Shown here: positions 1 to 64,000 of the stretch, piece by piece | How the letters are laid out: each line of letters starts with the position of its first letter | Position numbering within the stretch: position 1 is the stretch's first letter | Assembly: GCF_000814765.1 (NCBI RefSeq) | Contig: NZ_JWIC01000004.1 | Coordinates: forward strand, 310,001 to 374,000 | Direction: 5' to 3' | Length of the DNA: 64,000 nt | DNA from: Pseudoalteromonas luteoviolacea | GTDB lineage: Bacteria > Pseudomonadota > Gammaproteobacteria > Enterobacterales > Alteromonadaceae | Translations under genes and position numbers: made by a program | The notes under the pieces: model-generated | Told to the model about the DNA's origin: nothing | Database searches by the model: none | What the model saw: only the letters and a program-made list of their open reading frames with translations

Positions 1-93
1 AACTCGCTCATTAAATGAGAGCCAACTGAGCTCTTTGGCAAAAAAGCTAATGGCTTTAGGGTCGCTAGATAGTGCGTGCATTTTACATTCCAT
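1..93 (-). CDS. ppk: Polyphosphate kinase, N-terminal fragment (cut by window edge)
   Basis: Reading the minus strand from an ATG at 93 gives 31 codons that run off the left edge. They contain AKELSWLSFNERV, the hallmark N-terminus of polyphosphate kinase 1, which makes polyphosphate from ATP at the inner membrane. A second in-frame ATG at 81 has a GGAA purine stretch upstream and may be the true start; the one at 93 has no Shine-Dalgarno sequence. A near-consensus Pho box lies 36 bases upstream, so induction by phosphate starvation is likely. It sits downstream of the GcvR-like gene on the same strand. Only the N-terminus is visible, but the motif is distinctive. Confidence 0.85.
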   Translation of the reverse strand, partial: MECKMHALSSDPKAISFFAKELSWLSFNERV

Positions 94-112
94 AGTAACG
101 ATAGCTTATTCT

Positions 113-146
113 AGAGTATGTCCAGAATGTGACACTTATATGACAG
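113..146 (-). promoter_or_regulatory. Pho box and promoter of ppk
   Basis: On the minus strand 146..129 reads CTGTCAT-ATAA-GTGTCAC, one mismatch from the PhoB consensus CTGTCAT-AWAW-CTGTCAY. Ten bases further on is TACTCT (118..113), a plausible -10 at the spacing known for PhoB-activated promoters, where the Pho box replaces the -35. This is a sequence match; PhoB binding is inferred. Confidence 0.8.
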
Positions 147-246
147 CAGGTACAACCGAGGGAAAAAGGAATATGGCAGTGGTAAAACCTCGCTGCCATA
201 AGAGTGTAGAATATTTTGAGTGAATTAATTTAATTAGGATCAAACG

Positions 247-753
247 TTAATCGGGTTCAACATCCACAATCAGATCACTGGTGATTGCTTCTAGTGCATC
301 TACGACATTTTCTTTATCCATACCGGGAGGTAAGCTCACGGTGGCAAAAGCACTGAATATGGGTAATCCCCAATTAGGTGCGCTTTGCTGTCTAGAATTC
401 AAATGAGTGATATTGGCGCCTTTGTGGCGGATCACAGTTGAAAGTTCTTGGATTATACCAGGTCGATCATTGCCAGTTATCACCAAGTTGAGTTTTTCAA
501 TTTGAGTCTCCGGCTTGCTTTGTTCGCCGTGCTCTATGCGGACTTCAAGTTCTGGTAACGCATGAAGTGCATCTTGCAGTGTTTGCAAGTGCTCTTCAGC
601 CACTTCAACGAGTACTATACCTGCAAATTGGCCAGCTAAATGGCTCAGATTACTAGTTGCCCAGTTACCATGGTGCTGTAAAATTGTGGCAGATATTTCT
701 TCAACGAGACCAGGTCGGTCCTTACCTAAAAGTGTTAATACTAACTGCTTCAT
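247..753 (-). CDS. Two-ACT-domain regulator, GcvR-like
   Basis: The 168-residue protein has two tandem ACT domains, about residues 1-80 and 88-165. Each begins with the typical pattern: LVLTLLGKDRPGLVEEI at the start and NLVITGNDRPGIIQEL near 90. This is the layout of the GcvR family, in which E. coli GcvR represses the glycine cleavage operon by binding GcvA. Similarity to E. coli GcvR is only at the architecture level, so the ligand and partner are unknown. It has no DNA-binding domain of its own. It lies between the two Pho-box promoters of ppk and pstC, and whether it has a phosphate role is unknown. A different ACT-domain sensor is possible. Confidence 0.7.
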   Translation of the reverse strand: MKQLVLTLLGKDRPGLVEEISATILQHHGNWATSNLSHLAGQFAGIVLVEVAEEHLQTLQDALHALPELEVRIEHGEQSKPETQIEKLNLVITGNDRPGIIQELSTVIRHKGANITHLNSRQQSAPNWGLPIFSAFATVSLPPGMDKENVVDALEAITSDLIVDVEPD

Positions 754-957
754 ATCACATGTCTCTTATTATTAAATGCCTTTTGGCGGTGGTGGAAAAG
801 CGAATTATCGCCTGTTAAGCCTAGTAAATGTGGGGGATTTTTCCAATGAGATGACGTTTGCTTTGTAAACAAATGCAAATGAAAACGCGGTGCATTTGAG
901 ATACGATTTGCCAATACGTATTAAAAGTTAAAAAAAGGGACACATTCCTCTCGCCTG

Positions 958-991
958 ATGTAACATAACTGTCATCTTGATGAAATATAAT
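958..991 (+). promoter_or_regulatory. Pho box and promoter of pstCAB-phoU
   Basis: ATGTAAC-ATAA-CTGTCAT at 958-975 fits the two 7-base direct repeats of a Pho box: the second is perfect, and the first keeps TGT and A. A perfect -10 TATAAT starts at 986, ten bases downstream, the spacing expected when PhoB replaces the -35 contact. No good TTGACA lies at -35. PhoB control of the pst operon is standard in gammaproteobacteria. Confidence 0.85.
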
Positions 992-1023
992 GCGCCGCAA
1001 CTTGATAATAAAAAGGTGTTTTG

Positions 1024-3258
1024 ATGACTTCCAATCCGCAAAAACCGTCCTTCAAAACGGATAGAAGCCGTCTCTTTAAAGACCGCTTTGCCCAATTTGG
1101 CATTACCTCGGGTGGGGTGATGGTATTGGTTGCTTTGCTCTTGATCTTCTTCTATTTACTTTATGTCGTACAGCCGATCTTTGAATCAGCAAATGTGACA
1201 AAACGTACTGAATTAGCCCTTCAAAGTGATAAAACGTATTTTGGTCTAGGTATGGAAGAGCAAACTGAAATTGCTTATTTGCTAGATAGCACAGGCCAAG
1301 TTGATTTTTATCAGATTAAAGGCGATAAAACCGGAGAGCTACTTAGCTCACTGCCTGTTGACTTAGCGGGTCAGGTAAGCAGTTTTGCACAGAGCGCACC
1401 TTTTTTAGGGATATATGCCTACGGCTTAGATAATGGTCAAGTTCAGTTAGTTAAGCCAAGTTTTTTGATCTCATTCCCAGGCAATGAGCGAGTGATGAAG
1501 CCACGCTTGAGTTATCCGTTAGATGGCGTTCAGCTGGTGGTCGATGAGCAAGCGCAAGCGATTAAGCAATTTGCATTTAGTCACTATGAAGATAAAACGG
1601 CTGTTATTGCACAAACGCAAGATAAGCGCGTTATTTTTGCTTCATTCAGCGCAGAAGAGAATATGTTTTCTGGTGAAATAGAGTGGCAAGTTGAGCGTAG
1701 TTTATTACCGATTGAAGGGCGTATTGACGAAATGTTGATATCGCCAGACACGACGCGTGTATTTATTCGCTCTGCAAACCAGATTTATGTATTTGATACG
1801 CGCTTTGCCGATGAGGTTGAGCAAATTCAGTTGCTTGCCGCAAACGAAGAAAATGCAAACCTAGTTAATATCAGTTTGTTAGCGGGTGCTAATTCACTGA
1901 TGATCAGCAATGATAATGGTGAAGTATCTCAGTGGTTTGAAGTGAATACAGATAATGGTCGTCAGTTTGCCAAGATCCGCGCATTTGAGAGTATCGCGGG
2001 TGCACAGGTCGATATTTTCAGTGAGTTTTATCGCCGCACTTTCTTTACGACAACCAATACTGGTGAACTGGGTTTGTATTACACAACCAGTGAAGCGCAC
2101 CTTTGGCAAGGTAAAGTCACTCAAGGTGCGATTGAGCAATTTGCAGTATCACCTCGAGCCAATGCCGCGCTGATATTGTCTGACAAAACTTTGAGCGTCG
2201 TTGAGCTTCACAATGAACACCCTGAAGTGACTTGGTCTGCATTGTGGCAAGAAGTGTGGTATGAAGGTTACCCTGAGCCTGCATATACTTGGCAGTCAAC
2301 TTCAGCAAGTGATGATTTCGAGTCTAAATTCTCTTTGGTACCTATCTCGTTTGGTACGATCAAAGCGGCGATGTATGCGATGTTATTTGCAGTACCAATT
2401 GCGCTGTCAGCAGCCATTTATACCGCTTATTTCATGTCGCCGGAGCTACGCCGAGTCGTTAAACCAACCGTCGAAATTATGGAAGCTTTACCAACCGTGA
2501 TCTTGGGATTTTTAGCAGGCCTTTGGTTAGCGCCACTGATTGAAGCGCATTTACCGGCCATCGTTGCCTTACTGATATTGTTGCCAATTTCTATCCTTGC
2601 GACGGCGTTTGGTTGGACTAAATTACCGAAGCAGATCCGTCACTTGCTGCCAGATGGTTGGCATTCAGTATTACTTATCCCTGTTGTGCTTTTCATCGGT
2701 TGGTTGTCTTTTGCAATCAGTGACAGCATTGAAGTGTGGATGTTTGGCGGCAATGTTCGTCAGTATCTAACTAATGAATTAGGCCTCACGTTCGACCAAC
2801 GTAACTCTTTGGTTGTGGGGATAGCGATGGGCTTTGCGGTTATTCCAACTATTTTCTCTATTGCGGAAGATGCGGTATTCAGCGTGCCAAAGCATTTATC
2901 AAACGGCTCCTTAGCATTGGGTGCAACACAATGGCAGACACTGGTTCGCGTGGTTCTATTGACGGCGAGCCCAGGTATTTTCTCAGCGGTCATGATGGGC
3001 TTAGGTCGTGCTGTGGGTGAGACCATGATTGTACTGATGGCAACGGGTAATACGCCAATTATGGATTGGAGTATCTTCCAAGGTATGCGTACACTTGCCG
3101 CAAACATTGCTGTGGAAATGCCGGAGTCAGAAGTGGGTAGTTCTCACTACCGAATTCTATTCTTAGCCGCTTTTGTACTGTTTATTTTTACATTTATCTT
3201 TAACACGGTTGCTGAATTTGTTCGCCAGCAGTTACGTGATAAATACAGCTCGATGTAA
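1024..3258 (+). CDS. pstC: Phosphate ABC transporter permease PstC, long form
   Basis: PstC is one of the two membrane permeases of the high-affinity phosphate importer. At 744 residues this one is more than twice the length of E. coli PstC (about 319). After a first helix near residues 30-50 there is a roughly 380-residue beta-rich, probably periplasmic, region resembling a propeller-type fold. The permease core with about six helices starts near 445, and its EAA loop carries SNGSLALGATQWQT. ATG 1024 is preferred over TTG 1021 because AAGG lies about 7 bases upstream of it. It heads pstC-pstA-pstB-phoU. No pstS lies upstream, so the binding protein must be encoded elsewhere. Long PstC forms are known in Vibrio and Shewanella relatives. 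Confidence 0.93.
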   Translation: MTSNPQKPSFKTDRSRLFKDRFAQFGITSGGVMVLVALLLIFFYLLYVVQPIFESANVTKRTELALQSDKTYFGLGMEEQTEIAYLLDSTGQVDFYQIKGDKTGELLSSLPVDLAGQVSSFAQSAPFLGIYAYGLDNGQVQLVKPSFLISFPGNERVMKPRLSYPLDGVQLVVDEQAQAIKQFAFSHYEDKTAVIAQTQDKRVIFASFSAEENMFSGEIEWQVERSLLPIEGRIDEMLISPDTTRVFIRSANQIYVFDTRFADEVEQIQLLAANEENANLVNISLLAGANSLMISNDNGEVSQWFEVNTDNGRQFAKIRAFESIAGAQVDIFSEFYRRTFFTTTNTGELGLYYTTSEAHLWQGKVTQGAIEQFAVSPRANAALILSDKTLSVVELHNEHPEVTWSALWQEVWYEGYPEPAYTWQSTSASDDFESKFSLVPISFGTIKAAMYAMLFAVPIALSAAIYTAYFMSPELRRVVKPTVEIMEALPTVILGFLAGLWLAPLIEAHLPAIVALLILLPISILATAFGWTKLPKQIRHLLPDGWHSVLLIPVVLFIGWLSFAISDSIEVWMFGGNVRQYLTNELGLTFDQRNSLVVGIAMGFAVIPTIFSIAEDAVFSVPKHLSNGSLALGATQWQTLVRVVLLTASPGIFSAVMMGLGRAVGETMIVLMATGNTPIMDWSIFQGMRTLAANIAVEMPESEVGSSHYRILFLAAFVLFIFTFIFNTVAEFVRQQLRDKYSSM

Positions 3259-3270
3259 TGGAGTGATGAC

Positions 3271-4920
3271 ATGGTAAGACAATGGTTTAAGTCAGGATCT
3301 CCGTGGATCTGGATGACAGGTGGTGCAGTTAGCATCAGTTTAATCTCGGTGATTGGCCTATTGGCAATGATCGCATGGAAAGGGTTGAGCTTCTTTTGGC
3401 CAACTGAAGTTGTGCAGTTTGAGCTTGAAGGGTCTGTCGCGAAGCAAACGGTGATAGGTGAAATCTACGACCGTGAAATGGTGCCTAAAGAGCGATTAGT
3501 CGCTGCTGGGTATGATTTGTCAGATTATCAAGACGAGTATGTAGAGCGCCTTCTAGTTAAAACCGGTAACCGTGAGTTTGTTGAGCTAGATTTCCGTTGG
3601 ATTTTAACCACGGATATTCAAAGCCAATCAGTGCCAGAAGAGATGGCGGTTTTTGAACGTAGTAAAAACGGTAACTTTTATGGTTATGTCGTTCGCGTCA
3701 TCGAAGATGGTCAGGTGGTCTCGCAAAACCCTGTTGCGCGTTTAGAAGAGTTAGTCGAACGTGCCGTAGATTTAAATGAAGAAGCATTAGATCTTCAAAA
3801 TGGCGATATTGGCCATATTAACTATGAGCTTGAAAGATTGCGCTTAAAGGAGCGTGGTTATCAACTTGATAATGAGCTAACAGCAGACGTTAAAGCGGAC
3901 TTAGAAGCGCAGCGTGCACAGCTTCGTGAAGACTACAAAGTGTTTGAAAAGCGTTTGTTTGAACTGCGCGGTGATGCAAAGCGTGACTACGTCGTTGTGC
4001 GTGATATGCGTGGTGAAGAAGTGACTTTACCTCTTTACCAAGTACTGGATGTGTGGTTCCCAAATAATATGGGCTTCTTTGCAAAAGTTGGCCATTACTT
4101 CTCACAAACAGGTAAATTTATCAGTGACGACCCACGTGAAGCGAATACCGAGGGCGGTGTATTCCCTGCGATTTTCGGTACTGTTTTCATGGTGATGTTG
4201 ATGGCGGTGATTGTTACGCCATTTGGTGTGGTAGCAGCAATTTACTTACACGAGTATGCAGCGAAAAACGCTGTGACTAAGATGATCCGTATTGCGGTGA
4301 TTAACTTGGCAGGTGTCCCATCTATTGTATACGGTGTTTTTGGTTTAGGTTTCTTTGTGTATATGCTTGGTGGCTCTATCGACCAATTGTTCTACCCAGA
4401 AGCTGCGCCAAGTCCAGTATTTGGTACGCCAGGGGTAATTTGGTCAGCACTGACACTGGCTATTTTGACATTACCTGTTGTGATTGTGTCAACAGAGGAA
4501 GGTTTGTCACGTATTCCAAGTTCCGTTCGTCATGGTTCATTAGCACTGGGTGCAACAAAAGCGGAGACGCTATGGCGTATTATCGTGCCAATGGCCAGTC
4601 CTGCGATCATGACCGGTTTAATTTTAGCGGTTGCGCGTGCAGCGGGTGAGGTTGCACCTCTGATGCTAGTGGGCGTGGTTAAAATGGCACCAACCTTACC
4701 ACTGGACGGCAACTTCCCTTATATTCATTTAGATCGTAAGTTTATGCACTTAGGTTTCCATATTTATGATGTTGGTTTCCAAAGTCCAAATGTTGAGGCG
4801 GCACGTCCATTGGTCTATGCAACCGCCTTCTTACTTGTTACGGTGATCATTGCGCTAAATATTACAGCGATTGGCATTCGTAACCACTTACGCGAAAAAT
4901 TCAGAGCTCTAGAGCACTAA
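3271..4920 (+). CDS. pstA: Phosphate ABC transporter permease PstA, long form
   Basis: This is the second permease of the phosphate importer, 549 residues against about 296 in E. coli. A first helix at about 18-37 is followed by a periplasmic insert of about 250 residues that includes a charged, probably coiled-coil stretch near 160-235. The permease core begins around 297 (GGVFPAIFGTVFM), with the EAA loop SSVRHGSLALGATKAET. GGAG lies upstream of the ATG, 12 bases after pstC. Both permeases therefore carry large extra periplasmic domains that probably meet each other or PstS; that contact is inference. Part of the Pho-box operon. Confidence 0.93.
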   Translation: MVRQWFKSGSPWIWMTGGAVSISLISVIGLLAMIAWKGLSFFWPTEVVQFELEGSVAKQTVIGEIYDREMVPKERLVAAGYDLSDYQDEYVERLLVKTGNREFVELDFRWILTTDIQSQSVPEEMAVFERSKNGNFYGYVVRVIEDGQVVSQNPVARLEELVERAVDLNEEALDLQNGDIGHINYELERLRLKERGYQLDNELTADVKADLEAQRAQLREDYKVFEKRLFELRGDAKRDYVVVRDMRGEEVTLPLYQVLDVWFPNNMGFFAKVGHYFSQTGKFISDDPREANTEGGVFPAIFGTVFMVMLMAVIVTPFGVVAAIYLHEYAAKNAVTKMIRIAVINLAGVPSIVYGVFGLGFFVYMLGGSIDQLFYPEAAPSPVFGTPGVIWSALTLAILTLPVVIVSTEEGLSRIPSSVRHGSLALGATKAETLWRIIVPMASPAIMTGLILAVARAAGEVAPLMLVGVVKMAPTLPLDGNFPYIHLDRKFMHLGFHIYDVGFQSPNVEAARPLVYATAFLLVTVIIALNITAIGIRNHLREKFRALEH

Positions 4921-4949
4921 TAGTACAGATTTGAAATAGGTATCCTTTT

Positions 4950-5777
4950 ATGATTACAGTAGCGCCACAAGTAAATAATGCAGATGCTAATACGAAATTA
5001 GATCTTGCCAACTTGAGCCCAGAGCAAACCGCTTTAGAGATCAAAGACCTTGACCTTTACTATGGTGATAAACAAGCTCTGAGTAAAATCAACATGTTGA
5101 TCCCAAAGGGTCAAGTAACCGCGTTTATCGGTCCATCAGGTTGCGGTAAGTCAACGTTGTTACGTTGTATCAACCGGATGAATGACTTAGTTGATACATG
5201 TCGCATTGAAGGTGAAATTAACCTTCAGGGGCAAAATATCTATGATAAAAGCGTTGATGTTGCAGCACTGCGACGCAACGTGGGTATGGTATTCCAAAGA
5301 CCAAACCCTTTCCCTAAGTCTATTTACGAGAATGTTGTTTACGGCCTTCGCCTGCAAGGTATTAAAGATAAGCGTAAACTGGATGAAGTTGTAGAACGTT
5401 CATTACGTGGTGCAGCATTGTGGGATGAAGTGAAAGATCGTCTTCACGACAGTGCATTTGGTCTCTCGGGCGGTCAGCAACAACGTCTTGTTATTGCCCG
5501 TTCAATTGCGATTGAGCCTGAAGTATTACTGTTGGATGAGCCAACCTCGGCACTAGACCCGATTTCTACACTGGTTATCGAAGAACTCATCAATGATTTA
5601 AAAGATAAGTATACTGTTGTTATTGTTACGCATAACATGCAACAAGCTGCACGTGTATCTGATCAAACAGCCTTCATGTATATGGGCGAACTTATTGAGT
5701 ACTCAGATACCAATACACTATTTACAACACCGACGAAGAAGAAAACTGAAGACTACATCACAGGTCGTTACGGTTAA
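4950..5777 (+). CDS. pstB: Phosphate ABC transporter ATPase PstB
   Basis: PstB is the cytoplasmic ATPase that powers the PstCA permease. The 275-residue protein has Walker [10 protein letters not shown] near 62, Q-loop [12 protein letters not shown], signature LSGGQQQR, Walker [13 protein letters not shown] and the H-loop VTHNMQQ. It ends in the family-typical TGRYG. An extension of about 25 residues precedes the ABC core, as in other marine PstB proteins. It follows pstA by 29 bases and precedes phoU by 68, within the Pho-box operon. Length and motifs are normal. Confidence 0.97.
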
Positions 5778-5845
5778 TTTATAACAGTGTGGTTGCCCAT
5801 GTACTGGGCAACTTGTTGGGGTTGTTTTCAAAGGTAGGGTTTTAG

Positions 5846-6547
5846 ATGGAACACAATATTAATAAGCATATCTCTGGCCGCTTTAATGAAGAGCTAGAAA
5901 ACGTAAGAAATCACGTATTAAGTATGGGTGGATTGGTTGAGCAGCAACTGAACCTTGCACTAGATGCTGTGAGCACAAGCAATGCGGACAAAGCACGCAA
6001 AGTCAGTGAGAATGATTACAAAGTCAATGCGATGGAAGTGAATATTGATGAAGAGTGTACGCGTATTATCGCTAAAAGACAGCCAGCAGCCAGTGACTTA
6101 AGATTGGTCGTGGCCATTGCTAAAACGATTGCTGACTTAGAGCGTATAGGTGATGAAGCAGAACGTATCGCAAAAGTCGCGCTTGATTCATTCACCAAAG
6201 ATCAACAACACCTGTTGGTGAACGTAGAAAACATGGGTCGCCTAGTATCTAAAATGTTGCATGACGTGTTGGACTCTTTCGCGCGAATGGATGCACAACG
6301 TGCATTCGAAGTGCACAAAGAAGATGCCAAAGTAGACAGAGAATATGAGGCAATTACTCGCCAAATCATGACTTACATGATGGAAGATCCACGCTCTATC
6401 CCAAAAATTATGGACTTAGTTTGGTCAGTTCGTTCACTAGAGCGTATTGGCGATCGCTGTCAAAACATTGCGGAATACGTCATCTATTTTGTAAACGGTA
6501 AAGATATTCGCCATACTTCTCAAGAAGATATCGAAAAGAGTTTATAG
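5846..6547 (+). CDS. phoU: Phosphate signalling protein PhoU
   Basis: PhoU links the Pst transporter to the PhoR-PhoB two-component system and keeps the Pho regulon off when phosphate is plentiful. The 233-residue protein has the two homologous three-helix repeats, with the metal-binding patterns ADLERIGDEAERIA near 95 and RSLERIGDRCQNIAEYV near 200. It is the last gene of the pst operon. An inverted repeat follows the stop codon. Length matches E. coli PhoU (241). Confidence 0.96.
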   Translation: MEHNINKHISGRFNEELENVRNHVLSMGGLVEQQLNLALDAVSTSNADKARKVSENDYKVNAMEVNIDEECTRIIAKRQPAASDLRLVVAIAKTIADLERIGDEAERIAKVALDSFTKDQQHLLVNVENMGRLVSKMLHDVLDSFARMDAQRAFEVHKEDAKVDREYEAITRQIMTYMMEDPRSIPKIMDLVWSVRSLERIGDRCQNIAEYVIYFVNGKDIRHTSQEDIEKSL

Positions 6548-6554
6548 GTTTACC

Positions 6555-6590
6555 TGGGATTAATCGGAATAAATCGAACGATTAATCCCA
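6555..6590. repeat. Inverted repeat after phoU
   Basis: TGGGATTAATCG (6555-6566) pairs perfectly with CGATTAATCCCA (6579-6590) around a 12-base loop. No T-run follows on either strand, so it is not a canonical intrinsic terminator. It could be an RNA end-stabilising hairpin for the pst transcript or a protein site for the downstream DUF47 gene. Confidence 0.7.
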
Positions 6591-6678
6591 AGTTCATGAT
6601 AAAAATCGTTCACAATTTCGGTTAATGCTGTAAACTTGGCCTCTGCACATGCATATTATTATGATTTAAGGGTCAGTT

Positions 6679-7356
6679 ATGCCTAGTAATGCGTTTTTAG
6701 GAGTCTTTGCAAAATCTCCTATTAAGCCGATTGAAGAGCACATTAAGATAGTGCATCAAGCCAGTGAAAGCTTGATCCCGTTCTTTGAACATGTCTTCAA
6801 AGGGGAGTGGACTGAAGCGGATGCCCTTCGCGTTAATATTCGTAACCTAGAACGTGAAGCCGATGCGCTTAAGCGAGAAGTACGTCTTCAGCTGCCTCGC
6901 GGCCTATTTATGCCAGTTGAACGGACTGATTTACTGGAACTTATTACCCATCAAGACAAAATCGCCAATAAAGCCAAAGATATCGCAGGTCGAGTCGTTG
7001 GCCGTGAAATGGTGATCCCCGAATCTATTCAAAATGAGTTTGTTGCGTATTTAAGCCGTTGTGTAGACGCGACAAAACAGGCCTCAAAAGCGATTAACGA
7101 ACTGGATGAACTGTTAGAAACAGGCTTCAGAGGTCGTGAAGTTGTATTAGTCGAAAAAATGTTGAGTGAGCTTGACGCCATTGAGCAAGATACCGATGAC
7201 ATGCAAATTAGAATTCGCCAAGAACTTCGTCAAGTTGAAGCTGATCTTAATCCGGTTGATGTGATGTTTTTATACAAGATCATCGAATGGGTAGGGGAAT
7301 TAGCTGATATCGCTGAGCGTGTTGGTGCTCGCCTCGAGGTAATGTTAGCACGCTGA
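6679..7356 (+). CDS. DUF47 (TIGR00153) PhoU-like protein, Pit accessory
   Basis: This 225-residue all-helical protein belongs to the DUF47 family, distant relatives of PhoU that are usually encoded just before a Pit phosphate transporter. The start MPSNAFLGVFAKSPIKPIEEH and the middle LITHQDKIANKAKDIAGRV are typical of the family. The Pit gene follows after 177 bases, which supports a role in regulating or assembling that transporter; the mechanism is not established. It may be a separate transcript from the pst operon, as 131 bases and an inverted repeat lie between them. No Pho box was seen before it. Confidence 0.9.
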   Translation: MPSNAFLGVFAKSPIKPIEEHIKIVHQASESLIPFFEHVFKGEWTEADALRVNIRNLEREADALKREVRLQLPRGLFMPVERTDLLELITHQDKIANKAKDIAGRVVGREMVIPESIQNEFVAYLSRCVDATKQASKAINELDELLETGFRGREVVLVEKMLSELDAIEQDTDDMQIRIRQELRQVEADLNPVDVMFLYKIIEWVGELADIAERVGARLEVMLAR

Positions 7357-7504
7357 TTTTTATCAGCGATAGTTTATAAAGAAGTACGCCGTTGTTACTC
7401 TCAAAGCTAGACTAGAGAGCGGCGGTGTTGTGTTTGTTTAATAGCTATTTATATGTGTTCTCATAATCAAGAGTGTGAAGAGATAAACGTATAAATACAT
7501 AATC

Positions 7505-7521
7505 AGTGTTTAAAAAACACT
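7505..7521 (+). repeat. Short hairpin just before the Pit ribosome-binding site
   Basis: AGTGTTT (7505-7511) pairs with AAACACT (7515-7521) around an AAA loop. The Pit Shine-Dalgarno AAAGG starts one base later at 7522. The hairpin could affect translation initiation, but such a small AT-rich stem may be chance. Confidence 0.4.
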
Positions 7522-7533
7522 AAAGGTTTTTCA

Positions 7534-8802
7534 ATGGATATCATTGCTTCTCATGGCTCGATGTTAGTACTCATCGCAGCGGCAGTTGGTTTCTTTATGG
7601 CTTATGGTATTGGTGCAAACGATGTTGCAAACGCCATGGGTACTTCAGTGGGGTCAAAAGCCCTTACAATCAAGCAGGCAATCATCATTGCGATGATTTT
7701 TGAGTTCGCAGGTGCTTACCTTGCGGGCGGTGAAGTAACGTCGACGATCCGCAAAGGGATCATTGATGCAGCCCCGTTTGCTGACATCCCTGAATTAATG
7801 GTGTTAGGTATGATCTCGGCACTATTTGCTGCAGGTACTTGGTTGCTGTTAGCGTCAGCATTGGGCTGGCCGGTATCTACGACGCATTCAATCATTGGTG
7901 CGATTATCGGCTTTGCGTTGGTGGCTGTAGGTAGCGAAGCTATCCAGTGGGGCAAAGTAGCTGGCATCGTAGGTAGCTGGGTTGTAACGCCTGCAATCTC
8001 AGGCTTCATTGCATACCTTATCTTTATGAGTGCACAGAAGCTGATTTTTGATACTGATAAACCGCTCACTAACGCAAAGCGTTTTGTGCCTTTCTACATG
8101 GGTCTAGCCGGCTTTGTCATGTCTTTGGTGACTATCAAAAAAGGCTTGAAGCACATTGGTATTAACTTAGGTACTTTTGAAGGTTATGCACTTGCAATTG
8201 GTATCGCTGTGTTGATTGGCTTAATTGGTAAAGTGTTTATTGCACGCATGAAAATGGATCCAAATGCCGATAAGCAAATGCAATTTAATAATGTTGAAAA
8301 AGTGTTTGCCGTATTAATGGTTCTAACAGCGTGTTGTATGGCGTTTGCACATGGTTCAAATGACGTAGCCAATGCGATTGGTCCACTAGCTGCGGTTGTA
8401 AATATTGTAGAAAACAACGGTGAGATGGCGAAAAAAGCTGAGCTTGCATGGTGGATTTTACCGCTGGGTGGTTTAGGTATCGTTGTTGGTCTTGCGGTAT
8501 TAGGTAAAAAAGTAATTAAAACTATTGGTGAAGGTATCACGCATTTAACACCAAGCCGTGGTTTTGCAGCTGAGCTTGCGGCGGCCTCGACGGTAGTTAT
8601 TGCGTCTGGTACTGGTTTGCCTATTTCAACGACACAAACATTGGTAGGTGCCGTTTTAGGTGTGGGTATGGCCCGTGGTATCGCGGCACTTAATATGGGT
8701 GTGATCAGAAACATTGTGGTTTCTTGGGTAATCACATTGCCAGTCGGCGCAGCCCTTGCTATTGTTATATTCTATATTTTAAGAAGCGTGTTCGGCGTTT
8801 AG
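7534..8802 (+). CDS. Low-affinity inorganic phosphate transporter, Pit family
   Basis: This 422-residue inner-membrane protein imports phosphate, probably as a metal-phosphate or cation-coupled complex. The two inverted family repeats show as GANDVANAMGTSVGSKALT near 28 and HGSNDVANAIGPLAAV near 273, each in a helical bundle; about 10-11 membrane segments are visible. A cytoplasmic loop lies near 235-250. It pairs with the DUF47 gene upstream. With Pst just before it, the locus encodes both high- and low-affinity uptake. AAAGG precedes the ATG by 7 bases. The cation (Na+ or H+) cannot be told from sequence. Confidence 0.93.
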   Translation: MDIIASHGSMLVLIAAAVGFFMAYGIGANDVANAMGTSVGSKALTIKQAIIIAMIFEFAGAYLAGGEVTSTIRKGIIDAAPFADIPELMVLGMISALFAAGTWLLLASALGWPVSTTHSIIGAIIGFALVAVGSEAIQWGKVAGIVGSWVVTPAISGFIAYLIFMSAQKLIFDTDKPLTNAKRFVPFYMGLAGFVMSLVTIKKGLKHIGINLGTFEGYALAIGIAVLIGLIGKVFIARMKMDPNADKQMQFNNVEKVFAVLMVLTACCMAFAHGSNDVANAIGPLAAVVNIVENNGEMAKKAELAWWILPLGGLGIVVGLAVLGKKVIKTIGEGITHLTPSRGFAAELAAASTVVIASGTGLPISTTQTLVGAVLGVGMARGIAALNMGVIRNIVVSWVITLPVGAALAIVIFYILRSVFGV

Positions 8803-8824
8803 TAAAAATCAGACTTTTAGCTTG

Positions 8825-8860
8825 AAAAGATCTCAGCATCATTGGTGTTGGGGTCTTTTT
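8825..8860 (+). terminator. Intrinsic terminator of the Pit gene
   Basis: 8829-8841 can pair with 8843-8855 (about 12 pairs, several of them G-U), flanked by AAAA before and TTTTT after. The T-run ends five bases before the ATG assigned to oxyR. Confidence 0.7.
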
Positions 8861-8864
8861 ATTT

Positions 8865-9782
8865 ATGGGTTTATTAGTGAATAACTTACCAAGTATAAAA
8901 CAATTACAATACCTAATTGCAGTGCATCAGCAGCAGCACTTTGGTCGAGCGGCAGAGGCGTGCTTTGTTGGCCAGTCGACGTTAAGTAGTGCGATTCAAA
9001 ATTTAGAAGAAACACTTGGCTGCCAGTTAATTGAGCGAGAAAATCGCAGTCTCATGTTTACGGATGTGGGTGAAGAAGTTGTCGCGCGAGCGAAGAAAAT
9101 CATTGATGATTCAATTAGCGTTGTTGAGTTAACGAAAAGTTTTAAAAACCCATTGTCTGGCAAGCTTGTACTGGGGTTAATCCCGACGATTGCGAGCTTT
9201 ATTGCTGCGCCCTTGTACCAGTACTGCCAAGAGGTTTTCCCAAACCTTCAACTCGTATTGGTTGAGGATACCAGTGATAGGCTACTCGATAAGTTGGAGC
9301 ATGGCCATATTGATATGGGCATATTGGCGCTGCCATACAGAACAGATAAGTTTCATACGCAGATTTTAACCAAAGACCATTTCTCATTGGTTCACCATGA
9401 AGACTATGCTATCCCTGAAGTATTAGAGGACTTTAATTTGCTGCCTAAAGACAGTGTATTTTTGCTCGAGCGCGAACACTGTATGACAGGGCATGCACTG
9501 AGCGCATGTAACCTGACTCGCAGTGAGTGTATTAATCCATTTGAGGCTGCGAATTTACACACGTTACTTAGCATGGTTGAATATCAGAATGGGGTGACTT
9601 TTCTACCTCAGATGGCACTCAATGCAGGTATCTTAGATGGAAAGCCTATGGTGACTTTGTCGCCTCAAGCGAATGCTTATAGAGAAATAGGCTTGCTATG
9701 GCGCAAAACCACTGGGCGAATACGAGACTTCAGGTTATTTAGTAACGAGGTTGGAGAGTTCATTAAAAAGCAGTGCCAATAG
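8865..9782 (+). CDS. oxyR: Hydrogen-peroxide-sensing LysR-type activator OxyR
   Basis: OxyR is a LysR-type regulator that activates catalase and peroxidase genes when peroxide forms an intramolecular disulfide. The N-terminal helix-turn-helix shows as HFGRAAEACFVGQSTLSSAIQNLE. The redox pair appears as HCMTGHALSAC, two cysteines nine residues apart as in E. coli Cys199/Cys208, near residues 206 and 215. The 305-residue length is right. The start is uncertain: ATG 8865 lies just behind the upstream terminator with no good ribosome site at normal distance, and GTG 8877 is an alternative with GGG upstream. An intrinsic terminator overlaps the stop codon. Confidence 0.9.
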   Translation: MGLLVNNLPSIKQLQYLIAVHQQQHFGRAAEACFVGQSTLSSAIQNLEETLGCQLIERENRSLMFTDVGEEVVARAKKIIDDSISVVELTKSFKNPLSGKLVLGLIPTIASFIAAPLYQYCQEVFPNLQLVLVEDTSDRLLDKLEHGHIDMGILALPYRTDKFHTQILTKDHFSLVHHEDYAIPEVLEDFNLLPKDSVFLLEREHCMTGHALSACNLTRSECINPFEAANLHTLLSMVEYQNGVTFLPQMALNAGILDGKPMVTLSPQANAYREIGLLWRKTTGRIRDFRLFSNEVGEFIKKQCQ

Positions 9783-9793
9783 CACTGCTTTTG
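9765..9793 (+). terminator. Intrinsic terminator overlapping the oxyR stop
   Basis: GCAGTGC (9770-9776) pairs with GCACTGC (9782-9788) around CAATA, with AAAA before and TTTT after. The TAG stop is inside the hairpin. The A/T flanks mean it could also work for the convergent gene at 9813. Confidence 0.85.
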
Positions 9794-9812
9794 AGTAGCA
9801 TGAAATCATTGC

Positions 9813-10010
9813 TTAAGTCGAACTGAGCTTGCTCTGTGACATAAGATTGGGTAGAAATAATAAGTATACCCACACCACTAAGTTGAAATACGGTACAAAC
9901 CCTAATACTGTAAACAGCTTAGTTGGATACCCTTTTTGTTTGGCGCAGCGGTAGCATTGTAATGTGATTAAACAATGTACCATTGATAGAAACAGAATAA
10001 ACTGAAACAT
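9813..10010 (-). CDS. Small two-helix membrane protein, unknown
   Basis: A 65-residue hydrophobic protein is read from an ATG at 10010, preceded by a strong ribosome site GGGGAG six bases upstream on the minus strand. An upstream in-frame ATG at 10031 would add seven residues and lacks such a site. Two membrane segments are visible, about 3-20 (FQFILFLSMVHCLITLQCY) and 32-53, with a basic linker CAKQKGYPTK between. No family was recognised. It converges on oxyR; there is no clear functional link. The strong ribosome site makes it a credible gene. Confidence 0.6.
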   Translation of the reverse strand: MFQFILFLSMVHCLITLQCYRCAKQKGYPTKLFTVLGFVPYFNLVVWVYLLFLPNLMSQSKLSST

Positions 10011-10163
10011 ACTTATCTCCCCGAATTCCATTACGAGATGTACTCAAATCCATTGTATGTCTTCTACTTATAAGCATATAAGTAAAAAAAGAAGACATTC
10101 ACTTCGAAGTTTTATTATAGTTGAGTTTTTAGTCGACTGCAGCGACTTTTTTCCCCATTTGGA

Positions 10164-12671
10164 TTAGCATGCTGTTTTTAGGGATAAAATAGTTTTTAAT
10201 TGATTTTTTAATTGCTCAATTGGAAGCGGCTTAGAGATGAAATACCCTTGTCCATAGTCGACGCCTATTCTTTGAAGCTCATCAAAAATTTCTTTACTTT
10301 CAACATACTCTGCCACAGAGCATTTGTCTAAAGAGTGGCTAATATCGTTGACCGCTTTTACTAGCGCAAGATCAATTGGGTCGTTGAGCATATCTCGGAC
10401 AAAGGAGCCATCTATCTTTACATGCTGAGCTGGCAATTGTTTAAGATAGCTAAATGTACTAAAACCGGTGCCAAAATCATCAATAGAAAAATGACACCCC
10501 AGCTGATTAAGCTGTGTAATCATCGCTTGCGTGGCACTTAAATTGTTGATGCTTGCAGATTCTGTGATCTCGAAAATAATGCAGTGTGCTGGAACTTGAA
10601 AATCGCGCAGGCAAGTTTGGATATGTGGCATCAGTCGCTCATCTAGAAATGACTGGGCCGACAAGTTTACTGATATCTGATGTAGCTCTGGGTGTTTAGA
10701 TACCGCACGGATACTTTCTTTGATGACGGACTGATCCATTAAAAAAGTATCATTAAGTAATTCCAAGGCAGGAATAAACTGATTTGGATATATGATTTTA
10801 TCATCAATGACTAGGCGAAGCAGCGCTTCAAAATAAGCGATTTGGCTGTTTTTAAAGTCCCAGATAGGTTGATAGTGAAGTTCAAATTGATTGTTTTTCA
10901 GCGCTTCTCGAACGCTGTGTCCCCATTCTAACCCTGTCTGTAAGGTGCTGTTTTTAGCATCTTCTTTGGTGTAGCAATGAACGAGGTTTCGGCCTAGGTT
11001 TTTTGCTATGTACAATGCGATGTCCGATTGTTTCAAGCATTCATTCGGGTCGCAATTCACTGCTGATATAAGGGTTAAGCCAATCGAGCAGCTAATTGTA
11101 TAACTGGCTTCCTCAGAGTGAAACTGGTGGTTTTCAATCGCACTACAAATGCTCTCGGCCATCATATGGGCATCGAGCAAGCGGGTGTGCTTGAGTAAAA
11201 TAGCAAACTCATCCCCGCCAATTCTAAATATCAGGTGCTCTTGTGAAATATGTGCTCTAAATAGCTGTGCAACTTCTTGCAGGACAATGTCACCTTGTTG
11301 ATGGCCTTTACTGTCATTAATGATTTTAAAGTGGTCTAAATCGATATAAATCAGCGCATGTTCGGTATCGAGGTTGTGCTTGGCTTCTTTACAAAAGAGG
11401 TTAAGCTGCTGATCAAAATAATAACGGTTATGCAGGCCTGTCAGAGTGTCATGTAACGCTAAGTGTCGCAATTGTAATTCGGCTTCTTTACGCTCATGTA
11501 TGTTGTCAATCGTCGCCGTGATCGACGCATTATTCGTTTGATTTTTTATGAGCTGAAAACGGCACTCAACCCAAATAGAAGTACCTGAATGATGACTCAG
11601 CTGGAGCTCGACTGTTGAAGCATGTGATCCATTGAGTACATCCTCTATGGCTGTATGCAAACTGGTTAAGTAATCGGGATGCACATAGTCACACAGTTGG
11701 GTTGCAAGTGTGGATTTGAGCTTATGACCTGTTAATTGTTCCCATGCAGGATTAATAAAACGAATACAGCCCACAGCATCCAGTTCTAGTACAACGGTAT
11801 TTAAATGCAGTAAAATACGCTGGTGTGCAGAGAAAAGCTCTTTGTAACTCTGTTCTCTTCGACTTAGCTGCTCCACTTTATTAGCAAACTCAGCGTAGCT
11901 GACCATAAAGTCTTCACGCCTCGCGGCATGGTCACACACCTTACTCAATAGCGATAAATTATAAGGGGCGCGAATAAAATCTGTGACCCCCAGTAGTAAG
12001 AGTTGCTCGGCGTAATCAGCGTTTCGATTGTCGATTATTGTTACGATAGCTTGGCTTGGTTTGTGTTGAAGTATGTTTGCAACGAGTTCTTTAGTTGTTT
12101 CTGCACGCGTAGATGTTGCGTCCAGTAAGACGATGGAGTAATCGTTTTGTAAAAACTCGGAGAGCGCTGCATTTTCCGTCGAAACAGTATTGCAGCTGAA
12201 GCTCAAAGCAAGATGATCGCTAATATCGTCTGCTTTTTTCCCATTTGGCTCCAACAGCAGTAAATTAAGGCGGCTGCTTTTTTCCAAATGTGTCGATAAA
12301 ACATTGGCCAAGACCTGAGGCAATACATCATGTCTTTCTAGCGGCAGCACGGCATCAATACTGTAACTTCGCGCGGTAGTTTCCGCAATGCGCTCACAGT
12401 ATGTCGGTGGGATCAATACAATAGGGGTGTTTTTTGGGGTTTTTAATAGCCCTGAACGGATCATGCGAGAAAACCGCCAGCCATCTATTTTCCCCACATT
12501 GAGACCACTAATGACTAAGTCAACGGCGCGTTGTTTTAATAACTGCAGGGCTTCTTGTGTATCACTGAGTTCTATTATTTGAAATACATTGAGCTTTTGT
12601 AACGTTCTTATTACGGTTTGACGCTCACCATGATCGGCATTGACAAGTAATAAAGTAAGCTGTTTAGCCAT
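10164..12671 (-). CDS. REC-REC-PAS-GGDEF-EAL c-di-GMP signalling protein
   Basis: This 835-residue soluble protein has two receiver-like domains (about 5-125 and 133-250), a PAS domain (about 280-395), a GGDEF domain with intact RIGGDEF, and a C-terminal EAL domain with FEALLR and DDFGTGFSTF. Such proteins make and/or degrade the second messenger c-di-GMP. The first receiver has Gly at residue 56 where the phospho-accepting Asp is expected (DLVISGLNVGKIDG), so it probably cannot be phosphorylated; the second keeps an Asp in IVLLDAT. Both catalytic halves look intact, so the net direction is unknown. It is monocistronic and divergent from queA. No cognate kinase gene is adjacent. Confidence 0.88.
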   Translation of the reverse strand: MAKQLTLLLVNADHGERQTVIRTLQKLNVFQIIELSDTQEALQLLKQRAVDLVISGLNVGKIDGWRFSRMIRSGLLKTPKNTPIVLIPPTYCERIAETTARSYSIDAVLPLERHDVLPQVLANVLSTHLEKSSRLNLLLLEPNGKKADDISDHLALSFSCNTVSTENAALSEFLQNDYSIVLLDATSTRAETTKELVANILQHKPSQAIVTIIDNRNADYAEQLLLLGVTDFIRAPYNLSLLSKVCDHAARREDFMVSYAEFANKVEQLSRREQSYKELFSAHQRILLHLNTVVLELDAVGCIRFINPAWEQLTGHKLKSTLATQLCDYVHPDYLTSLHTAIEDVLNGSHASTVELQLSHHSGTSIWVECRFQLIKNQTNNASITATIDNIHERKEAELQLRHLALHDTLTGLHNRYYFDQQLNLFCKEAKHNLDTEHALIYIDLDHFKIINDSKGHQQGDIVLQEVAQLFRAHISQEHLIFRIGGDEFAILLKHTRLLDAHMMAESICSAIENHQFHSEEASYTISCSIGLTLISAVNCDPNECLKQSDIALYIAKNLGRNLVHCYTKEDAKNSTLQTGLEWGHSVREALKNNQFELHYQPIWDFKNSQIAYFEALLRLVIDDKIIYPNQFIPALELLNDTFLMDQSVIKESIRAVSKHPELHQISVNLSAQSFLDERLMPHIQTCLRDFQVPAHCIIFEITESASINNLSATQAMITQLNQLGCHFSIDDFGTGFSTFSYLKQLPAQHVKIDGSFVRDMLNDPIDLALVKAVNDISHSLDKCSVAEYVESKEIFDELQRIGVDYGQGYFISKPLPIEQLKNQLKTILSLKTAC

Positions 12672-12940
12672 GGTGTTACGACCCCAAACCCATGTTTTAA
12701 GTATTTAGATAGTGCACATTCATCGTTATTTGCATGTTTTATATTGCTTTTTACTCAATATACCTGAAGAGCAAGTTTTGCATTTAAAAGAATGAATACA
12801 AGCAAAGTAGCCAGTAGAGTAAAGCTATTTAGCACCGCTGACAAGAGGTGAAAAAGTATGAATAGATCAAGCTTGTTGCTTGATTTCATTATCTCGCAGC
12901 ACTAGACTTGCCGCCTAATTGCACGAATATGAGGTCTTAT

Positions 12941-13975
12941 ATGCGCGTTGCTGACTTTAATTTTGAACTTCCTGATGAATTGATCGCCCGCCACCCCAAA
13001 GCGGAGCGTTCGAGTAGCCGCCTTTTAACATTGAATGGCACTAATGGTGATTTAGAGCATAAAGTATTTAAGGATATTATTGATCTGATTGAACCTGAAG
13101 ATTTGATCATTTTTAATAATACCAAGGTTATTCCAGCTCGCATGTTTGGTCAGAAGTCAACGGGCGGTAAAGTTGAAGTCTTGGTCGAGCGTATTTTAGA
13201 TGAACACCGTGTACTTGCACATGTGCGTTCAAGTAAGTCACCAAAGCCAGGTGCCGAATTGATCCTTGAAGACAAAGCACAAGCAACCATGGTTGCACGC
13301 CACGGCGAATTGTTTGAATTAGCGTTTAAAGGTGAGCACTCGGTATTGAGTATTTTGGACGAAATTGGCCACATGCCATTGCCGCCTTATATCGATCGCC
13401 CAGATGAAGAGGGTGATAAAGAGCGTTATCAGACCGTGTATGGAGAAAAGCCAGGCGCGGTAGCGGCACCAACAGCGGGCCTGCACTTTGACGATGCACT
13501 TATGGCTCAGCTCAAAGACAAAGGCGTTGAAATGGCCTTTGTGACCTTACATGTTGGTGCTGGTACTTTTCAGCCAGTCCGTGTTGATGATGTGAATGAT
13601 CATCACATGCACTCTGAATATATCGAGGTACCTGATGAAGTTGTGGATGCTGTGACTAAGTGTAAGCAACGTGGAGGCCGTGTTATCGCGGTTGGTACAA
13701 CGTCGGTCCGCTCTTTAGAGTCTGCTGCAAAGGTTCACGGTGGAGAGTTAAAGACTTTCTATGGTGATACGGACATTTTTATTTATCCGGGTTATCAGTT
13801 TAATGTTGTTGATGTGATGATCACCAACTTCCATTTACCTGAGTCAACATTAATTATGCTTGTGAGTGCCTTTTCAGGGCAAGCACACATCATGAACGCT
13901 TACCATGAAGCAATTGAGCAGAAGTATCGCTTCTTTAGTTATGGCGATGCAATGTTTTTAACTAAAAAACAGTAA
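12941..13975 (+). CDS. queA: S-adenosylmethionine:tRNA ribosyltransferase-isomerase QueA
   Basis: QueA converts preQ1-modified tRNA to epoxyqueuosine tRNA using the ribosyl part of SAM. The start is ATG 12941 ([19 protein letters not shown]), with GAGG six bases upstream; the frame is open further upstream but lacks family similarity there. The 344-residue length is normal. Family motifs include [19 protein letters not shown]-like [12 protein letters not shown] and [10 protein letters not shown]. It heads the queA-tgt-yajC-secDF order known from E. coli, although a terminator follows it. A short inverted repeat (ATCAAGC/GCTTGAT, 12866-12884) lies in the upstream region. Confidence 0.96.
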
Positions 13976-13987
13976 TATAGAATTTTA

Positions 13988-14013
13988 AGACCGGCTAAAT
14001 GCCGGTTTTTTTA
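13988..14013 (+). terminator. Intrinsic terminator after queA
   Basis: ACCGGC (13990-13995) pairs with GCCGGT (14001-14006) around a TAAAT loop, followed by seven T residues. It separates queA from tgt, which may then have its own promoter in 14014-14179. Confidence 0.85.
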
Positions 14014-14041
14014 TATTTACACTCAACTTTTTTGATTGTGA

Positions 14042-15310
<1,269 letters not shown>

Positions 15311-15342
15311 ACTTTTTTATAAAAATTAAATGAGGAAAAGCA

Positions 15343-15681
15343 ATGAGCTTATTTATATCTAGCGCCCATGCAAGTACAGCGGCAGCCGCACCAGCAGGTG
15401 GCGGTATGGAAATGCTTATCATGTTGGCTATTTTCGGTTTGGTATTTTATTTCTTAATTTACCGCCCGCAAGCTAAGCGTGTTAAAGAGCATAAAGACCT
15501 AATGGGTGCACTTGGCAAAGGCGATGAGATCCTTACGTCAGGTGGTCTAGTGGGTAAAGTTTCGAAGGTTGCTGAAGACAAAGATTTCGTGGTAATTGCC
15601 TTGAATGATCAAGTTGAAGTAACAGTACAGAAGTCAGCAGTGGCAGCAGTTTTACCTAAAGGTACAATGAAGTCGCTATAA
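15343..15681 (+). CDS. yajC: Sec translocon accessory protein YajC
   Basis: YajC is a small membrane protein of the SecDF-YajC complex, which helps drive protein export. The 112-residue protein has one membrane helix (about 24-43, MLIMLAIFGLVFYFLIYRPQ) followed by the conserved cytoplasmic domain with RPQAKRVKEHKDLMGALGKGDEI split over residues 42-66. GAGG precedes the ATG. It lies between tgt and secD, 21 bases before the latter, as in E. coli. Confidence 0.96.
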   Translation: MSLFISSAHASTAAAAPAGGGMEMLIMLAIFGLVFYFLIYRPQAKRVKEHKDLMGALGKGDEILTSGGLVGKVSKVAEDKDFVVIALNDQVEVTVQKSAVAAVLPKGTMKSL

Positions 15682-15702
15682 CAATAACAAAGGGATAATC
15701 CA

Positions 15703-17562
15703 GTGCTAAACAAGTATCCAATGTGGAAATACTTGCTTGTGCTCGCTGTTTTGGCCGTTGGCATTCTTTATGCCACCCCTAATATGTATGGTCGGGATCC
15801 GGCCATACAGATTTCAGGTAAGAAAGGGGCCAGCGCCGATTTAAGCGTGCTTGATCAAGCAAATAAAACACTTCAAGACAATAATCTACCTATCAAATCT
15901 GCTGTCCTAGAAGAAGGGCAGGTTCTCATTCGCTTCAAGAATGTAGAAGATCAGCTTAAAGCACAGGATATCCTGCGTGGCTCACTGAGCGAAGACTACA
16001 TTTCTGCTATTAACATGTCTCCAGCACAACCGGATTGGCTCAAGAGCATTGGTGCAAACCCAATGAAGTTGGGTCTGGATCTCAGTGGTGGTGTTCACTT
16101 CACAATGGAAGTTGACATGGCGACGGCAATGGAAAAAGCGCTTGAGCAGATGGAACAAGATTACAAGAGCGACTTGCGTGGTGAGAAGTTGCGTTATCGT
16201 TCTATTCGTCAAGTTGCCAATAGTGAGCGCATTCAGGTGGTGATGCGCTCTGTGGAAGACAAAAAAGCCGCTGAGCGCTTTTTGAAAAAGCGTTACCCTG
16301 GCAATGTGTTTATCAACGACAGCAGTAATGAACTCGCATTCTATTCAAGTTTAAGTGACTTGAAGCAGCGTGAATTACGTGATTATGCTATCAAGCAGAA
16401 TGAAACCATTATTCGTAATCGTATCAACCAGTTAGGTGTTGCTGAGCCAAATGTACAAAGACAGGGTGCTGAGCGCATCATCGTACAATTACCTGGTGTA
16501 CAAGACACGGCGCGCGCAAAAGAAATTTTAGGTGCAACCGCGACACTGGAGTTCCGTGAAGTGGACGATAAAGCGGATTCACGCGCAGCGTCGCAAGGCC
16601 GTATACCTGCGGGCAGTGAAGTGCTGTATCACAAAGACGGTTACCCTGTTGTATTGAAAAAGCGTATTATCTTATCTGGCTCGCACATAACCGGTGCACA
16701 ATCGGGTATGGATGAATATCAACGCCCGCAAGTAAGTATTAATCTTGACAGCAAAGGTGGCGCTAAGATGAGTGCCTTTACCAAACGCGCGGTTGGTAAG
16801 AGCATGGCAACGGTATTTATTGAATACAAGCCGTCTGGCAAAGTCGATGAGAATGGCAAAGCGCTACCACCTATCAAGGTGGAAGAAGTCATTAACGTCG
16901 CGACAATTCAGTCTCGTTTGAACAACTCATTCCGTATTACTGGCATTGATAATCCGGCTGAAGCACATAACCTGAGCTTATTGCTAAGAGCTGGTGCATT
17001 GGTTGCGCCTATTCAAATTGTGGAAGAGCGCACGGTCGGTCCAAGCTTGGGTCAAGAAAATATCGAAGCGGGTATGACTGCGGTGGTACTAGGCTTCGCA
17101 TTTGTGCTTGGTTTCATGCTGATGTACTACAAGGGCTTTGGCATTGTTGCGAACCTAGCGCTTGCGGCCAACTTGGTGATGATTGTTGGTGTAATGTCGA
17201 TGATCAGCGGCGCGACGCTGACCCTACCTGGTATTGCGGGTATTGTATTAACCGTAGGTATGGCGGTTGACGCAAACGTACTTATCTTTGAACGTATCCG
17301 TGAAGAACTCGCTGATGGCAGAAGCCCTCAACAAGCGGTTCATTATGGTTATGACAGTGCATTCAGTACAATTTTTGATGCGAACATTACAACACTCATT
17401 GCAGCGGTTATCTTGTTCTCGGTCGGCACAGGCCCGATTGCTGGCTTTGCTGTAACCCTTGCGATCGGTATTTTAACCTCAATGTTTACTGCGATCATTG
17501 GTACACGTGCCGTGATCAACGCGTTCATTGGCGGTAAACGCATCAACAAACTGTCGATATAG
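15703..17562 (+). CDS. secD: Protein translocase subunit SecD
   Basis: SecD is an inner-membrane protein that uses the proton gradient to pull exported proteins through SecYEG. The 619-residue protein starts with GTG (AAGGG upstream). A first helix at about 7-26 is followed by the large periplasmic region with [16 protein letters not shown] near 123, then five C-terminal helices from about 450 with [16 protein letters not shown] near 524. Length matches E. coli SecD (615). It is 8 bases before secF and co-transcribed with yajC. Confidence 0.97.
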
Positions 17563-17570
17563 GAGCGAGC

Positions 17571-18512
17571 ATGCAATTATTAAAATTATCGAGCACTATT
17601 CGCTTCATGTCGGCAAGAAAGTTGTCGATGGCATTTTCAGCGTTCTTGATCTTGGCGTCTATCGCATCGTTTATGGTCAAAGGTTTAAACTTTGGCCTAG
17701 ATTTTACGGGGGGCACAGCCGTTGAAGTAGGGTTCTCACAACCTGCGGATTTACCTAAAATCCGTAAAGTGTTGGCGGAGAACGGCTTTGCTGATGCTGC
17801 GGTCACTTTATTTGGCTCAAGCCAAGAAGTCTTGGTACGTATCGCCCCTCGTGACGATGCTAAAGCTGAGACCATAGGTAACCAATTAATTGATGCACTT
17901 AAACTGGCTGATAGCAGTGTTGAAATGCGTCGAATTGAGTTCGTTGGCCCAAGTGTGGGTGAAGATCTAAAGGAAGATGGCGGCTTGGCTATGTTGACTG
18001 CACTGCTGTGTATTTTGGTCTACGTAGCATTTCGTTTTGAATGGCGTTTTGCCGTTGGTGCTGTTGCGGCCCTTTTCCATGATGTGATCTTAACGATGGG
18101 TCTGTTCTCTCTACTTGAGCTTGAATTTGATTTGACCATTTTGGCGGCAGTGTTGGCGGTAATAGGTTACTCACTGAATGATACCATTGTTGTATCTGAC
18201 CGTATTCGAGAAAACTTCCGTAAAGTGCGTATTGATGACACGCTTGAAATCATCAATATCTCATTGACACAAACGATGAACCGTACGCTTGTTACCTCGA
18301 TCACAACGATTCTAGTATTAATTGCACTATTTGTATGGGGTGGTCAAACCATCCACGGTTTTGCGACAGCTTTACTATTTGGTGTTTTCATTGGTACTTA
18401 TTCGTCAGTGTATGTTGCGAGCTCTGTTGCGGTTGCAATGGGTGTAAGCAAAGAAGACCTGATCCCAGTTGAAGTTGAAAAAGAAGGTGCAGATTTAGAC
18501 GCAATGCCTTAA
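17571..18512 (+). CDS. secF: Protein translocase subunit SecF
   Basis: SecF partners SecD in the export motor. The 313-residue protein has an N-terminal helix (about 17-36), the conserved LNFGLDFTGGTAVEVGF near 42, a periplasmic loop, and five more helices including GYSLNDTIVVSDRIREN near 200. GGAG precedes the ATG. It closes the operon, and a strong terminator follows at 18578. Confidence 0.97.
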   Translation: MQLLKLSSTIRFMSARKLSMAFSAFLILASIASFMVKGLNFGLDFTGGTAVEVGFSQPADLPKIRKVLAENGFADAAVTLFGSSQEVLVRIAPRDDAKAETIGNQLIDALKLADSSVEMRRIEFVGPSVGEDLKEDGGLAMLTALLCILVYVAFRFEWRFAVGAVAALFHDVILTMGLFSLLELEFDLTILAAVLAVIGYSLNDTIVVSDRIRENFRKVRIDDTLEIINISLTQTMNRTLVTSITTILVLIALFVWGGQTIHGFATALLFGVFIGTYSSVYVASSVAVAMGVSKEDLIPVEVEKEGADLDAMP

Positions 18513-18577
18513 ATCTGTGCACTCAGTTACGCTTGTTAGCTGAGCGTGAACGCACAATTCAATTTTCGATCTGAATC

Positions 18578-18606
18578 AAAAAGGCCACATTTATTGTGGC
18601 CTTTTC
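18578..18606 (+). terminator. Intrinsic terminator after secF
   Basis: AAAAAGGCCACA pairs with TGTGGCCTTTT around a TTATT loop (18578-18605). The stem is perfect, with a T-run at its 3' side. Confidence 0.92.
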
Positions 18607-18608
18607 TG

Positions 18609-18649
18609 TTTCAAAATGATGACAAGACTGTATAATGAGAATTGTTATC
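18609..18649 (+). promoter_or_regulatory. Fur box over the promoter of the 18674 lipoprotein
   Basis: TATAATGAGAATTGTTATC at 18631-18649 matches 15 of 19 positions of the Fur consensus GATAATGATAATCATTATC. Its first six bases are a perfect -10 TATAAT, with a possible -35 TTTCAA at 18609 (spacer 16). A repressor bound here would block the promoter, so iron-starvation induction of the next gene is predicted. Confidence 0.75.
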
Positions 18650-18673
18650 AATAATAATGATTTTGAGGATTAT

Positions 18674-19204
18674 ATGTATAAACAGCTAGGAATTGCATGC
18701 GCAGCATTGGCGCTATTTGCATGTTCAGAACAACCAAGCACGCAAGCGGCTAAGCCTGAAACACAAGCAACTGCAAGTGATAACGCGCTAGGTGAATATA
18801 AAACTCAGGCAACTTCATTGCTCGCCAATATCAGAGAACACAAATCTGCTTCGGATCTTGAGCAAGAGTCTGCAAAGTTAGTGGCTACCTCGCGTGATTT
18901 ACTGGCTGATTTTGTTACTAAGTACCCTCAGTGTAAAGACTACCTAGATGCACTGGATAAAGCCGCCGATATTATTCCTACGCTACCGCTAGCAGAGATT
19001 GAGTCTGGTTACCATGAAGACGGTAAATTACCAGAGTACAGCGATCCTGTTTGTTATCATGCGAAAGACTTACTGGTTCACCCTGCGACCGTGCAGGCAA
19101 TTGCTAAACTTGGCTTCACTGAGAAAACGCACTATGAAGATGCTGAACTTGAAATTGTTGAAGTGATTGCACATTTTGGCCAAGTTGAAATGGCACTGAA
19201 ATAA
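18674..19204 (+). CDS. Predicted Fur-regulated lipoprotein, unknown function
   Basis: The 176-residue protein starts at ATG 18674, with GAGG five bases upstream. The N-terminus MYKQLGIACAALALFAC is a lipoprotein signal with Cys17 as the lipidation site, followed by a Ser/Thr/Ala/Gln-rich linker to about residue 40. The rest looks helical, with two further cysteines (KYPQCKDYL and DPVCYHAKD). Asp at +2 is absent, so outer-membrane sorting is expected. No family was recognised. The Fur box at the promoter suggests a role in iron-limited cells, such as heme or siderophore handling, but no such gene is adjacent. A hairpin terminator follows. Confidence 0.75.
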   Translation: MYKQLGIACAALALFACSEQPSTQAAKPETQATASDNALGEYKTQATSLLANIREHKSASDLEQESAKLVATSRDLLADFVTKYPQCKDYLDALDKAADIIPTLPLAEIESGYHEDGKLPEYSDPVCYHAKDLLVHPATVQAIAKLGFTEKTHYEDAELEIVEVIAHFGQVEMALK

Positions 19205-19213
19205 GCTGATTAC

Positions 19214-19245
19214 AGAGGTGGAAACACTGTTTTCATCTCTTTCCT
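19214..19245 (+). terminator. Probable terminator of the Fur-box lipoprotein
   Basis: 19215-19226 can pair with 19228-19239 (about 11 pairs including two G-U, tight loop), followed by TTTCCTT. The interrupted T-run lowers confidence. Confidence 0.55.
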
Positions 19246-19397
19246 TGCATTTTTATCTACCAATTCTCTTCCTATTTATCCCCAATATTGGGAATTTCCA
19301 TTAGATTGCAATCTAACTGTCATAAATCTTTGATATTTTGCTCGATTATTAAACACTTGAATTGAGTTTGGTTGTTTCAGTGGACTCCTTATACGTC

Positions 19398-21176
19398 ATG
19401 TTGGATGACATTTTGCTAAATGAAGCTGTATATCCAATGTTTCAACCCATTTTTGATATTGCAAAAGAACAGATACTTGGCTTTGAGGCATTGAGTCGCG
19501 GCAGTGTAAACAATGAATTGGTACAGCCAGATAAAATGTTTGCTGCTGCCAGTAAATATGACCGACTATCTGAACTGGAACTACTTTGTCGTAAAAAAGC
19601 CATTGCACAGTTTGCTGCATTGAATTTACCCGGAAAACTATTCCTTAATGTTAGCCCTAAGGCACTACTTGACCCTCATCATCCAAAAGGTGAGACGCTA
19701 CACTTGATCGAAGAGGCTGGTTTGAACAGCAGTCGGGTGGTGATTGAGGTAACTGAGCAAGATAAAGTGGATGATGGCTTTTTATTGTTGAAAACGATTT
19801 CTCACTATCGTCAATTGGGTTTTCAAATCGCAATCGATGATCTGGGGGCGGGTTATTCTGGGCTGAAACAGTGGTCAGAACTTTGCCCTGACTATGTGAA
19901 GGTGGACCGTTATTTCATCGATTATTGCGACCAAAGCATTGTAAAAAGAGAGTTTCTCAAATCCATTATTGAGCTGGCTAAAGCGACCAATACCGCGGTG
20001 ATTGCTGAGGGTATTGAACGTGCAGAAGAGTTAAAGCTACTTAAAAAAATGGGAATAGTGAATGCGCAAGGTTTCTTGCTAGCTAGACCCAGTTGTGAAT
20101 CGAGTGAATTACTCATGAATCCCAGCGAGATCCTGACCGTGCAAATTCAGTCGGAGCTGGCTTCGGATAAGTTTGAGCAATCAATGGCCATCGGTTGGCT
20201 TGCTCATGACGTACCCGCAATTCATATGAGTACACAATGCTTGGATGCTCACCGCCGCTTTGAGCAAAATAAAGGCCTCACTAGCATTGCTGTGCTGAAT
20301 GACTTGCAGCAACCTGTGGGGTTATTGCATAGAGATCAGCTTACTGAAGTGTTTGCTGCACCCTATGGCCATGCTTTGTTTGATAAGAAGTCGGTTGTAA
20401 AGCTTATGGATAAACAGCCTTTGATTGTCGATGAGCAACAACAGTTGGACTTTGTTAGTCAACTGATCACGGAAAATGAGTTTGATATCAGACGGCATAT
20501 TGTGATCACTAAAGACGGGGAGTATATAGGCTTGGCCCCGCTTAGAGATATTCTCAAACACATTACCGAAGATAAAATACGCCATGCCCAGCATGCGAAC
20601 CCGCTTACTATGCTACCAGGCAATGTTGCTATCAATGAAGCAATTGAGCAACGACTACGCGCAAAGCATAAATTTTCACTGGCTTACGTTGATCTTAACC
20701 ATTTTAAGCAATTTAACGATCTCTATGGATACGCCAGTGGAGATAGTGTCATTAAATTATTAGCGGATGTCACGTTGCAAGTATGTCAGCATAGTCAGTG
20801 CTTTGTTGGTCATATAGGCGGTGATGATTTTATGGTTGTGTTTGATCACGCTGATGCAGAGTCCCTTTGTCACCAGATAATTGAACAGTTTGAGGCAAGA
20901 TCTAAATCATTGTTTACCCCTGAGCATGTTGCATCTGGCGGGTACTGGGCCACGAATAGGGAAGGACAAAAACAGTTTGTACCCTTGCTAACGTTATCTA
21001 TTGGCCTAGTAAGTCCAGATGTTGAGTCATGTAAGAATAGTCATCAGGTAGCAGCACTGGCAACGGATGCGAAAAAAGAAGCAAAGCGCTATCGCAATAG
21101 CTATTTGTTTGTGTGTAATAGGCGAAAACCCAGTGCGCCAATGGTGAGGCTTGAAACGGCAGCCAATCAAAGTTGA
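19398..21176 (+). CDS. EAL-CBS-GGDEF c-di-GMP signalling protein
   Basis: This protein of about 592 residues has the order EAL (about 5-240), CBS pair (about 265-390), GGDEF (about 400-575). The EAL domain keeps GFEALSRG and has DDLGAGYSGLKQW, a variant of DDFGTG; the GGDEF signature is GGDDF. It is probably a c-di-GMP phosphodiesterase with a nucleotide-sensing CBS pair, and cyclase activity is uncertain. The start is unclear: ATG 19398, GTG 19380 and TTG 19362 are all in frame and none has a good ribosome site. A small hairpin without a T-run (ATGGGT/ACCCAT, 21200-21216) follows. Confidence 0.82.
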   Translation: MLDDILLNEAVYPMFQPIFDIAKEQILGFEALSRGSVNNELVQPDKMFAAASKYDRLSELELLCRKKAIAQFAALNLPGKLFLNVSPKALLDPHHPKGETLHLIEEAGLNSSRVVIEVTEQDKVDDGFLLLKTISHYRQLGFQIAIDDLGAGYSGLKQWSELCPDYVKVDRYFIDYCDQSIVKREFLKSIIELAKATNTAVIAEGIERAEELKLLKKMGIVNAQGFLLARPSCESSELLMNPSEILTVQIQSELASDKFEQSMAIGWLAHDVPAIHMSTQCLDAHRRFEQNKGLTSIAVLNDLQQPVGLLHRDQLTEVFAAPYGHALFDKKSVVKLMDKQPLIVDEQQQLDFVSQLITENEFDIRRHIVITKDGEYIGLAPLRDILKHITEDKIRHAQHANPLTMLPGNVAINEAIEQRLRAKHKFSLAYVDLNHFKQFNDLYGYASGDSVIKLLADVTLQVCQHSQCFVGHIGGDDFMVVFDHADAESLCHQIIEQFEARSKSLFTPEHVASGGYWATNREGQKQFVPLLTLSIGLVSPDVESCKNSHQVAALATDAKKEAKRYRNSYLFVCNRRKPSAPMVRLETAANQS

Positions 21177-21394
21177 TTAACCATTAGGGTGTAACTTGTA
21201 TGGGTATTTAACCCATTGAGAATAACTTGTGCGATTTTTGCAACTAATTTGGTTTCCGAGCGCAACCTTATTGCTTTAAGAATATAAATTGTGAAATATA
21301 TATACTTAAGGCGAAGAGAAATTCTGGCTAAGTGAATATATAGTAATTAATAACGTCGTAATTACCGAGCAACTTAGCAAGTGTGGGGAACATG

Positions 21395-22189
21395 ATGATC
21401 AAATATTTCATAGGGTTGTGCTTGTTAACTTTAGGGTGGGTTGGCCATGCTAAAGACGAAGTAAAAAAAACCATTTACGTAGCGAAAGAACAGCGACCAC
21501 TTTATGATCGTGATTTATTCCTCTATGAGCTATTGCAGCAAGCGCTAAATGCGGCTGATTACGACGTAAATATTGAGCATGTTAAAGTTCATCCACATCA
21601 ACAGCGTACCCTTATGGCACTCAGTAAAGGACAAGTTGATTTACACTGGAGCATGACTAGCCCTGCGAGAGAAAAACTCGCTATCGCCGTTAAATTCCCA
21701 TTATTTGATGGGTTGATAGGTAAACGGGTGCTGATCATTCACAAAGCGCAATATGAGCGCTTTAAGCGTGTGACTGAATTACAACAATTGAGTCGATTCA
21801 CCGCAGTGCAAGGACATGACTGGCCAGACACAAAAATTCTCTCTAGCAATGGCTTGAACGTTAAGCCCATCGTTAATTATCAAGCGATGTTCGATATGGT
21901 GACGGGGCAAAAAGCAGATTATTTTCCACGGTCTATTGTCGAAGCGCAGTCAGAAATCATTAATCAAAACAACGCTGAGTTAATGATAGTGCCGGATTAT
22001 TATTTGTCTTATCCAGCAAGATTCTACTTTTTTGTAAACAAAGATAAAGTAGAACTTGCGGAGAAACTCGAAATCGGTTTGTCTAAGCTAAAAAGCAATG
22101 GCGCGTATAATACACTATTACGCCGTTACTTTGACTTAGATATGTTGGCTAATAGCCATATGTTGCCCTTATCGAACCCGTTTGAATAA
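21395..22189 (+). CDS. Periplasmic solute-binding protein, family 3-like
   Basis: The 264-residue protein starts at ATG 21395 behind GGGGA and has a signal peptide MIKYFIGLCLLTLGWVGHA, cleaved before KDEV. The body resembles the family 3 (amino-acid type) extracellular binding proteins, as in KTIYVAKEQRPLYDRDLF near the start and LRRYF near the end. Similar orphan proteins without a transporter are frequent in Alteromonadales, often near signalling genes. No permease or ATPase is adjacent, so it could feed a receptor rather than a transporter. The ligand is unknown. It converges on the membrane protein at 22196. Confidence 0.72.
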   Translation: MIKYFIGLCLLTLGWVGHAKDEVKKTIYVAKEQRPLYDRDLFLYELLQQALNAADYDVNIEHVKVHPHQQRTLMALSKGQVDLHWSMTSPAREKLAIAVKFPLFDGLIGKRVLIIHKAQYERFKRVTELQQLSRFTAVQGHDWPDTKILSSNGLNVKPIVNYQAMFDMVTGQKADYFPRSIVEAQSEIINQNNAELMIVPDYYLSYPARFYFFVNKDKVELAEKLEIGLSKLKSNGAYNTLLRRYFDLDMLANSHMLPLSNPFE

Positions 22190-22195
22190 CCCCTT

Positions 22196-22810
22196 TTAGC
22201 GTCTGATTGAAGGCACTTTAAAGTCGTAAGCTTCTTTATAAGTTAGGAAAGTAAGGACGACTAACACACCACAGAATATTGAATAGTTTAAGTATCCTGT
22301 TACATCAAATGCATAATAGAAAAAGGTCATGTCATACCCTTTACCGTTGCGTATATAGTTCTCAATCAGTGCGAAAAAGCTCATTGCAGCGCTAATTAGG
22401 CATAGCCAAGGCAAAATGCTATCTGCGAACGTGTACTTAATTTTATGTTTTGGAAATAATCGCTTAGAGATCTCTACTCGATATGTGAGAGGGACTAAAA
22501 TGATCAGCTCTTTGAGTAAATGAACACCATAAATTAAACTATTTTGGATCAAGCGATCTCCAGGTGTTGAAACTAAGCTAATCAATCCGGTAGTAAAAAT
22601 AATGTTTTCAAATAACACGGGGATCATAGCAATAAATGCAATGGAACATATATTGACATCCCTTAGTCTGTGCCCAATCAAAAATACTAATGAAATAATG
22701 GAAATGTAGGCTAGAAAAAAGAAATAAGTCGCGTCTTGGATTATAAAGATCACCACTACCATTACTACATATGGTAGTAGTAAATCTTTGAATGCAAACT
22801 GTTTTGCCAT
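22196..22810 (-). CDS. Six-helix membrane protein next to a GG-motif peptide, unknown
   Basis: The 204-residue protein has about six hydrophobic segments, near 9-31, 33-47, 54-80, 87-110, 131-153 and 166-192. No family was recognised. It starts 25 bases after the stop of the 51-residue GG-motif gene on the same strand and has only a weak ribosome site of its own, so the two are probably co-transcribed. Candidate roles are immunity, export or processing of the small peptide, all inference. A positive cluster at the end of the fourth segment (RVEISKRLFPKHKIK) suggests a cytoplasmic loop. No terminator was seen in the 6 bases between it and the convergent binding-protein gene. Confidence 0.7.
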   Translation of the reverse strand: MAKQFAFKDLLLPYVVMVVVIFIIQDATYFFFLAYISIISLVFLIGHRLRDVNICSIAFIAMIPVLFENIIFTTGLISLVSTPGDRLIQNSLIYGVHLLKELIILVPLTYRVEISKRLFPKHKIKYTFADSILPWLCLISAAMSFFALIENYIRNGKGYDMTFFYYAFDVTGYLNYSIFCGVLVVLTFLTYKEAYDFKVPSIRR

Positions 22811-22835
22811 AAATAATGCTTATTTTAGAAACAAA

Positions 22836-22991
22836 TTAAGATCTTTGTTCGGGCTTTACTTGCCCTGAACTGGAGTTTGCAACAAGCATGCTTTGTTGGG
22901 ACTTTCTCCCTACTGAAAAAGGGTCCGCTGGACCTAATAAACCTGAACCGCCTGTAATTAAACGGCATTGTTTGTTAGCAATCATCTTCAT
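22836..22991 (-). CDS. Small peptide with double-glycine leader-like motif
   Basis: A 51-codon reading frame on the minus strand begins MKMIANKQCRLITGG and continues SGLLGPADPFSVGRKSQQ to a Ser-rich, charged tail. AAGGAT lies seven bases before the ATG, a good ribosome site. The N-terminal 15 residues resemble GG-type leader peptides of bacteriocin or peptide precursors: a short polar and hydrophobic helix ending in Gly-Gly at 14-15, leaving a 36-residue remainder. The remainder has no Cys, so no disulfide or lanthionine rings; several Ser but only one Thr in total. It is followed by the six-helix membrane protein gene. Function is inferred from motif and neighbourhood only; no C39 transporter gene is nearby. 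Confidence 0.6.
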   Translation of the reverse strand: MKMIANKQCRLITGGSGLLGPADPFSVGRKSQQSMLVANSSSGQVKPEQRS

Positions 22992-23263
22992 AGTGATTAT
23001 CCTTATTTCATTATCGTCTAGTCAGCTAAATGAATGTCAGACATTCTCATATTTCCAATGGCAAAAGGCACAACGCATCGCCTTAACTGCTTTACCAGAA
23101 GGAAGTGTCGCCAGAATAATTAAAAAGAACCAACTTCAATGTATTTTCTCGTACTTTACGGTAGTTTTTATATGGCTGACTCAATGAATTTAACACCAAA
23201 TAATTTAGAGTTAAACATTTTTTTACAAAAAAATAAGATGCTAAATTCAGGCCAATTTGTGAA
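22992..23263. other. Intergenic region with no recognised gene
   Basis: Between the GG-motif peptide (reading left) and the terminator of the chemoreceptor gene there are about 270 AT-rich bases. They must contain the peptide promoter, but no clear -35/-10 pair stands out. Short frames here lack ribosome sites or run into the terminator. Confidence 0.5.
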
Positions 23264-23311
23264 AAAAATTACCCAAAATAGAAAAGGGTAAGTGTCCCTA
23301 TTCTATTTTGG
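23264..23311 (-). terminator. Intrinsic terminator of the chemoreceptor gene
   Basis: CCAAAATAGAA (23273-23283) pairs with TTCTATTTTGG (23301-23311), extended by AGGG/CCCT across one mismatch, with a 7-base loop. On the minus strand the stem is followed by AATTTTTTT. It lies 29 bases beyond the chemoreceptor stop. Confidence 0.85.
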
Positions 23312-23339
23312 AAAGTTGTTTAATGATAATTCAGTGATA

Positions 23340-24971
23340 TTAAAGCTTAAATTTAGCCATTTCACTTTCTAACTGGGCTGCTTGCGCCTTAATGCTGTCA
23401 GTTGCGGTATGAGTTTGCTGCGATACACTGGCTGTTTGAGATGCAGTATCCGATATAATCACAACTCTTTTTGCTGTATCTTCCCCAGCAGTTAATTGCT
23501 CTTTTGCTGCGAGGGCGATTTGGTCACTCATCTGCGAAATCGCACTTAATGACGTGGCGACACTACGCAGAGCCTCACTGGCTTCATTTGACATGGTTAC
23601 TGTTTTTTCGCTGGTTGCAATGCTCAATGAAACGGAGGATTTCGCTTCTTGGGTCGCCGCTTGCAAGTTACCTATCATCGTATGAATTTCTTCAGTACTT
23701 GATTGTGTCCGCTGAGCCAACTGACGGACTTCGTCGGCAACGACGGCAAAACCTCGGCCTTGTTCACCTGCTCGGGCTGCTTCTATTGCTGCATTGAGTG
23801 CAAGTAAATTAGTTTGCTCAGCAATGCTTTGTATGACACTCAGCACATTAGCAATGTTATTCACCTCTTCATCTAATGCTTGAATATTATTGCCAGCACT
23901 GTCAATCTGCTGCTCCAGTAGGGCAATTGCCTCACTTGCATTGGATGTCAGCCTATCGGCATTTTGACCTTGGTTCTCAGCTTCTTGCACAGAGAAAGCA
24001 GCTTGCTCGGCATGTTCAACTACTGTTTGAGCAGAGGCGGTGAGTTCTGTGATAGCCGAAGCCACCATCTGTGTTTCTTCACTTAGGCTTAACGTTAAGC
24101 TTTCCAAGTCATTTGAGCGGGCCTCGCCATCATAGCTTTGCTCTTTTAATTTATCGCTAACAGTCATCAAACCACTTACAACCCCTTTTAAGCCATCTTG
24201 CATGTAGTGCATCGCGGCCATAATGCTGTAGTCTTTAGCATTTGAGGTATCAATGCGTGACGTGAGATTGCCATGTGAGACGTGTCTAACGATATCCAGT
24301 ACATCATTGAGCTCTGCACCGAGCTTATTTGAGAGTGATAGACCGTATCGCGTTACCGTGAAGGTCAGTGCAACTGCGATAAAAAGAGAGAAGGTTAATA
24401 ACCAACTAGCTGTTTCCCAGTATCTTTCATCGACTTCTTTGTAACTGATCCCCGTACCGACATACCAGCCAAATAAAGATGTTTTTTGCACCACGGAGGT
24501 TAGGTCAACAACTTCACCATTTCTTTCTGAGTTCCAATGATAAGTAATGATGCGATTGGTTTTGTTACCCACTTTGCGCTCGACTAATCTTCCAATGCTG
24601 TTTCCTTGAGCATCTTTGAAGTCGTTGAAGCTTGTGCCGTGTAGTTGTGGATCATGAGGAGCGGCGACAAAGTTTAACTGCTCATCGACCACGTAGACAT
24701 ATTCAGAGTCATGGTATTTGTTTTCTCGAAGGATCTGGGCTGCTAACTTTTTAGCGTCGGCTTCGGATAAATCCCCAGCTTTCACAAATTGTTCAAACTG
24801 TTCGACGATATTTACCGTACTTTTCATTAGCTGGTTGATACGCGCAATATTATCTGTTTCACTGGCGTGGCGCAGTGATTGAAGCCCGAGCACCGCAACG
24901 GAAATTAAGGCGATAAAAATTGCTACTGCAAAAAATATAATTTTTAATCTTAGAGTCAGAGTCGAAAACAC
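23340..24971 (-). CDS. Methyl-accepting chemotaxis protein with Cache sensor
   Basis: This receptor of about 543 residues reports ligands to the flagellar chemotaxis system. An N-terminal helix (about 9-30) and a second helix near 190-208 bracket a periplasmic single Cache domain, with [19 protein letters not shown] and [20 protein letters not shown]-like region follows. The signalling domain has the highly conserved tip with [17 protein letters not shown]-type sequence (residues about 386-402) and [19 protein letters not shown] 24971 is chosen because AAGGTG lies six bases upstream; GTG 24980 would add three residues. Cache sensors usually bind small organic acids or amines; the ligand is unknown. 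No C-terminal CheR-docking pentapeptide is seen. Confidence 0.93.
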
Positions 24972-25118
24972 AATATGCACCTTAGCAGAGTCAGTTAAAA
25001 GTTTATGGCACTCTTACCTTTATGATTTATCATGTTTGAGCGCGCTATGTAAGTAGGGCTTAACCGTATATAAGTAAAAATTAGATGATTTTTCCTCATA
25101 TGACGACCCTACCACGAC

Positions 25119-25829
25119 CTATTTTGCATTGATTATGTCGACTTCTTGTTGCGTTAAGGCGCGATATTCACCCATAGCAAGCGTGGGATCCAGTTCGATC
25201 TCACTAATTTTTTCTCTATGCAATTCAATAACATGATTGCCAACTGCTGCAAGCATACGCTTCACTTGGTGATATTTCCCTTCACAAATAGATAGCTGGA
25301 GAGCGTATTTATCCAAGGCCTCTGCTAGTGCTGGTCGGGTGAGTTGTTTTTCATTATGTAATGCTACGCCTTGGCGCAATTGTTCTAAACAATCTTCCGT
25401 AATTATTTCTTTTGTTTCAACACGGTATGTTTTGAATTTGGCTTTTTTGGGGGAGGTGATTTGATGTGACCAATCGCCATCATTGGTGATCAGTACTAAC
25501 CCAGTTGTATCAATGTCGAGTCGGCCTGCGACATGAAAATCTTTTAAGTTCGGCTCATCAATCAAGTCAAAAACAGTGGGGTGTAATTCATCATGATTGG
25601 CACAGACATAGCCTTGAGGCTTATTGAGCATGAAATATCTTTTTCCTAGATATTTCAGTTTATTACCACTTACTTCAATGTGATCTTCAGCATTAATTTG
25701 GGTGTCACTTTTCTTTGAAACCACGCCATTGATTGTCACTTCTCCTTTTTTGATTAAGATTTTTACTTTACTACGTGGTAGTTCATTTATGTGACTGACA
25801 AATTTGTCTATACGGCATGGGAATTTCAT
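25119..25829 (-). CDS. rsuA: 16S rRNA pseudouridine-516 synthase RsuA
   Basis: The 236-residue protein has an N-terminal S4 RNA-binding domain (residues 1-60) and the RsuA/RluB catalytic domain with the signature GRLDIDTTGLVLITNDG around residue 100, containing the catalytic Asp. YHQVKRMLAAVGNHV near 187 is typical of the family. Its size and S4 domain fit RsuA, which modifies U516 of 16S rRNA. RluE/RluF-type specificities cannot be strictly excluded. It is 47 bases downstream of the tautomerase-like gene on the same strand. Confidence 0.87.
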   Translation of the reverse strand: MKFPCRIDKFVSHINELPRSKVKILIKKGEVTINGVVSKKSDTQINAEDHIEVSGNKLKYLGKRYFMLNKPQGYVCANHDELHPTVFDLIDEPNLKDFHVAGRLDIDTTGLVLITNDGDWSHQITSPKKAKFKTYRVETKEIITEDCLEQLRQGVALHNEKQLTRPALAEALDKYALQLSICEGKYHQVKRMLAAVGNHVIELHREKISEIELDPTLAMGEYRALTQQEVDIINAK

Positions 25830-25876
25830 TAGGTTAACCTTACTGCTGGTATGAAAAGAACCATATTATGAATCAT

Positions 25877-26206
25877 TTAATTTTTTCGATAAATAGTAGG
25901 ATCCAAATCATAGGGGTGAACACTTAAGCTGACCGTCTCTGGCAGTAGCTTTTGTAGTGTAGAAAGTATTTTTTCACTGAGTAGTTGCTTTTGTTGCTGT
26001 GTTCTTCCTGTCAATAGATGTACTTGGATATGTACAAAGTCTTGTCTGCCATCGCCAATAATGGACTCAGAAAATGCAATTCGCCTTGTTTTTATCGTCT
26101 TTTCGTCAAATAAGCCGGTCTCTATCGTGCTTTGATGAATTGAATTGGTTAAATCTGAGAGGCTGATTTTGAGTGAGTCGGAATGCTCGATGATGATATG
26201 TGGCAT
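25877..26206 (-). CDS. 5-carboxymethyl-2-hydroxymuconate isomerase-like tautomerase
   Basis: The 109-residue protein begins MPHIIIEHSD, so Met removal would expose Pro1, the catalytic base of this tautomerase family. The pattern matches the CHMI (HpaF/HpcD) family of homoprotocatechuate degradation, whose proteins have about 115-126 residues. No other aromatic-degradation genes are near, so the physiological substrate is uncertain. It is upstream of rsuA on the same strand and divergent from the gene at 26401. Confidence 0.75.
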   Translation of the reverse strand: MPHIIIEHSDSLKISLSDLTNSIHQSTIETGLFDEKTIKTRRIAFSESIIGDGRQDFVHIQVHLLTGRTQQQKQLLSEKILSTLQKLLPETVSLSVHPYDLDPTIYRKN

Positions 26207-26400
26207 TTTTGTATCCTTTATGTGTTACCAAAGCTCTATCATAGTGTGCTACTCATACTTAGCCAAGCAACAAATGACCTCGATATGGGATTATTAAAAG
26301 CCACTCTATTATTGTATTTTATCATTCGCTTCCTTGCTTTAGCTTAATGCCCCTTGTTAAGGTGTTGGGTTATTAATGTACTGTTGTGTTGAATGTATAC

Positions 26401-27186
26401 ATGTTATCTATTTTCAAATCTAAACCCTTGTTAGCCTCATCAGAATCACAATCTCTGATCGAGCTGTTTTTGTGGTCGGTAGAACACTTTGACAGTGACT
26501 ACTTTTTAAAACACACTCAAGTTGTGCAGCCAACTGAGCAATATTTCCCTGATCGTGTCAGTAGTGTAGAAGAGATGGCACAGTCTGTTTTTCAAAGAGT
26601 AAGAAGTTATGCCGGTTTAACGCAGTGGCCGATAGCGCTGACGTCGCCGAATATGATGCCGATGCAGCAGTCATTTCCAAACTTTACATTAGCTGGCGGG
26701 TTACGAGGAGAGAGTGTTACTGTCATGGATCCTCCAGGTTTACCCGTGCAGCTTTCTTACAACCCTAATCAAATAAATCAACCTCAGGATCTAGTTGCCA
26801 GCATGGCGGGAAGTATGGCGCTTATGCTGATTCATCAGGTTGGCAAATTACCACCAGGCGGGCAACAAAACTTACCTGTTGCAGCTGATGTGCTGGCTAT
26901 ATTTATGGGGTTTGGCACCATGATATGCAATACCGCCTATCATTTCAGAGGTGGGTGCGGATCTTGTTATAATCCATATGCGAACCGACAAGCGGCGCTC
27001 AGTGAACAGGAAAGCATATTTTTGCATGCTTTGGTTTGTTATTTAAAAGGAGATGAAAAAGGGGGGCAGCACCTTAAACCACATCTAAAAGGCATGTACA
27101 AAAAAGCCCAGAAGCAGTTAAAGAAGATATTACAAACATCGGCAGATCCTATGCTCTTGGCGCTTGAGGATAGAAGTCGTGCTTGA
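26401..27186 (+). CDS. Conserved hypothetical protein
   Basis: The 261-residue soluble protein was not assigned to a family. Visible features are a glycine/cysteine-rich patch FRGGCGSCYNPYANRQAALS near 183-202, a Met/Pro-rich region near 80-100, and a lysine-rich C-terminus. ATG 26401 is assumed; GTG 26386 is in frame upstream and neither has a clear ribosome site. Its last 8 bases overlap the LysE-family gene, so the two are probably translated together. Function unknown. Confidence 0.65.
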   Translation: MLSIFKSKPLLASSESQSLIELFLWSVEHFDSDYFLKHTQVVQPTEQYFPDRVSSVEEMAQSVFQRVRSYAGLTQWPIALTSPNMMPMQQSFPNFTLAGGLRGESVTVMDPPGLPVQLSYNPNQINQPQDLVASMAGSMALMLIHQVGKLPPGGQQNLPVAADVLAIFMGFGTMICNTAYHFRGGCGSCYNPYANRQAALSEQESIFLHALVCYLKGDEKGGQHLKPHLKGMYKKAQKQLKKILQTSADPMLLALEDRSRA

Positions 27187-27802
27187 ATATCTAGATGAGT
27201 TTTTAATTATTGCGATCGCACATTTTTTAGCGGTCGCGAGTCCAGGGCCTGATTTTGCTATAGTTTTAAAACAAAGTGTTCAGCAAGGCAGAAGAAATGC
27301 CTTGTTTACCAGTGCTGGGGTCGGTTTGGGGATTTTTGTCCACGTCTCATATTGCCTGTTGGGAGTGGCACTTGTATTGTCTAAATCACCGGAGTTATTT
27401 AACCTATTTAAATATTTAGCCGGCGCGTATTTGGCGTTTATGGGTGTGCAAGCACTGCGCGCGAAGAAAAATACAGATCCAGAGCAATCGATTCAAGCAG
27501 CGTCGATAGTTGAATCTGATTTTAAAGCCTTGCGACGCGGTTTCTTGGTTAACGCACTTAATCCAAAAGCGACCTTGTTTTTCCTTTCCTTGTTCACCCT
27601 GATGATTGATCCAGACACACCACAGGCAGTACAAATTTTTTATGGGTTGTACATGGCGATGGCGACATGGATCTGGTTTTCTTTCTTATCTGTGGTTTTG
27701 TCTAAGCCTCAAGTTCGACGTTTTTTCCATCGTGCAGGACATTGGTTTGACCGTGGTATTGGAGTGGTGTTATTGCTTTTGGCTGTGCGAGTTGTTTTAT
27801 AG
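27179..27802 (+). CDS. LysE/RhtB family amino-acid exporter
   Basis: The 207-residue inner-membrane protein has about five to six helices and the family pattern FLAVASPGPDFAIVLKQSVQQGR near the N-terminus and NPKATLFFLSLF near 125. The family exports amino acids such as lysine, threonine or homoserine lactone; the substrate here is unknown. The start is GTG 27179, with GAGGA eight bases upstream, inside the end of the preceding gene (8-base overlap). The next gene begins 8 bases after its stop. Confidence 0.87.
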   Translation: MLEYLDEFLIIAIAHFLAVASPGPDFAIVLKQSVQQGRRNALFTSAGVGLGIFVHVSYCLLGVALVLSKSPELFNLFKYLAGAYLAFMGVQALRAKKNTDPEQSIQAASIVESDFKALRRGFLVNALNPKATLFFLSLFTLMIDPDTPQAVQIFYGLYMAMATWIWFSFLSVVLSKPQVRRFFHRAGHWFDRGIGVVLLLLAVRVVL

Positions 27803-27810
27803 GTGTGTTA

Positions 27811-28311
27811 ATGAATGCGAAAGAATATTTATATTTTGCTTATGGTTCCAACCTATCATCACTTAGACTTAAGGCGCGTCTGCCCCATGTTCGTTTAGTC
27901 GCAAGTGCAGTATTACATGGGTATCGGCTGGCCTTTGATATGTTGAGTACTGATGGTTCGGCCAAGTGCAATATCGTAAAAGCAACACAAGAGGATATTG
28001 TTTATGGTGCAGTGTATAAGTTCACTCAATTTGAAATGGATCAACTAGATGCTATTGAAGGTACGCGATATGAGCGTGTTGAATTAGATGTGACTATGCA
28101 GAACGCAAGCGCGGCTAAGGTATACTGCTATGTGGCCAATACATTTATAAGTGATGAATTACCTTTTGATTGGTATCTAAACCATGTTCTTGTCGGTGCT
28201 CAAGAACAGGATTTCCCTGAGTTTTATATTGAACATATCAGGGCGCAAAAAAGCACTAAAGATGCAAATAAAGATAAACAGGCATCAGAGTTAAATATTT
28301 ATAACAGATAA
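27811..28311 (+). CDS. Gamma-glutamylcyclotransferase-like protein
   Basis: The 166-residue protein shows the GGCT fold hallmarks: YFAYGSNLSSLRL near residue 10 (the YGSN substrate loop) and DQLDAIEGTRYERV near 80, with the general-base Glu. The family cleaves gamma-glutamyl amino acids to 5-oxoproline or acts on related amines. ATG 27811 is preceded by AGGTG. It lies in a tight plus-strand run after the LysE exporter and 6 bases before the serine hydrolase, suggesting one transcript from about 26.4 to 29.9 kb. Confidence 0.83.
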   Translation: MNAKEYLYFAYGSNLSSLRLKARLPHVRLVASAVLHGYRLAFDMLSTDGSAKCNIVKATQEDIVYGAVYKFTQFEMDQLDAIEGTRYERVELDVTMQNASAAKVYCYVANTFISDELPFDWYLNHVLVGAQEQDFPEFYIEHIRAQKSTKDANKDKQASELNIYNR

Positions 28312-28317
28312 GGCAAT

Positions 28318-29889
28318 ATGGATATGAAAAAAGCTCTTTGGCGCACATTGTGCTGTGCAACGACTTTGTTGATGAGTAGTAGCGTGGTCGCTTTAACGGC
28401 ACCTCAGTTGGCTGAAGTAGAGAAGTCAGTGCAACAAGCCATGGATAGCTTTGCAATCCCCGGGTTGGCGATTGGGATTGTAAATAACGGGAAAGTCGTC
28501 TTAGCCAAAGGGTATGGCATAAGGCAGTTTGGTAAGGCTGGCGAGGTGGATGAGCATACCTTATTTGGTATCGCTTCTAACAGTAAAGCATTTACAGCAA
28601 CCGCTTTGGCGATGTTGGTTGAGGAAGGTAAATTGAACTGGGGGGATCCTGTTATTTCTCATGTACCAGAATTCCAACTGTATAGCGAACAGCTCACAGA
28701 ACAAATGACTATCCGTGATTTACTCAGTCATCGTAGTGGTCTTGCTTTAGGTGCTGGCGATCTCATGATCTGGCCAGACACGGACAAGTCTATAAAAGAA
28801 ATACTCGCTGGACTAAAGCACATTAAACCCATCGCACCATTGCGTACTGAGTATCACTATAACAATTTGATGTTTGTGGTCGCCGGTGAAGTGGTTGCGA
28901 GGGTAAGCGGTCTCAGCTGGCAAGAGTTTATTGAAAAGCGAGTTTTCCCCCAAGTAGGGATTAAAAATTCCTATGCGTCATTTTCTCGTATTGATAAAGC
29001 GAATAAAAATTTTGCGACCGGAACAATTAAGTATGACGGTCAGCTAGAAGAGTTTGTGGGCGACTATTTAGAAGACTTTCGTGGTGCTGGCGCCATCGCG
29101 TCTAATGTCTCGGATATGACTAAGTGGTTACAAACACAGGTTAATGAAGGTCAAACACCGATAGGTAAGCAGTTAATAGGCCGCGATACACACCAGTACC
29201 TATGGCATCCACAAATTATGCGTATACCAAAAGAAGCCGATCGCATCGCATTTGAGCAAGATTTCAAAGGATATGCGCTAGGCTGGGCAGTTGAAAGTTA
29301 CTTTGGTTATAAACGTGTCGGTCATATGGGGGGGATTTTAGGGATGGGCTCACAGGTTGCGATGATCCCAGAAAAAGGCTTAGGTGTGGTGATTTTATCT
29401 AATCAGCATGCTTACCCTGCCATTCGCGCCATCACCAATGAAGTCTTTGAGCAAGCACTTGGATTGGAGCCACAAGAGTGGGTTGCGCAAAGTTATCAAG
29501 CGTATCACAAAAAGCGTACATCATTATACGCTGATTTGGGTCCAAAAAAGGTAGAGTCCAAAGTCGCAAATTTACCACTTAACCATTACACGGGTACTTT
29601 GAGAAGTCCGTGGTATGGCGATGTTATCGTGGAGGAAATCTCAGGGCAGCTACATATTGACTTTACTCACACAAAGGCGCTCAAAGGTATATTACACCAT
29701 CATGACGGCAATACGTTTGTGGTGAAGTGGCATGAAAAATTGCTAGAAGCAGATGCTTATATTCATTTTAAATTAGATGATAAACAACAAATCAAAAGTG
29801 CTGATATGGAATGGGTAAATCCTAAAATTACAGATTTTAGTTTCGATTTTCATAACTTAGGGTTAGTGGCCGTGGCGCCAACACAGTAA
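28318..29889 (+). CDS. Periplasmic serine hydrolase, class C beta-lactamase fold
   Basis: The 523-residue protein has a signal peptide (about residues 1-25, ending SSVVALT) and a penicillin-binding/beta-lactamase-type domain. SNSK near 84-87 is the SxxK nucleophile motif, YHYNN near 181 supplies the Tyr-x-Asn element, and HMGGILGMG near 340 replaces the KTG box. A C-terminal domain of about 120 residues resembles DUF3471. Such proteins are esterases or peptidases more often than true beta-lactamases, so resistance should not be assumed. It is closely spaced after the GGCT gene. Confidence 0.87.
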   Translation: MDMKKALWRTLCCATTLLMSSSVVALTAPQLAEVEKSVQQAMDSFAIPGLAIGIVNNGKVVLAKGYGIRQFGKAGEVDEHTLFGIASNSKAFTATALAMLVEEGKLNWGDPVISHVPEFQLYSEQLTEQMTIRDLLSHRSGLALGAGDLMIWPDTDKSIKEILAGLKHIKPIAPLRTEYHYNNLMFVVAGEVVARVSGLSWQEFIEKRVFPQVGIKNSYASFSRIDKANKNFATGTIKYDGQLEEFVGDYLEDFRGAGAIASNVSDMTKWLQTQVNEGQTPIGKQLIGRDTHQYLWHPQIMRIPKEADRIAFEQDFKGYALGWAVESYFGYKRVGHMGGILGMGSQVAMIPEKGLGVVILSNQHAYPAIRAITNEVFEQALGLEPQEWVAQSYQAYHKKRTSLYADLGPKKVESKVANLPLNHYTGTLRSPWYGDVIVEEISGQLHIDFTHTKALKGILHHHDGNTFVVKWHEKLLEADAYIHFKLDDKQQIKSADMEWVNPKITDFSFDFHNLGLVAVAPTQ

Positions 29890-29924
29890 TGTGGCCGTTT
29901 ATTGACTAAAAATATCAAACCAAA

Positions 29925-29956
29925 GTATCAAGGCACTCAATACAGTGCTTTGATAC
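29925..29956. repeat. Perfect-stem inverted repeat between hydrolase and deacetylase genes
   Basis: GTATCAAGGCACT (29925-29937) pairs with AGTGCTTTGATAC (29944-29956), 13 pairs with one G-U, around a six-base loop. No T-run follows, so it is an atypical terminator at best. It could be an RNA processing or protein-binding site. Confidence 0.65.
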
Positions 29957-29987
29957 ACTGTCAATTCAGGATTTTAAGGACAGCGAT

Positions 29988-30905
29988 ATGCGCACAGCCA
30001 TTATATCTCACCCGCTTTGTCGTAGGCATAAAATGACTGCTGAGCACCCAGAGTGCCCTCAGCGTTTGGATGCCATCTCTGACCGCATTTTGGCATCGGG
30101 GTTAGACATTGCAGTGACGCACTTGATGGCGCCAAAAGCGGATGAATCGCACTATGCGCTTGTACATGATGCTCAGCATATCGAGCAAGTATTAACGTCG
30201 ATACCTGAACAAGGGTTGATAGACTTGGACGGTGATACCTCTTTATGCAAAGACTCTTTGAAGGCCATCGAGCGTGCTGTAGGTGCGGGTATTATGGCTG
30301 TTGATGAAGTGCTTGATGGTCGTCTTGATGCGGCGTTTTGCTCCGTCAGGCCCCCAGGACATCACGCGGATAAAGGTAAGTCTGCCGGGTTTTGCGTCTT
30401 TAATAATGTAGCGATTGCCACTAAATACGCTCAAAGCAAAGGGGTTAAACGCATCGCTATTTTAGATATTGATGTCCATCATGGAGATGGAACACAAGCG
30501 ATTGTGAAATCAGATCCTAATGTGCTTTTTTGCTCCTTGTTTCAATATCCTTTCTATCCCAATACTGAGATTGAAAACACCGATACGATCGTGAACTCTC
30601 CGTTGCCTGTGGCTAGTGATGGTGCTGATCTTAGAGCGTTATATTCTCAGCAATGGCTTCCTAAGTTACGACAGTTTCAACCTGAGCTGATATTTATTAG
30701 TGCCGGATTTGATGCGCATCTGGAAGATGACATGGGCGGGCTTAAATTTGTGGAAAGTGACTACGCCTGGTTAACCCAACAAATTGCCCTGTTAAACAAT
30801 GAGCTTAATTGCCGGGGCATTATTTCTTATTTAGAAGGGGGGTATGATTTATCTTCTCTCGGGCGTAGTGTCGAAACGCATATCCGAACTTTAGCCGAAT
30901 TCTAG
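29988..30905 (+). CDS. Histone-deacetylase-family (acetylpolyamine amidohydrolase-like) hydrolase
   Basis: The 305-residue protein carries all zinc-site and catalytic signatures of the arginase/deacetylase superfamily: HPECPQRLDAI near 20, RPPGHHA near 120 (catalytic His pair), DIDVHHGDGTQ near 160 (zinc Asp and His) and SAGFDAH near 244 (zinc Asp). Bacterial members act on acetylated polyamines, lysines or other amides, and none acts on histones. The substrate is unknown. It ends five bases before the convergent small gene at 30911. Confidence 0.88.
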   Translation: MRTAIISHPLCRRHKMTAEHPECPQRLDAISDRILASGLDIAVTHLMAPKADESHYALVHDAQHIEQVLTSIPEQGLIDLDGDTSLCKDSLKAIERAVGAGIMAVDEVLDGRLDAAFCSVRPPGHHADKGKSAGFCVFNNVAIATKYAQSKGVKRIAILDIDVHHGDGTQAIVKSDPNVLFCSLFQYPFYPNTEIENTDTIVNSPLPVASDGADLRALYSQQWLPKLRQFQPELIFISAGFDAHLEDDMGGLKFVESDYAWLTQQIALLNNELNCRGIISYLEGGYDLSSLGRSVETHIRTLAEF

Positions 30906-30910
30906 TTGGC

Positions 30911-31213
30911 TCATAACGTCGCTTCCATCAAGCTAAACACTTGTTCTATATTTGTAATTTGTATTTTTGCCGTACAGCACTGTCCTTCAGAGACAAGCTT
31001 TTGTTGCACTAAAAGCGTTAAATCATCATAGCTGTAAGGTGTTTTTTGCGCGCCATCAAGTGCTTTAAAAGTTCCGTCAAGTAAGATGCAGGTAGCTGTT
31101 TTAATTTGATTTTCAGACAAGTAAAAGAGGCTTTCTTGCATTTCTTCCTCACTGTCAATGTATTCTATACTTTGGTCGAATATCAGCACTAATGGGTATG
31201 AATTAATCGTCAT
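30911..31213 (-). CDS. Small conserved protein, unknown (possibly DUF4144)
   Basis: This is a 100-residue acidic soluble protein with mixed alpha/beta character and two adjacent cysteines (EGQCCTAKIQ). It resembles a small Alteromonadales/Vibrio family I recall as DUF4144; that assignment is uncertain. The minus-strand ATG has a GAGAAC purine stretch upstream. It is divergent from the GGDEF-EAL gene at 31291 (77-base gap), so the two share a promoter region. No function is proposed. Confidence 0.6.
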   Translation of the reverse strand: MTINSYPLVLIFDQSIEYIDSEEEMQESLFYLSENQIKTATCILLDGTFKALDGAQKTPYSYDDLTLLVQQKLVSEGQCCTAKIQITNIEQVFSLMEATL

Positions 31214-31290
31214 TTTTTGTTCTCAGTCAAAGTTAGCCACAAGCACCTAAGTATACTCAAGATGGTAGTTAGATTGCGAGGAAAGTGCTT

Positions 31291-33807
31291 ATGATAGGTG
31301 ATTCACGTCAACTGAAAATTAAAGACGTGTTTTCGGCTAGCTTATTATCGTGTGATGAGTCTACTAGCTTATATGATGCGTTGATAAAAATGCGTCAACA
31401 CAGTGTTAGTTCCATTTTTATTACACATGCTGGAGACATTGTTGGTATTTGGACAGAATCCGATTGTGTGAAGCTTGATCTTAAGCACATTAACCTCGCT
31501 CAGCTGCCCATTGGTGAGGTAATGACTTCTCCGGTTTACGATATCTCGTTGGATAAGACCCTCAGTGAAGCCACTATCAAGTTGCATCAACTTGGGATCC
31601 GTCACTTACTCGTGAAAGATTTAAACAACACACCAGCAGGCGTTGTATCTTTGTCTGACATTGTTCGCAATCAGGGATTAGATCACTACTTACATTTTCG
31701 TCCCATTGAGGATCATTTTGATAAGACTGTGAGTGTGCTTGACAGTTCGCAATGTGTGAGTGAAGCGATTGAACAGATGCGCCGTAATAAAGCCACGGCA
31801 GTGCTGGTCTATCATCGTCAGCAACAAGAGTACGGCATAATTACACAGCGAGATATTGCATACGCAATTTTAGATCCGCAGTGGCAAATGCCATGTTGGG
31901 AACTTGCGAGCTATCCTATGCTATCCATGACACCAGACGAAAGTTTATTTGATGCCTATCGTAAGATGACAGCTAAATCTATTCGGCATTTGGTGGTGAG
32001 AGACAAAGTGTCAAATGCTGTGGCAGGGTTATTGGCACTTAAAAATGTACTGACTGAAATAGAAACTGCTTACTGCAGCGAGTTAGAGAATGTTTTAGCG
32101 CAGCGAGATATTGCCCTGCGTAAATCAGAGAAGAATTTGTACCTTGCTAATCGAATTATTGATGCCTCCCTTGACGGTATTATGATCACAAGAGGGAGCG
32201 GGGAAATCATTCAAATTAACCCGGCTTTTAGTGCATTAACTGGTTATCAAGACTATGAAGTCATCGGTAAAAAGCCCAGCTTGCTCAGTTCAGGCATGCA
32301 TGATCAAAATTATTACGACAAAATGTGGGCTGCATTAAAAGAGAAAGGGGTGTGGCAGGGAGAGATCTGTAATAAGAAAAAAAGCGGAGACATCTATGTT
32401 GAATGGCTTACAATCATTGAAATTAACGACCCTTATAGCGATGAAACGCTGTATGCCGCGATATTCAGTGATATTACAGAGCGTAAAAATGCAGAAGAAA
32501 AAATAGCACGTTTAGCTTATTTTGATGAGCTGACTGGGCTACCTAATCGACGGTTATTCTATGATAGATTGTCTATGGCTTTGGCATCAGCACATCGTGA
32601 TCAGCATAAACTCAGCGTTATGTTTATCGATTTAGATCGTTTTAAGGAAGTGAATGATACATTGGGTCACAGTGCTGGCGATAAGCTGCTGACTCAGGTG
32701 AGCGATCGCATTAAGGGGATTTTAAAAGAAGGGGATACGTTAGCTCGTTTAGGAGGTGATGAGTTTGTAGTGCTGTTGACCGAAGTTGCCGATATGGATT
32801 CGGTGGTGTCGTTTGCTGATAAATTGCTATTACAATTTAATAAGTCTTTTGATCTTGGCAATATCGCAGTGGCCGCTACCGCGTCATTGGGGGCGTCGAT
32901 GTACCCAGATGATGGTCTTGACAGTGAGAGCTTGTTAAAACACGCGGACGTGGCCATGTATCGTTCAAAAGAGCTAGGACGTAATTCTTTTCAAATGTAT
33001 AAAGCGTCTATGAATGCACGTTCACTTGAGCGGTTGTCCATGCAAAGCCGATTTCAAAGCGCACTTGAAAATGGTGAGTTTGAGCTCTATTTTCAGCCTT
33101 TAAAATGTCTGGTTAGCGGTCGCATCACTAGTTTAGAATGTTTGTTGCGATGGCATGACCCCAATTTAGGCATGATCTCTCCTGCTCAGTTTATTCCATT
33201 GGCTGAAGAATTAGGCTTAATTGTGAAGCTTGATGAGTGGGTAATTGATAGGGCGTGTGCTCAACTTGCTCATTGGAGGAGATTAAATATTGATGTCAGG
33301 CACTTGGCTATTAATGTATCGGCTCAGCATCTAACTCAGGGAGATCTAGTACAGACACTCAATCGAGCGTTAGCCAAATATGATCTGCATGGACATCAAA
33401 TTGAATTAGAGCTGACAGAGGGCTGCTTCATCAGTAATTTCCAACGAGCGAAAGAGGTACTGAGTAAAGTGAAAAAAATGGGAGTCAGTATCGCGTTGGA
33501 TGACTTTGGCACCGGCTACTCTGCACTGAGTTACCTTACTAAATTACCAATCGACATTTTAAAAATTGATCCCAGTTTTATAGCCAAAATACCTGATGAG
33601 TATGGCAACAGTGAAATTGTCAGTGCGATTGTGGCAATGGCCAAAGCATTGAAGTTACATGTTGTCGCTGAAGGCGTCGAAAAGCACGAGCAAATGCGGT
33701 TTTTACAAAAACTGGGTTGTCATGCGATGCAGGGGTATTTGTATTGTAAGCCGCTTTCGCAAGCGGCTTGGTATGAATTTTATCAAGCGGAGAAATTGAT
33801 TTCGTAG
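31291..33807 (+). CDS. CBS-CBS-PAS-GGDEF-EAL c-di-GMP signalling protein
   Basis: The 838-residue soluble protein starts at ATG 31291 with GAGGA eight bases upstream. It has two CBS pairs (about 8-130 and 140-260), a PAS domain (about 285-395), a GGDEF domain with RLGGDEF, and an EAL domain. The EAL signature reads ECLLRW, with Cys for Ala; the catalytic Glu is kept, as are DDFGTGYSALSYL and ELTEG. CBS pairs often bind adenine nucleotides, which would couple c-di-GMP to energy state; that is inference. Its 3' end overlaps the convergent DUF2797 gene by 25 bases. Confidence 0.9.
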   Translation: MIGDSRQLKIKDVFSASLLSCDESTSLYDALIKMRQHSVSSIFITHAGDIVGIWTESDCVKLDLKHINLAQLPIGEVMTSPVYDISLDKTLSEATIKLHQLGIRHLLVKDLNNTPAGVVSLSDIVRNQGLDHYLHFRPIEDHFDKTVSVLDSSQCVSEAIEQMRRNKATAVLVYHRQQQEYGIITQRDIAYAILDPQWQMPCWELASYPMLSMTPDESLFDAYRKMTAKSIRHLVVRDKVSNAVAGLLALKNVLTEIETAYCSELENVLAQRDIALRKSEKNLYLANRIIDASLDGIMITRGSGEIIQINPAFSALTGYQDYEVIGKKPSLLSSGMHDQNYYDKMWAALKEKGVWQGEICNKKKSGDIYVEWLTIIEINDPYSDETLYAAIFSDITERKNAEEKIARLAYFDELTGLPNRRLFYDRLSMALASAHRDQHKLSVMFIDLDRFKEVNDTLGHSAGDKLLTQVSDRIKGILKEGDTLARLGGDEFVVLLTEVADMDSVVSFADKLLLQFNKSFDLGNIAVAATASLGASMYPDDGLDSESLLKHADVAMYRSKELGRNSFQMYKASMNARSLERLSMQSRFQSALENGEFELYFQPLKCLVSGRITSLECLLRWHDPNLGMISPAQFIPLAEELGLIVKLDEWVIDRACAQLAHWRRLNIDVRHLAINVSAQHLTQGDLVQTLNRALAKYDLHGHQIELELTEGCFISNFQRAKEVLSKVKKMGVSIALDDFGTGYSALSYLTKLPIDILKIDPSFIAKIPDEYGNSEIVSAIVAMAKALKLHVVAEGVEKHEQMRFLQKLGCHAMQGYLYCKPLSQAAWYEFYQAEKLIS

Positions 33808-34595
33808 GAAGTAAACTTACGAATATTAATGACGCCTTTTTCAAAAATGAGATATTGCCCTTTAATCCCTTTTAATACGCCGCTGACGGTCGGCTCTTTA
33901 TCAAAGTTAAAGGAACTTATTTTTGTTGGGTAGTTCTCAACAGGGAAGGTTAAGTCTACAACTTCTTCATCTAAACGCTCAATCGCAGTTGCACCAAATA
34001 GCTCAGCCAGCTCGTCGAGCTTTTCTTGGATCTGAGGAATTAACACTTGTGCACTTTGCTTCAAATCTAATTCAGGATTAATGCCCTTTAGCATATTGCG
34101 CCAATTGGTTTTGTCTGCGATGAAATTGGCAAGGGCCACTTCCACTAAGCCTGATTGCAGGCGTGTTTGCACTTTAAAAATAGGTAGAGCTTGGGTTGCG
34201 CCTTGATCTATCCAGCGAGTTGGGATCTGGGTATGTCGTGTGATACCGACTTTGAGTCCTGATGTATTGGCTAAATAGACATAGTGCGGGATCATACAAT
34301 TGGCCTCTCCCCACTCGGGCTCTCGGCATGTGCCTTGATCATAGTGACACGTTTCAGGCTTCATGATGCACATATCGCAGCTAGCAAGCTTTTTCATACA
34401 TACAAAGCAGTGGCCCTGAGAATAGCTCTTTTTGGTTTTTTTACCGCAACTGCAGCAATAGATATTACCTGTAAAAGTTAAGGTAATTTCTTTGTCAAAA
34501 TAGTCATTGAGATTAACCAGCTCGTCGCCAATTGGCAGCTGGTACTGAATTGGATTGGTAAGGCTGGCTTTTAGTTTACTTAACGTGCCCTGCAT
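33783..34595 (-). CDS. DUF2797 protein with Cys-rich N-terminus
   Basis: The 270-residue protein has a cysteine-rich region near residues 47-100, with CCSCGKKTKKSYSQGHCFVC, CDMC and further Cys/His that could form two zinc sites. It then has YVYLANTSGLKVGITR near 107, which resembles the start of a GIY-YIG-like fold. This matches the DUF2797 family, whose function is unknown. The Cys pattern suggests a nucleic-acid-binding protein; this is inference. It overlaps the end of the convergent GGDEF-EAL gene by 25 bases. A terminator-like signal is lacking between the two. Confidence 0.82.
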   Translation of the reverse strand: MQGTLSKLKASLTNPIQYQLPIGDELVNLNDYFDKEITLTFTGNIYCCSCGKKTKKSYSQGHCFVCMKKLASCDMCIMKPETCHYDQGTCREPEWGEANCMIPHYVYLANTSGLKVGITRHTQIPTRWIDQGATQALPIFKVQTRLQSGLVEVALANFIADKTNWRNMLKGINPELDLKQSAQVLIPQIQEKLDELAELFGATAIERLDEEVVDLTFPVENYPTKISSFNFDKEPTVSGVLKGIKGQYLIFEKGVINIRKFTSYEINFSA

Positions 34596-34737
34596 CTTTA
34601 CGCCCCTAAAGATGATACAAAAGGAGATCCTAGCAAGTCAGTTTGAAAATACCAATGGTAAAGTTAAAAAAATTATATATTTCAATAATTTGAAATTGAT
34701 ATTGGTTTTTGTTTTTATTTGCGTTTTGGTATCTTAA

Positions 34738-34769
34738 ATAAAAAACGGCTCATGGAGAGCCGTTTTATC
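34738..34769 (-). terminator. Intrinsic terminator of purD
   Basis: AAAACGGCTC and GAGCCGTTTT form a 10-pair stem around ATGGA (about 34742-34766). On the minus strand the stem runs into TTTTTTATTT. It lies 20 bases after the purD stop. Confidence 0.92.
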
Positions 34770-34788
34770 AATGTCTTCCGATTAAAGA

Positions 34789-36072
34789 TCATTGCTCACG
34801 TGCAATGGCACGATAAGCGATGTCTGTACGGTACTCTACGCCATCCCAGTTAATGTCTTTAACCAGCGCATAAGCACGCTTCTGTGCTTCTGTTACAGTA
34901 TGGCCCAGTGCAGTTGCACATAACACCCGTCCACCGGCTGTCACGACGTCATCGCCCTGTTGTTTAGTACCTGCATGGAATACTTTTTCACCTTCAGAGT
35001 AATTGACCTGAAGACCTGAAATCGCATCGCCTTTTGGATAGCTAGCAGGGTAGCCTTTTGCCGCCAATACAACACCGACAGCGGCTCTAGGGTCAAACTG
35101 TATTTCAGTTTGATCTAGTTCTTGACGGTTTGCAGCCTCAATCAATGACACAAGGTCTGATTGTAAACGCAGCATGATCGGCTGTGTTTCAGGATCACCA
35201 AAACGACAGTTATACTCGATAACTTTAGGTGTGCCATCAGCCGTGATCATCAAGCCCGCATATAGGAAGCCAGTATAAGGGTGGCCTTCTGCCGCCATCC
35301 CTTCTACTGTTGGGTGAATCACTTCATTCATAATGCGGTCGTGAATGTCTTTGGTCACAACTGGCGCTGGAGAGTATGCACCCATGCCGCCTGTATTTGG
35401 ACCTTGGTCGCCATTGTATGCACGTTTATGGTCTTGGCTGGTGGCAAAAGGCAATACGTTTTTACCGTCAACCATAACGATAAATGACGCTTCTTCACCT
35501 TCTAAGAATTCTTCAATCACCACACGGCTACCCGCATCACCAAATGCATTACCTGCAAGCATATCGCGAATTGCTTCTTCTGCTTCTGCTTCGGTCATTG
35601 CGACGATAACGCCTTTACCAGCTGCTAACCCATCTGCTTTAACAACAATAGGGGCACCTTGCTCTTTGACATAAGCAATTGCAGGCTCAATGTCAGTGAA
35701 GGTTTGGTAAGCAGCTGTCGGGATCTGGTGTCTGGCTAAAAAGTCTTTGGTAAATGACTTTGAACCTTCTAGCTGCGCCGCAGCTTGAGTCGGGCCAAAA
35801 ATGGCCAAACCTTCAGAGCGGAAACGATCAACAACACCAATAACCAACGGTGCTTCAGGGCCTACAATGGTCAGCTCAACTTTGTTTTCTTTGGCGAATG
35901 CAACTAGCGCATCCAAGTCTTCAACGCCAATAGCAACATTTTCTAACTTTGGCTCCAAAGCGGTTCCTGCGTTACCAGGTGCTACAAATACAGTTTTTAC
36001 TGATGGGTTTTGAGCGGCTTTGAACGCAAGTGCGTGTTCACGGCCACCGCTGCCAATGACAAGTACATTCAT
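34789..36072 (-). CDS. purD: Phosphoribosylamine-glycine ligase PurD
   Basis: PurD (GAR synthetase) makes glycinamide ribonucleotide in the second step of purine synthesis. The 427-residue protein starts MNVLVIGSGGREHALAFKAA and shows the ATP-grasp motifs VVKADGLAAGKGVIVA near 145, GPNTGGMGAYSP near 225 and EYNCRFGDPETQP near 281. Length matches E. coli PurD (429). It lies downstream of purH on the same strand, with a lipoprotein-like gene inserted between them. Confidence 0.97.
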   Translation of the reverse strand: MNVLVIGSGGREHALAFKAAQNPSVKTVFVAPGNAGTALEPKLENVAIGVEDLDALVAFAKENKVELTIVGPEAPLVIGVVDRFRSEGLAIFGPTQAAAQLEGSKSFTKDFLARHQIPTAAYQTFTDIEPAIAYVKEQGAPIVVKADGLAAGKGVIVAMTEAEAEEAIRDMLAGNAFGDAGSRVVIEEFLEGEEASFIVMVDGKNVLPFATSQDHKRAYNGDQGPNTGGMGAYSPAPVVTKDIHDRIMNEVIHPTVEGMAAEGHPYTGFLYAGLMITADGTPKVIEYNCRFGDPETQPIMLRLQSDLVSLIEAANRQELDQTEIQFDPRAAVGVVLAAKGYPASYPKGDAISGLQVNYSEGEKVFHAGTKQQGDDVVTAGGRVLCATALGHTVTEAQKRAYALVKDINWDGVEYRTDIAYRAIAREQ

Positions 36073-36086
36073 GGCATTGTTTCCTA

Positions 36087-36917
36087 TTAAATCTTTTTAA
36101 ACTTTAAAGTCATACGGTCGCTTTCCCCAATCGCCTTATACTGCGCAGATTTCTCTTCACCTAACGCAAGTCTAGGTGGCAGTGTCCAAACACCGTGAGG
36201 GTGGTTTGCACTGTCTAATGGGTTAGCGTTGATTTCGCTGCTTGCTACCAATTCAAAGCCTGCTTTCTTTGCCATTTCGATGACATAGCTTTGCTTCATA
36301 TAACCTGAACGCTTTTGATCTTCAGTATCGCGATGTTCTGGTAAGCGGTGCTCTACCACACCTAAAATGCCGCCTGGCTTAAGTGCTGTATGGAATGCTT
36401 TGAATGATTTAAGCACACCTTCATCACCCGGGCGCATGTACCAGTTATGAACATTACGGAAAGTTAAGACCATATCTGCAGAGCCTGCAGGTGCGATATC
36501 ATGATGTGTTAAAGCTGAAAATTCAGTCACTTTGATTTCGCTAAAACGTGTATCGTTGGCAATCTTGTCTTTAAACGCAGCTAACGATTTTTTGTAATAC
36601 TCCCTCTCTGAGTTAGCAGGGAAGTGTGCTGCATATAAAGTACCTTGGCCTTTTACAGTTGGCGCTAGGATTTCTGTATACCACCCGCCGCCTGGTGCGA
36701 TTTCAACGATGGTCATATCCGGCTTTAAACCAAAAAACTCCAATGTTTGGACTGGATTACGGTATTTATCACGGGCACGATTATTTTCTGCGCGCTCGCT
36801 ACTTTGCGCTGCTTTTGCAATGCTGACAGTTGAACTATCAGAACTTGTTGTGCTGCTACAACCTGCTACTGCAGCGACGATACCTGCTGTGACTAATGCT
36901 TTAATACCTAGTTTCAT
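36087..36917 (-). CDS. Exported methyltransferase-like lipoprotein
   Basis: The 276-residue protein begins MKLGIKALVTAGIVAAVAGC, a lipoprotein signal with Cys20, followed by a Ser/Thr-rich linker. The rest looks like a class I methyltransferase fold: VEIAPGGGWYTEIL near 70 replaces motif I, and there is a C-terminal GGILGVVEHR strand. Families of predicted periplasmic methyltransferases of this kind exist in proteobacteria, but SAM is not known to be plentiful in the periplasm, so the activity is doubtful. It sits between purD (14 bases away) and purH, separated from purH by a strong terminator, so it probably has its own promoter and may drive purD. Function unknown. Confidence 0.75.
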   Translation of the reverse strand: MKLGIKALVTAGIVAAVAGCSSTTSSDSSTVSIAKAAQSSERAENNRARDKYRNPVQTLEFFGLKPDMTIVEIAPGGGWYTEILAPTVKGQGTLYAAHFPANSEREYYKKSLAAFKDKIANDTRFSEIKVTEFSALTHHDIAPAGSADMVLTFRNVHNWYMRPGDEGVLKSFKAFHTALKPGGILGVVEHRLPEHRDTEDQKRSGYMKQSYVIEMAKKAGFELVASSEINANPLDSANHPHGVWTLPPRLALGEEKSAQYKAIGESDRMTLKFKKI

Positions 36918-36981
36918 TATTCAGTTCCTTCAAGGTTATTGTGATTGTCTTTTGGTCAGAATACTTGAATTTGGTGCAAAC

Positions 36982-37011
36982 AAAAAGCGCGAAACGTTAA
37001 ACGTTTCGCGC
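36982..37011 (-). terminator. Intrinsic terminator of purH
   Basis: GCGCGAAACGT (36987-36997) pairs perfectly with ACGTTTCGCGC (37001-37011), loop TAA. On the minus strand TTTTTG follows. It starts 8 bases past the purH stop and separates purH from purD. Confidence 0.92.
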
Positions 37012-37018
37012 AAATCGA

Positions 37019-38605
37019 TTAGTGACGGAAATGGCGCATTCCAGTGAAGACCATTGCCATACCTGCTTCATCAGCGGCGGCAATCACTTCTTCATCACGC
37101 ATTGAACCGCCAGGCTGAATTACGGCGGTAATGCCTGCTTCAGCGGCTGCATCGATACCATCACGGAATGGGAAGAATGCATCAGAGGCCATGACAGAAC
37201 CTTTTACTTCAAGGTTTTCGTCTGCGGCTTTGATACCTGCGATTTTCGCTGAATAAACACGGCTCATTTGGCCTGCACCTACACCTATGGTCATGCCGTC
37301 GCGGGCATACACAATCGCATTTGATTTAACGAATTTCGCGACTTTCCAGCAGAATAATAAGTCTTTCAGCTCTTGCTCTGTAGGTTGGCGTTTTGAAACA
37401 ACCGTTAAATCATCCAGTGTTACCATACCCTGATCGCGATCTTGGATAAGCACGCCACCATTGACGCGTTTAATGTCAACACCGGTTGATTTAGCTGCCC
37501 ACTGCCCGCACTCAAGAAGACGAACATTCTTTTTCTCCGAGACGATTTCAGCAGCTTCTGCAGAGATACTTGGTGCAATGATCACTTCCACAAACTGACG
37601 CTCAATGATCGCTTTTGCAGTGTCTACATCTAGCTCACGGTTGAAAGCGATGATGCCACCAAACGCAGAGGTTGGATCTGTTTTAAATGCTCTGTCGTAT
37701 GCACTTAAGATATCTTTGTCTTCTGCCACACCACACGGGTTTGCGTGTTTAACAATCACACATGCAGGTGCTTCGAAGCTTTTAACGCATTCAAGTGCCG
37801 CGTCGGTATCTGCGATATTATTGTATGATAACGCTTTACCTTGCAATTGCTTCGCAGTTGCAACTGATGCTTCTTCAATGTCGTTCTCTACATAGAAAGC
37901 TGCGTCTTGGTGTGAGTTTTCACCATATCGCATATCTTGCTTTTTAGTGAACTGCATATTGATCGTGCGCGGGAATTTAGTTTCCTCAGCTGCTTCTTCT
38001 GTGTAGTCAGCAACGAGCTTACCAAAGTAGTTTGCGATCATGCCGTCATACTGCGCTGTATGTTCATAGGCTGCAATCGCAAGGTCAAAACGTGTCTTAT
38101 ACGTTGTTGAACCATCATTTGCTTTGATTTCTGACAACACGCGGTCATAGTCGCTGGCATTAACCACAATCGTTACGTCTTTATGGTTTTTTGCTGCTGC
38201 GCGAACCATGGTTGGGCCGCCGATGTCGATATTTTCAATCGCATCTTCTAGGCTGCAGTCAGCTTTTGCAACAGTTTGTGCAAAGGGGTATAAGTTAACT
38301 ACAACCATATCAATAGCAGAGATATTGTTGTCTGCCATAACATTTTCATCTTGGCCACGACGCCCCAAGATCCCACCGTGTACTTTAGGGTGGAGGGTTT
38401 TCACGCGACCATCCATGATCTCTGGGTGGCCTGTGTAGTCAGATACTTCCGTTACCTGAATGCCGTTATCGGCTAGGAGTTTACAAGTACCGCCTGTAGA
38501 AAGAAGTTCAACACCTGACTCAGCAAGAGCACGGGCAAACTCAACGATACCAGTTTTATCTGACACGCTTAAAAGTGCGCGACGAATAGGACGATGTATA
38601 TCCAT
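37019..38605 (-). CDS. purH: Bifunctional AICAR formyltransferase / IMP cyclohydrolase PurH
   Basis: PurH performs the last two steps of IMP synthesis. The 528-residue protein has the N-terminal IMP cyclohydrolase domain ([29 protein letters not shown]) and the C-terminal transformylase domain with [10 protein letters not shown] near 267 and [20 protein letters not shown] near 425. Length matches E. coli (529). GAGG-type purines precede the ATG. A weak PurR-box-like stretch (CGTTTTC half-site, minus strand near 38678-38693) lies in the 253-base upstream gap; support for it is low. The downstream terminator is strong. Confidence 0.97.
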
Positions 38606-38818
38606 GATGGTTTTGATTTCCTCAATGATTAGTTAAGGGCTAGCTTAGAAAGGCTGTATTTTAGCTCAACTAGGATGAGAAAACGATGGAAATGATGTTA
38701 ACGAGATTGAGAAATACTGAACTTTACCTATCAATTAGTCGATAAGAGGACATTATGCCTTATTTTTTTCAGATAAATGGAGTAAGAGAGTTTTTTTAGG
38801 AAAGAGGCAATAAGGGGT

Positions 38819-38846
38819 GAAAACGCCCTAATTTGGACGTTTTCAG
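38819..38846. repeat. Hairpin downstream of fis
   Basis: TGAAAACG and CGTTTTCA flank a loop with an inner CC/GG pairing (about 38819-38846), 13 bases after the fis stop. No clear T-run follows on either strand, so it is a weak terminator or an mRNA 3'-end structure. Confidence 0.5.
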
Positions 38847-38858
38847 CTTAAATACGGA

Positions 38859-39149
38859 TTAGTTCATGCCGTACTTTTTAAGCTTTTTACGAAGAGTACC
38901 ACGGTTGATACCTAGTAAGATTGCAGCACGAGTTTGGTTACCACGTGTGTAAGTCATTACTTCTTCAAGTAAAGGTGCTTCAAGCTCTGATAATACTAGC
39001 TCATATACATCTTGCACGTCTTGACCATTTAACTGCTTTAAGTAGTGGTGGACAGCTTTTTTTACTGCATCGCGCAGTGGTTGCGGTTTCTCTTGTGACT
39101 GAACATGAGCGTTAGTGATAAAAGGAGAAGTCACATTTTGTTCGAACAT
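38859..39149 (-). CDS. fis: Nucleoid-associated protein Fis
   Basis: Fis bends DNA, shapes the nucleoid and activates rRNA and tRNA promoters in fast-growing cells. The 96-residue protein ends with the conserved helix-turn-helix [27 protein letters not shown] (residues about 70-96), and the N-terminal arm carries the usual acidic/polar region. E. coli Fis has 98 residues. It is 15 bases downstream of dusB, the same operon arrangement as in E. coli, so its expression depends on the dusB promoter. Confidence 0.97.
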
Positions 39150-39164
39150 CTTTATGTCTCTTTC

Positions 39165-40136
39165 TTAGTTAGCTGCTAGTGTTTCAAAATAGTTTTCTAA
39201 TGCCTCGATTTGCGCCTCTGGCTCCTCAAGTGCATTGAATACTCGCCTAAATTGACCTTCTTGGTCATGGGACTGCAAATACCAAGATACATGTTTGCGT
39301 GCGATGCGCGCTCCCATTGGTTCACCGTAAAACTGATGGAGGTTCACTAGGTGTTCCATCAAAATACCACGCACTTCGGAAACCTCTGGTGCTGGTAAGT
39401 GTTTTCCAGTTCGCAAATAATAGTCGATCTCTCGGAAAATCCAAGGACGACCTTGGGCGGCTCGACCAATCATGATGGCATCTGCGCCCGTATAATCCAA
39501 AACCTGCTTAGCTTTTTCTGGAGACGTTATGTCACCATTCGCTACAACAGGCATAGAAACCGATTGCTTTATCGCTTTGATAGTGTCGTATTCCGCGTCA
39601 CCTTTGTACATGCATGCACGAGTTCTTCCGTGCACTGCCAGTGATGCAATACGATTGCGCTCGGCTATTTTCGCAATTTCAACACCATTGCGGTTGTCAG
39701 GATCCCATCCAGTCCGGATTTTTAGGGTGACAGGCACATCTACCGCGCTAACCACGGCTTGTACTATTTCCTCAACCAAATCCGGGTACTGCAACAGTGC
39801 AGAACCTGCGAGTTTTTTGTTCACTTTTTTGGCTGGGCAACCCATATTGATATCTATGATTTGCGCGCCATTTTTGACATTGAATTGTGCAGCTTGTGCC
39901 ATAAGCTCAGGATCGGCTCCTGCAATTTGCACTGAACGTATGCCTGATTCACCAGAGTGATCCATGCGGTTCATTGATTTATCAGTTTTCCAAACCTTTG
40001 GATTTGATGACAACATTTCAGAAACCGCAAGTCCAGCGCCAAGACGCCGACATAATTGTCTAAATGGTCGGTCTGTTATACCAGCCATTGGAGCTACGAT
40101 CACATTGTTATCAAGTTGGTAAGGACCAATACGCAC
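39165..40136 (-). CDS. dusB: tRNA-dihydrouridine synthase DusB
   Basis: DusB reduces uridine-17 in tRNA using FMN and NADPH. The 323-residue protein starts with GTG ([21 protein letters not shown] follows), matching E. coli DusB residue for residue at the N-terminus. The catalytic Cys lies in [14 protein letters not shown] near residue 100, and [18 protein letters not shown] near 216 binds phosphate. It is the first gene of the dusB-fis operon. The promoter region is 40137-40335. Confidence 0.96.
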
Positions 40137-40169
40137 TGCTATTCATCTGCCTCATTTCAAGGGGCGCTA

Positions 40170-40197
40170 AGTTTACGGTTTTTTTCGCAAAAATCAA
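40170..40197 (-). promoter_or_regulatory. Candidate dusB-fis promoter with GC-rich discriminator
   Basis: On the minus strand TTGATT (40197..40192) and TAAACT (40175..40170) are 16 bases apart, followed by TAGCGCCCC. A GC-rich stretch directly after the -10 is typical of promoters under stringent (ppGpp/DksA) control, as known for fis in E. coli. Confidence 0.45.
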
Positions 40198-40290
40198 AGG
40201 CTATAAATTGAACATAAGTGTTTTTTTTTTGAACTTTTTGGGTTGACTTTTGGTAACAATATGAAGCGCTGCATAAATTGCTGGAAATTT

Positions 40291-40308
40291 ATTCAAAAAT
40301 TTTTGAAT
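40291..40308. repeat. 18-base perfect palindrome upstream of dusB-fis
   Basis: ATTCAAAAATTTTTGAAT is a perfect palindrome about 155 bases before the dusB start. Further AT tracts (AAATTT on both sides) surround it. It is a possible regulator or Fis/H-NS-type site; AT-rich palindromes also occur by chance. Confidence 0.5.
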
Positions 40309-40334
40309 GGTAAATTTGGACGTGTTTATCGAGC

Positions 40335-40375
40335 TGTAAAAAAAGCGTAAAGCCTGTTAAGTACAGGCTTTACGC
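40335..40375 (-). terminator. Intrinsic terminator of prmA
   Basis: GCGTAAAGCCTGT (40345-40357) pairs perfectly with ACAGGCTTTACGC (40363-40375), loop TAAGT. On the minus strand TTTTTTT follows. The 13-pair stem lies 40 bases after the prmA stop and separates it from dusB-fis. Confidence 0.93.
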
Positions 40376-40414
40376 GTAATAGAATACTAACTCAGAAGAT
40401 AGTCGTTACACTTG

Positions 40415-41290
40415 TTATGGTTTTGTAATTCCACTTACTCGAGTCCATTCTCCCTCTTGTTTTATTGCATCTAACTCAATATACGGTGCATACACATCAG
40501 CAACAGATTGAGCTTGTTCTTCTAAGATCCCTGACATGGCAATTGCTCCCTGTGGTTTTAAGAATCCAAGGATAATTTCATGCAATTCCCTAAGCGGTTG
40601 AGCAAGGATATTCGCAACGACAATATCCGCTTTAAACTCTGGTTGGTTCTCTGGTAAGTAAACTTCTAGTTGATCAGCCACACCATTGCGCTGTGCATTG
40701 TCTCTGCTTGCGATAAGCGCCTGCGGGTCAATATCGATACCGATCACGCGTTCTGCGCCGAGTTTAATCGCTGCAATGCCTAAAATACCCGACCCACAAC
40801 CAAAGTCGACTACGGTTTTACCGCTTAAGTCTTGTGCTTCTAACCACTGTAAACAGAGTGAAGTGGTAGCATGTGTGCCTGTACCAAATGCAAGGCCAGG
40901 ATCCAATAGCACATTCACGGCATCCGGATCTGGGATATCACGCCAACTTGGGCAGATCCACAAACGTTCACCAAACTTGATAGGGTGGAAGTTATCCATC
41001 CATTCTCTTTCCCAGTCTTTGTCTTCTAACTGCTCTATTTTGTATTTAGGCGCTTCCGGCATTTGCTCAGAGAGGTAATCAACAACAGATTGCATATCAT
41101 GGGTTGCTTCAAATAGGCCAATGACAGTTGTCTCAGGCCATAAAATAACTTCACCCGGCTTAGGTTCATAGACAGGGGTGTTTTGGCCATCAATAAATGT
41201 CACAGAAGGACAGCCAATATCCATCAGTAAATCACTGATCAGATCGGCTGTTTCTTTGTTAGCATCAATGCGGATTTGGATCCAAGCCAT
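40415..41290 (-). CDS. prmA: Ribosomal protein L11 methyltransferase PrmA
   Basis: PrmA trimethylates ribosomal protein L11. The start is ATG 41290 ([20 protein letters not shown]), giving 291 residues against 293 in E. coli; the open frame upstream has no similarity. Motifs visible are [20 protein letters not shown] near 159, [20 protein letters not shown] near 180 and [12 protein letters not shown] near 239. Upstream of dusB in the same order as E. coli, but with its own strong terminator. Confidence 0.96.
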
Positions 41291-41427
41291 AATGTTGTTC
41301 CTATTAAATATCTTTTGGTTTTCATTGTGCGATGAATGACACATCGACTAACAGTGATTATGACTGTTACTGAATGTGAGCACCTAGGTGTTGATGTGTA
41401 CAATTACAGGCACATATTTAAATTCAA

Positions 41428-41459
41428 ATAAAAAGGCCGCATGATGCGGCCTTTTTTTT
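41428..41459 (-). terminator. Intrinsic terminator of rpoD
   Basis: AAAAAGGCCGCA pairs with TGCGGCCTTTTT around a short loop (41430-41456). T-runs lie on both sides, so it works for the rpoD operon on the minus strand and could stop plus-strand transcription too. Confidence 0.93.
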
Positions 41460-41470
41460 ATTTTGTATTC

Positions 41471-43312
41471 TTAGCCTTTGACATCTAAGAAGCTTTTCAG
41501 CAGGTCAGAGCGAGAAGGGTGACGCAGTTTACGCAGTGCCTTCGCTTCAATTTGACGAATACGCTCACGTGTTACATCAAACTGCTTACCAACTTCTTCA
41601 AGCGTGTGGTCCGTATTCATGTCGATACCAAAACGCATACGAAGTACTTTAGCTTCTCTTGCAGTTAAGCCTGCAAGCACTTCGTTAGTTGCACCGCGTA
41701 AGCTTTCCATTGTTGCTGAGTCAATCGGAGATTCAATCGTTGTATCTTCGATGAAGTCGCCAAGATGCGAATCTTCATCATCACCGATTGGTGTTTCCAT
41801 AGAGATAGGCTCTTTAGCAATTTTAAGCACTTTACGGATCTTGTCTTCTGGCATCATCATGCGCTCAGCTAGCTCTTCAGGGCTAGGTTCACGACCCATT
41901 TCTTGCAGCATTTGACGAGAAATACGATTAAGCTTGTTAATCGTCTCTATCATGTGCACTGGAATACGGATTGTTCTTGCTTGGTCAGCAATTGAACGTG
42001 TGATAGCTTGTCGGATCCACCATGTTGCGTAAGTTGAGAACTTATAACCACGGCGGTACTCGAACTTATCAACAGCTTTCATCAGACCGATATTACCTTC
42101 TTGAATTAAATCCAAGAATTGAAGGCCACGGTTGGTGTATTTTTTAGCAATTGAAATTACAAGACGTAAATTCGCTTCAACCATTTCTTTTTTCGCACGG
42201 CGCGCTTTTGCTTCACCGATACTCATACGACGGTTGATATCTTTGATGCGCTCTACGCTTAAACCTGTACTTTCTTCAATGGCTTTTAGCTTGTTAACAC
42301 AACGCTCAATTTCAGGTTTCACTTCACGAAGCTTATCTGAGTGCTTTTCACCCGCTGCAATTTCAGCGTCAATCCAAGCAATATCAGTTTCGTTGTTGGC
42401 AAAGTGCTTAACAAATGTTTTCTTAGGTAATTTTGCAATCTGAACAGCTTGCTTCATGATGATACGCTCTTGAACACGAACTTTGTCCATCATTTCACGC
42501 ATGTTATTAACCATACGGTCAAACTGCTTAGGTACTAATTTGAATTTGCGGAACAGCTCACCTATCTCTTTGATAGCGGCTTGTGCGTCTGGATGACTGC
42601 GGCCTTTTTCTTCAAAACACTGACGCGCACTGGTGTAAAGTGAGCGAAGCTCTTCGAAGTGCTCGCGTGCAACTTCAGGATCAGGGCCTGACTCGCCTTC
42701 TTCAGAATCGTCGTCATCCTCTCCATCATCGTCTTCATCGTCTAAGTCTTCTTCACTTAGCTCTGAACCGATATGCGTTGCAGAGATAGTTGCTTCGTCA
42801 TCTTCTAATGAGTCGAAGAAACCAGTGACGATGTCACTTAAGCGCATTTCTTCGGCTTCGTACTTGTCCCACTGTTCTAACAAATACGTGATTGCTTCAG
42901 GGTATTCGGCAACAGAAATCTGCACCTGATTAATCCCTTCTTCAATACGCTTTGCAATAAGAATTTCGCCTTCCCGAGTCAGTAGCTCAACGGTGCCCAT
43001 TTCACGCATATACATACGGACTGGATCAGTTGTTCTGCCAATTTCTTTTTCTACCGTTGCTAGCGCAGCTGCCGCTGCTTCTGCTGCATCCTCGTCGGTG
43101 GTTGTTTCTTGCATCATCAACTCATCGGCATCAGGGGCTGCTTCAGAAACCTGAATACCCATATCATTAATCATGCTAATGATATCTTCAACTTGATCCG
43201 AATCTATGATGTCTTGTGGAAGGTGATCGTTAACTTCTGCAAAAGTTAAGTAACCTTGCTCCTTACCTTTCTGAATCAGAAGTTTGAGTTGTGACTGAGG
43301 AGATTGATCCAT
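41471..43312 (-). CDS. rpoD: RNA polymerase primary sigma factor RpoD
   Basis: RpoD directs RNA polymerase to housekeeping promoters. The 613-residue protein (E. coli 613) shows region 1.2 [22 protein letters not shown] near 97-118, the non-conserved region, core regions 2.1-2.4 with [20 protein letters not shown] near 427, and region 4.2 [20 protein letters not shown] near 573. The non-conserved region holds a strongly acidic run ([17 protein letters not shown] near 193-209). It is the last gene of the rpsU-yqeY-dnaG-rpoD macromolecular-synthesis operon. Confidence 0.98.
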
Positions 43313-43415
43313 AGAGATTTATGCTTCCACTCTGATAAAGTTTATACAACGGGCGCCAGCTAAAAACAGCGTTATTTTGGTTGACGCAGTGAATAGAACA
43401 TTATAACACCAAAAA

Positions 43416-45173
43416 TTAATTTTGACCAGTTCTACGAGAGCTTAAAGCTTGTGTTAATAACGCACATTCTAGTCGTTCGTCGCTATTTAAGCCCTCAGTT
43501 TTGTCTTTAATAAGTAAGGTCTCTAATCGTAAATTTAAACACTGATCTTCAATAAATTTAAAAGTGTGTTTAAATTCATCTTCCAAGGCCTCTTCTTGTA
43601 TATTATGTTGCCAAGTTGCGAGTTTTTTTAATGCTTCATAATCTTGGCTATCCCTAAATGATTCTAATATATGTGCAGTGGTGTAACTGGGGTTTTCTAG
43701 ACTGGTATGTTGAAGCCTCAAAAACAGCGCCATGCCAGGTAGTTGCATGTGAGCAAGATCGGGTAAGTAATCAACACAATTTGCCAGTTTTGGATGTTGT
43801 AATAACAGTCCGATTGCACGTCGCATTGGGGTGACTTTGAATTTGCGTTCTATATTATGTTGTTTTTTAGGTGTTGATAGTTTTGCGGTGAGTTGTTCTC
43901 GCGTTCTACCTATGAGCCTTGCCAATGTTGTTAGTAAAGACTCCTGATAAAATTCGCTCGGAATTTTATTGATCAGCGGTACCGCTTCTGCGAGTAGCTT
44001 TGCTTTACCTGCATCAGTGGTTAAGTCACATTGCTCACACAGACGGTTGAATAATACTTTACTGTAGTCATCAGCCGCTGATAATCTTTCTTCAAAGCGC
44101 TCTTTGCCTTCTTGCTGAACCAAGGAGTCTGGGTCTTCGCCATCCGGTAGAAAGACAAACCCCAAAGATTTGCCATCTTTTAAGTTTGGTAATGCATGTT
44201 CAAGTGCACGCCATGCAGCATCACGACCAGCTCTATCACCATCATAACAACACACGACTTTGTCGGTATTACGAAACAGTGTTTGCATATGTTCTAGCGT
44301 GGTAGCAGTACCAAGTGCTGCAACCGCATAATCGATGCCGTACTCTGAGAGCGCCACCACATCCATGTAGCCTTCGACTATGAGCACTTGTTCTAATTTT
44401 TTATGTGCTTGCTTAGCTTCGTAAAAGCCATACAGTTCAAAGCTTTTATGGAATATACGTGTTTCAGGTGAATTAAGATATTTCGGCCCCTGATCTTGGC
44501 CCATAACACGACCACCAAAGGCGATTACCCGGCCGCGTTTATCCCGAATAGGGAACATTAGTCGGTCGCGGAAAAAATCAAATTGTCTGCCGGGCGTTTT
44601 TTCACTGGCGAGCTTTAATTCAACCAATTGTTGTCGCTGAGCTGGGCTGCGTGCGAATTTGCCAAGTAACGCATCCCACTCTGGTGGTGCGTATCCAATT
44701 TGAAACTTATTGACGGTTTGTTCAGAGAGTCCACGGCCTTTGACATAAGCCTGTACTTGACCTGCGTTGTTATGCGAATTTAATTGCTGTTGATAAAAGC
44801 GCGCAGTATGCATCATTAAGTCATAATCAGACTTCTTTTCTTCAAAGCTTCTCTGTGGTCCGCCAAGCCCTTGCTCTCTTGGGATTTCAAGATTAAACAT
44901 ACCGGCAAGTTCTTCAATGGCGTCAACAAACTCAAGTTTGTCATACTCCATTAAAAATGAAATGGCATTACCATTAGCACCACACCCGAAGCAGTGATAA
45001 AACTGTTTATCTCTAGAAACAGTAAAGGAAGGAGACTTTTCATTGTGAAAAGGGCAGCAGGCTTGGTAGTCTTTTCCTGCTTTTTTTAGACCAACACGGC
45101 CATCAATAAGCTCGACGATGTCAGTTCTTGCCAATAAATCATCGATAAACTGTCTTGGAATTTTGCCAGCCAT
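43416..45173 (-). CDS. dnaG: DNA primase DnaG
   Basis: DnaG makes the RNA primers for DNA replication. The 585-residue protein has the N-terminal zinc ribbon (CCPFHNEKSP and YHCFGCGANGNA, residues about 39-66), the TOPRIM core with VIVEGYMDVVAL near 264 and CYDGDRAGRDAAWRAL near 308, and a C-terminal DnaB-binding helical domain. Length matches E. coli (581). A hairpin between yqeY and dnaG probably lowers its expression relative to rpsU. 103 bases separate it from rpoD. Confidence 0.98.
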   Translation of the reverse strand: MAGKIPRQFIDDLLARTDIVELIDGRVGLKKAGKDYQACCPFHNEKSPSFTVSRDKQFYHCFGCGANGNAISFLMEYDKLEFVDAIEELAGMFNLEIPREQGLGGPQRSFEEKKSDYDLMMHTARFYQQQLNSHNNAGQVQAYVKGRGLSEQTVNKFQIGYAPPEWDALLGKFARSPAQRQQLVELKLASEKTPGRQFDFFRDRLMFPIRDKRGRVIAFGGRVMGQDQGPKYLNSPETRIFHKSFELYGFYEAKQAHKKLEQVLIVEGYMDVVALSEYGIDYAVAALGTATTLEHMQTLFRNTDKVVCCYDGDRAGRDAAWRALEHALPNLKDGKSLGFVFLPDGEDPDSLVQQEGKERFEERLSAADDYSKVLFNRLCEQCDLTTDAGKAKLLAEAVPLINKIPSEFYQESLLTTLARLIGRTREQLTAKLSTPKKQHNIERKFKVTPMRRAIGLLLQHPKLANCVDYLPDLAHMQLPGMALFLRLQHTSLENPSYTTAHILESFRDSQDYEALKKLATWQHNIQEEALEDEFKHTFKFIEDQCLNLRLETLLIKDKTEGLNSDERLECALLTQALSSRRTGQN

Positions 45174-45195
45174 AGTTTTCCTAACGCTTATACGA

Positions 45196-45222
45196 AGAAA
45201 CCGAGCACGAGGCTCGGTTTAC
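45196..45222 (-). terminator. Attenuator hairpin between yqeY and dnaG
   Basis: AAACCGAGC (45198-45206) pairs with GCTCGGTTT (45212-45220). On the minus strand a broken T-run (TTTCTTC) follows. In E. coli a partial terminator in the same operon, ahead of dnaG, keeps primase low relative to S21; this hairpin fits that role. Confidence 0.7.
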
Positions 45223-45249
45223 TAATTTCATACATTTGTATGTGGGTAA

Positions 45250-45696
45250 TTATGCGCTTAATCTTTGCTTAATTAAACCAGAGATTTTGCCCATGTCAGC
45301 GCGACCTTCAGCTTTTGCTTTGATCACACCCATTACTTTACCCATGTCTTGCATACCAGCTGCGCCTGTGTCAGCGATAGCAGCATCGATCATCTCAAGT
45401 ACTTCTTCCTCAGACAAAGGTTGAGGTAAGAAAGACTCAAGTACTGATATTTCACCAGCCTCGATTTGTGCTAAATCTTCTCTTCCCGCATCAGTATACT
45501 GAGTGAAAGAGTCTTTACGCTGTTTAACCAGTTTAACCAACACTGAGGTGATACCAGCATCGTCTAGCGTTGTCTGGTTATCAATTTCACGTTGCTTGAT
45601 TTCAGCTAGAGCTGCTCTGATTGCCGCAAGACGAGGTTTGTCTTTGGCTTTCATTGCTTCCTTTTGGGCGTCTTTTAGCGTCGCTAATAAGCTCAT
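45250..45696 (-). CDS. yqeY: GatB/YqeY-domain protein
   Basis: The 148-residue helical protein begins MSLLATLKDAQKEAMKAKDK and contains ESFLPQPLSEEEV and MGKVMGVIKAKAEGRADMG. This is the YqeY family, related to the tRNA-binding tail of the GatB amidotransferase subunit. Its role is not known; a part in tRNA handling is inferred for the family. It sits 21 bases after rpsU, an insertion in the rpsU-dnaG-rpoD operon that is common outside the enterics. Confidence 0.93.
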   Translation of the reverse strand: MSLLATLKDAQKEAMKAKDKPRLAAIRAALAEIKQREIDNQTTLDDAGITSVLVKLVKQRKDSFTQYTDAGREDLAQIEAGEISVLESFLPQPLSEEEVLEMIDAAIADTGAAGMQDMGKVMGVIKAKAEGRADMGKISGLIKQRLSA

Positions 45697-45717
45697 ATGT
45701 ACAAGACCAAATGTTAA

Positions 45718-45933
45718 TTAGTATAGTTTAACGCGACGTGCGTTTTCACGAGAAAGCTTTTTCATGTGACGCTTTACAGCTGCTGCTTTCTTACGCTTAC
45801 GCTCTGCAGTTGGCTTTTCATAGTGCTCGCGACGACGAACTTCTGAAAGGATACCTGCTTTTTCACATGAACGCTTGAAACGACGAAGTGCTACGTCAAA
45901 CGGTTCGTTTTCTCTTACTTTAATTACTGGCAT
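45718..45933 (-). CDS. rpsU: 30S ribosomal protein S21
   Basis: S21 is a small basic ribosomal protein needed for initiation. The 71-residue sequence [20 protein letters not shown] and the basic C-terminus ENARRVKLY match the E. coli protein (71 residues) closely. It is the first gene of the rpsU-yqeY-dnaG-rpoD operon. Two promoter-like sequences and a leader hairpin lie in 45970-46076. A GGTAGG-type ribosome site precedes the start. Confidence 0.98.
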
Positions 45934-45969
45934 TAAAAATTCACCTACCTAAATAATGAGCTTGGCTCA

Positions 45970-45992
45970 AATTGACCGAAAAATGGTCAATT
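45970..45992 (-). repeat. Inverted repeat in the rpsU leader
   Basis: AATTGACC (45970-45977) and GGTCAATT (45985-45992) form an eight-pair stem with a seven-base loop, about 40 bases before rpsU and downstream of both promoters. It would lie in the leader RNA and might take part in feedback control by S21 or be a DNA operator; both are inference. Confidence 0.6.
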
Positions 45993-46011
45993 GGTTCAAA
46001 AATGGTGCGGT

Positions 46012-46076
46012 ATTGTAAGCCGAAGCGAGACCGCGTGTAAAGATCAAATTATAGCGGATCTGAATAATTGTGTCAT
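46012..46076 (-). promoter_or_regulatory. Tandem promoters of the rpsU-dnaG-rpoD operon
   Basis: P1 has -35 ATGACA (46076..46071), a 17-base spacer and a perfect -10 TATAAT (46053..46048). P2 has -35 TTTACA (46041..46036), an 18-base spacer and TACAAT (46017..46012). Both read leftward into rpsU. Tandem sigma-70 promoters are also known before E. coli rpsU. Confidence 0.7.
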
Positions 46077-46106
46077 GCGTTAATCTCTTTAGTGCGTTTT
46101 ATCCCG

Positions 46107-46694
46107 TTATTGGTGGCCTCGGCGAAAAAGCATGCAAACCACTTGGCCAGCTTTTTTCTCTTTTAGCAACTGCCAGTTAGCAGGGAGGTTAGGCTGTGCT
46201 TCTTTTTCAAATTCAACATAAATTAATGACTCATCATGAAGCCAACCGGCACTTTCGAGTAATTCGCAACAAGGTGAAAGTAGGTCTTTTCTAAATGGTG
46301 GATCGAGATAAATAATATCAAAAGTCCGGTTTTGCTCGTTTTTACTTAAGTAGTCTAGCGCACTAGTATGAATAACTTGTGCATTATCTAATGCGAGCGT
46401 CTGTATATTTTGTTTGATTTGCGCAGCTGCGGTTTTATCTAACTCTATAAAGGTCGCTGTATTGGCAAAACGCGATAGAGATTCCAAGCCTAAACTGCCA
46501 GAGCCCGCAAAGCAATCTAGCACGTTGGCATCACGTGTGTCTGCCATTAACCAATTAAATACGGTTTCTTTTATACGGTCAGTTGTGGGTCTGAGGCCTT
46601 CAACGTCTTTTACTGGCAGTTTACGACCTTTAAATTTACCACTGATAATTCGAATATGGCCGTCAGTGCGGGTTTGAGGCTTTCTTTTTTTCAT
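46107..46694 (-). CDS. rsmD: 16S rRNA (guanine-966-N2)-methyltransferase RsmD
   Basis: RsmD methylates G966 of 16S rRNA in the assembled 30S subunit. The 195-residue protein has LDCFAGSGSLGLESLSR near 60 (SAM-binding motif I) and IIYLDPPFRK near 127 (the DPPF catalytic motif). The N-terminus is KKRKPQTRTDGHIRIISGKFKGRKL. It is divergent from ftsY, the same arrangement as in E. coli. The upstream 288-base gap serves both. Confidence 0.96.
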   Translation of the reverse strand: MKKRKPQTRTDGHIRIISGKFKGRKLPVKDVEGLRPTTDRIKETVFNWLMADTRDANVLDCFAGSGSLGLESLSRFANTATFIELDKTAAAQIKQNIQTLALDNAQVIHTSALDYLSKNEQNRTFDIIYLDPPFRKDLLSPCCELLESAGWLHDESLIYVEFEKEAQPNLPANWQLLKEKKAGQVVCMLFRRGHQ

Positions 46695-46982
46695 ATATTT
46701 TCACTATCGAGTTTATTGCACTCGATTATAAATTTTTCATCTACTTGGAACATGATACACTAAGCGCATATTATGGCGTTAACTTAGTGATTATAACAAT
46801 TATCACAAAGTCTTTTGTGTGATTATTAAGGTCTTTGTACAAATCCCAACATTTTGGCAAACAGTATTAGATGGCGGTGCGCATGTGTGCAGCGTTATAC
46901 AGCTTTGCGTTTAATAGTGGTGATCATAGATACGGTTATGGCTGCTAAATCACAATACAAACTTATATGGTATTAGTTGGTT

Positions 46983-49154
46983 ATGGGAAAGAAAAACAAA
47001 TTTTTATCTTGGTTGGGGTTTGGTAAATCCGATAAAGAACAAGCCGAGCGTGAAGAAGCAGCGCGTCTAGCCACAGAGCAAGCTGAGCGTGAAGAAGCAG
47101 AGCGTCTAGCCAAAGAGCAGGCTGAGCGTGAAGAAGCAGAACGCCTAGCGAAAGAGCAGGCAGAGCGTGAAGAAGCTGAGCGTCTAGCCAAAGAGCAAGC
47201 CGAGCGTGAAGAAGCAGCGCGTCTAGCCAAAGAGCAGGCAGAGCGTGAAGAAGCTGAGCGTCTAGCCAAAGAGCAAGCTGAGCGTGAAGAAGCAGAGCGT
47301 CTAGCCAAAGAGCAGTCGGAGCGTGAAGAAGCAGAGCGTCTAGCCAAAGAACAGGCAGAGCGTGAAGAAGCTGAGCGTTTAGTAAAAGAACAGGCAGATC
47401 GTGAAGAAGCTGAGCGTTTAGCCAAAGAGCAGGCAGAGCGTGAAGAAGCTGAGCGTCTAGCCAAAGAGCAAGCCGAGCGTGAAGAAGCAGAGCGTCTAGC
47501 CAAAGAGCAGGCAGAGTGTGAAGAAGCTGAGCGTTTAGCCAAAGAGCAAGCCGAGCGTGAAGAAGCTGAGCGTCTAGCCAAAGAGCAAGCCGAGCGTGAA
47601 GAAGCAGAGCGTCTAGCCAAAGAACAAGCTGAGCGTGAAGAAGCTGAGCGTCTAGCCAAAGAGCAAGCCGAGCGTGAAGAAGCAGAACGTTTAGCCAAAG
47701 AACAAGCTGAGCGTGAAGAAGCAGCGCGTCTAGCCAAAGAACAGGCAGAGCGTGAAGAAGCAGAACGCCTAGCCAAAGAGCAGGCAGAGCGTCTAGCCAA
47801 AGAGCAGGCAGAGCGTGAAGAAGCTGAGCGTTTAGCCAAAGAGCAGGCAGAGCGTGAAGAAGCTGAGCGTTTAGCCAAAGAGCAGGCAGAGCGTGAAGAA
47901 GCTGAGCGTTTAGCCAAAGAGCAGGCAGAGCGTGAAGAAGCTGAGCGTTTAGCCAAAGAACAGGCAGAGCGTGAAGAAGCAGAACGTCTAGCCAAAGAAC
48001 AAGCTGAGCGTGAAGAAGCAGCGCGTCTAGCGAAAGAACAGGCAGAGCGTGAAGAAGCAGAACGTTTAGCCAAAGAACAGGCAGAGCGTGAAGAAGCAGA
48101 ACGTTTAGCCAAAGAACAGGCAGAGCGTGAAGAAGCAGAACGTCTAGCGAAAGAACAGGCAGAGCGCGAAGAAGCTGAGCGTCTAGCCAAAGAGCAAGCT
48201 GAAGCAGAAAAGCCAAAGAAGAAAGGCTTTTTTGCACGCTTAAAACAGGGACTTCTTAAAACAAAAGAAAATATTGGTTCTGGTTTTGCGTCAATTTTCC
48301 GCGGCAAGAAAATTGATGATGACTTATTTGAGGAACTAGAAACTCAGTTATTAACCGCTGACTTGGGTGTTGAAACCACCATGAAGCTGATTGATAATCT
48401 GACTGATGCTGCAGATCGCAAGCAGTTAAAAGATGGTGATGCGCTGTACGAATTGATGAAAAGTGAAATGGCTGAGATCTTAAAGGATGCTGAGCAACCA
48501 CTAGAAATCAATACAGGCAAAAAACCATATGTGATTTTAATGGTCGGTGTGAATGGTGTCGGTAAAACGACCACAATCGGTAAAATGGCAAAACAGTTCC
48601 AGTCACAAGGTAAGTCTGTGATGCTTGCAGCAGGAGATACATTCCGAGCGGCAGCTGTAGAGCAGTTACAAGTATGGGGCGAGCGTAACGATATTCCAGT
48701 GGTCGCTCAGCATACCGGTGCGGACAGTGCGTCAGTGGTATTTGATGCGTTTCAAGCGGCTCAAGCCCGAAATGTGGATGTGCTGATCGCTGATACGGCG
48801 GGTCGTTTACAAAACAAAGATAACCTGATGCAAGAGCTTGAAAAAATTGCACGAGTAATGAAAAAGCTTGACCCAGATGCACCCCATGAAGTGATGCTGA
48901 CGATTGATGCAGGTACGGGTCAAAATGCCATTAGTCAGGTTAAACTATTTGACCAAGCAGTGGGTTTAACTGGTATCACGCTAACTAAATTAGATGGTAC
49001 TGCAAAAGGTGGTGTTATTTTCGCCGTTGCTGATCAATTTAAAATTCCAATTCGCTATATCGGTGTGGGTGAAGGTATCGATGACTTGAGAACGTTCAAG
49101 AGCGATGATTTTATCGAGGCGTTATTTAGCCAAGATGATGAACAGAAAAGTTAA
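46983..49154 (+). CDS. ftsY: Signal recognition particle receptor FtsY with giant 13-residue repeat
   Basis: FtsY is the membrane-associated SRP receptor GTPase that delivers inner-membrane proteins to SecYEG. The start at ATG 46983 gives 723 residues; E. coli has 497. After [20 protein letters not shown], residues 21-405 are 29 full copies plus one 8-residue partial copy of [13 protein letters not shown]. The N domain starts with FFARLKQGL near 412. The G domain is intact: [10 protein letters not shown] near 522, [34 protein letters not shown] and a normal C-terminus. The usual acidic A domain is thus replaced by a charged, presumably helical, array. The ribosome site is weak; TTG 46977 is an alternative. 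Confidence 0.96.
47043..48197 (+). repeat. 39-base tandem repeat array within ftsY (29 full copies plus one 24-base partial)
   Basis: The 1155-base block consists of in-frame 39-base units: 19 full units (47043-47783), one 24-base truncated unit (47784-47807) and 10 full units (47808-48197). Units differ mainly at silent sites, with a few replacements (AAR for AER in units 1, 5, 18 and 25, SER in 8, VKEQ in 9, ADR in 10, AEC in 13). Units 20-22 are identical and unit 23 differs by one base, which points to recent local duplication. There are no spacers, so it is not a CRISPR array. Confidence 0.97.
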
Positions 49155-49156
49155 AA

Positions 49157-49192
49157 GCAAAAAAGCGCCCGACTAATCGAGGCGCTTTTTCT
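49157..49192 (+). terminator. Intrinsic terminator after ftsY
   Basis: AAAAAGCGCC pairs with GGCGCTTTTT, with an inner CGA/TCG extension (about 49160-49190). The T-run is included in the 3' arm. It lies 38 bases before ftsE, so ftsE-ftsX may be transcribed partly from read-through or their own promoter. Confidence 0.88.
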
Positions 49193-49229
49193 CTATAAGG
49201 ACAGAGCATACGCATTTTGTAGGTCGTAT

Positions 49230-49934
49230 ATGATTAAATTCGAACAAGTAAGCAAAACTTACCCTGGAGGTCACAGAGCGCTCGAGAAAGTGAGCTTTGA
49301 GCTTGGCAAAGGTGAGCTCGCATTTTTAACTGGTCACAGTGGCGCGGGGAAAAGCACCTTGTTAAAGCTGATCAGTTTAATGGAGCGTCCGTCAGCAGGG
49401 AGGGTATCCATCAACGATGTTGACCTAAATAGCATCTCTAACCGCCAAGTCCCTTTTGTTCGCCGAGATATTGGCATTATATTTCAGAATCACCGACTGC
49501 TGGAGCGTTACAACATCTTTGATAATGTTGCTTTGCCGCTCGTTATTGAAGGGACGCATCGTAAGCACATTACTAAGCGGGTACATGCTGCGCTGGATAA
49601 AGTGGGTCTGTTAGATAAGGTAAAATGTCAACCGAGCACATTGTCTGGCGGTGAGCAGCAACGGGTAGGCATTGCGAGAGCCATTGTTAATTCACCTCCT
49701 CTTTTGCTCGCCGATGAGCCGACTGGTAACCTAGACCCAGAATTATCTATGGAAATCTTAACCCTGTTTGAAGACTTCAACCGTCACGGTACTTCGGTCT
49801 TAATTGCGACCCATGATTTGGGGCTCATTGCTCGCATGAAGTATCGCAGTTTGACGCTGGACCACGGACGTATGCTACAAGACCCTTTGGCTGTTGATCC
49901 TTTAAAAGGTGACTTTATAGGAGATTCGTTATGA
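49230..49934 (+). CDS. ftsE: Cell-division ABC-type ATPase FtsE
   Basis: FtsE is the cytoplasmic ATPase of FtsEX, which controls septal peptidoglycan hydrolases through EnvC and joins the divisome. The 234-residue protein has Walker A TGHSGAGKST near 35, Q-loop IIFQNHRLL, signature LSGGEQQR near 139, Walker B LLLADEPTGNLD near 159 and H-loop ATHD. The stop overlaps the ftsX start (ATGA). Slightly longer than E. coli FtsE (222). Confidence 0.97.
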   Translation: MIKFEQVSKTYPGGHRALEKVSFELGKGELAFLTGHSGAGKSTLLKLISLMERPSAGRVSINDVDLNSISNRQVPFVRRDIGIIFQNHRLLERYNIFDNVALPLVIEGTHRKHITKRVHAALDKVGLLDKVKCQPSTLSGGEQQRVGIARAIVNSPPLLLADEPTGNLDPELSMEILTLFEDFNRHGTSVLIATHDLGLIARMKYRSLTLDHGRMLQDPLAVDPLKGDFIGDSL

Positions 49935-50917
49935 GTTTGCTATTTAAAGGGCGCGGTAATCAGGTTAATAGTCAGGATAAATCGCTGTTTTTAAAGTTGT
50001 ATTTTTTTGTTATTACGATATTTCGTCATGGTGTACATAGCTTAGGCGAAATGTGGCGTACGCCTATGGCATCAATAATGACCATATTAGTATTGGGGTT
50101 AAGCTTAACTTTGCCGACCACTTTATATGTTGTCGTTAAAAACGTACAAAAAGTCAGTAGTGGTTTTCAAGAGGCGGCGGAGATTTCATTATTCGTTAAA
50201 GAAGAGATCACCGAGCAAGAGACGCAAACATTAGTTAAACGATTAGCTCTCTATCCGGAAGTGGACTCTGTCAGCTTTATTTCTCGCTCTGAGGCGCTAA
50301 CAGAGTTCAAGCAAATCTCTGGGTTTGGGCAAGCGCTGGATTATTTAGAAGAAAACCCGCTACCAAGCGTGGTTTTGGTCACACCAACTAAACGTCATCG
50401 AGGTGCAGAAAGTGCTCAGGTACTGCTTGAAAAGCTACAAGGAGAGCGTGAGGTCGAGTTTGGAAAGTTGGATATTGAGTGGCTTGAGCGTTTGAATGCA
50501 CTATTAGGGCTGTTGAAAGAAAGTGTATTTACCGTTGGTTTGCTACTGCTCAGTGCGGTTGTTCTGATTATTGGTAACACTATTCGCTTGTCTATTATGG
50601 ATAAAAAAGAAGAGATACAAGTGTTGAAGCTTGTCGGGGCGACCAATACTTTTATTCACACTCCTTTCCTATGGACTGGGATTTGGTATGGAGTTGTCGG
50701 TGGCTTAGTTGCTTTTATATGTGTTGTACTGATGCTTTGGTGGCTGGAATCTGCTGTATCGCTGGTTGTGGGTGTGTATCAGAGTAACTTTGTATTAGAA
50801 GGTTTAAATCTGTCAGAGCTGTTTTCTTTACTCTTGTTAGCAATTTCTTTGGGCTTTATCGGCTCTTACCTTTCTGTACAAAAATATATTCGTGAAATTG
50901 AACCTGAGAAGGTCTGA
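49931..50917 (+). CDS. ftsX: Cell-division membrane protein FtsX
   Basis: FtsX is the membrane half of FtsEX. The 328-residue protein has a cytoplasmic N-terminus, a first helix near 53-72 (MTILVLGLSLTLPTTLYVVV), a periplasmic loop of about 100 residues, and three C-terminal helices near 195-217, 243-268 and 293-315. The last part contains IQVLKLVGATNTFI and ends in VQKYIREIEPEKV. It overlaps ftsE by 4 bases. Length is comparable with E. coli FtsX (352). Confidence 0.95.
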   Translation: MSLLFKGRGNQVNSQDKSLFLKLYFFVITIFRHGVHSLGEMWRTPMASIMTILVLGLSLTLPTTLYVVVKNVQKVSSGFQEAAEISLFVKEEITEQETQTLVKRLALYPEVDSVSFISRSEALTEFKQISGFGQALDYLEENPLPSVVLVTPTKRHRGAESAQVLLEKLQGEREVEFGKLDIEWLERLNALLGLLKESVFTVGLLLLSAVVLIIGNTIRLSIMDKKEEIQVLKLVGATNTFIHTPFLWTGIWYGVVGGLVAFICVVLMLWWLESAVSLVVGVYQSNFVLEGLNLSELFSLLLLAISLGFIGSYLSVQKYIREIEPEKV

Positions 50918-51056
50918 TTTTCATTTTTAGCAGACTGTGTTGTCATCAGTCTGCTTGCCTTTTTTCTGTCTGCTTCAATCTGTTAAATTTTACAGTTGAT
51001 AAATTTCTTTAAAATCAATATCTTATTTATTCATTTATTGTTAATAATAAAAAGCT

Positions 51057-51116
51057 TGATTTTTAGGCTAGAAAAGTAGTAGATTTCAGTTAGCACTCTA
51101 AGGGTTAGAGTGCTAA
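51057..51116 (+). promoter_or_regulatory. rpoH promoter with perfect CIRCE operator
   Basis: TTAGCACTC (51090-51098), a 9-base spacer and GAGTGCTAA (51108-51116) form a perfect CIRCE inverted repeat, the binding site of the heat-shock repressor HrcA. A promoter with TTGATT (51057-51062), 17-base spacer and TAGATT (51080-51085) places the transcription start within the left arm. Repression of rpoH by HrcA is predicted. The CIRCE match is exact; the promoter match is moderate. Confidence 0.92.
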
Positions 51117-51149
51117 AATAAACGAAAGAATTTATCACTGAGGTGAAAA

Positions 51150-52013
51150 ATGAGTAAAGACACATATGCAATGGCATTAACAGTTGGACAGCAAAGTGCG
51201 AGTATCGAAGGATACCTGCAAGCTGTGAGCACGATTCCTATGCTGGACGCTGAAAAGGAACATAAGCTTGCTACACGTCTTCATGAAAATGGCGACCTAG
51301 ATGCCGCAAAACAGCTCATTATGTCTCACCTCAGGTTTGTAGCACACATTGCTAAAAGTTACTCAGGCTATGGCCTGCCGCAAGCTGACCTTATCCAAGA
51401 AGGTAATATTGGCTTGATGAAAGCGGTCAAACGTTTCAACCCAACAGTGGGCGTGCGACTAGTCTCGTTTGCAGTGCACTGGATTAAAGCTGAAATTCAT
51501 GAGTATGTGCTTAAAAACTGGCGCATCGTCAAAGTTGCGACAACAAAAGCACAACGTAAACTGTTTTTTAACCTGCGTAAGAATAAAAAGCGTCTTGGTT
51601 GGTTTAATCAAGAAGAGGTGAGCACTGTAGCTTCTGAGCTCGGTGTCAGTGAAAAAGAAGTCCGTGAGATGGAGTCGCGTATGAGCGGCCAAGATATGGG
51701 CTTCGATTTAGGGTCAGATGAAGATGAAGGGACGCAAAGCAGCAACTTTTCACCAGTTCAGTATCTCGCTGATTCAAACAGTGACATTGCTGAAGTAATT
51801 GAAGAAGAGCAGTATCAGCAGCAAGCACAAAATCGTTTGCTGGCGGCAATGAAGACGCTAGATGAGCGTTCTCAGGATATTGTAGCAGCGAGATGGTTAG
51901 CGGAAGATAAGGCGACACTGCAAGACTTGGCTGACAAATATAGTGTTTCTGCTGAACGCGTTCGCCAGCTTGAGAAGTCGGCTATGAAAAAGCTGCAAGC
52001 AGCGATGAGCTAA
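51150..52013 (+). CDS. rpoH: Heat-shock sigma factor RpoH (sigma-32)
   Basis: RpoH directs RNA polymerase to chaperone and protease promoters after heat shock. The 287-residue protein (E. coli 284) contains the RpoH box [18 protein letters not shown] near 131, region 2 with [19 protein letters not shown] and [17 protein letters not shown], and region 4.2 [28 protein letters not shown] precedes the ATG by five bases. Transcription is likely controlled by HrcA through the CIRCE site just upstream, besides any usual translational thermosensor. It follows ftsX by 232 bases, the standard ftsYEX-rpoH order. Confidence 0.97.
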
Positions 52014-52035
52014 GCGTTAACGCATTCAAGATTTT

Positions 52036-52070
52036 TAAATACCGCTCCAGTTATGGGGCGGTATTTTTTT
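52036..52070 (+). terminator. Intrinsic terminator of rpoH
   Basis: AATACCGCTCC pairs with GGGGCGGTATT (one G-U) around a short loop, followed by TTTTTTT up to 52070. Confidence 0.9.
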
Positions 52071-52147
52071 GTGTCATAAAAAATTGAGCTTACAAGTGTA
52101 CGCTTATTTGATTATAATGCATCGATCAAGTTTTAGGAGCGCTGAGT

Positions 52148-52858
52148 TTGTTAGCTTTATTACGAATTTTGGCAATGGCCATATTTATTATTATGAGTTG
52201 TATTTTTGGATTGGCACTGTGTATTGTAAGACCTTTCCATCGCAACAATGTGCACGTTATCGCCTCTTGGTTTGGCTCTATGGCCAAGGTAATCGGGGTT
52301 GAGTTAGTGATAGACAGAGCACCAGAAGTGGCTGAGGTTGGCCCTGCACTGTACGTTGCAAACCACCAGAATAACTATGACTTATTTACCTTGCCTGCTG
52401 TGGTACCGCAAAACACTGTCAGTATGGGTAAAAAAAGCCTTAAGTGGATCCCGTTTTTTGGTCAGCTTTATTGGCTCTCTGGCAATATTTTAATTGACCG
52501 TGCAAATCGCTCTAAAGCGGTGGGTACGTTAGATAAAGCGGTTGAGAAGATCAAACAAAAAGGCTTATCACTGTGGATGTTTCCCGAAGGGACGCGCAGC
52601 TATGGACGTGGCCTTTTACCATTTAAAACCGGTGCTTTTCACGCTGCAAAAAATGCTCAAGTGCCAATTATTCCAGTCTGCATGAGTTCAACGAAAGATA
52701 AAATTAAGCTTAATCGCTGGAACAACGGCAAAGTTTATATTTCAATGCTGGCACCGATTAAGTTATCAGAGGATTGCTCGGCAAGAGAGCATGCGGTGCG
52801 CATTCATGCTAAGATGGCCGATAAAATCGCACAATTAGATAAAGGTGAGAAAAGCTGA
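52148..52858 (+). CDS. plsC: 1-acyl-glycerol-3-phosphate acyltransferase PlsC
   Basis: PlsC adds the second acyl chain to make phosphatidic acid at the inner membrane. The 236-residue protein has an N-terminal membrane helix (about 3-28) and the acyltransferase motifs NHQNNYD near 72 (HX4D catalytic box), GNILIDRANR near 115, FPEGTRSYGRG near 146 and VPIIPVC near 174. A TTG start behind GGAG aligns with the start of E. coli PlsC; no ATG fits better. The stop overlaps the rraB start (TGATG). Confidence 0.94.
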   Translation: MLALLRILAMAIFIIMSCIFGLALCIVRPFHRNNVHVIASWFGSMAKVIGVELVIDRAPEVAEVGPALYVANHQNNYDLFTLPAVVPQNTVSMGKKSLKWIPFFGQLYWLSGNILIDRANRSKAVGTLDKAVEKIKQKGLSLWMFPEGTRSYGRGLLPFKTGAFHAAKNAQVPIIPVCMSSTKDKIKLNRWNNGKVYISMLAPIKLSEDCSAREHAVRIHAKMADKIAQLDKGEKS

Positions 52859-53193
52859 TGGAAAATTGGCAAGAGATCAGTGAAGACATTGTTGAGTCGC
52901 TTCTTGAAGACGGCTCCAATCCAGAAAAGCTGTATGAGGTTGAGCATCACTTTGTATGTGAAAACTTTGATAAGCTGGAAGAGGCCGCATTAGCTGCATT
53001 TAAACTGGGTTATGATGTTGAAGAGCCAGCTGAGCTAGAGCTGGAAGACGGTGGTAAAATATGGGGCTTTGATATTGTTGTTGAAGCTGAATTAAACGCC
53101 GAAGTTATCCTGGAAGACGTGACTAAGTTGGTTGCAATTGCAGAGCAAACTGGCGTTGAATATGATGGTTGGGGTACCTACTTCCAAGACTAA
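52858..53193 (+). CDS. rraB: Ribonuclease E inhibitor RraB
   Basis: RraB binds RNase E and modulates mRNA decay. The 111-residue acidic protein shares with E. coli RraB the stretches ESLLEDGSNPEKLYEVEHH, AFKLGYDVEEPAELELEDG and VEYDGWGTYFQD. It lacks the longer acidic tail of E. coli RraB (138 residues) that follows the WGTYF motif. Its start overlaps the plsC stop by one base, so the two are co-translated. Confidence 0.92.
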   Translation: MENWQEISEDIVESLLEDGSNPEKLYEVEHHFVCENFDKLEEAALAAFKLGYDVEEPAELELEDGGKIWGFDIVVEAELNAEVILEDVTKLVAIAEQTGVEYDGWGTYFQD

Positions 53194-53344
53194 TTCAGTC
53201 AGGTAGCACCCTTTGAGAAAGAAATGGACTTCTCTCTATCTATTTTTCTAATCCTTTATTCTTGTATTTTGATCTTATAGTAGACAATTTTGTCGTAACT
53301 ATGCATATTATTGCGTTTGATTAAAAAAGCTTCTCTTAGGAACC

Positions 53345-54622
53345 ATGCACGCAACAATTCCCATTAGTGAACTTGTACCAGGTATGTTTGTGGACAGTGT
53401 TCATAAATTAAGATCTGATGCAGATATTAAATTAAAGTCACGAGGGATGGTGCGTAATTCGGCGATAATCACACAGCTCGAAGCGGATGGTGTTTTAGAA
53501 CTCAATATTGATATTACGCAAAGCCAGGTGCCTGTACCTGAGCGTTTTATCAAGACGGATGCCGCCAATAGCACAATAACACACAGCGTACAGAGAGCAT
53601 CATCGTCTCAGGCTGAAACGCCAGACACTGAAATAGAGCAGGACACCGATGCGCTGTTAACTTCAGTAGGAACGAATCCGCTGCCCACCGCTGAAGTCTT
53701 TTCTGAAGCGTTGAATCAATTTGAAATGCAGAATAAAAAGCTGCAACTGATCTATGGCAATATTCTCGGTGGCGAAGCACTACAGATGCATTTGGTCAAT
53801 GACATCAGTAAAGAGATTGTGTCGTCAGTGACTCAAAATAGTAATGTTATGGCGATTTTAACCCGTCTCAAAGACAAACGTGGGTTTAGTTGGCGTCATA
53901 TGATCAACTGCACAATCTTGATGACCATTTTTGCTAAATATCTGGGCCTGAAGCCTCATGTGGTAGAACAAATGGCGATGGCTGCGATGCTGCATGACAT
54001 CGGCAGGAGTAAGGTGCCGCAAAGTATTCAGGAGAAGACGACTCCGCTGAGTGACAATGAAACGCGCTATATGCAAAGACATGTTGCTTATTCTGTGGCG
54101 ATGGTTAAAGAGGAAAAGGGAATAACCCCTTTGATGATAGACATGATTGTAAATCATCATGAGCGCCTAGATGGCAGTGGTTTTCCACGGGGACTTGAGC
54201 AAGATAAGTTAAGTAAAGCTGCACGTGTTATGGCCATTGTCGATACCTATGCAACGTTAACAACGGATCAGCCAGCAATGAAGGCCATAGAGCCTGTGCA
54301 TGCTCTGCGCTTTTTGTTATCTAACAAAGACCAGTTTGATGCGGTATTGGTGCAAAAGTTTATCAAGTGTATTGGGATACACCCCGTTGGCACATTAGTA
54401 AAGCTGACCAATGACCGTTTAGGGTTGGTAATGGCGGGTAATGAAGGCTCACCTACATCACCGATTGTTCGCGTGTTTTATAACGTGAAACACATGCATC
54501 AAATTACACTGAAAGATGTCGATCTCAGTGCCACAAATGATATTAAAATTGTGTCAAATGTGAGACCAATCGACTACCAGATTAATTTATCCCGTCTGTT
54601 GCAAGAGAATTTGCTTGTTTAG
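53345..54622 (+). CDS. HD-GYP domain c-di-GMP phosphodiesterase
   Basis: The 425-residue protein has an N-terminal DUF3391 domain (ISELVPGMFVDSVHKL near 6-21), then an HD-GYP domain from about 160. The metal-binding HD is in AMLHDIGRSKVP near 218, and HHERLDGSGFPRG near 265 is the GYP motif with Phe for Tyr. Such proteins hydrolyse c-di-GMP to pGpG or GMP. A C-terminal region with about 90 residues follows. AGGA precedes the ATG. Its last 41 bases overlap the convergent gene at 54582. Confidence 0.9.
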   Translation: MHATIPISELVPGMFVDSVHKLRSDADIKLKSRGMVRNSAIITQLEADGVLELNIDITQSQVPVPERFIKTDAANSTITHSVQRASSSQAETPDTEIEQDTDALLTSVGTNPLPTAEVFSEALNQFEMQNKKLQLIYGNILGGEALQMHLVNDISKEIVSSVTQNSNVMAILTRLKDKRGFSWRHMINCTILMTIFAKYLGLKPHVVEQMAMAAMLHDIGRSKVPQSIQEKTTPLSDNETRYMQRHVAYSVAMVKEEKGITPLMIDMIVNHHERLDGSGFPRGLEQDKLSKAARVMAIVDTYATLTTDQPAMKAIEPVHALRFLLSNKDQFDAVLVQKFIKCIGIHPVGTLVKLTNDRLGLVMAGNEGSPTSPIVRVFYNVKHMHQITLKDVDLSATNDIKIVSNVRPIDYQINLSRLLQENLLV

Positions 54623-54905
54623 CCTGCTTGCAACGTTTTAACCTTTGTACCTTGGCTGAGAGCAGTGCACCTGCAAGACAGCTAGACATCAATACAATCC
54701 AAAGCAAGGTGCCTTTTTCACTATGCAGAGCAAGGCAACAACAAGCCAAAGCAAATAGCGCAGCGATGATGGCGCCTAACCAGTAATGGTTTACTGGGTT
54801 GTCACACTGGCCGGCGCGCTGGCACGCACAATAGTTTGCTTTACATAAACAGTACACGCTGACGCCTGAAAACAGCAGCGCTGCCATAATCAATAACACC
54901 ATCAT
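54582..54905 (-). CDS. Cys-rich three-helix membrane protein with Fur box, unknown
   Basis: The 107-residue protein starts at ATG 54905, with GAGGAG seven bases upstream. Three membrane segments are visible (about 2-22, 42-61 and 66-83). Between the first two lies a loop with CLCKANYCACQRAGQCDN, five cysteines in CxC...CxC...C spacing, suited to metal or cluster binding. A near-perfect Fur box lies 62 bases upstream at 54967, so iron-starvation induction is predicted. It overlaps the end of the HD-GYP gene (convergent). No family was recognised. Confidence 0.68.
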   Translation of the reverse strand: MMVLLIMAALLFSGVSVYCLCKANYCACQRAGQCDNPVNHYWLGAIIAALFALACCCLALHSEKGTLLWIVLMSSCLAGALLSAKVQRLKRCKQAKQANSLATDGIN

Positions 54906-54966
54906 GATTATTCTCCTCACTTGAATGGCAAAGAGTATATGTGAAACTCGCACATGGTTCAATGAT

Positions 54967-54985
54967 ATTGAGAATTAGTCTCATT
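54967..54985 (-). promoter_or_regulatory. Fur box upstream of the Cys-rich membrane protein
   Basis: ATTGAGAATTAGTCTCATT contains TGAGAAT-T-AGTCTCA, a 7-1-7 inverted repeat with one mismatch, close to the GAGAAT/ATTCTC form of Fur boxes used in Shewanella relatives. It is 62 bases before 54905 and 176 before the FadL gene, so the minus-strand gene is the more likely target. Confidence 0.68.
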
Positions 54986-55160
54986 TATAGTTGTGTGATG
55001 AATGTTTAATTTCTGGTCTGACTTGTTATTAAAAGTAATTAAAAGCTTTTATTTTACGCAATTGGTGGGTTAAAAGTGTCAAAGTTGAGGATTTTTAATT
55101 CGGTTTTCTGTAGTGTGTCAAACCATTAATTTTATTGCGGTTAGAAATTAAGAGGCAAGA

Positions 55161-56426
55161 ATGAACAGAATTATGGTTGCACTGATAGGTGCAGGCGCAA
55201 TGATCACATCAACGCAGGGTTTAGCAGCTGCATTTCAGTTAGCTGAGCAAAATGTATCCGGTTTAGGCAGAGCATACGCGGGCGAGGCCAGTGTCGCGGA
55301 TGATGCATCGGTGGTTTCACGTAACCCAGCATTGATGAATAAACTAAAGGGGACGCAGGTGAGTGTATCTGCGATGTATGTCAAACCGGATGTGAGTTTG
55401 CAAGGTACGAGTACTAACAATGGTGTACCTGCATCAGCACTAGATAATAGCAGTATTGCCCCAAGTGCGGTTGTGCCAAGCGCGTTTATCACCACCAATA
55501 TTAATGATAAATGGTCTGTAGGTGGCGGTATGTATTCTCAGTTTGGGCTGGCAACCGAGTTTGATGACGACTATGTGGCTGGTCAAATTGCAGGTGAAAC
55601 TGAAATCGTGACTATTAACACCGGTATTGCAGCGTCCTATCAAGTTAATGCGCAGTGGAGCATCGCGGCGGGACTAAACCATGTTTATGCTGATGCGAAA
55701 ATTCTTAGAAACCTAGGTGTAAATACGTTTGGTGTACCTAGTGATACTGAGGTCGTAAACTTAGAAGGTGATGATACTGGATTTGGTTGGAATGTGGGGG
55801 CGGTGTTTAACATTGACGAAGACCATCGCTTTGGTTTTCACTACCGCAGTGAAACAGACATTACATTTAAAGGCACTTTCAGTAACCAGCTACCAGCAGT
55901 CGCGCCTTTCAATGGTACGGGTGGACAGGCTTTACCTGGTAGCGTTGCAATCACATTACCTGCAATTGCTGAAATATCTGGCTCGCACAAGTTAGACAAA
56001 CAAACTGCGCTACATTACAGCATTTTGTGGACTGGCTGGAATAGCTTCCAAACACTAGCGGCCAATGTTGAAAATGTTGGCACTGTGTTCACAAAGGACG
56101 AAAACTTCAGTAACTCGTTACGTTACTCAATTGGCGCGGATCACCAGTGGAGCGAAGTGCTTAAGTTACGTGCAGGTTTTGCGTATGATGAGTCACCAGC
56201 GGATGAAAATCATATGTCCATCTCTATTCCTGATACAGACCGTATTTGGTACTCATTTGGTGCAGAATATCAATTAACGGCGAATTCAAGCTTAGATGTC
56301 GGTGTGAGCATCATTCGAGGTAAAACGCAGCGCTTTGTTGAAAAAGATAATTTCGGTAGCGAGTGGGGCTTTAAGTCAAAAGGTCATGCGTCAGTATTTG
56401 GTTTGCAATATAACCATACACTTTAA
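55161..56426 (+). CDS. fadL: FadL-family outer-membrane long-chain fatty-acid transporter
   Basis: The 421-residue beta-barrel protein imports long-chain fatty acids or other hydrophobic substrates across the outer membrane. A signal peptide of about 23 residues ends at GLAAA, followed by FQLAEQNVSGLGRAYAGEAS and the conserved NPA motif in SRNPALMNKLKG near 53, which belongs to the plug domain. The C-terminus VFGLQYNHTL is typical of outer-membrane barrels. FadL itself or a paralogue (TodX-like) cannot be told apart. No FadR or PsrA site was identified. A bidirectional terminator separates it from mutS. Confidence 0.88.
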   Translation: MNRIMVALIGAGAMITSTQGLAAAFQLAEQNVSGLGRAYAGEASVADDASVVSRNPALMNKLKGTQVSVSAMYVKPDVSLQGTSTNNGVPASALDNSSIAPSAVVPSAFITTNINDKWSVGGGMYSQFGLATEFDDDYVAGQIAGETEIVTINTGIAASYQVNAQWSIAAGLNHVYADAKILRNLGVNTFGVPSDTEVVNLEGDDTGFGWNVGAVFNIDEDHRFGFHYRSETDITFKGTFSNQLPAVAPFNGTGGQALPGSVAITLPAIAEISGSHKLDKQTALHYSILWTGWNSFQTLAANVENVGTVFTKDENFSNSLRYSIGADHQWSEVLKLRAGFAYDESPADENHMSISIPDTDRIWYSFGAEYQLTANSSLDVGVSIIRGKTQRFVEKDNFGSEWGFKSKGHASVFGLQYNHTL

Positions 56427-56443
56427 CGTTCTACCCAATGTAA

Positions 56444-56474
56444 GAAAAAGGGCTGCGATGGTGCAGCCCTTTTT
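56444..56474. terminator. Bidirectional terminator between fadL and mutS
   Basis: AAAAAGGGCTGC pairs with GCAGCCCTTTTT around a six-base loop. T-runs lie on the 3' side for both strands, so it serves both convergent genes. Confidence 0.92.
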
Positions 56475-56475
56475 G

Positions 56476-59058
56476 TTATAGCTTGTCTTTTAGCTGATAA
56501 AGCAAAGCATGCGCTTGTTTTGGAGTCAGCTCATCTGGGTCAATAGACTCTAGAAGCTGCTCTACTTCAGAAGGTTCAGTATTGAGTACTAAACTGTGTT
56601 GTTGAGGTACTGTTGTTGGCTGGACACCATCCACGACACTTTGATGTTGCTCAAGCAGTGTGAGTTTTTGTTTGGCTAACTTGATAACGGCTTTTGGCAC
56701 ACCAGCAAGGCCTGCTACTTGTAAACCAAAGCTTTTACTTGCCGCGCCTTCGAGTACGGTATGTTTGAATGCTATGGTGTCATTGTGCTCAACCGCATCG
56801 AGATGCACATTAACAAGACCAGATTGCTGCTCAGCTAGCTCAGTAAGCTCAAAGTAATGGGTTGCAAATAATGTCTTGGCAGAGATTTTATTCGCAAGAT
56901 AGTCAGCTGTGGCATATGCCAGTGATAGGCCATCGTATGTACTGGTGCCTCGGCCAATCTCATCCATTAATACCAAAGACTGCTCGGTTGCGTTGTTGAG
57001 TATGGTAGCGGTTTCAGTCATTTCAACCATGAAGGTTGAACGCCCTGAGGCAAGATCGTCGCTTGCACCAATACGAGTAAAGATCCTATCAATTTGGCCA
57101 ATGTGCGCATGGCTTGCAGGCACAAAGCTACCAATATGTGCCATTAGCACAATCAACGCGGTTTGGCGCATATAAGTTGATTTACCGCCCATATTTGGAC
57201 CTGTGATCAGCAACATTTTTCTGTCATTGCTCAAGTGCACTGGGTTTGCAATAAAGGGCTCACTGCTGACTTGTTCAACCACAGGGTGGCGACCAGCTTG
57301 AATATTGATTTCATCGCTTGAGGTGAGTTCTGGTTTACAGTAATCCAGTGTCTGTGCGCGCTCAGCTAATGTATTCAATACATCCAAGTCTGCCAGTGCC
57401 GCAGCCATTGTTTGTAATTGCTCTAGATAAGGGGCAATTAATTCAAATAATTGCTCATATAGCTGCTTTTCAAGCGCCAGTGCCTTGGATTGACTGCCTA
57501 GGACTTTGTCCTCGTGCTCTTTTAGCTCAGGAATAATATAGCGTTCATTATTTTTTAGGGTTTGGCGTCTAATATACTCAGGTGGTGCAAGGTGCGCGTT
57601 GCCTTTACTGATCTCAATATAAAAACCATGCACCTTGTTGTAACCGATTTTTAAGGTGCTGATACCAGTACGCTCGCGCTCCCGCTCTTCTAGTTGTTCT
57701 AAGACATCGGTTGCCCCTTCACTGAGCGCACGCCACTCATCTAATTCCGCATTATAGCCTGTGGCAATGACGCCACCATCTCTGATCAGCACTGGCGGGT
57801 TGTCGATGATTGCGCGCTCGAGTAAATCTTGTAAATGAGGTAGCTCAGGAGATTGCGCTTTGATCTGTTGGATGCGCGCATCATCACTCTCATTTAACAA
57901 TTGATGTAGTGGCGGTAGTGCTTGCAATGCACTGCGAAGACGCGTTAAATCTCGTGGTCTTGCGTTGCACAGTGCAAGCCTTGCGACGACACGCTCAATA
58001 TCACCTATTTGACGCAGGGCATCATACAGCTCAATACCTAAATGCATATCGATTATGCTTGAGATGGCGTTTAGACGTGCATTCAGTTCAGCTCGGTCAC
58101 GGACCGGTGTATGGATCCGGCGCTTAAGTAAACGAGACCCCATAGGCGTCGCTGTTTTATCGAGTACCTGTGCCAGGGTATTATCGATAGAACCAGATAA
58201 ATTGACTGTGAGCTCAAGGTTTTTGCGCGTTGCTGCATCTAAAATCACAGCGTGTTCATTTTTCTCTAAGGTAATGGCTCTGATATGCGGCAGTGCTGTA
58301 CGTTGGGTATCTTTGACATATTGCATGACACAGCCTGCTGCAATTAATCCCGCAGAGGCCGATTCGACACCAAACCCGATCAAGTCTTTGGTGCCAAATT
58401 GTTGGCAAAGTAGGTGTTTGGCGGTGTCTAAGTCAAACTCCCAATCTGGACGACGGCGACAGCCTTTGACTTGCTCAAGTACGATTAAATTTTGAAATGA
58501 CTCTGGATAGAGTAATTCAGCTGGCTGCAAGCGTTGTAACGTTGACATCAGCGCTTCGTCCGTTGCCAGCTCTACAACATTAAAGCGCCCAGAGTTGATA
58601 TCTAAATAGGCAACGCCATATTTGTTTTTATCTTGCCACACTGCAGCAAGCAAGTTGTCTTGACGCTCTTGTAGTAGGGCTTCATCAGTGACGGTACCCG
58701 GTGTGACAATGCGTACAACCTTGCGCTCAACCGGGCCTTTGCTGGTTGCAGGGTCGCCAACTTGCTCACAGATCGCAACTGACTCACCCATTTGCACTAA
58801 TCTTGCCAAGTAGTTCTCTACGGCATGATAGGGTACACCCGCCATTGGAATGGGATTACCACCGGCTTTACCGCGATGTGTTTGCGAAATGTCGAGTAGC
58901 TGTGCGGCGCGAATGGCATCATCGAAAAATAATTCGTAAAAATCACCCATACGGTAGAATAGCAGGATCTCTTGATGTTGGGCTTTGATCCTAAGATACT
59001 GCTGCATCATAGGTGTTTGTTGCTTTATAGTATGTTCAGAATAAAGATCTAATGACAT
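56476..59058 (-). CDS. mutS: DNA mismatch repair protein MutS
   Basis: MutS recognises mispairs and starts methyl-directed mismatch repair. The start at ATG 59058 ([16 protein letters not shown]) gives 860 residues, near E. coli (853); a longer open frame upstream lacks similarity. [12 protein letters not shown] near 37 has the Phe-x-Glu mismatch wedge, and the C-terminal ATPase has Walker [14 protein letters not shown] near 620 and [16 protein letters not shown] near 699. It is divergent from pncC with 22 bases between the start codons. Confidence 0.98.
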
Positions 59059-59080
59059 GCTTCTACCTAAGGTTTTTTGT

Positions 59081-59572
59081 ATGGAAATACACACTAAAAT
59101 CGCCGCATTAGCGGCACAATTGGGCGCTATTCTAACGAATAAAAGCTTCGTGATCACTACCGCTGAGTCTTGTACTGGTGGTGGAATTAGTTATGCGCTC
59201 ACAGATACGCCGGGAAGCTCTGCCTATATCGATCGTTGCTTTGTCACATACAGCAATGAGGCGAAGCGTGAATTACTGGGCGTATCAGAGCAAACGCTTG
59301 CTCAATATGGCGCAGTCAGTGAGCAGACAGTCATTGAGATGGCCGCAGGCGCAAGAGCTGCGGGTAAAGCAGATATTGCGATATCGGTATCTGGCATTGC
59401 AGGGCCAAGTGGCGGCAGTAAAGAAAAACCTGTTGGTACTGTATGGTTTGCAATAGATATACAGGGGGATACACAGACTTTTATGCAAGTGTTTCCCGGA
59501 GGTCGAGCGGAAGTTAGGTTGCAAGCTATTGAATTTATTTTAGAAAAAATAATTTCTTTAATAAATCAGTAA
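59081..59572 (+). CDS. pncC: Nicotinamide-nucleotide amidase PncC (CinA C-terminal family)
   Basis: PncC converts NMN to nicotinate mononucleotide and ammonia in NAD recycling. The 163-residue protein starts at ATG 59081 with AAGG eight bases upstream; an open stretch upstream overlaps mutS. Motifs include [22 protein letters not shown] near 28 and [22 protein letters not shown] near 107, as in the single-domain E. coli YgaD/PncC. It is next to recA, also true in E. coli. The recA promoter begins 8 bases after its stop. Confidence 0.95.
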
Positions 59573-59579
59573 AAGGCTC

Positions 59580-59607
59580 TTGATACTGTAATTCTATACA
59601 GTATACT
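59580..59607 (+). promoter_or_regulatory. recA promoter with perfect LexA (SOS) box
   Basis: TACTGTAATTCTATACAGTA at 59584-59603 has the ideal TACTGT...ACAGTA ends and ten-base core. -35 TTGATA (59580-59585) and -10 TATACT (59602-59607) are 16 bases apart, so LexA sits between and over them. The layout is nearly the same as E. coli recA. Confidence 0.96.
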
Positions 59608-59637
59608 TGTTCGCATTACGCTAGATTGGAGAAACAG

Positions 59638-60687
59638 ATGAACGATAACAAACAAAAAGCATTAGATGCTGCATTGTCGCAAATTGAGCGTCAATTTGGT
59701 AAAGGATCAATCATGAAGCTGGGTGATAGCCAAGCTTTAGACATCGAGTCAGTGTCAACTGGTTCATTGGGACTGGATATTGCTTTGGGTATCGGTGGTC
59801 TGCCAACTGGTCGTATTGTTGAAATTTATGGACCTGAATCTTCAGGTAAAACAACACTGACGTTACAAACTATTGCCCAAGCACAAAAAATGGGTAAAAC
59901 CTGTGCATTCGTAGATGCAGAGCACGCACTTGATCCAGTATATGCTGAAAAGCTCGGTGTAAATGTTGATGACTTACTGGTCTCTCAACCTGACACTGGT
60001 GAGCAGGCGCTAGAGATCTGTGACATGTTAGTACGTTCAGGTGCTGTAGACGTTGTTGTTGTTGACTCGGTAGCTGCTTTGACACCTAAAGCAGAAATCG
60101 AAGGTGACATGGGTGACTCTCACGTTGGTCTTCAGGCGCGTTTGATGTCGCAAGCACTACGTAAATTAACTGGTAACATCAAGCGTTCAAACACGCTATG
60201 TATCTTCATTAACCAAATTCGTATGAAGATTGGTGTGATGTTTGGTAACCCTGAAACGACCACTGGTGGTAACGCACTTAAGTTCTATTCATCAGTCCGT
60301 TTAGATATCCGTCGTATCGGCTCTGTGAAAGAGGGTGACGAGGTTGTGGGTAACGAAACACGTGTTAAAGTTGTTAAAAATAAAGTTGCGCCTCCATTTA
60401 AGCAAGCGGAATTCATCATCATGTATGGCGAAGGCTCGTCTAAGCAGGGTGAACTAATTGACTTAGGTGTTAAGCACAAGCTAGTCGACAAAGCGGGTGC
60501 TTGGTTCAGCTACAATGGCAATAAGATTGGTCAAGGTAAAGCGAACTCAATTAAGTTCTTGAAAGAAAACGTGGCAATCGCTGACGAGATTGAAGGCAAA
60601 CTACGTGAAATGTTATTACTTCAAGCAACCATTAAAGATGAGGAAGGTGAAGATAAAGGCCTTGCAGAGGTAGAAGACAAGCTATAA
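59638..60687 (+). CDS. recA: Recombinase RecA
   Basis: RecA performs homologous strand exchange and triggers LexA cleavage. The start at ATG 59638 with GGAGA upstream gives 349 residues (E. coli 353). Walker A is GPESSGKTT near 66, Walker [13 protein letters not shown] near 139, loop L1 near [17 protein letters not shown], loop L2 near [22 protein letters not shown]. The C-terminus is acidic ([16 protein letters not shown]). It is preceded by a LexA box and followed by a strong terminator; no recX follows. Confidence 0.99.
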
Positions 60688-60716
60688 CTCCTCATATCTA
60701 GCGAGTAATCTAGAGT

Positions 60717-60744
60717 AAAAAGCCGCTTAATAGCGGCTTTTTTG
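60717..60744 (+). terminator. Intrinsic terminator of recA
   Basis: AGCCGCT (60721-60727) pairs with AGCGGCT (60732-60738), extended by AAAA/TTTT, and followed by TTTTTT. Confidence 0.93.
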
Positions 60745-60795
60745 ATTTTTCTAATCTAACCCAATTAGCATGGGGTCAATTTTTGGTAAGGTGTT

Positions 60796-61260
60796 TTATA
60801 CCGCGCCATCAAACTCAAACTGACGCCAAGACTCATATACGAATACGGATACCGCGTTAGATAAGTTCATGCTGCGGCTATCTGGTTTCATTGGAATTCT
60901 TAGCCTTTGATCTTCTGGTAGAGAAAAAATAATTTCTTCAGGCAGACCTCGGGTTTCAGGTCCAAACAACAATGTATCACCAGCTTGGTATTTTGGTGCA
61001 TGGTGATAAGCTTTGCCTTTGGTTGTGCATGCAAATACACGTTTAGGCTTGCGTTGTTCTAAATATGCTTCGTAAGACGGGTAACGCTTTACTTCACTGA
61101 ATTCATGGTAATCCAGTCCTGCACGCCTTACACGTTTGTCATCCCAATCAAATCCCAGCGGCTCAATCAAGTGTAATGAATAGCCTGTGTTGGCACATAA
61201 ACGAATAATGTTACCCGTATTTGGTGGGATCTCAGGTTGATATAAAACGATGTCTAACAT
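60796..61260 (-). CDS. trmL: tRNA (cytidine/uridine-34-2'-O)-methyltransferase TrmL
   Basis: TrmL methylates the wobble ribose of tRNA-Leu isoacceptors. The 154-residue SPOUT protein has [14 protein letters not shown] near 13-26, [14 protein letters not shown] near 97 and [22 protein letters not shown] near 122, the trefoil-knot SAM site. Length matches E. coli TrmL (157). It converges on recA. In many relatives recX lies at this place; here it does not. Confidence 0.95.
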
Positions 61261-61529
61261 GATTAACCTCTAACTCAATTTGAGCGCAGTATAGCTTATT
61301 GGACGTTGTGCAACTAGATAATATAGAGAGGTTATAAGGTCTGATGGACTTTTTATTAATTCTCATCCAACAAAACAGTCTATGTTAAAAAAGGCTTATG
61401 TCTGCTAGACAGGCAAATGGGTTGATACTTTAATATGGTAGCTATTTGTTTTTTGGCACAAAGTTTCTACCTATTAGCTGATCTGTCGTATGATGAGAGG
61501 ATGGTCGCCGGCGTTATTGAGGGGGAAGT

Positions 61530-62426
61530 GTGGCGCGAAATTATGACGCATTAGTTCGTTTTTCAAGTATTTTTACCATTATTATGGCGGGAGTGATGAT
61601 TGCCGCGAAGGCGTGGGCTTGGCTCTCATCAGGCAGTGCTGCGATGCTGGGGTCATTAACCGACTCTATGTTGGACGTGACCGCTTCGCTCATGAGCTTT
61701 TTTGTTCTGAGTTATGCGCTTCGCCCTGCTGATGATGACCATAGATTTGGTCATGGAAAAGCGGAAGCACTCGCAGGTCTTGGTCAAGCTGCGTTTATTT
61801 CTGGTTCAGCCTGTTTACTGGCTTTTCATGGTATTGAGCGTTTGTTTAACCCCGTTGAAATTAATCAGAGTTTACTGGGGGTCTGGGTAAGCATATTTGC
61901 CATTATTTGCACTTTGCTCGTGGTTGCAGTTCAACACCAAGTTGTAAAGCGCACCCAATCTTTAGCAATAAAAGCAGACTCAATGCATTACAAAGGTGAT
62001 ATCTTGCTTAATATTGCTGTACTTATCGCGATGATGTTGAGTCATTATAGTATTGGTTGGGCTGATCCCGTGTTTGCTATCGGGGTTGCTTTATATTTAC
62101 TGTACAATTGCTGGGGCATTGCTCGAGAAAGTGCGGATCACTTAATGGATAAGGAGCTTCCTGAGGAAGAAAAAGCCGAAATAGTGGCCATTGCTACCTC
62201 ACATGCAGCCGTATATGGTGTGCATAACTTAAGAACGCGCCAAGGCGGCAAAATTAAATTTGTGCAACTTCACCTAGAGCTTGATGACGATATGCCCTTG
62301 ATGGAGGCACATCAAATTGCGGATGAAGTGGTTGCACGGATCCAGGCGAATAGTGAAGGAGAAATCGATGTGCTTGTGCATCAAGATCCGGTTTCGTTGA
62401 GTGTCACCGAGTCTGCAAATTCGTAG
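61530..62426 (+). CDS. fieF: Cation-diffusion-facilitator metal efflux protein FieF-like
   Basis: This 298-residue inner-membrane metal/proton antiporter belongs to the FieF (YiiP) group, which exports Fe(II) and Zn(II). Site A residues appear in LTDSMLDV (two Asp) and in ADSMHYKGDIL (His and Asp). HRFGHGKAEALAGL near 72 is the loop signature. About six helices are followed by a cytoplasmic domain with QLHLELDDDMPLMEAHQIADEV. The GTG start sits behind a GGGGG stretch. The 3' end overlaps pldB (convergent) by 46 bases. Exact metal preference is not visible. Confidence 0.9.
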   Translation: MARNYDALVRFSSIFTIIMAGVMIAAKAWAWLSSGSAAMLGSLTDSMLDVTASLMSFFVLSYALRPADDDHRFGHGKAEALAGLGQAAFISGSACLLAFHGIERLFNPVEINQSLLGVWVSIFAIICTLLVVAVQHQVVKRTQSLAIKADSMHYKGDILLNIAVLIAMMLSHYSIGWADPVFAIGVALYLLYNCWGIARESADHLMDKELPEEEKAEIVAIATSHAAVYGVHNLRTRQGGKIKFVQLHLELDDDMPLMEAHQIADEVVARIQANSEGEIDVLVHQDPVSLSVTESANS

Positions 62427-63337
62427 CACTGCATAAGCACTGCTCGTCTAATAGCATCTACTTCACAGAGCAGTTCGTGTTTACCAGGGTAACTTTTTAT
62501 AGTACACAATGCATACTGCGAGGCGAAAGAGAAGTGTGCTTGGCTATTGACGATACTGTCATGCTTAGCGCTGGCGATACTGATTGGAACAGCACTTGGT
62601 AGTGGTTGCTTGCTGGTGGTTTCATTGAGCGCCGCATTTAACCAGCCAAAACTCACTCCGCCGAGTTGTAGTTCTGTGTGCTGTGCGTACAGTTCTCTAA
62701 ATACGTGATATCGAGCGCTACACCCTGTAAGTTCATTATCTGCAAATGGTTTTGGCTGATAAGGTTGCTGACCAATGGCAAAATGTGTGGCTTTACCCAG
62801 TGTGCAAGCTGCTTTCGCAATCCACTTTGCGAACCAAGTTGGGTAAGGGGATGTGTTGATTTCAAACATCGGTGCACTGAGAAATGCCCCTCTGGCGCTT
62901 GTTGCTGGCGTGTATGCAAGGTAGTTGTGCACGATGGCACCGCCCATTGAGTGCGCTAAAAACAGCCAATTTTTAGTGTGTGGAGTAACTTGCTCTGTAA
63001 TAATGAGACTCAATACTTCGCGATATTGCGCAAAGTGGTCAATGTGTCCTATTTGATGATTTGCCAAGAGGCGATCAGAATAGCCTTGCCCTGGGTGATC
63101 AAAGGTCACAACACCAATATTATTTTTAGCCAATTCCCAGAGTAATTCTTTATATTTATAGGTGCTTTCTATCCGACCGTTCACCAGCACCAATGTGTAT
63201 TTGGCACATGCTGGGATATGACGAAAATAAAATACGTTACCGAGTTGTGTGCTGATATGGCCTTTCGTACCAGCTTGCCAATGTTGCTCTATTTCTGGCT
63301 GGTTATCACCCAAGGATGCACTGTGACTATAAAACAT
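62381..63337 (-). CDS. pldB: Lysophospholipase L2-like alpha/beta hydrolase PldB
   Basis: The 318-residue hydrolase has the serine nucleophile in FLAHSMGGAIVHNYL near 126, matching the AHSMGG of E. coli PldB, with FDHPGQGYSDRL near 79. The acid and His candidates lie in ASAKHDSIVN and PGKHELLCE near the C-terminus. PldB acts on lysophospholipids at the inner membrane. No signal peptide is seen. Its start overlaps the stop of the upstream sensor kinase gene by one base, suggesting co-transcription. The 3' end overlaps fieF by 46 bases. Confidence 0.85.
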   Translation of the reverse strand: MFYSHSASLGDNQPEIEQHWQAGTKGHISTQLGNVFYFRHIPACAKYTLVLVNGRIESTYKYKELLWELAKNNIGVVTFDHPGQGYSDRLLANHQIGHIDHFAQYREVLSLIITEQVTPHTKNWLFLAHSMGGAIVHNYLAYTPATSARGAFLSAPMFEINTSPYPTWFAKWIAKAACTLGKATHFAIGQQPYQPKPFADNELTGCSARYHVFRELYAQHTELQLGGVSFGWLNAALNETTSKQPLPSAVPISIASAKHDSIVNSQAHFSFASQYALCTIKSYPGKHELLCEVDAIRRAVLMQCYEFADSVTLNETGS

Positions 63338-64000
63338 TAAGGTTGCTGTAGTGGGATCGTTAAGGTCACATGAAGACCTTGCTGATTTTTAAATTCGATG
63401 TGCCCATGATGCACTTTTATCGCGTGTTGTGCAATCGCCAAGCCGAGGCCAAACCCGCCAGCTTTGTTGCTATCTGGGGTTCTTGATTGCGAGGCGCGAT
63501 AAAATGGAATACACAGCTTATCAAGCATATCATCACTGACACCCAGTCCATCATCGGATACTGTGAGTATAAGAGCTTGCTCTGCTATGAGACTTGTGAC
63601 TGTGACTTGACTTTTGGCGTATTTGAGCGCATTTCGAATAATGTTTTCGATGGCTCTGCTGAGCAGAATTTCATCTCCATCAATAATGGCATCTGGCAGC
63701 TCATTGGTGCTTAAGGCCTTGTTTAGCTGTTGGCTTTCAAAATCGGCATCATTGATTACAGGTGCAAGCAAGTCAATAATCGATATAGGGTGTGGCGCGA
63801 AGTGATTGATACCAGACTCCAGCTTGGAGAGCTGTAAAATATCACTGAGCATCTGTTCAAGCAGTTGAGACTCTTTTTCGATTCTCTGTAAGTAACTATC
63901 TAAATCACCACTGGCCTTGCTGGATGCGATGCCTGTTGCCATCTGCAAACGGGTAAGGGGGGAGCGCAACTCATGAGAGATATCGGCAATTAAGCGTTTT
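63337..64000 (-). CDS. CpxA-like sensor histidine kinase, C-terminal part (cut by window edge)
   Basis: The visible 221 codons, entering from the right edge, are the kinase core of a two-component sensor. ADISHELRSPLTRLQ is the H-box with the phosphorylated His, NIIRNALKYAK is the N-box, SDDGLGVSDDM the G1 box and GFGLGLAIAQHAIKVH the G2 box. The H-box and spacing resemble CpxA, the envelope-stress sensor, but the sensor domain and partner regulator are outside the window. The stop overlaps the pldB start by one base. Confidence 0.88.
   Translation of the reverse strand, partial: KRLIADISHELRSPLTRLQMATGIASSKASGDLDSYLQRIEKESQLLEQMLSDILQLSKLESGINHFAPHPISIIDLLAPVINDADFESQQLNKALSTNELPDAIIDGDEILLSRAIENIIRNALKYAKSQVTVTSLIAEQALILTVSDDGLGVSDDMLDKLCIPFYRASQSRTPDSNKAGGFGLGLAIAQHAIKVHHGHIEFKNQQGLHVTLTIPLQQP

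Follow-up and report, generated by a model that had tools for sequence, protein, structure and literature searches.

A double-glycine leader peptide gene paired with a six-helix membrane protein gene in Pseudoalteromonas: a candidate peptide signal and receptor

In the streptococcal CSP and BIP systems, which work with ComAB and BlpAB, the signal and its receptor are encoded together, as the sections of PMC7595303 on these pheromones describe. Among Gram-negative bacteria, HetC of Nostoc is a C39 exporter that has been suggested to export a signalling peptide, and the account of it in PMC10986499 states that its substrate is still to be identified. The relevant part of the same source holds that Gram-negative C39 exporters probably do more than export toxins and that evidence for this is absent. 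Here we describe a gene pair of Pseudoalteromonas luteoviolacea, lying in a 64,000-nucleotide stretch of DNA that was analysed as a whole (the window), in which, unlike the case of HetC, a candidate substrate and a membrane partner are encoded together.

We put at roughly 60% the probability that one gene of the pair encodes a secreted peptide signal and the other its receptor in the inner membrane. A C39-peptidase ABC transporter would cut the 51-residue precursor after Gly-Gly and export the mature peptide, and the exporter would be the only C39 transporter found in the genome, which lies beside glmU and has an HlyD partner. On the periplasmic side, the mature peptide would then act on the six-helix protein by way of its first ~11 residues (SGLLGPADPFS), with the PxxP front as the part that is recognised. 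In related cassettes the signal may reach DNA through an XRE-type helix-turn-helix (HTH) protein, either neighbouring the six-helix domain or fused to it. Cleavage, export, binding and the direction of signalling are proposals, whereas the genes, their constraint and linkage, the HTH fusions and the co-distribution of the exporter are observed directly.

The precursor gene occupies positions 22991..22836 on the minus strand, has 51 codons with an ATG start and translates as MKMIANKQCRLITGGSGLLGPADPFSVGRKSQQSMLVANSSSGQVKPEQRS. Its ribosome site, AAGGA (23000..23004, minus), stands 8 nt before the ATG and is kept in the upstream alignment. The leader, residues 1-15 (MKMIANKQCRLITGG; 22947..22991, minus), ends in GG, one of the three endings (GG, GA or GS) that define a C39 (PCAT)-exported peptide, and the predicted C39 cut falls after this GG, so that the precursor reads MKMIANKQCRLITGG and then, beyond the cut, SGLLGPADPF.... 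A 51-codon frame with a good ribosome site and a double-glycine leader, as given in the preliminary description, was thus borne out. The leader ends in GG in all 12 of the closest genomes and in GG or AG across 30 homologous loci, AG lying outside the three endings.

Constraint is unevenly spread along the precursor. In the 12 closest genomes the leader had a pN of 0.049 and a pS of 0.186 (dN/dS 0.24); the core, residues 16-26 (22914..22946, minus), was unchanged in 12/12 (pN 0.000, pS 0.146); and the tail, residues 27-51 (22839..22913, minus), diverged rapidly and varied in length (pN 0.436, pS 0.557, dN/dS 0.64). As pS is low in the front half of the gene (0.17, against 0.56 in the tail), constraint at the level of codons or RNA may contribute too. 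A terminator-like hairpin within the core-coding stretch (22934-22922) was dropped as a candidate, being missing in some relatives. Among 44 cassette precursors, hand-picked from search outputs with near-duplicates omitted and with two that the regular expression could not parse scored as misses, a Cys stands at -7 relative to the cut in 37, a Pro falls within the first 10 positions of the core in 41, and 26 show a PxxP within its first 16. All 16 window-clade peptides in this set carry PxxP, which in the cores of the window branch is usually preceded by hydrophobic residues.

The membrane protein gene (22810..22196, minus) begins 25 nt past the peptide stop and encodes 204 amino acids. The AlphaFold2 model, from a 26-sequence alignment, has six long helices (mean pLDDT 84.2, pTM 0.75). 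There is no Pfam or NCBIfam match at E≤1, the profile matched no PDB sequence, and Pfam found no HTH domain in the window protein, whereas homologues have one. The frame has no clear ribosome site of its own and in 7/30 homologous loci the peptide and membrane frames share a 4-nt overlap; the two are perhaps translated jointly. The description of a six-helix gene 25 nt on, with no recognised family and a weak ribosome site, therefore stands.

Only F72, G95, R111 and E150 are invariant among the 26 aligned rows. Foldseek against the PDB gave a best E of 0.19, uninformative on family, and this absence of a match does not amount to a new fold; the best VIA-align Z of 9.9 was equally uninformative, its rows being designed bundles, ion-channel helices and similar. 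Comparison with AgrB- and CPBP-like proteases yielded no Pfam match, the same four invariant residues and the same uninformative fold searches. Mean net charge by segment is +1.3 at the N terminus, then -0.6, +0.7 and -1.2, then +3.6 in loop 108-129, +0.7, and +0.7 at the C terminus, the most positive being the N terminus and loop 108-129. This pattern suits a cytoplasmic N terminus, and as a fused N-terminal HTH requires just that placement, the two are compatible. Loop 5, expected to be periplasmic, equals the C terminus in positive charge and fits the topology poorly. The conserved stretch near the third loop would be periplasmic. An HTH-fused six-helix homologue gave a predicted model with a pLDDT of 75.5.

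The pairing of peptide and membrane protein exceeds chance. A leader peptide frame with a ribosome site lies directly upstream in 30/30 of the best membrane-protein homologues (L031-L060), against 0/148 control genes by a strict filter (small frame, ribosome site, a leader fitting C..[VILF].[GASC][GASN], directly upstream) and 7/148 with a broader motif and distance window; the controls, frames of at least 180 amino acids taken from the window and from 21 exporter-region loci, include many orthologues and so are not independent. This supports the proposed layout of a GG-leader peptide with a dedicated membrane protein, and the two are kept as a pair. A further 46 stand-alone six-helix genes came from 45 further loci, the first copy in L063 being also counted among the best 30. 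An upstream peptide was found in 27 of them by the strict filter and in 33 by the strict or the broad one, and reading 13 filter misses by eye added nine, making 42/46. The peptide is missing before the genes of L061, L070 and L142 and the second copy in L063 (1913-2536), which directly follows the first. Of the outcomes that the preliminary description had named as counting against the pair, namely no homologous peptide, a broken frame or a membrane protein widespread without the peptide, none occurred in the 30 best loci, though these 4/46 further genes lack the peptide.

Peptide homologues were found by BLAST in 12/108 genomes of the genus (E<1e-9) and membrane protein homologues, frequently multicopy, in 44/108 (E≤0.01), a BLAST count that misses diverged cassettes recognised by the profile (for example in G039). 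In the 30 best loci this gap between 12 and 44 reflects diverged peptide cores, not missing peptides. Ten loci at 91-98% identity have named sources: eight strains of P. luteoviolacea and two Pseudoalteromonas sp. When 12 BLAST-negative genomes of the genus, which include the six that carry the exporter described below, were searched with the profile, one gave a partial match (G070). In an order-wide sample of 394 genomes from 114 genera, which holds few members of Pseudoalteromonas, four genomes matched, three of them Pseudoalteromonas; the fourth match (E 9.4e-4), with two stops within a 41-codon frame, was set aside as chance. Judged by these sequence matches, credible membrane proteins appear restricted to Pseudoalteromonas within this sample.

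The pair belongs to a larger family of cassettes. We fetched 40 paralogue loci and read 11 loci from searches, of which five were counted and six omitted: L150 and L156 repeat L061 and L062, L157 and L160 are without a full six-helix gene, and L118 and L129 are remnants. The recurring order is an HTH gene (~85 amino acids), a GG peptide and a six-helix gene, often followed by HTH-six-helix fusions of ~250-295 amino acids. In the five proteins scanned, the fused HTHs fall into two Pfam groups, HTH_19/HTH_3 and HTH_26, and PADLOC gave weak HTH matches only, both on an HTH-fused homologue. An upstream peptide is found before 1/31 HTH-fused genes by the strict filter and before 2/31 by the strict or the broad one. 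As XRE-type HTH domains accompany relatives of the membrane protein, whether through linkage or through fusion, sensing and regulation are indicated.

Several cassettes depart from the simple order. L130-L135 hold arrays of two to four fusion genes behind at least one GG peptide and one stand-alone six-helix gene, with four fusions in tandem in L130 and L134. In L155 (1752-2234), three consecutive GG peptides, with cores SMWKPNHPH, SIWKPTYPE and SVYRPNRPH, lie between one HTH and one six-helix gene, and in L079, L139 and L154 a single frame has two GG modules. The own genome has an HTH-six-helix pair without a peptide on contig C5, an HTH-peptide-six-helix cassette on C7 and, on C8 near 141795 (L118), a remnant with a peptide frame containing VVGASVYRPNQPH and a six-helix fragment with a stop. 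A cassette-like HTH frame (40% identity) also lies on C4 at 379035-379259 (L160), ~5 kb past the window end; a six-helix gene or a clear peptide was not seen in the 3.2-kb stretch.

A tree built from 101 domain rows, several joins of which involve long branches, gives the window clade of 36 rows a support of 100/100, and the label 'fused, first kind' requires at least five changes by the starred branches. A simple regular expression found no HTH linked to the 36 window-clade rows. The HTH query was likewise unmatched at 1e-6 in G028 and G107, where BLAST found the window branch only, and G018 and G039, with one BLAST match each, have further diverged HTH cassettes. With no linked HTH there, the case for signalling is weakest for the window branch itself. 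We are evenly balanced on the wider picture, in which the genus would hold fast-diversifying exported peptide signals, read by new six-helix receptors that act on or are fused to XRE-type domains, with the window pair as an HTH-less branch that perhaps signals in trans or damps the response.

No C39 gene lies beside the pair, as the preliminary description noted; its suggestion of an orphan did not hold, as the pair belongs to the cassette family and a C39 exporter is encoded elsewhere in the genome. The sole C39 match of the genome, which thus has both a GG peptide and a C39 transporter, is a 709-residue protein with Peptidase_C39, ABC_membrane and ABC_tran domains, on a contig other than the window's and in the order glmU-HlyD-C39-LanC-LanB. 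Both glmU and HlyD adjoin the exporter in 19/19 fetched loci of this type. Exporters with 78% or more identity to it are present in 50/107 genomes: in 44/44 with the membrane protein (at least 81% identity) against 6/63 without (Fisher p 7e-24, uncorrected for ancestry). This co-distribution is no more than suggestive, confounded as it is by ancestry and by the lanthipeptide locus, and may mirror one clade. That class I lanthipeptide locus, together with precursor-like frames ~5 kb upstream that have GGG leaders and are rich in CTTTSK repeats, lies on C8 of the own genome (L090:3085-3670 and 8196-16163). A weak, split Lant_dehydr_N match is found on the same contig at 127215-129023, in an 824-codon frame separate from the LanB gene.

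The surroundings of the pair may also bear on its expression. An 84-nt block upstream (23178..23261, minus) is near-invariant in 12/12 close genomes, in an alignment judged by eye, and holds TTTAAC...GTTAAA, while the flanking sequence diverges; it is a probable promoter or operator region. By eye the block bears a possible likeness to a sigma-54 promoter, which is missing in the L044 group. The inverted repeat GAATGT-CTG-ACATTC (23032..23046, minus) stands before the peptide start, as read from the sequence and the upstream alignment. The upstream gene (23340-24980) encodes a chemoreceptor (sCache_2 and MCPsignal), and 3' of it a hairpin with a T run (23273..23311, minus), seen by eye and not reported by the terminator scan, means that the pair may form a separate transcript. 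The convergent gene downstream encodes an SBP_bac_3-like protein, slightly below the family cut-off. We set the chemoreceptor aside as a functional partner: matches passing E 1e-180 occur in 79/107 genomes, many of them without the pair, so the adjacency probably reflects old gene order.

The same genes might instead encode an antimicrobial peptide and its immunity protein, a microcin-like toxin acting against kin and a six-helix protector, with the HTH-fused relatives as regulators derived from immunity proteins. In form the 204-residue neighbour does match the confirmed immunity proteins of class II microcins, which the part of PMC9746304 devoted to them describes as 51-216 residues long, encoded near the peptide, mostly in the inner membrane and associated with a C39 exporter, and peptide and partner each diversify across the genus. 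We nevertheless consider this unlikely, for the cores of the chosen precursors are short (16-36 residues) and of negative GRAVY in 40/42 parsed, constraint in the mature part is limited to ~11 residues, the window peptide has no Pfam or NCBIfam match at E≤1 and so no match to a bacteriocin family, and the six-helix family is tied to HTH domains. The earlier suggestion of a secreted or signalling peptide with immunity or export therefore holds for the GG peptide and its partner, but immunity or export is less supported as the partner's role and the HTH links indicate sensing.

The exporter neighbourhood raises another explanation, that the pair serves the class I lanthipeptide locus as an accessory and its peptide is modified by that pathway or induces it. 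LanB (PF04738) is present in 43/44 genomes with the membrane protein against 8/63 without, and the own exporter directly precedes LanC and LanB. However, the core of the window peptide has 0 Cys, the peptide gene and the locus are on different contigs, and G028 has the peptide, the membrane protein and the exporter but no LanB match, which makes such a role distinctly improbable. An inducer of the pathway would itself be a signal, so this explanation overlaps with the one that we prefer. The lack of a clear ribosome site for the membrane frame, which follows or overlaps the small one, could also mean that the latter is only a cis-acting leader that couples or regulates translation of a membrane protein with a transport or other role. 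We give this very little credence: constraint acts at the amino-acid level, the GG leader persists despite differing cores, and some cassettes have three peptides, or two GG modules per frame, before one membrane gene.

Among the top-ranked matches in the open-access literature we found no description of the six-helix family, its restriction to the genus or its linkage to GG peptides and HTH domains; GG peptides and membrane-bound regulators are themselves known kinds. As the candidate signal, partner, HTH regulators and candidate exporter are defined genes in marine bacteria available from culture collections, the question of what Gram-negative C39 exporters do beyond toxin export is directly testable, and the varied cassettes would supply a naturally occurring set of peptide-receptor pairs with which to study specificity.

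Placed beside known systems, the pair shares with class II microcins (as treated in the corresponding part of PMC9746304) a GG leader, a C39 exporter with HlyD in the genome and an adjoining small membrane protein. It differs in having no adjacent exporter, a short and hydrophilic core and HTH-linked relatives; class II microcin clusters contain the C39 transporter and HlyD, which here are both on another contig. It also falls outside the class I lanthipeptides, with LanB and LanC on that other contig and no Cys in the core. The HTH-fused relatives, like ToxR, TcpP and CadC as presented in the relevant passages of PMC10269533 and PMC5430869, join DNA-binding and membrane parts, but place a six-helix domain behind an XRE-type HTH, and the window protein itself carries no HTH. 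In its main text, PMC10269533 nowhere uses the terms Xre, ligand or multi-pass.

With the streptococcal GG pheromones the pair has in common a short precursor with a GG leader, for which processing and export by a C39 transporter are expected, and a signal encoded together with a candidate receptor (as in the pheromone sections of PMC7595303). It differs in its Gram-negative host, its unlinked exporter and a six-helix candidate receptor of no recognised family, and neither immediate neighbour, the chemoreceptor nor the SBP_bac_3-like protein, is a histidine kinase or response regulator. If the wider picture of six-helix receptors acting on or fused to XRE-type domains is correct, peptide pheromones would here be read by a one-component system, in contrast to the kinase-based systems of Gram-positive bacteria.
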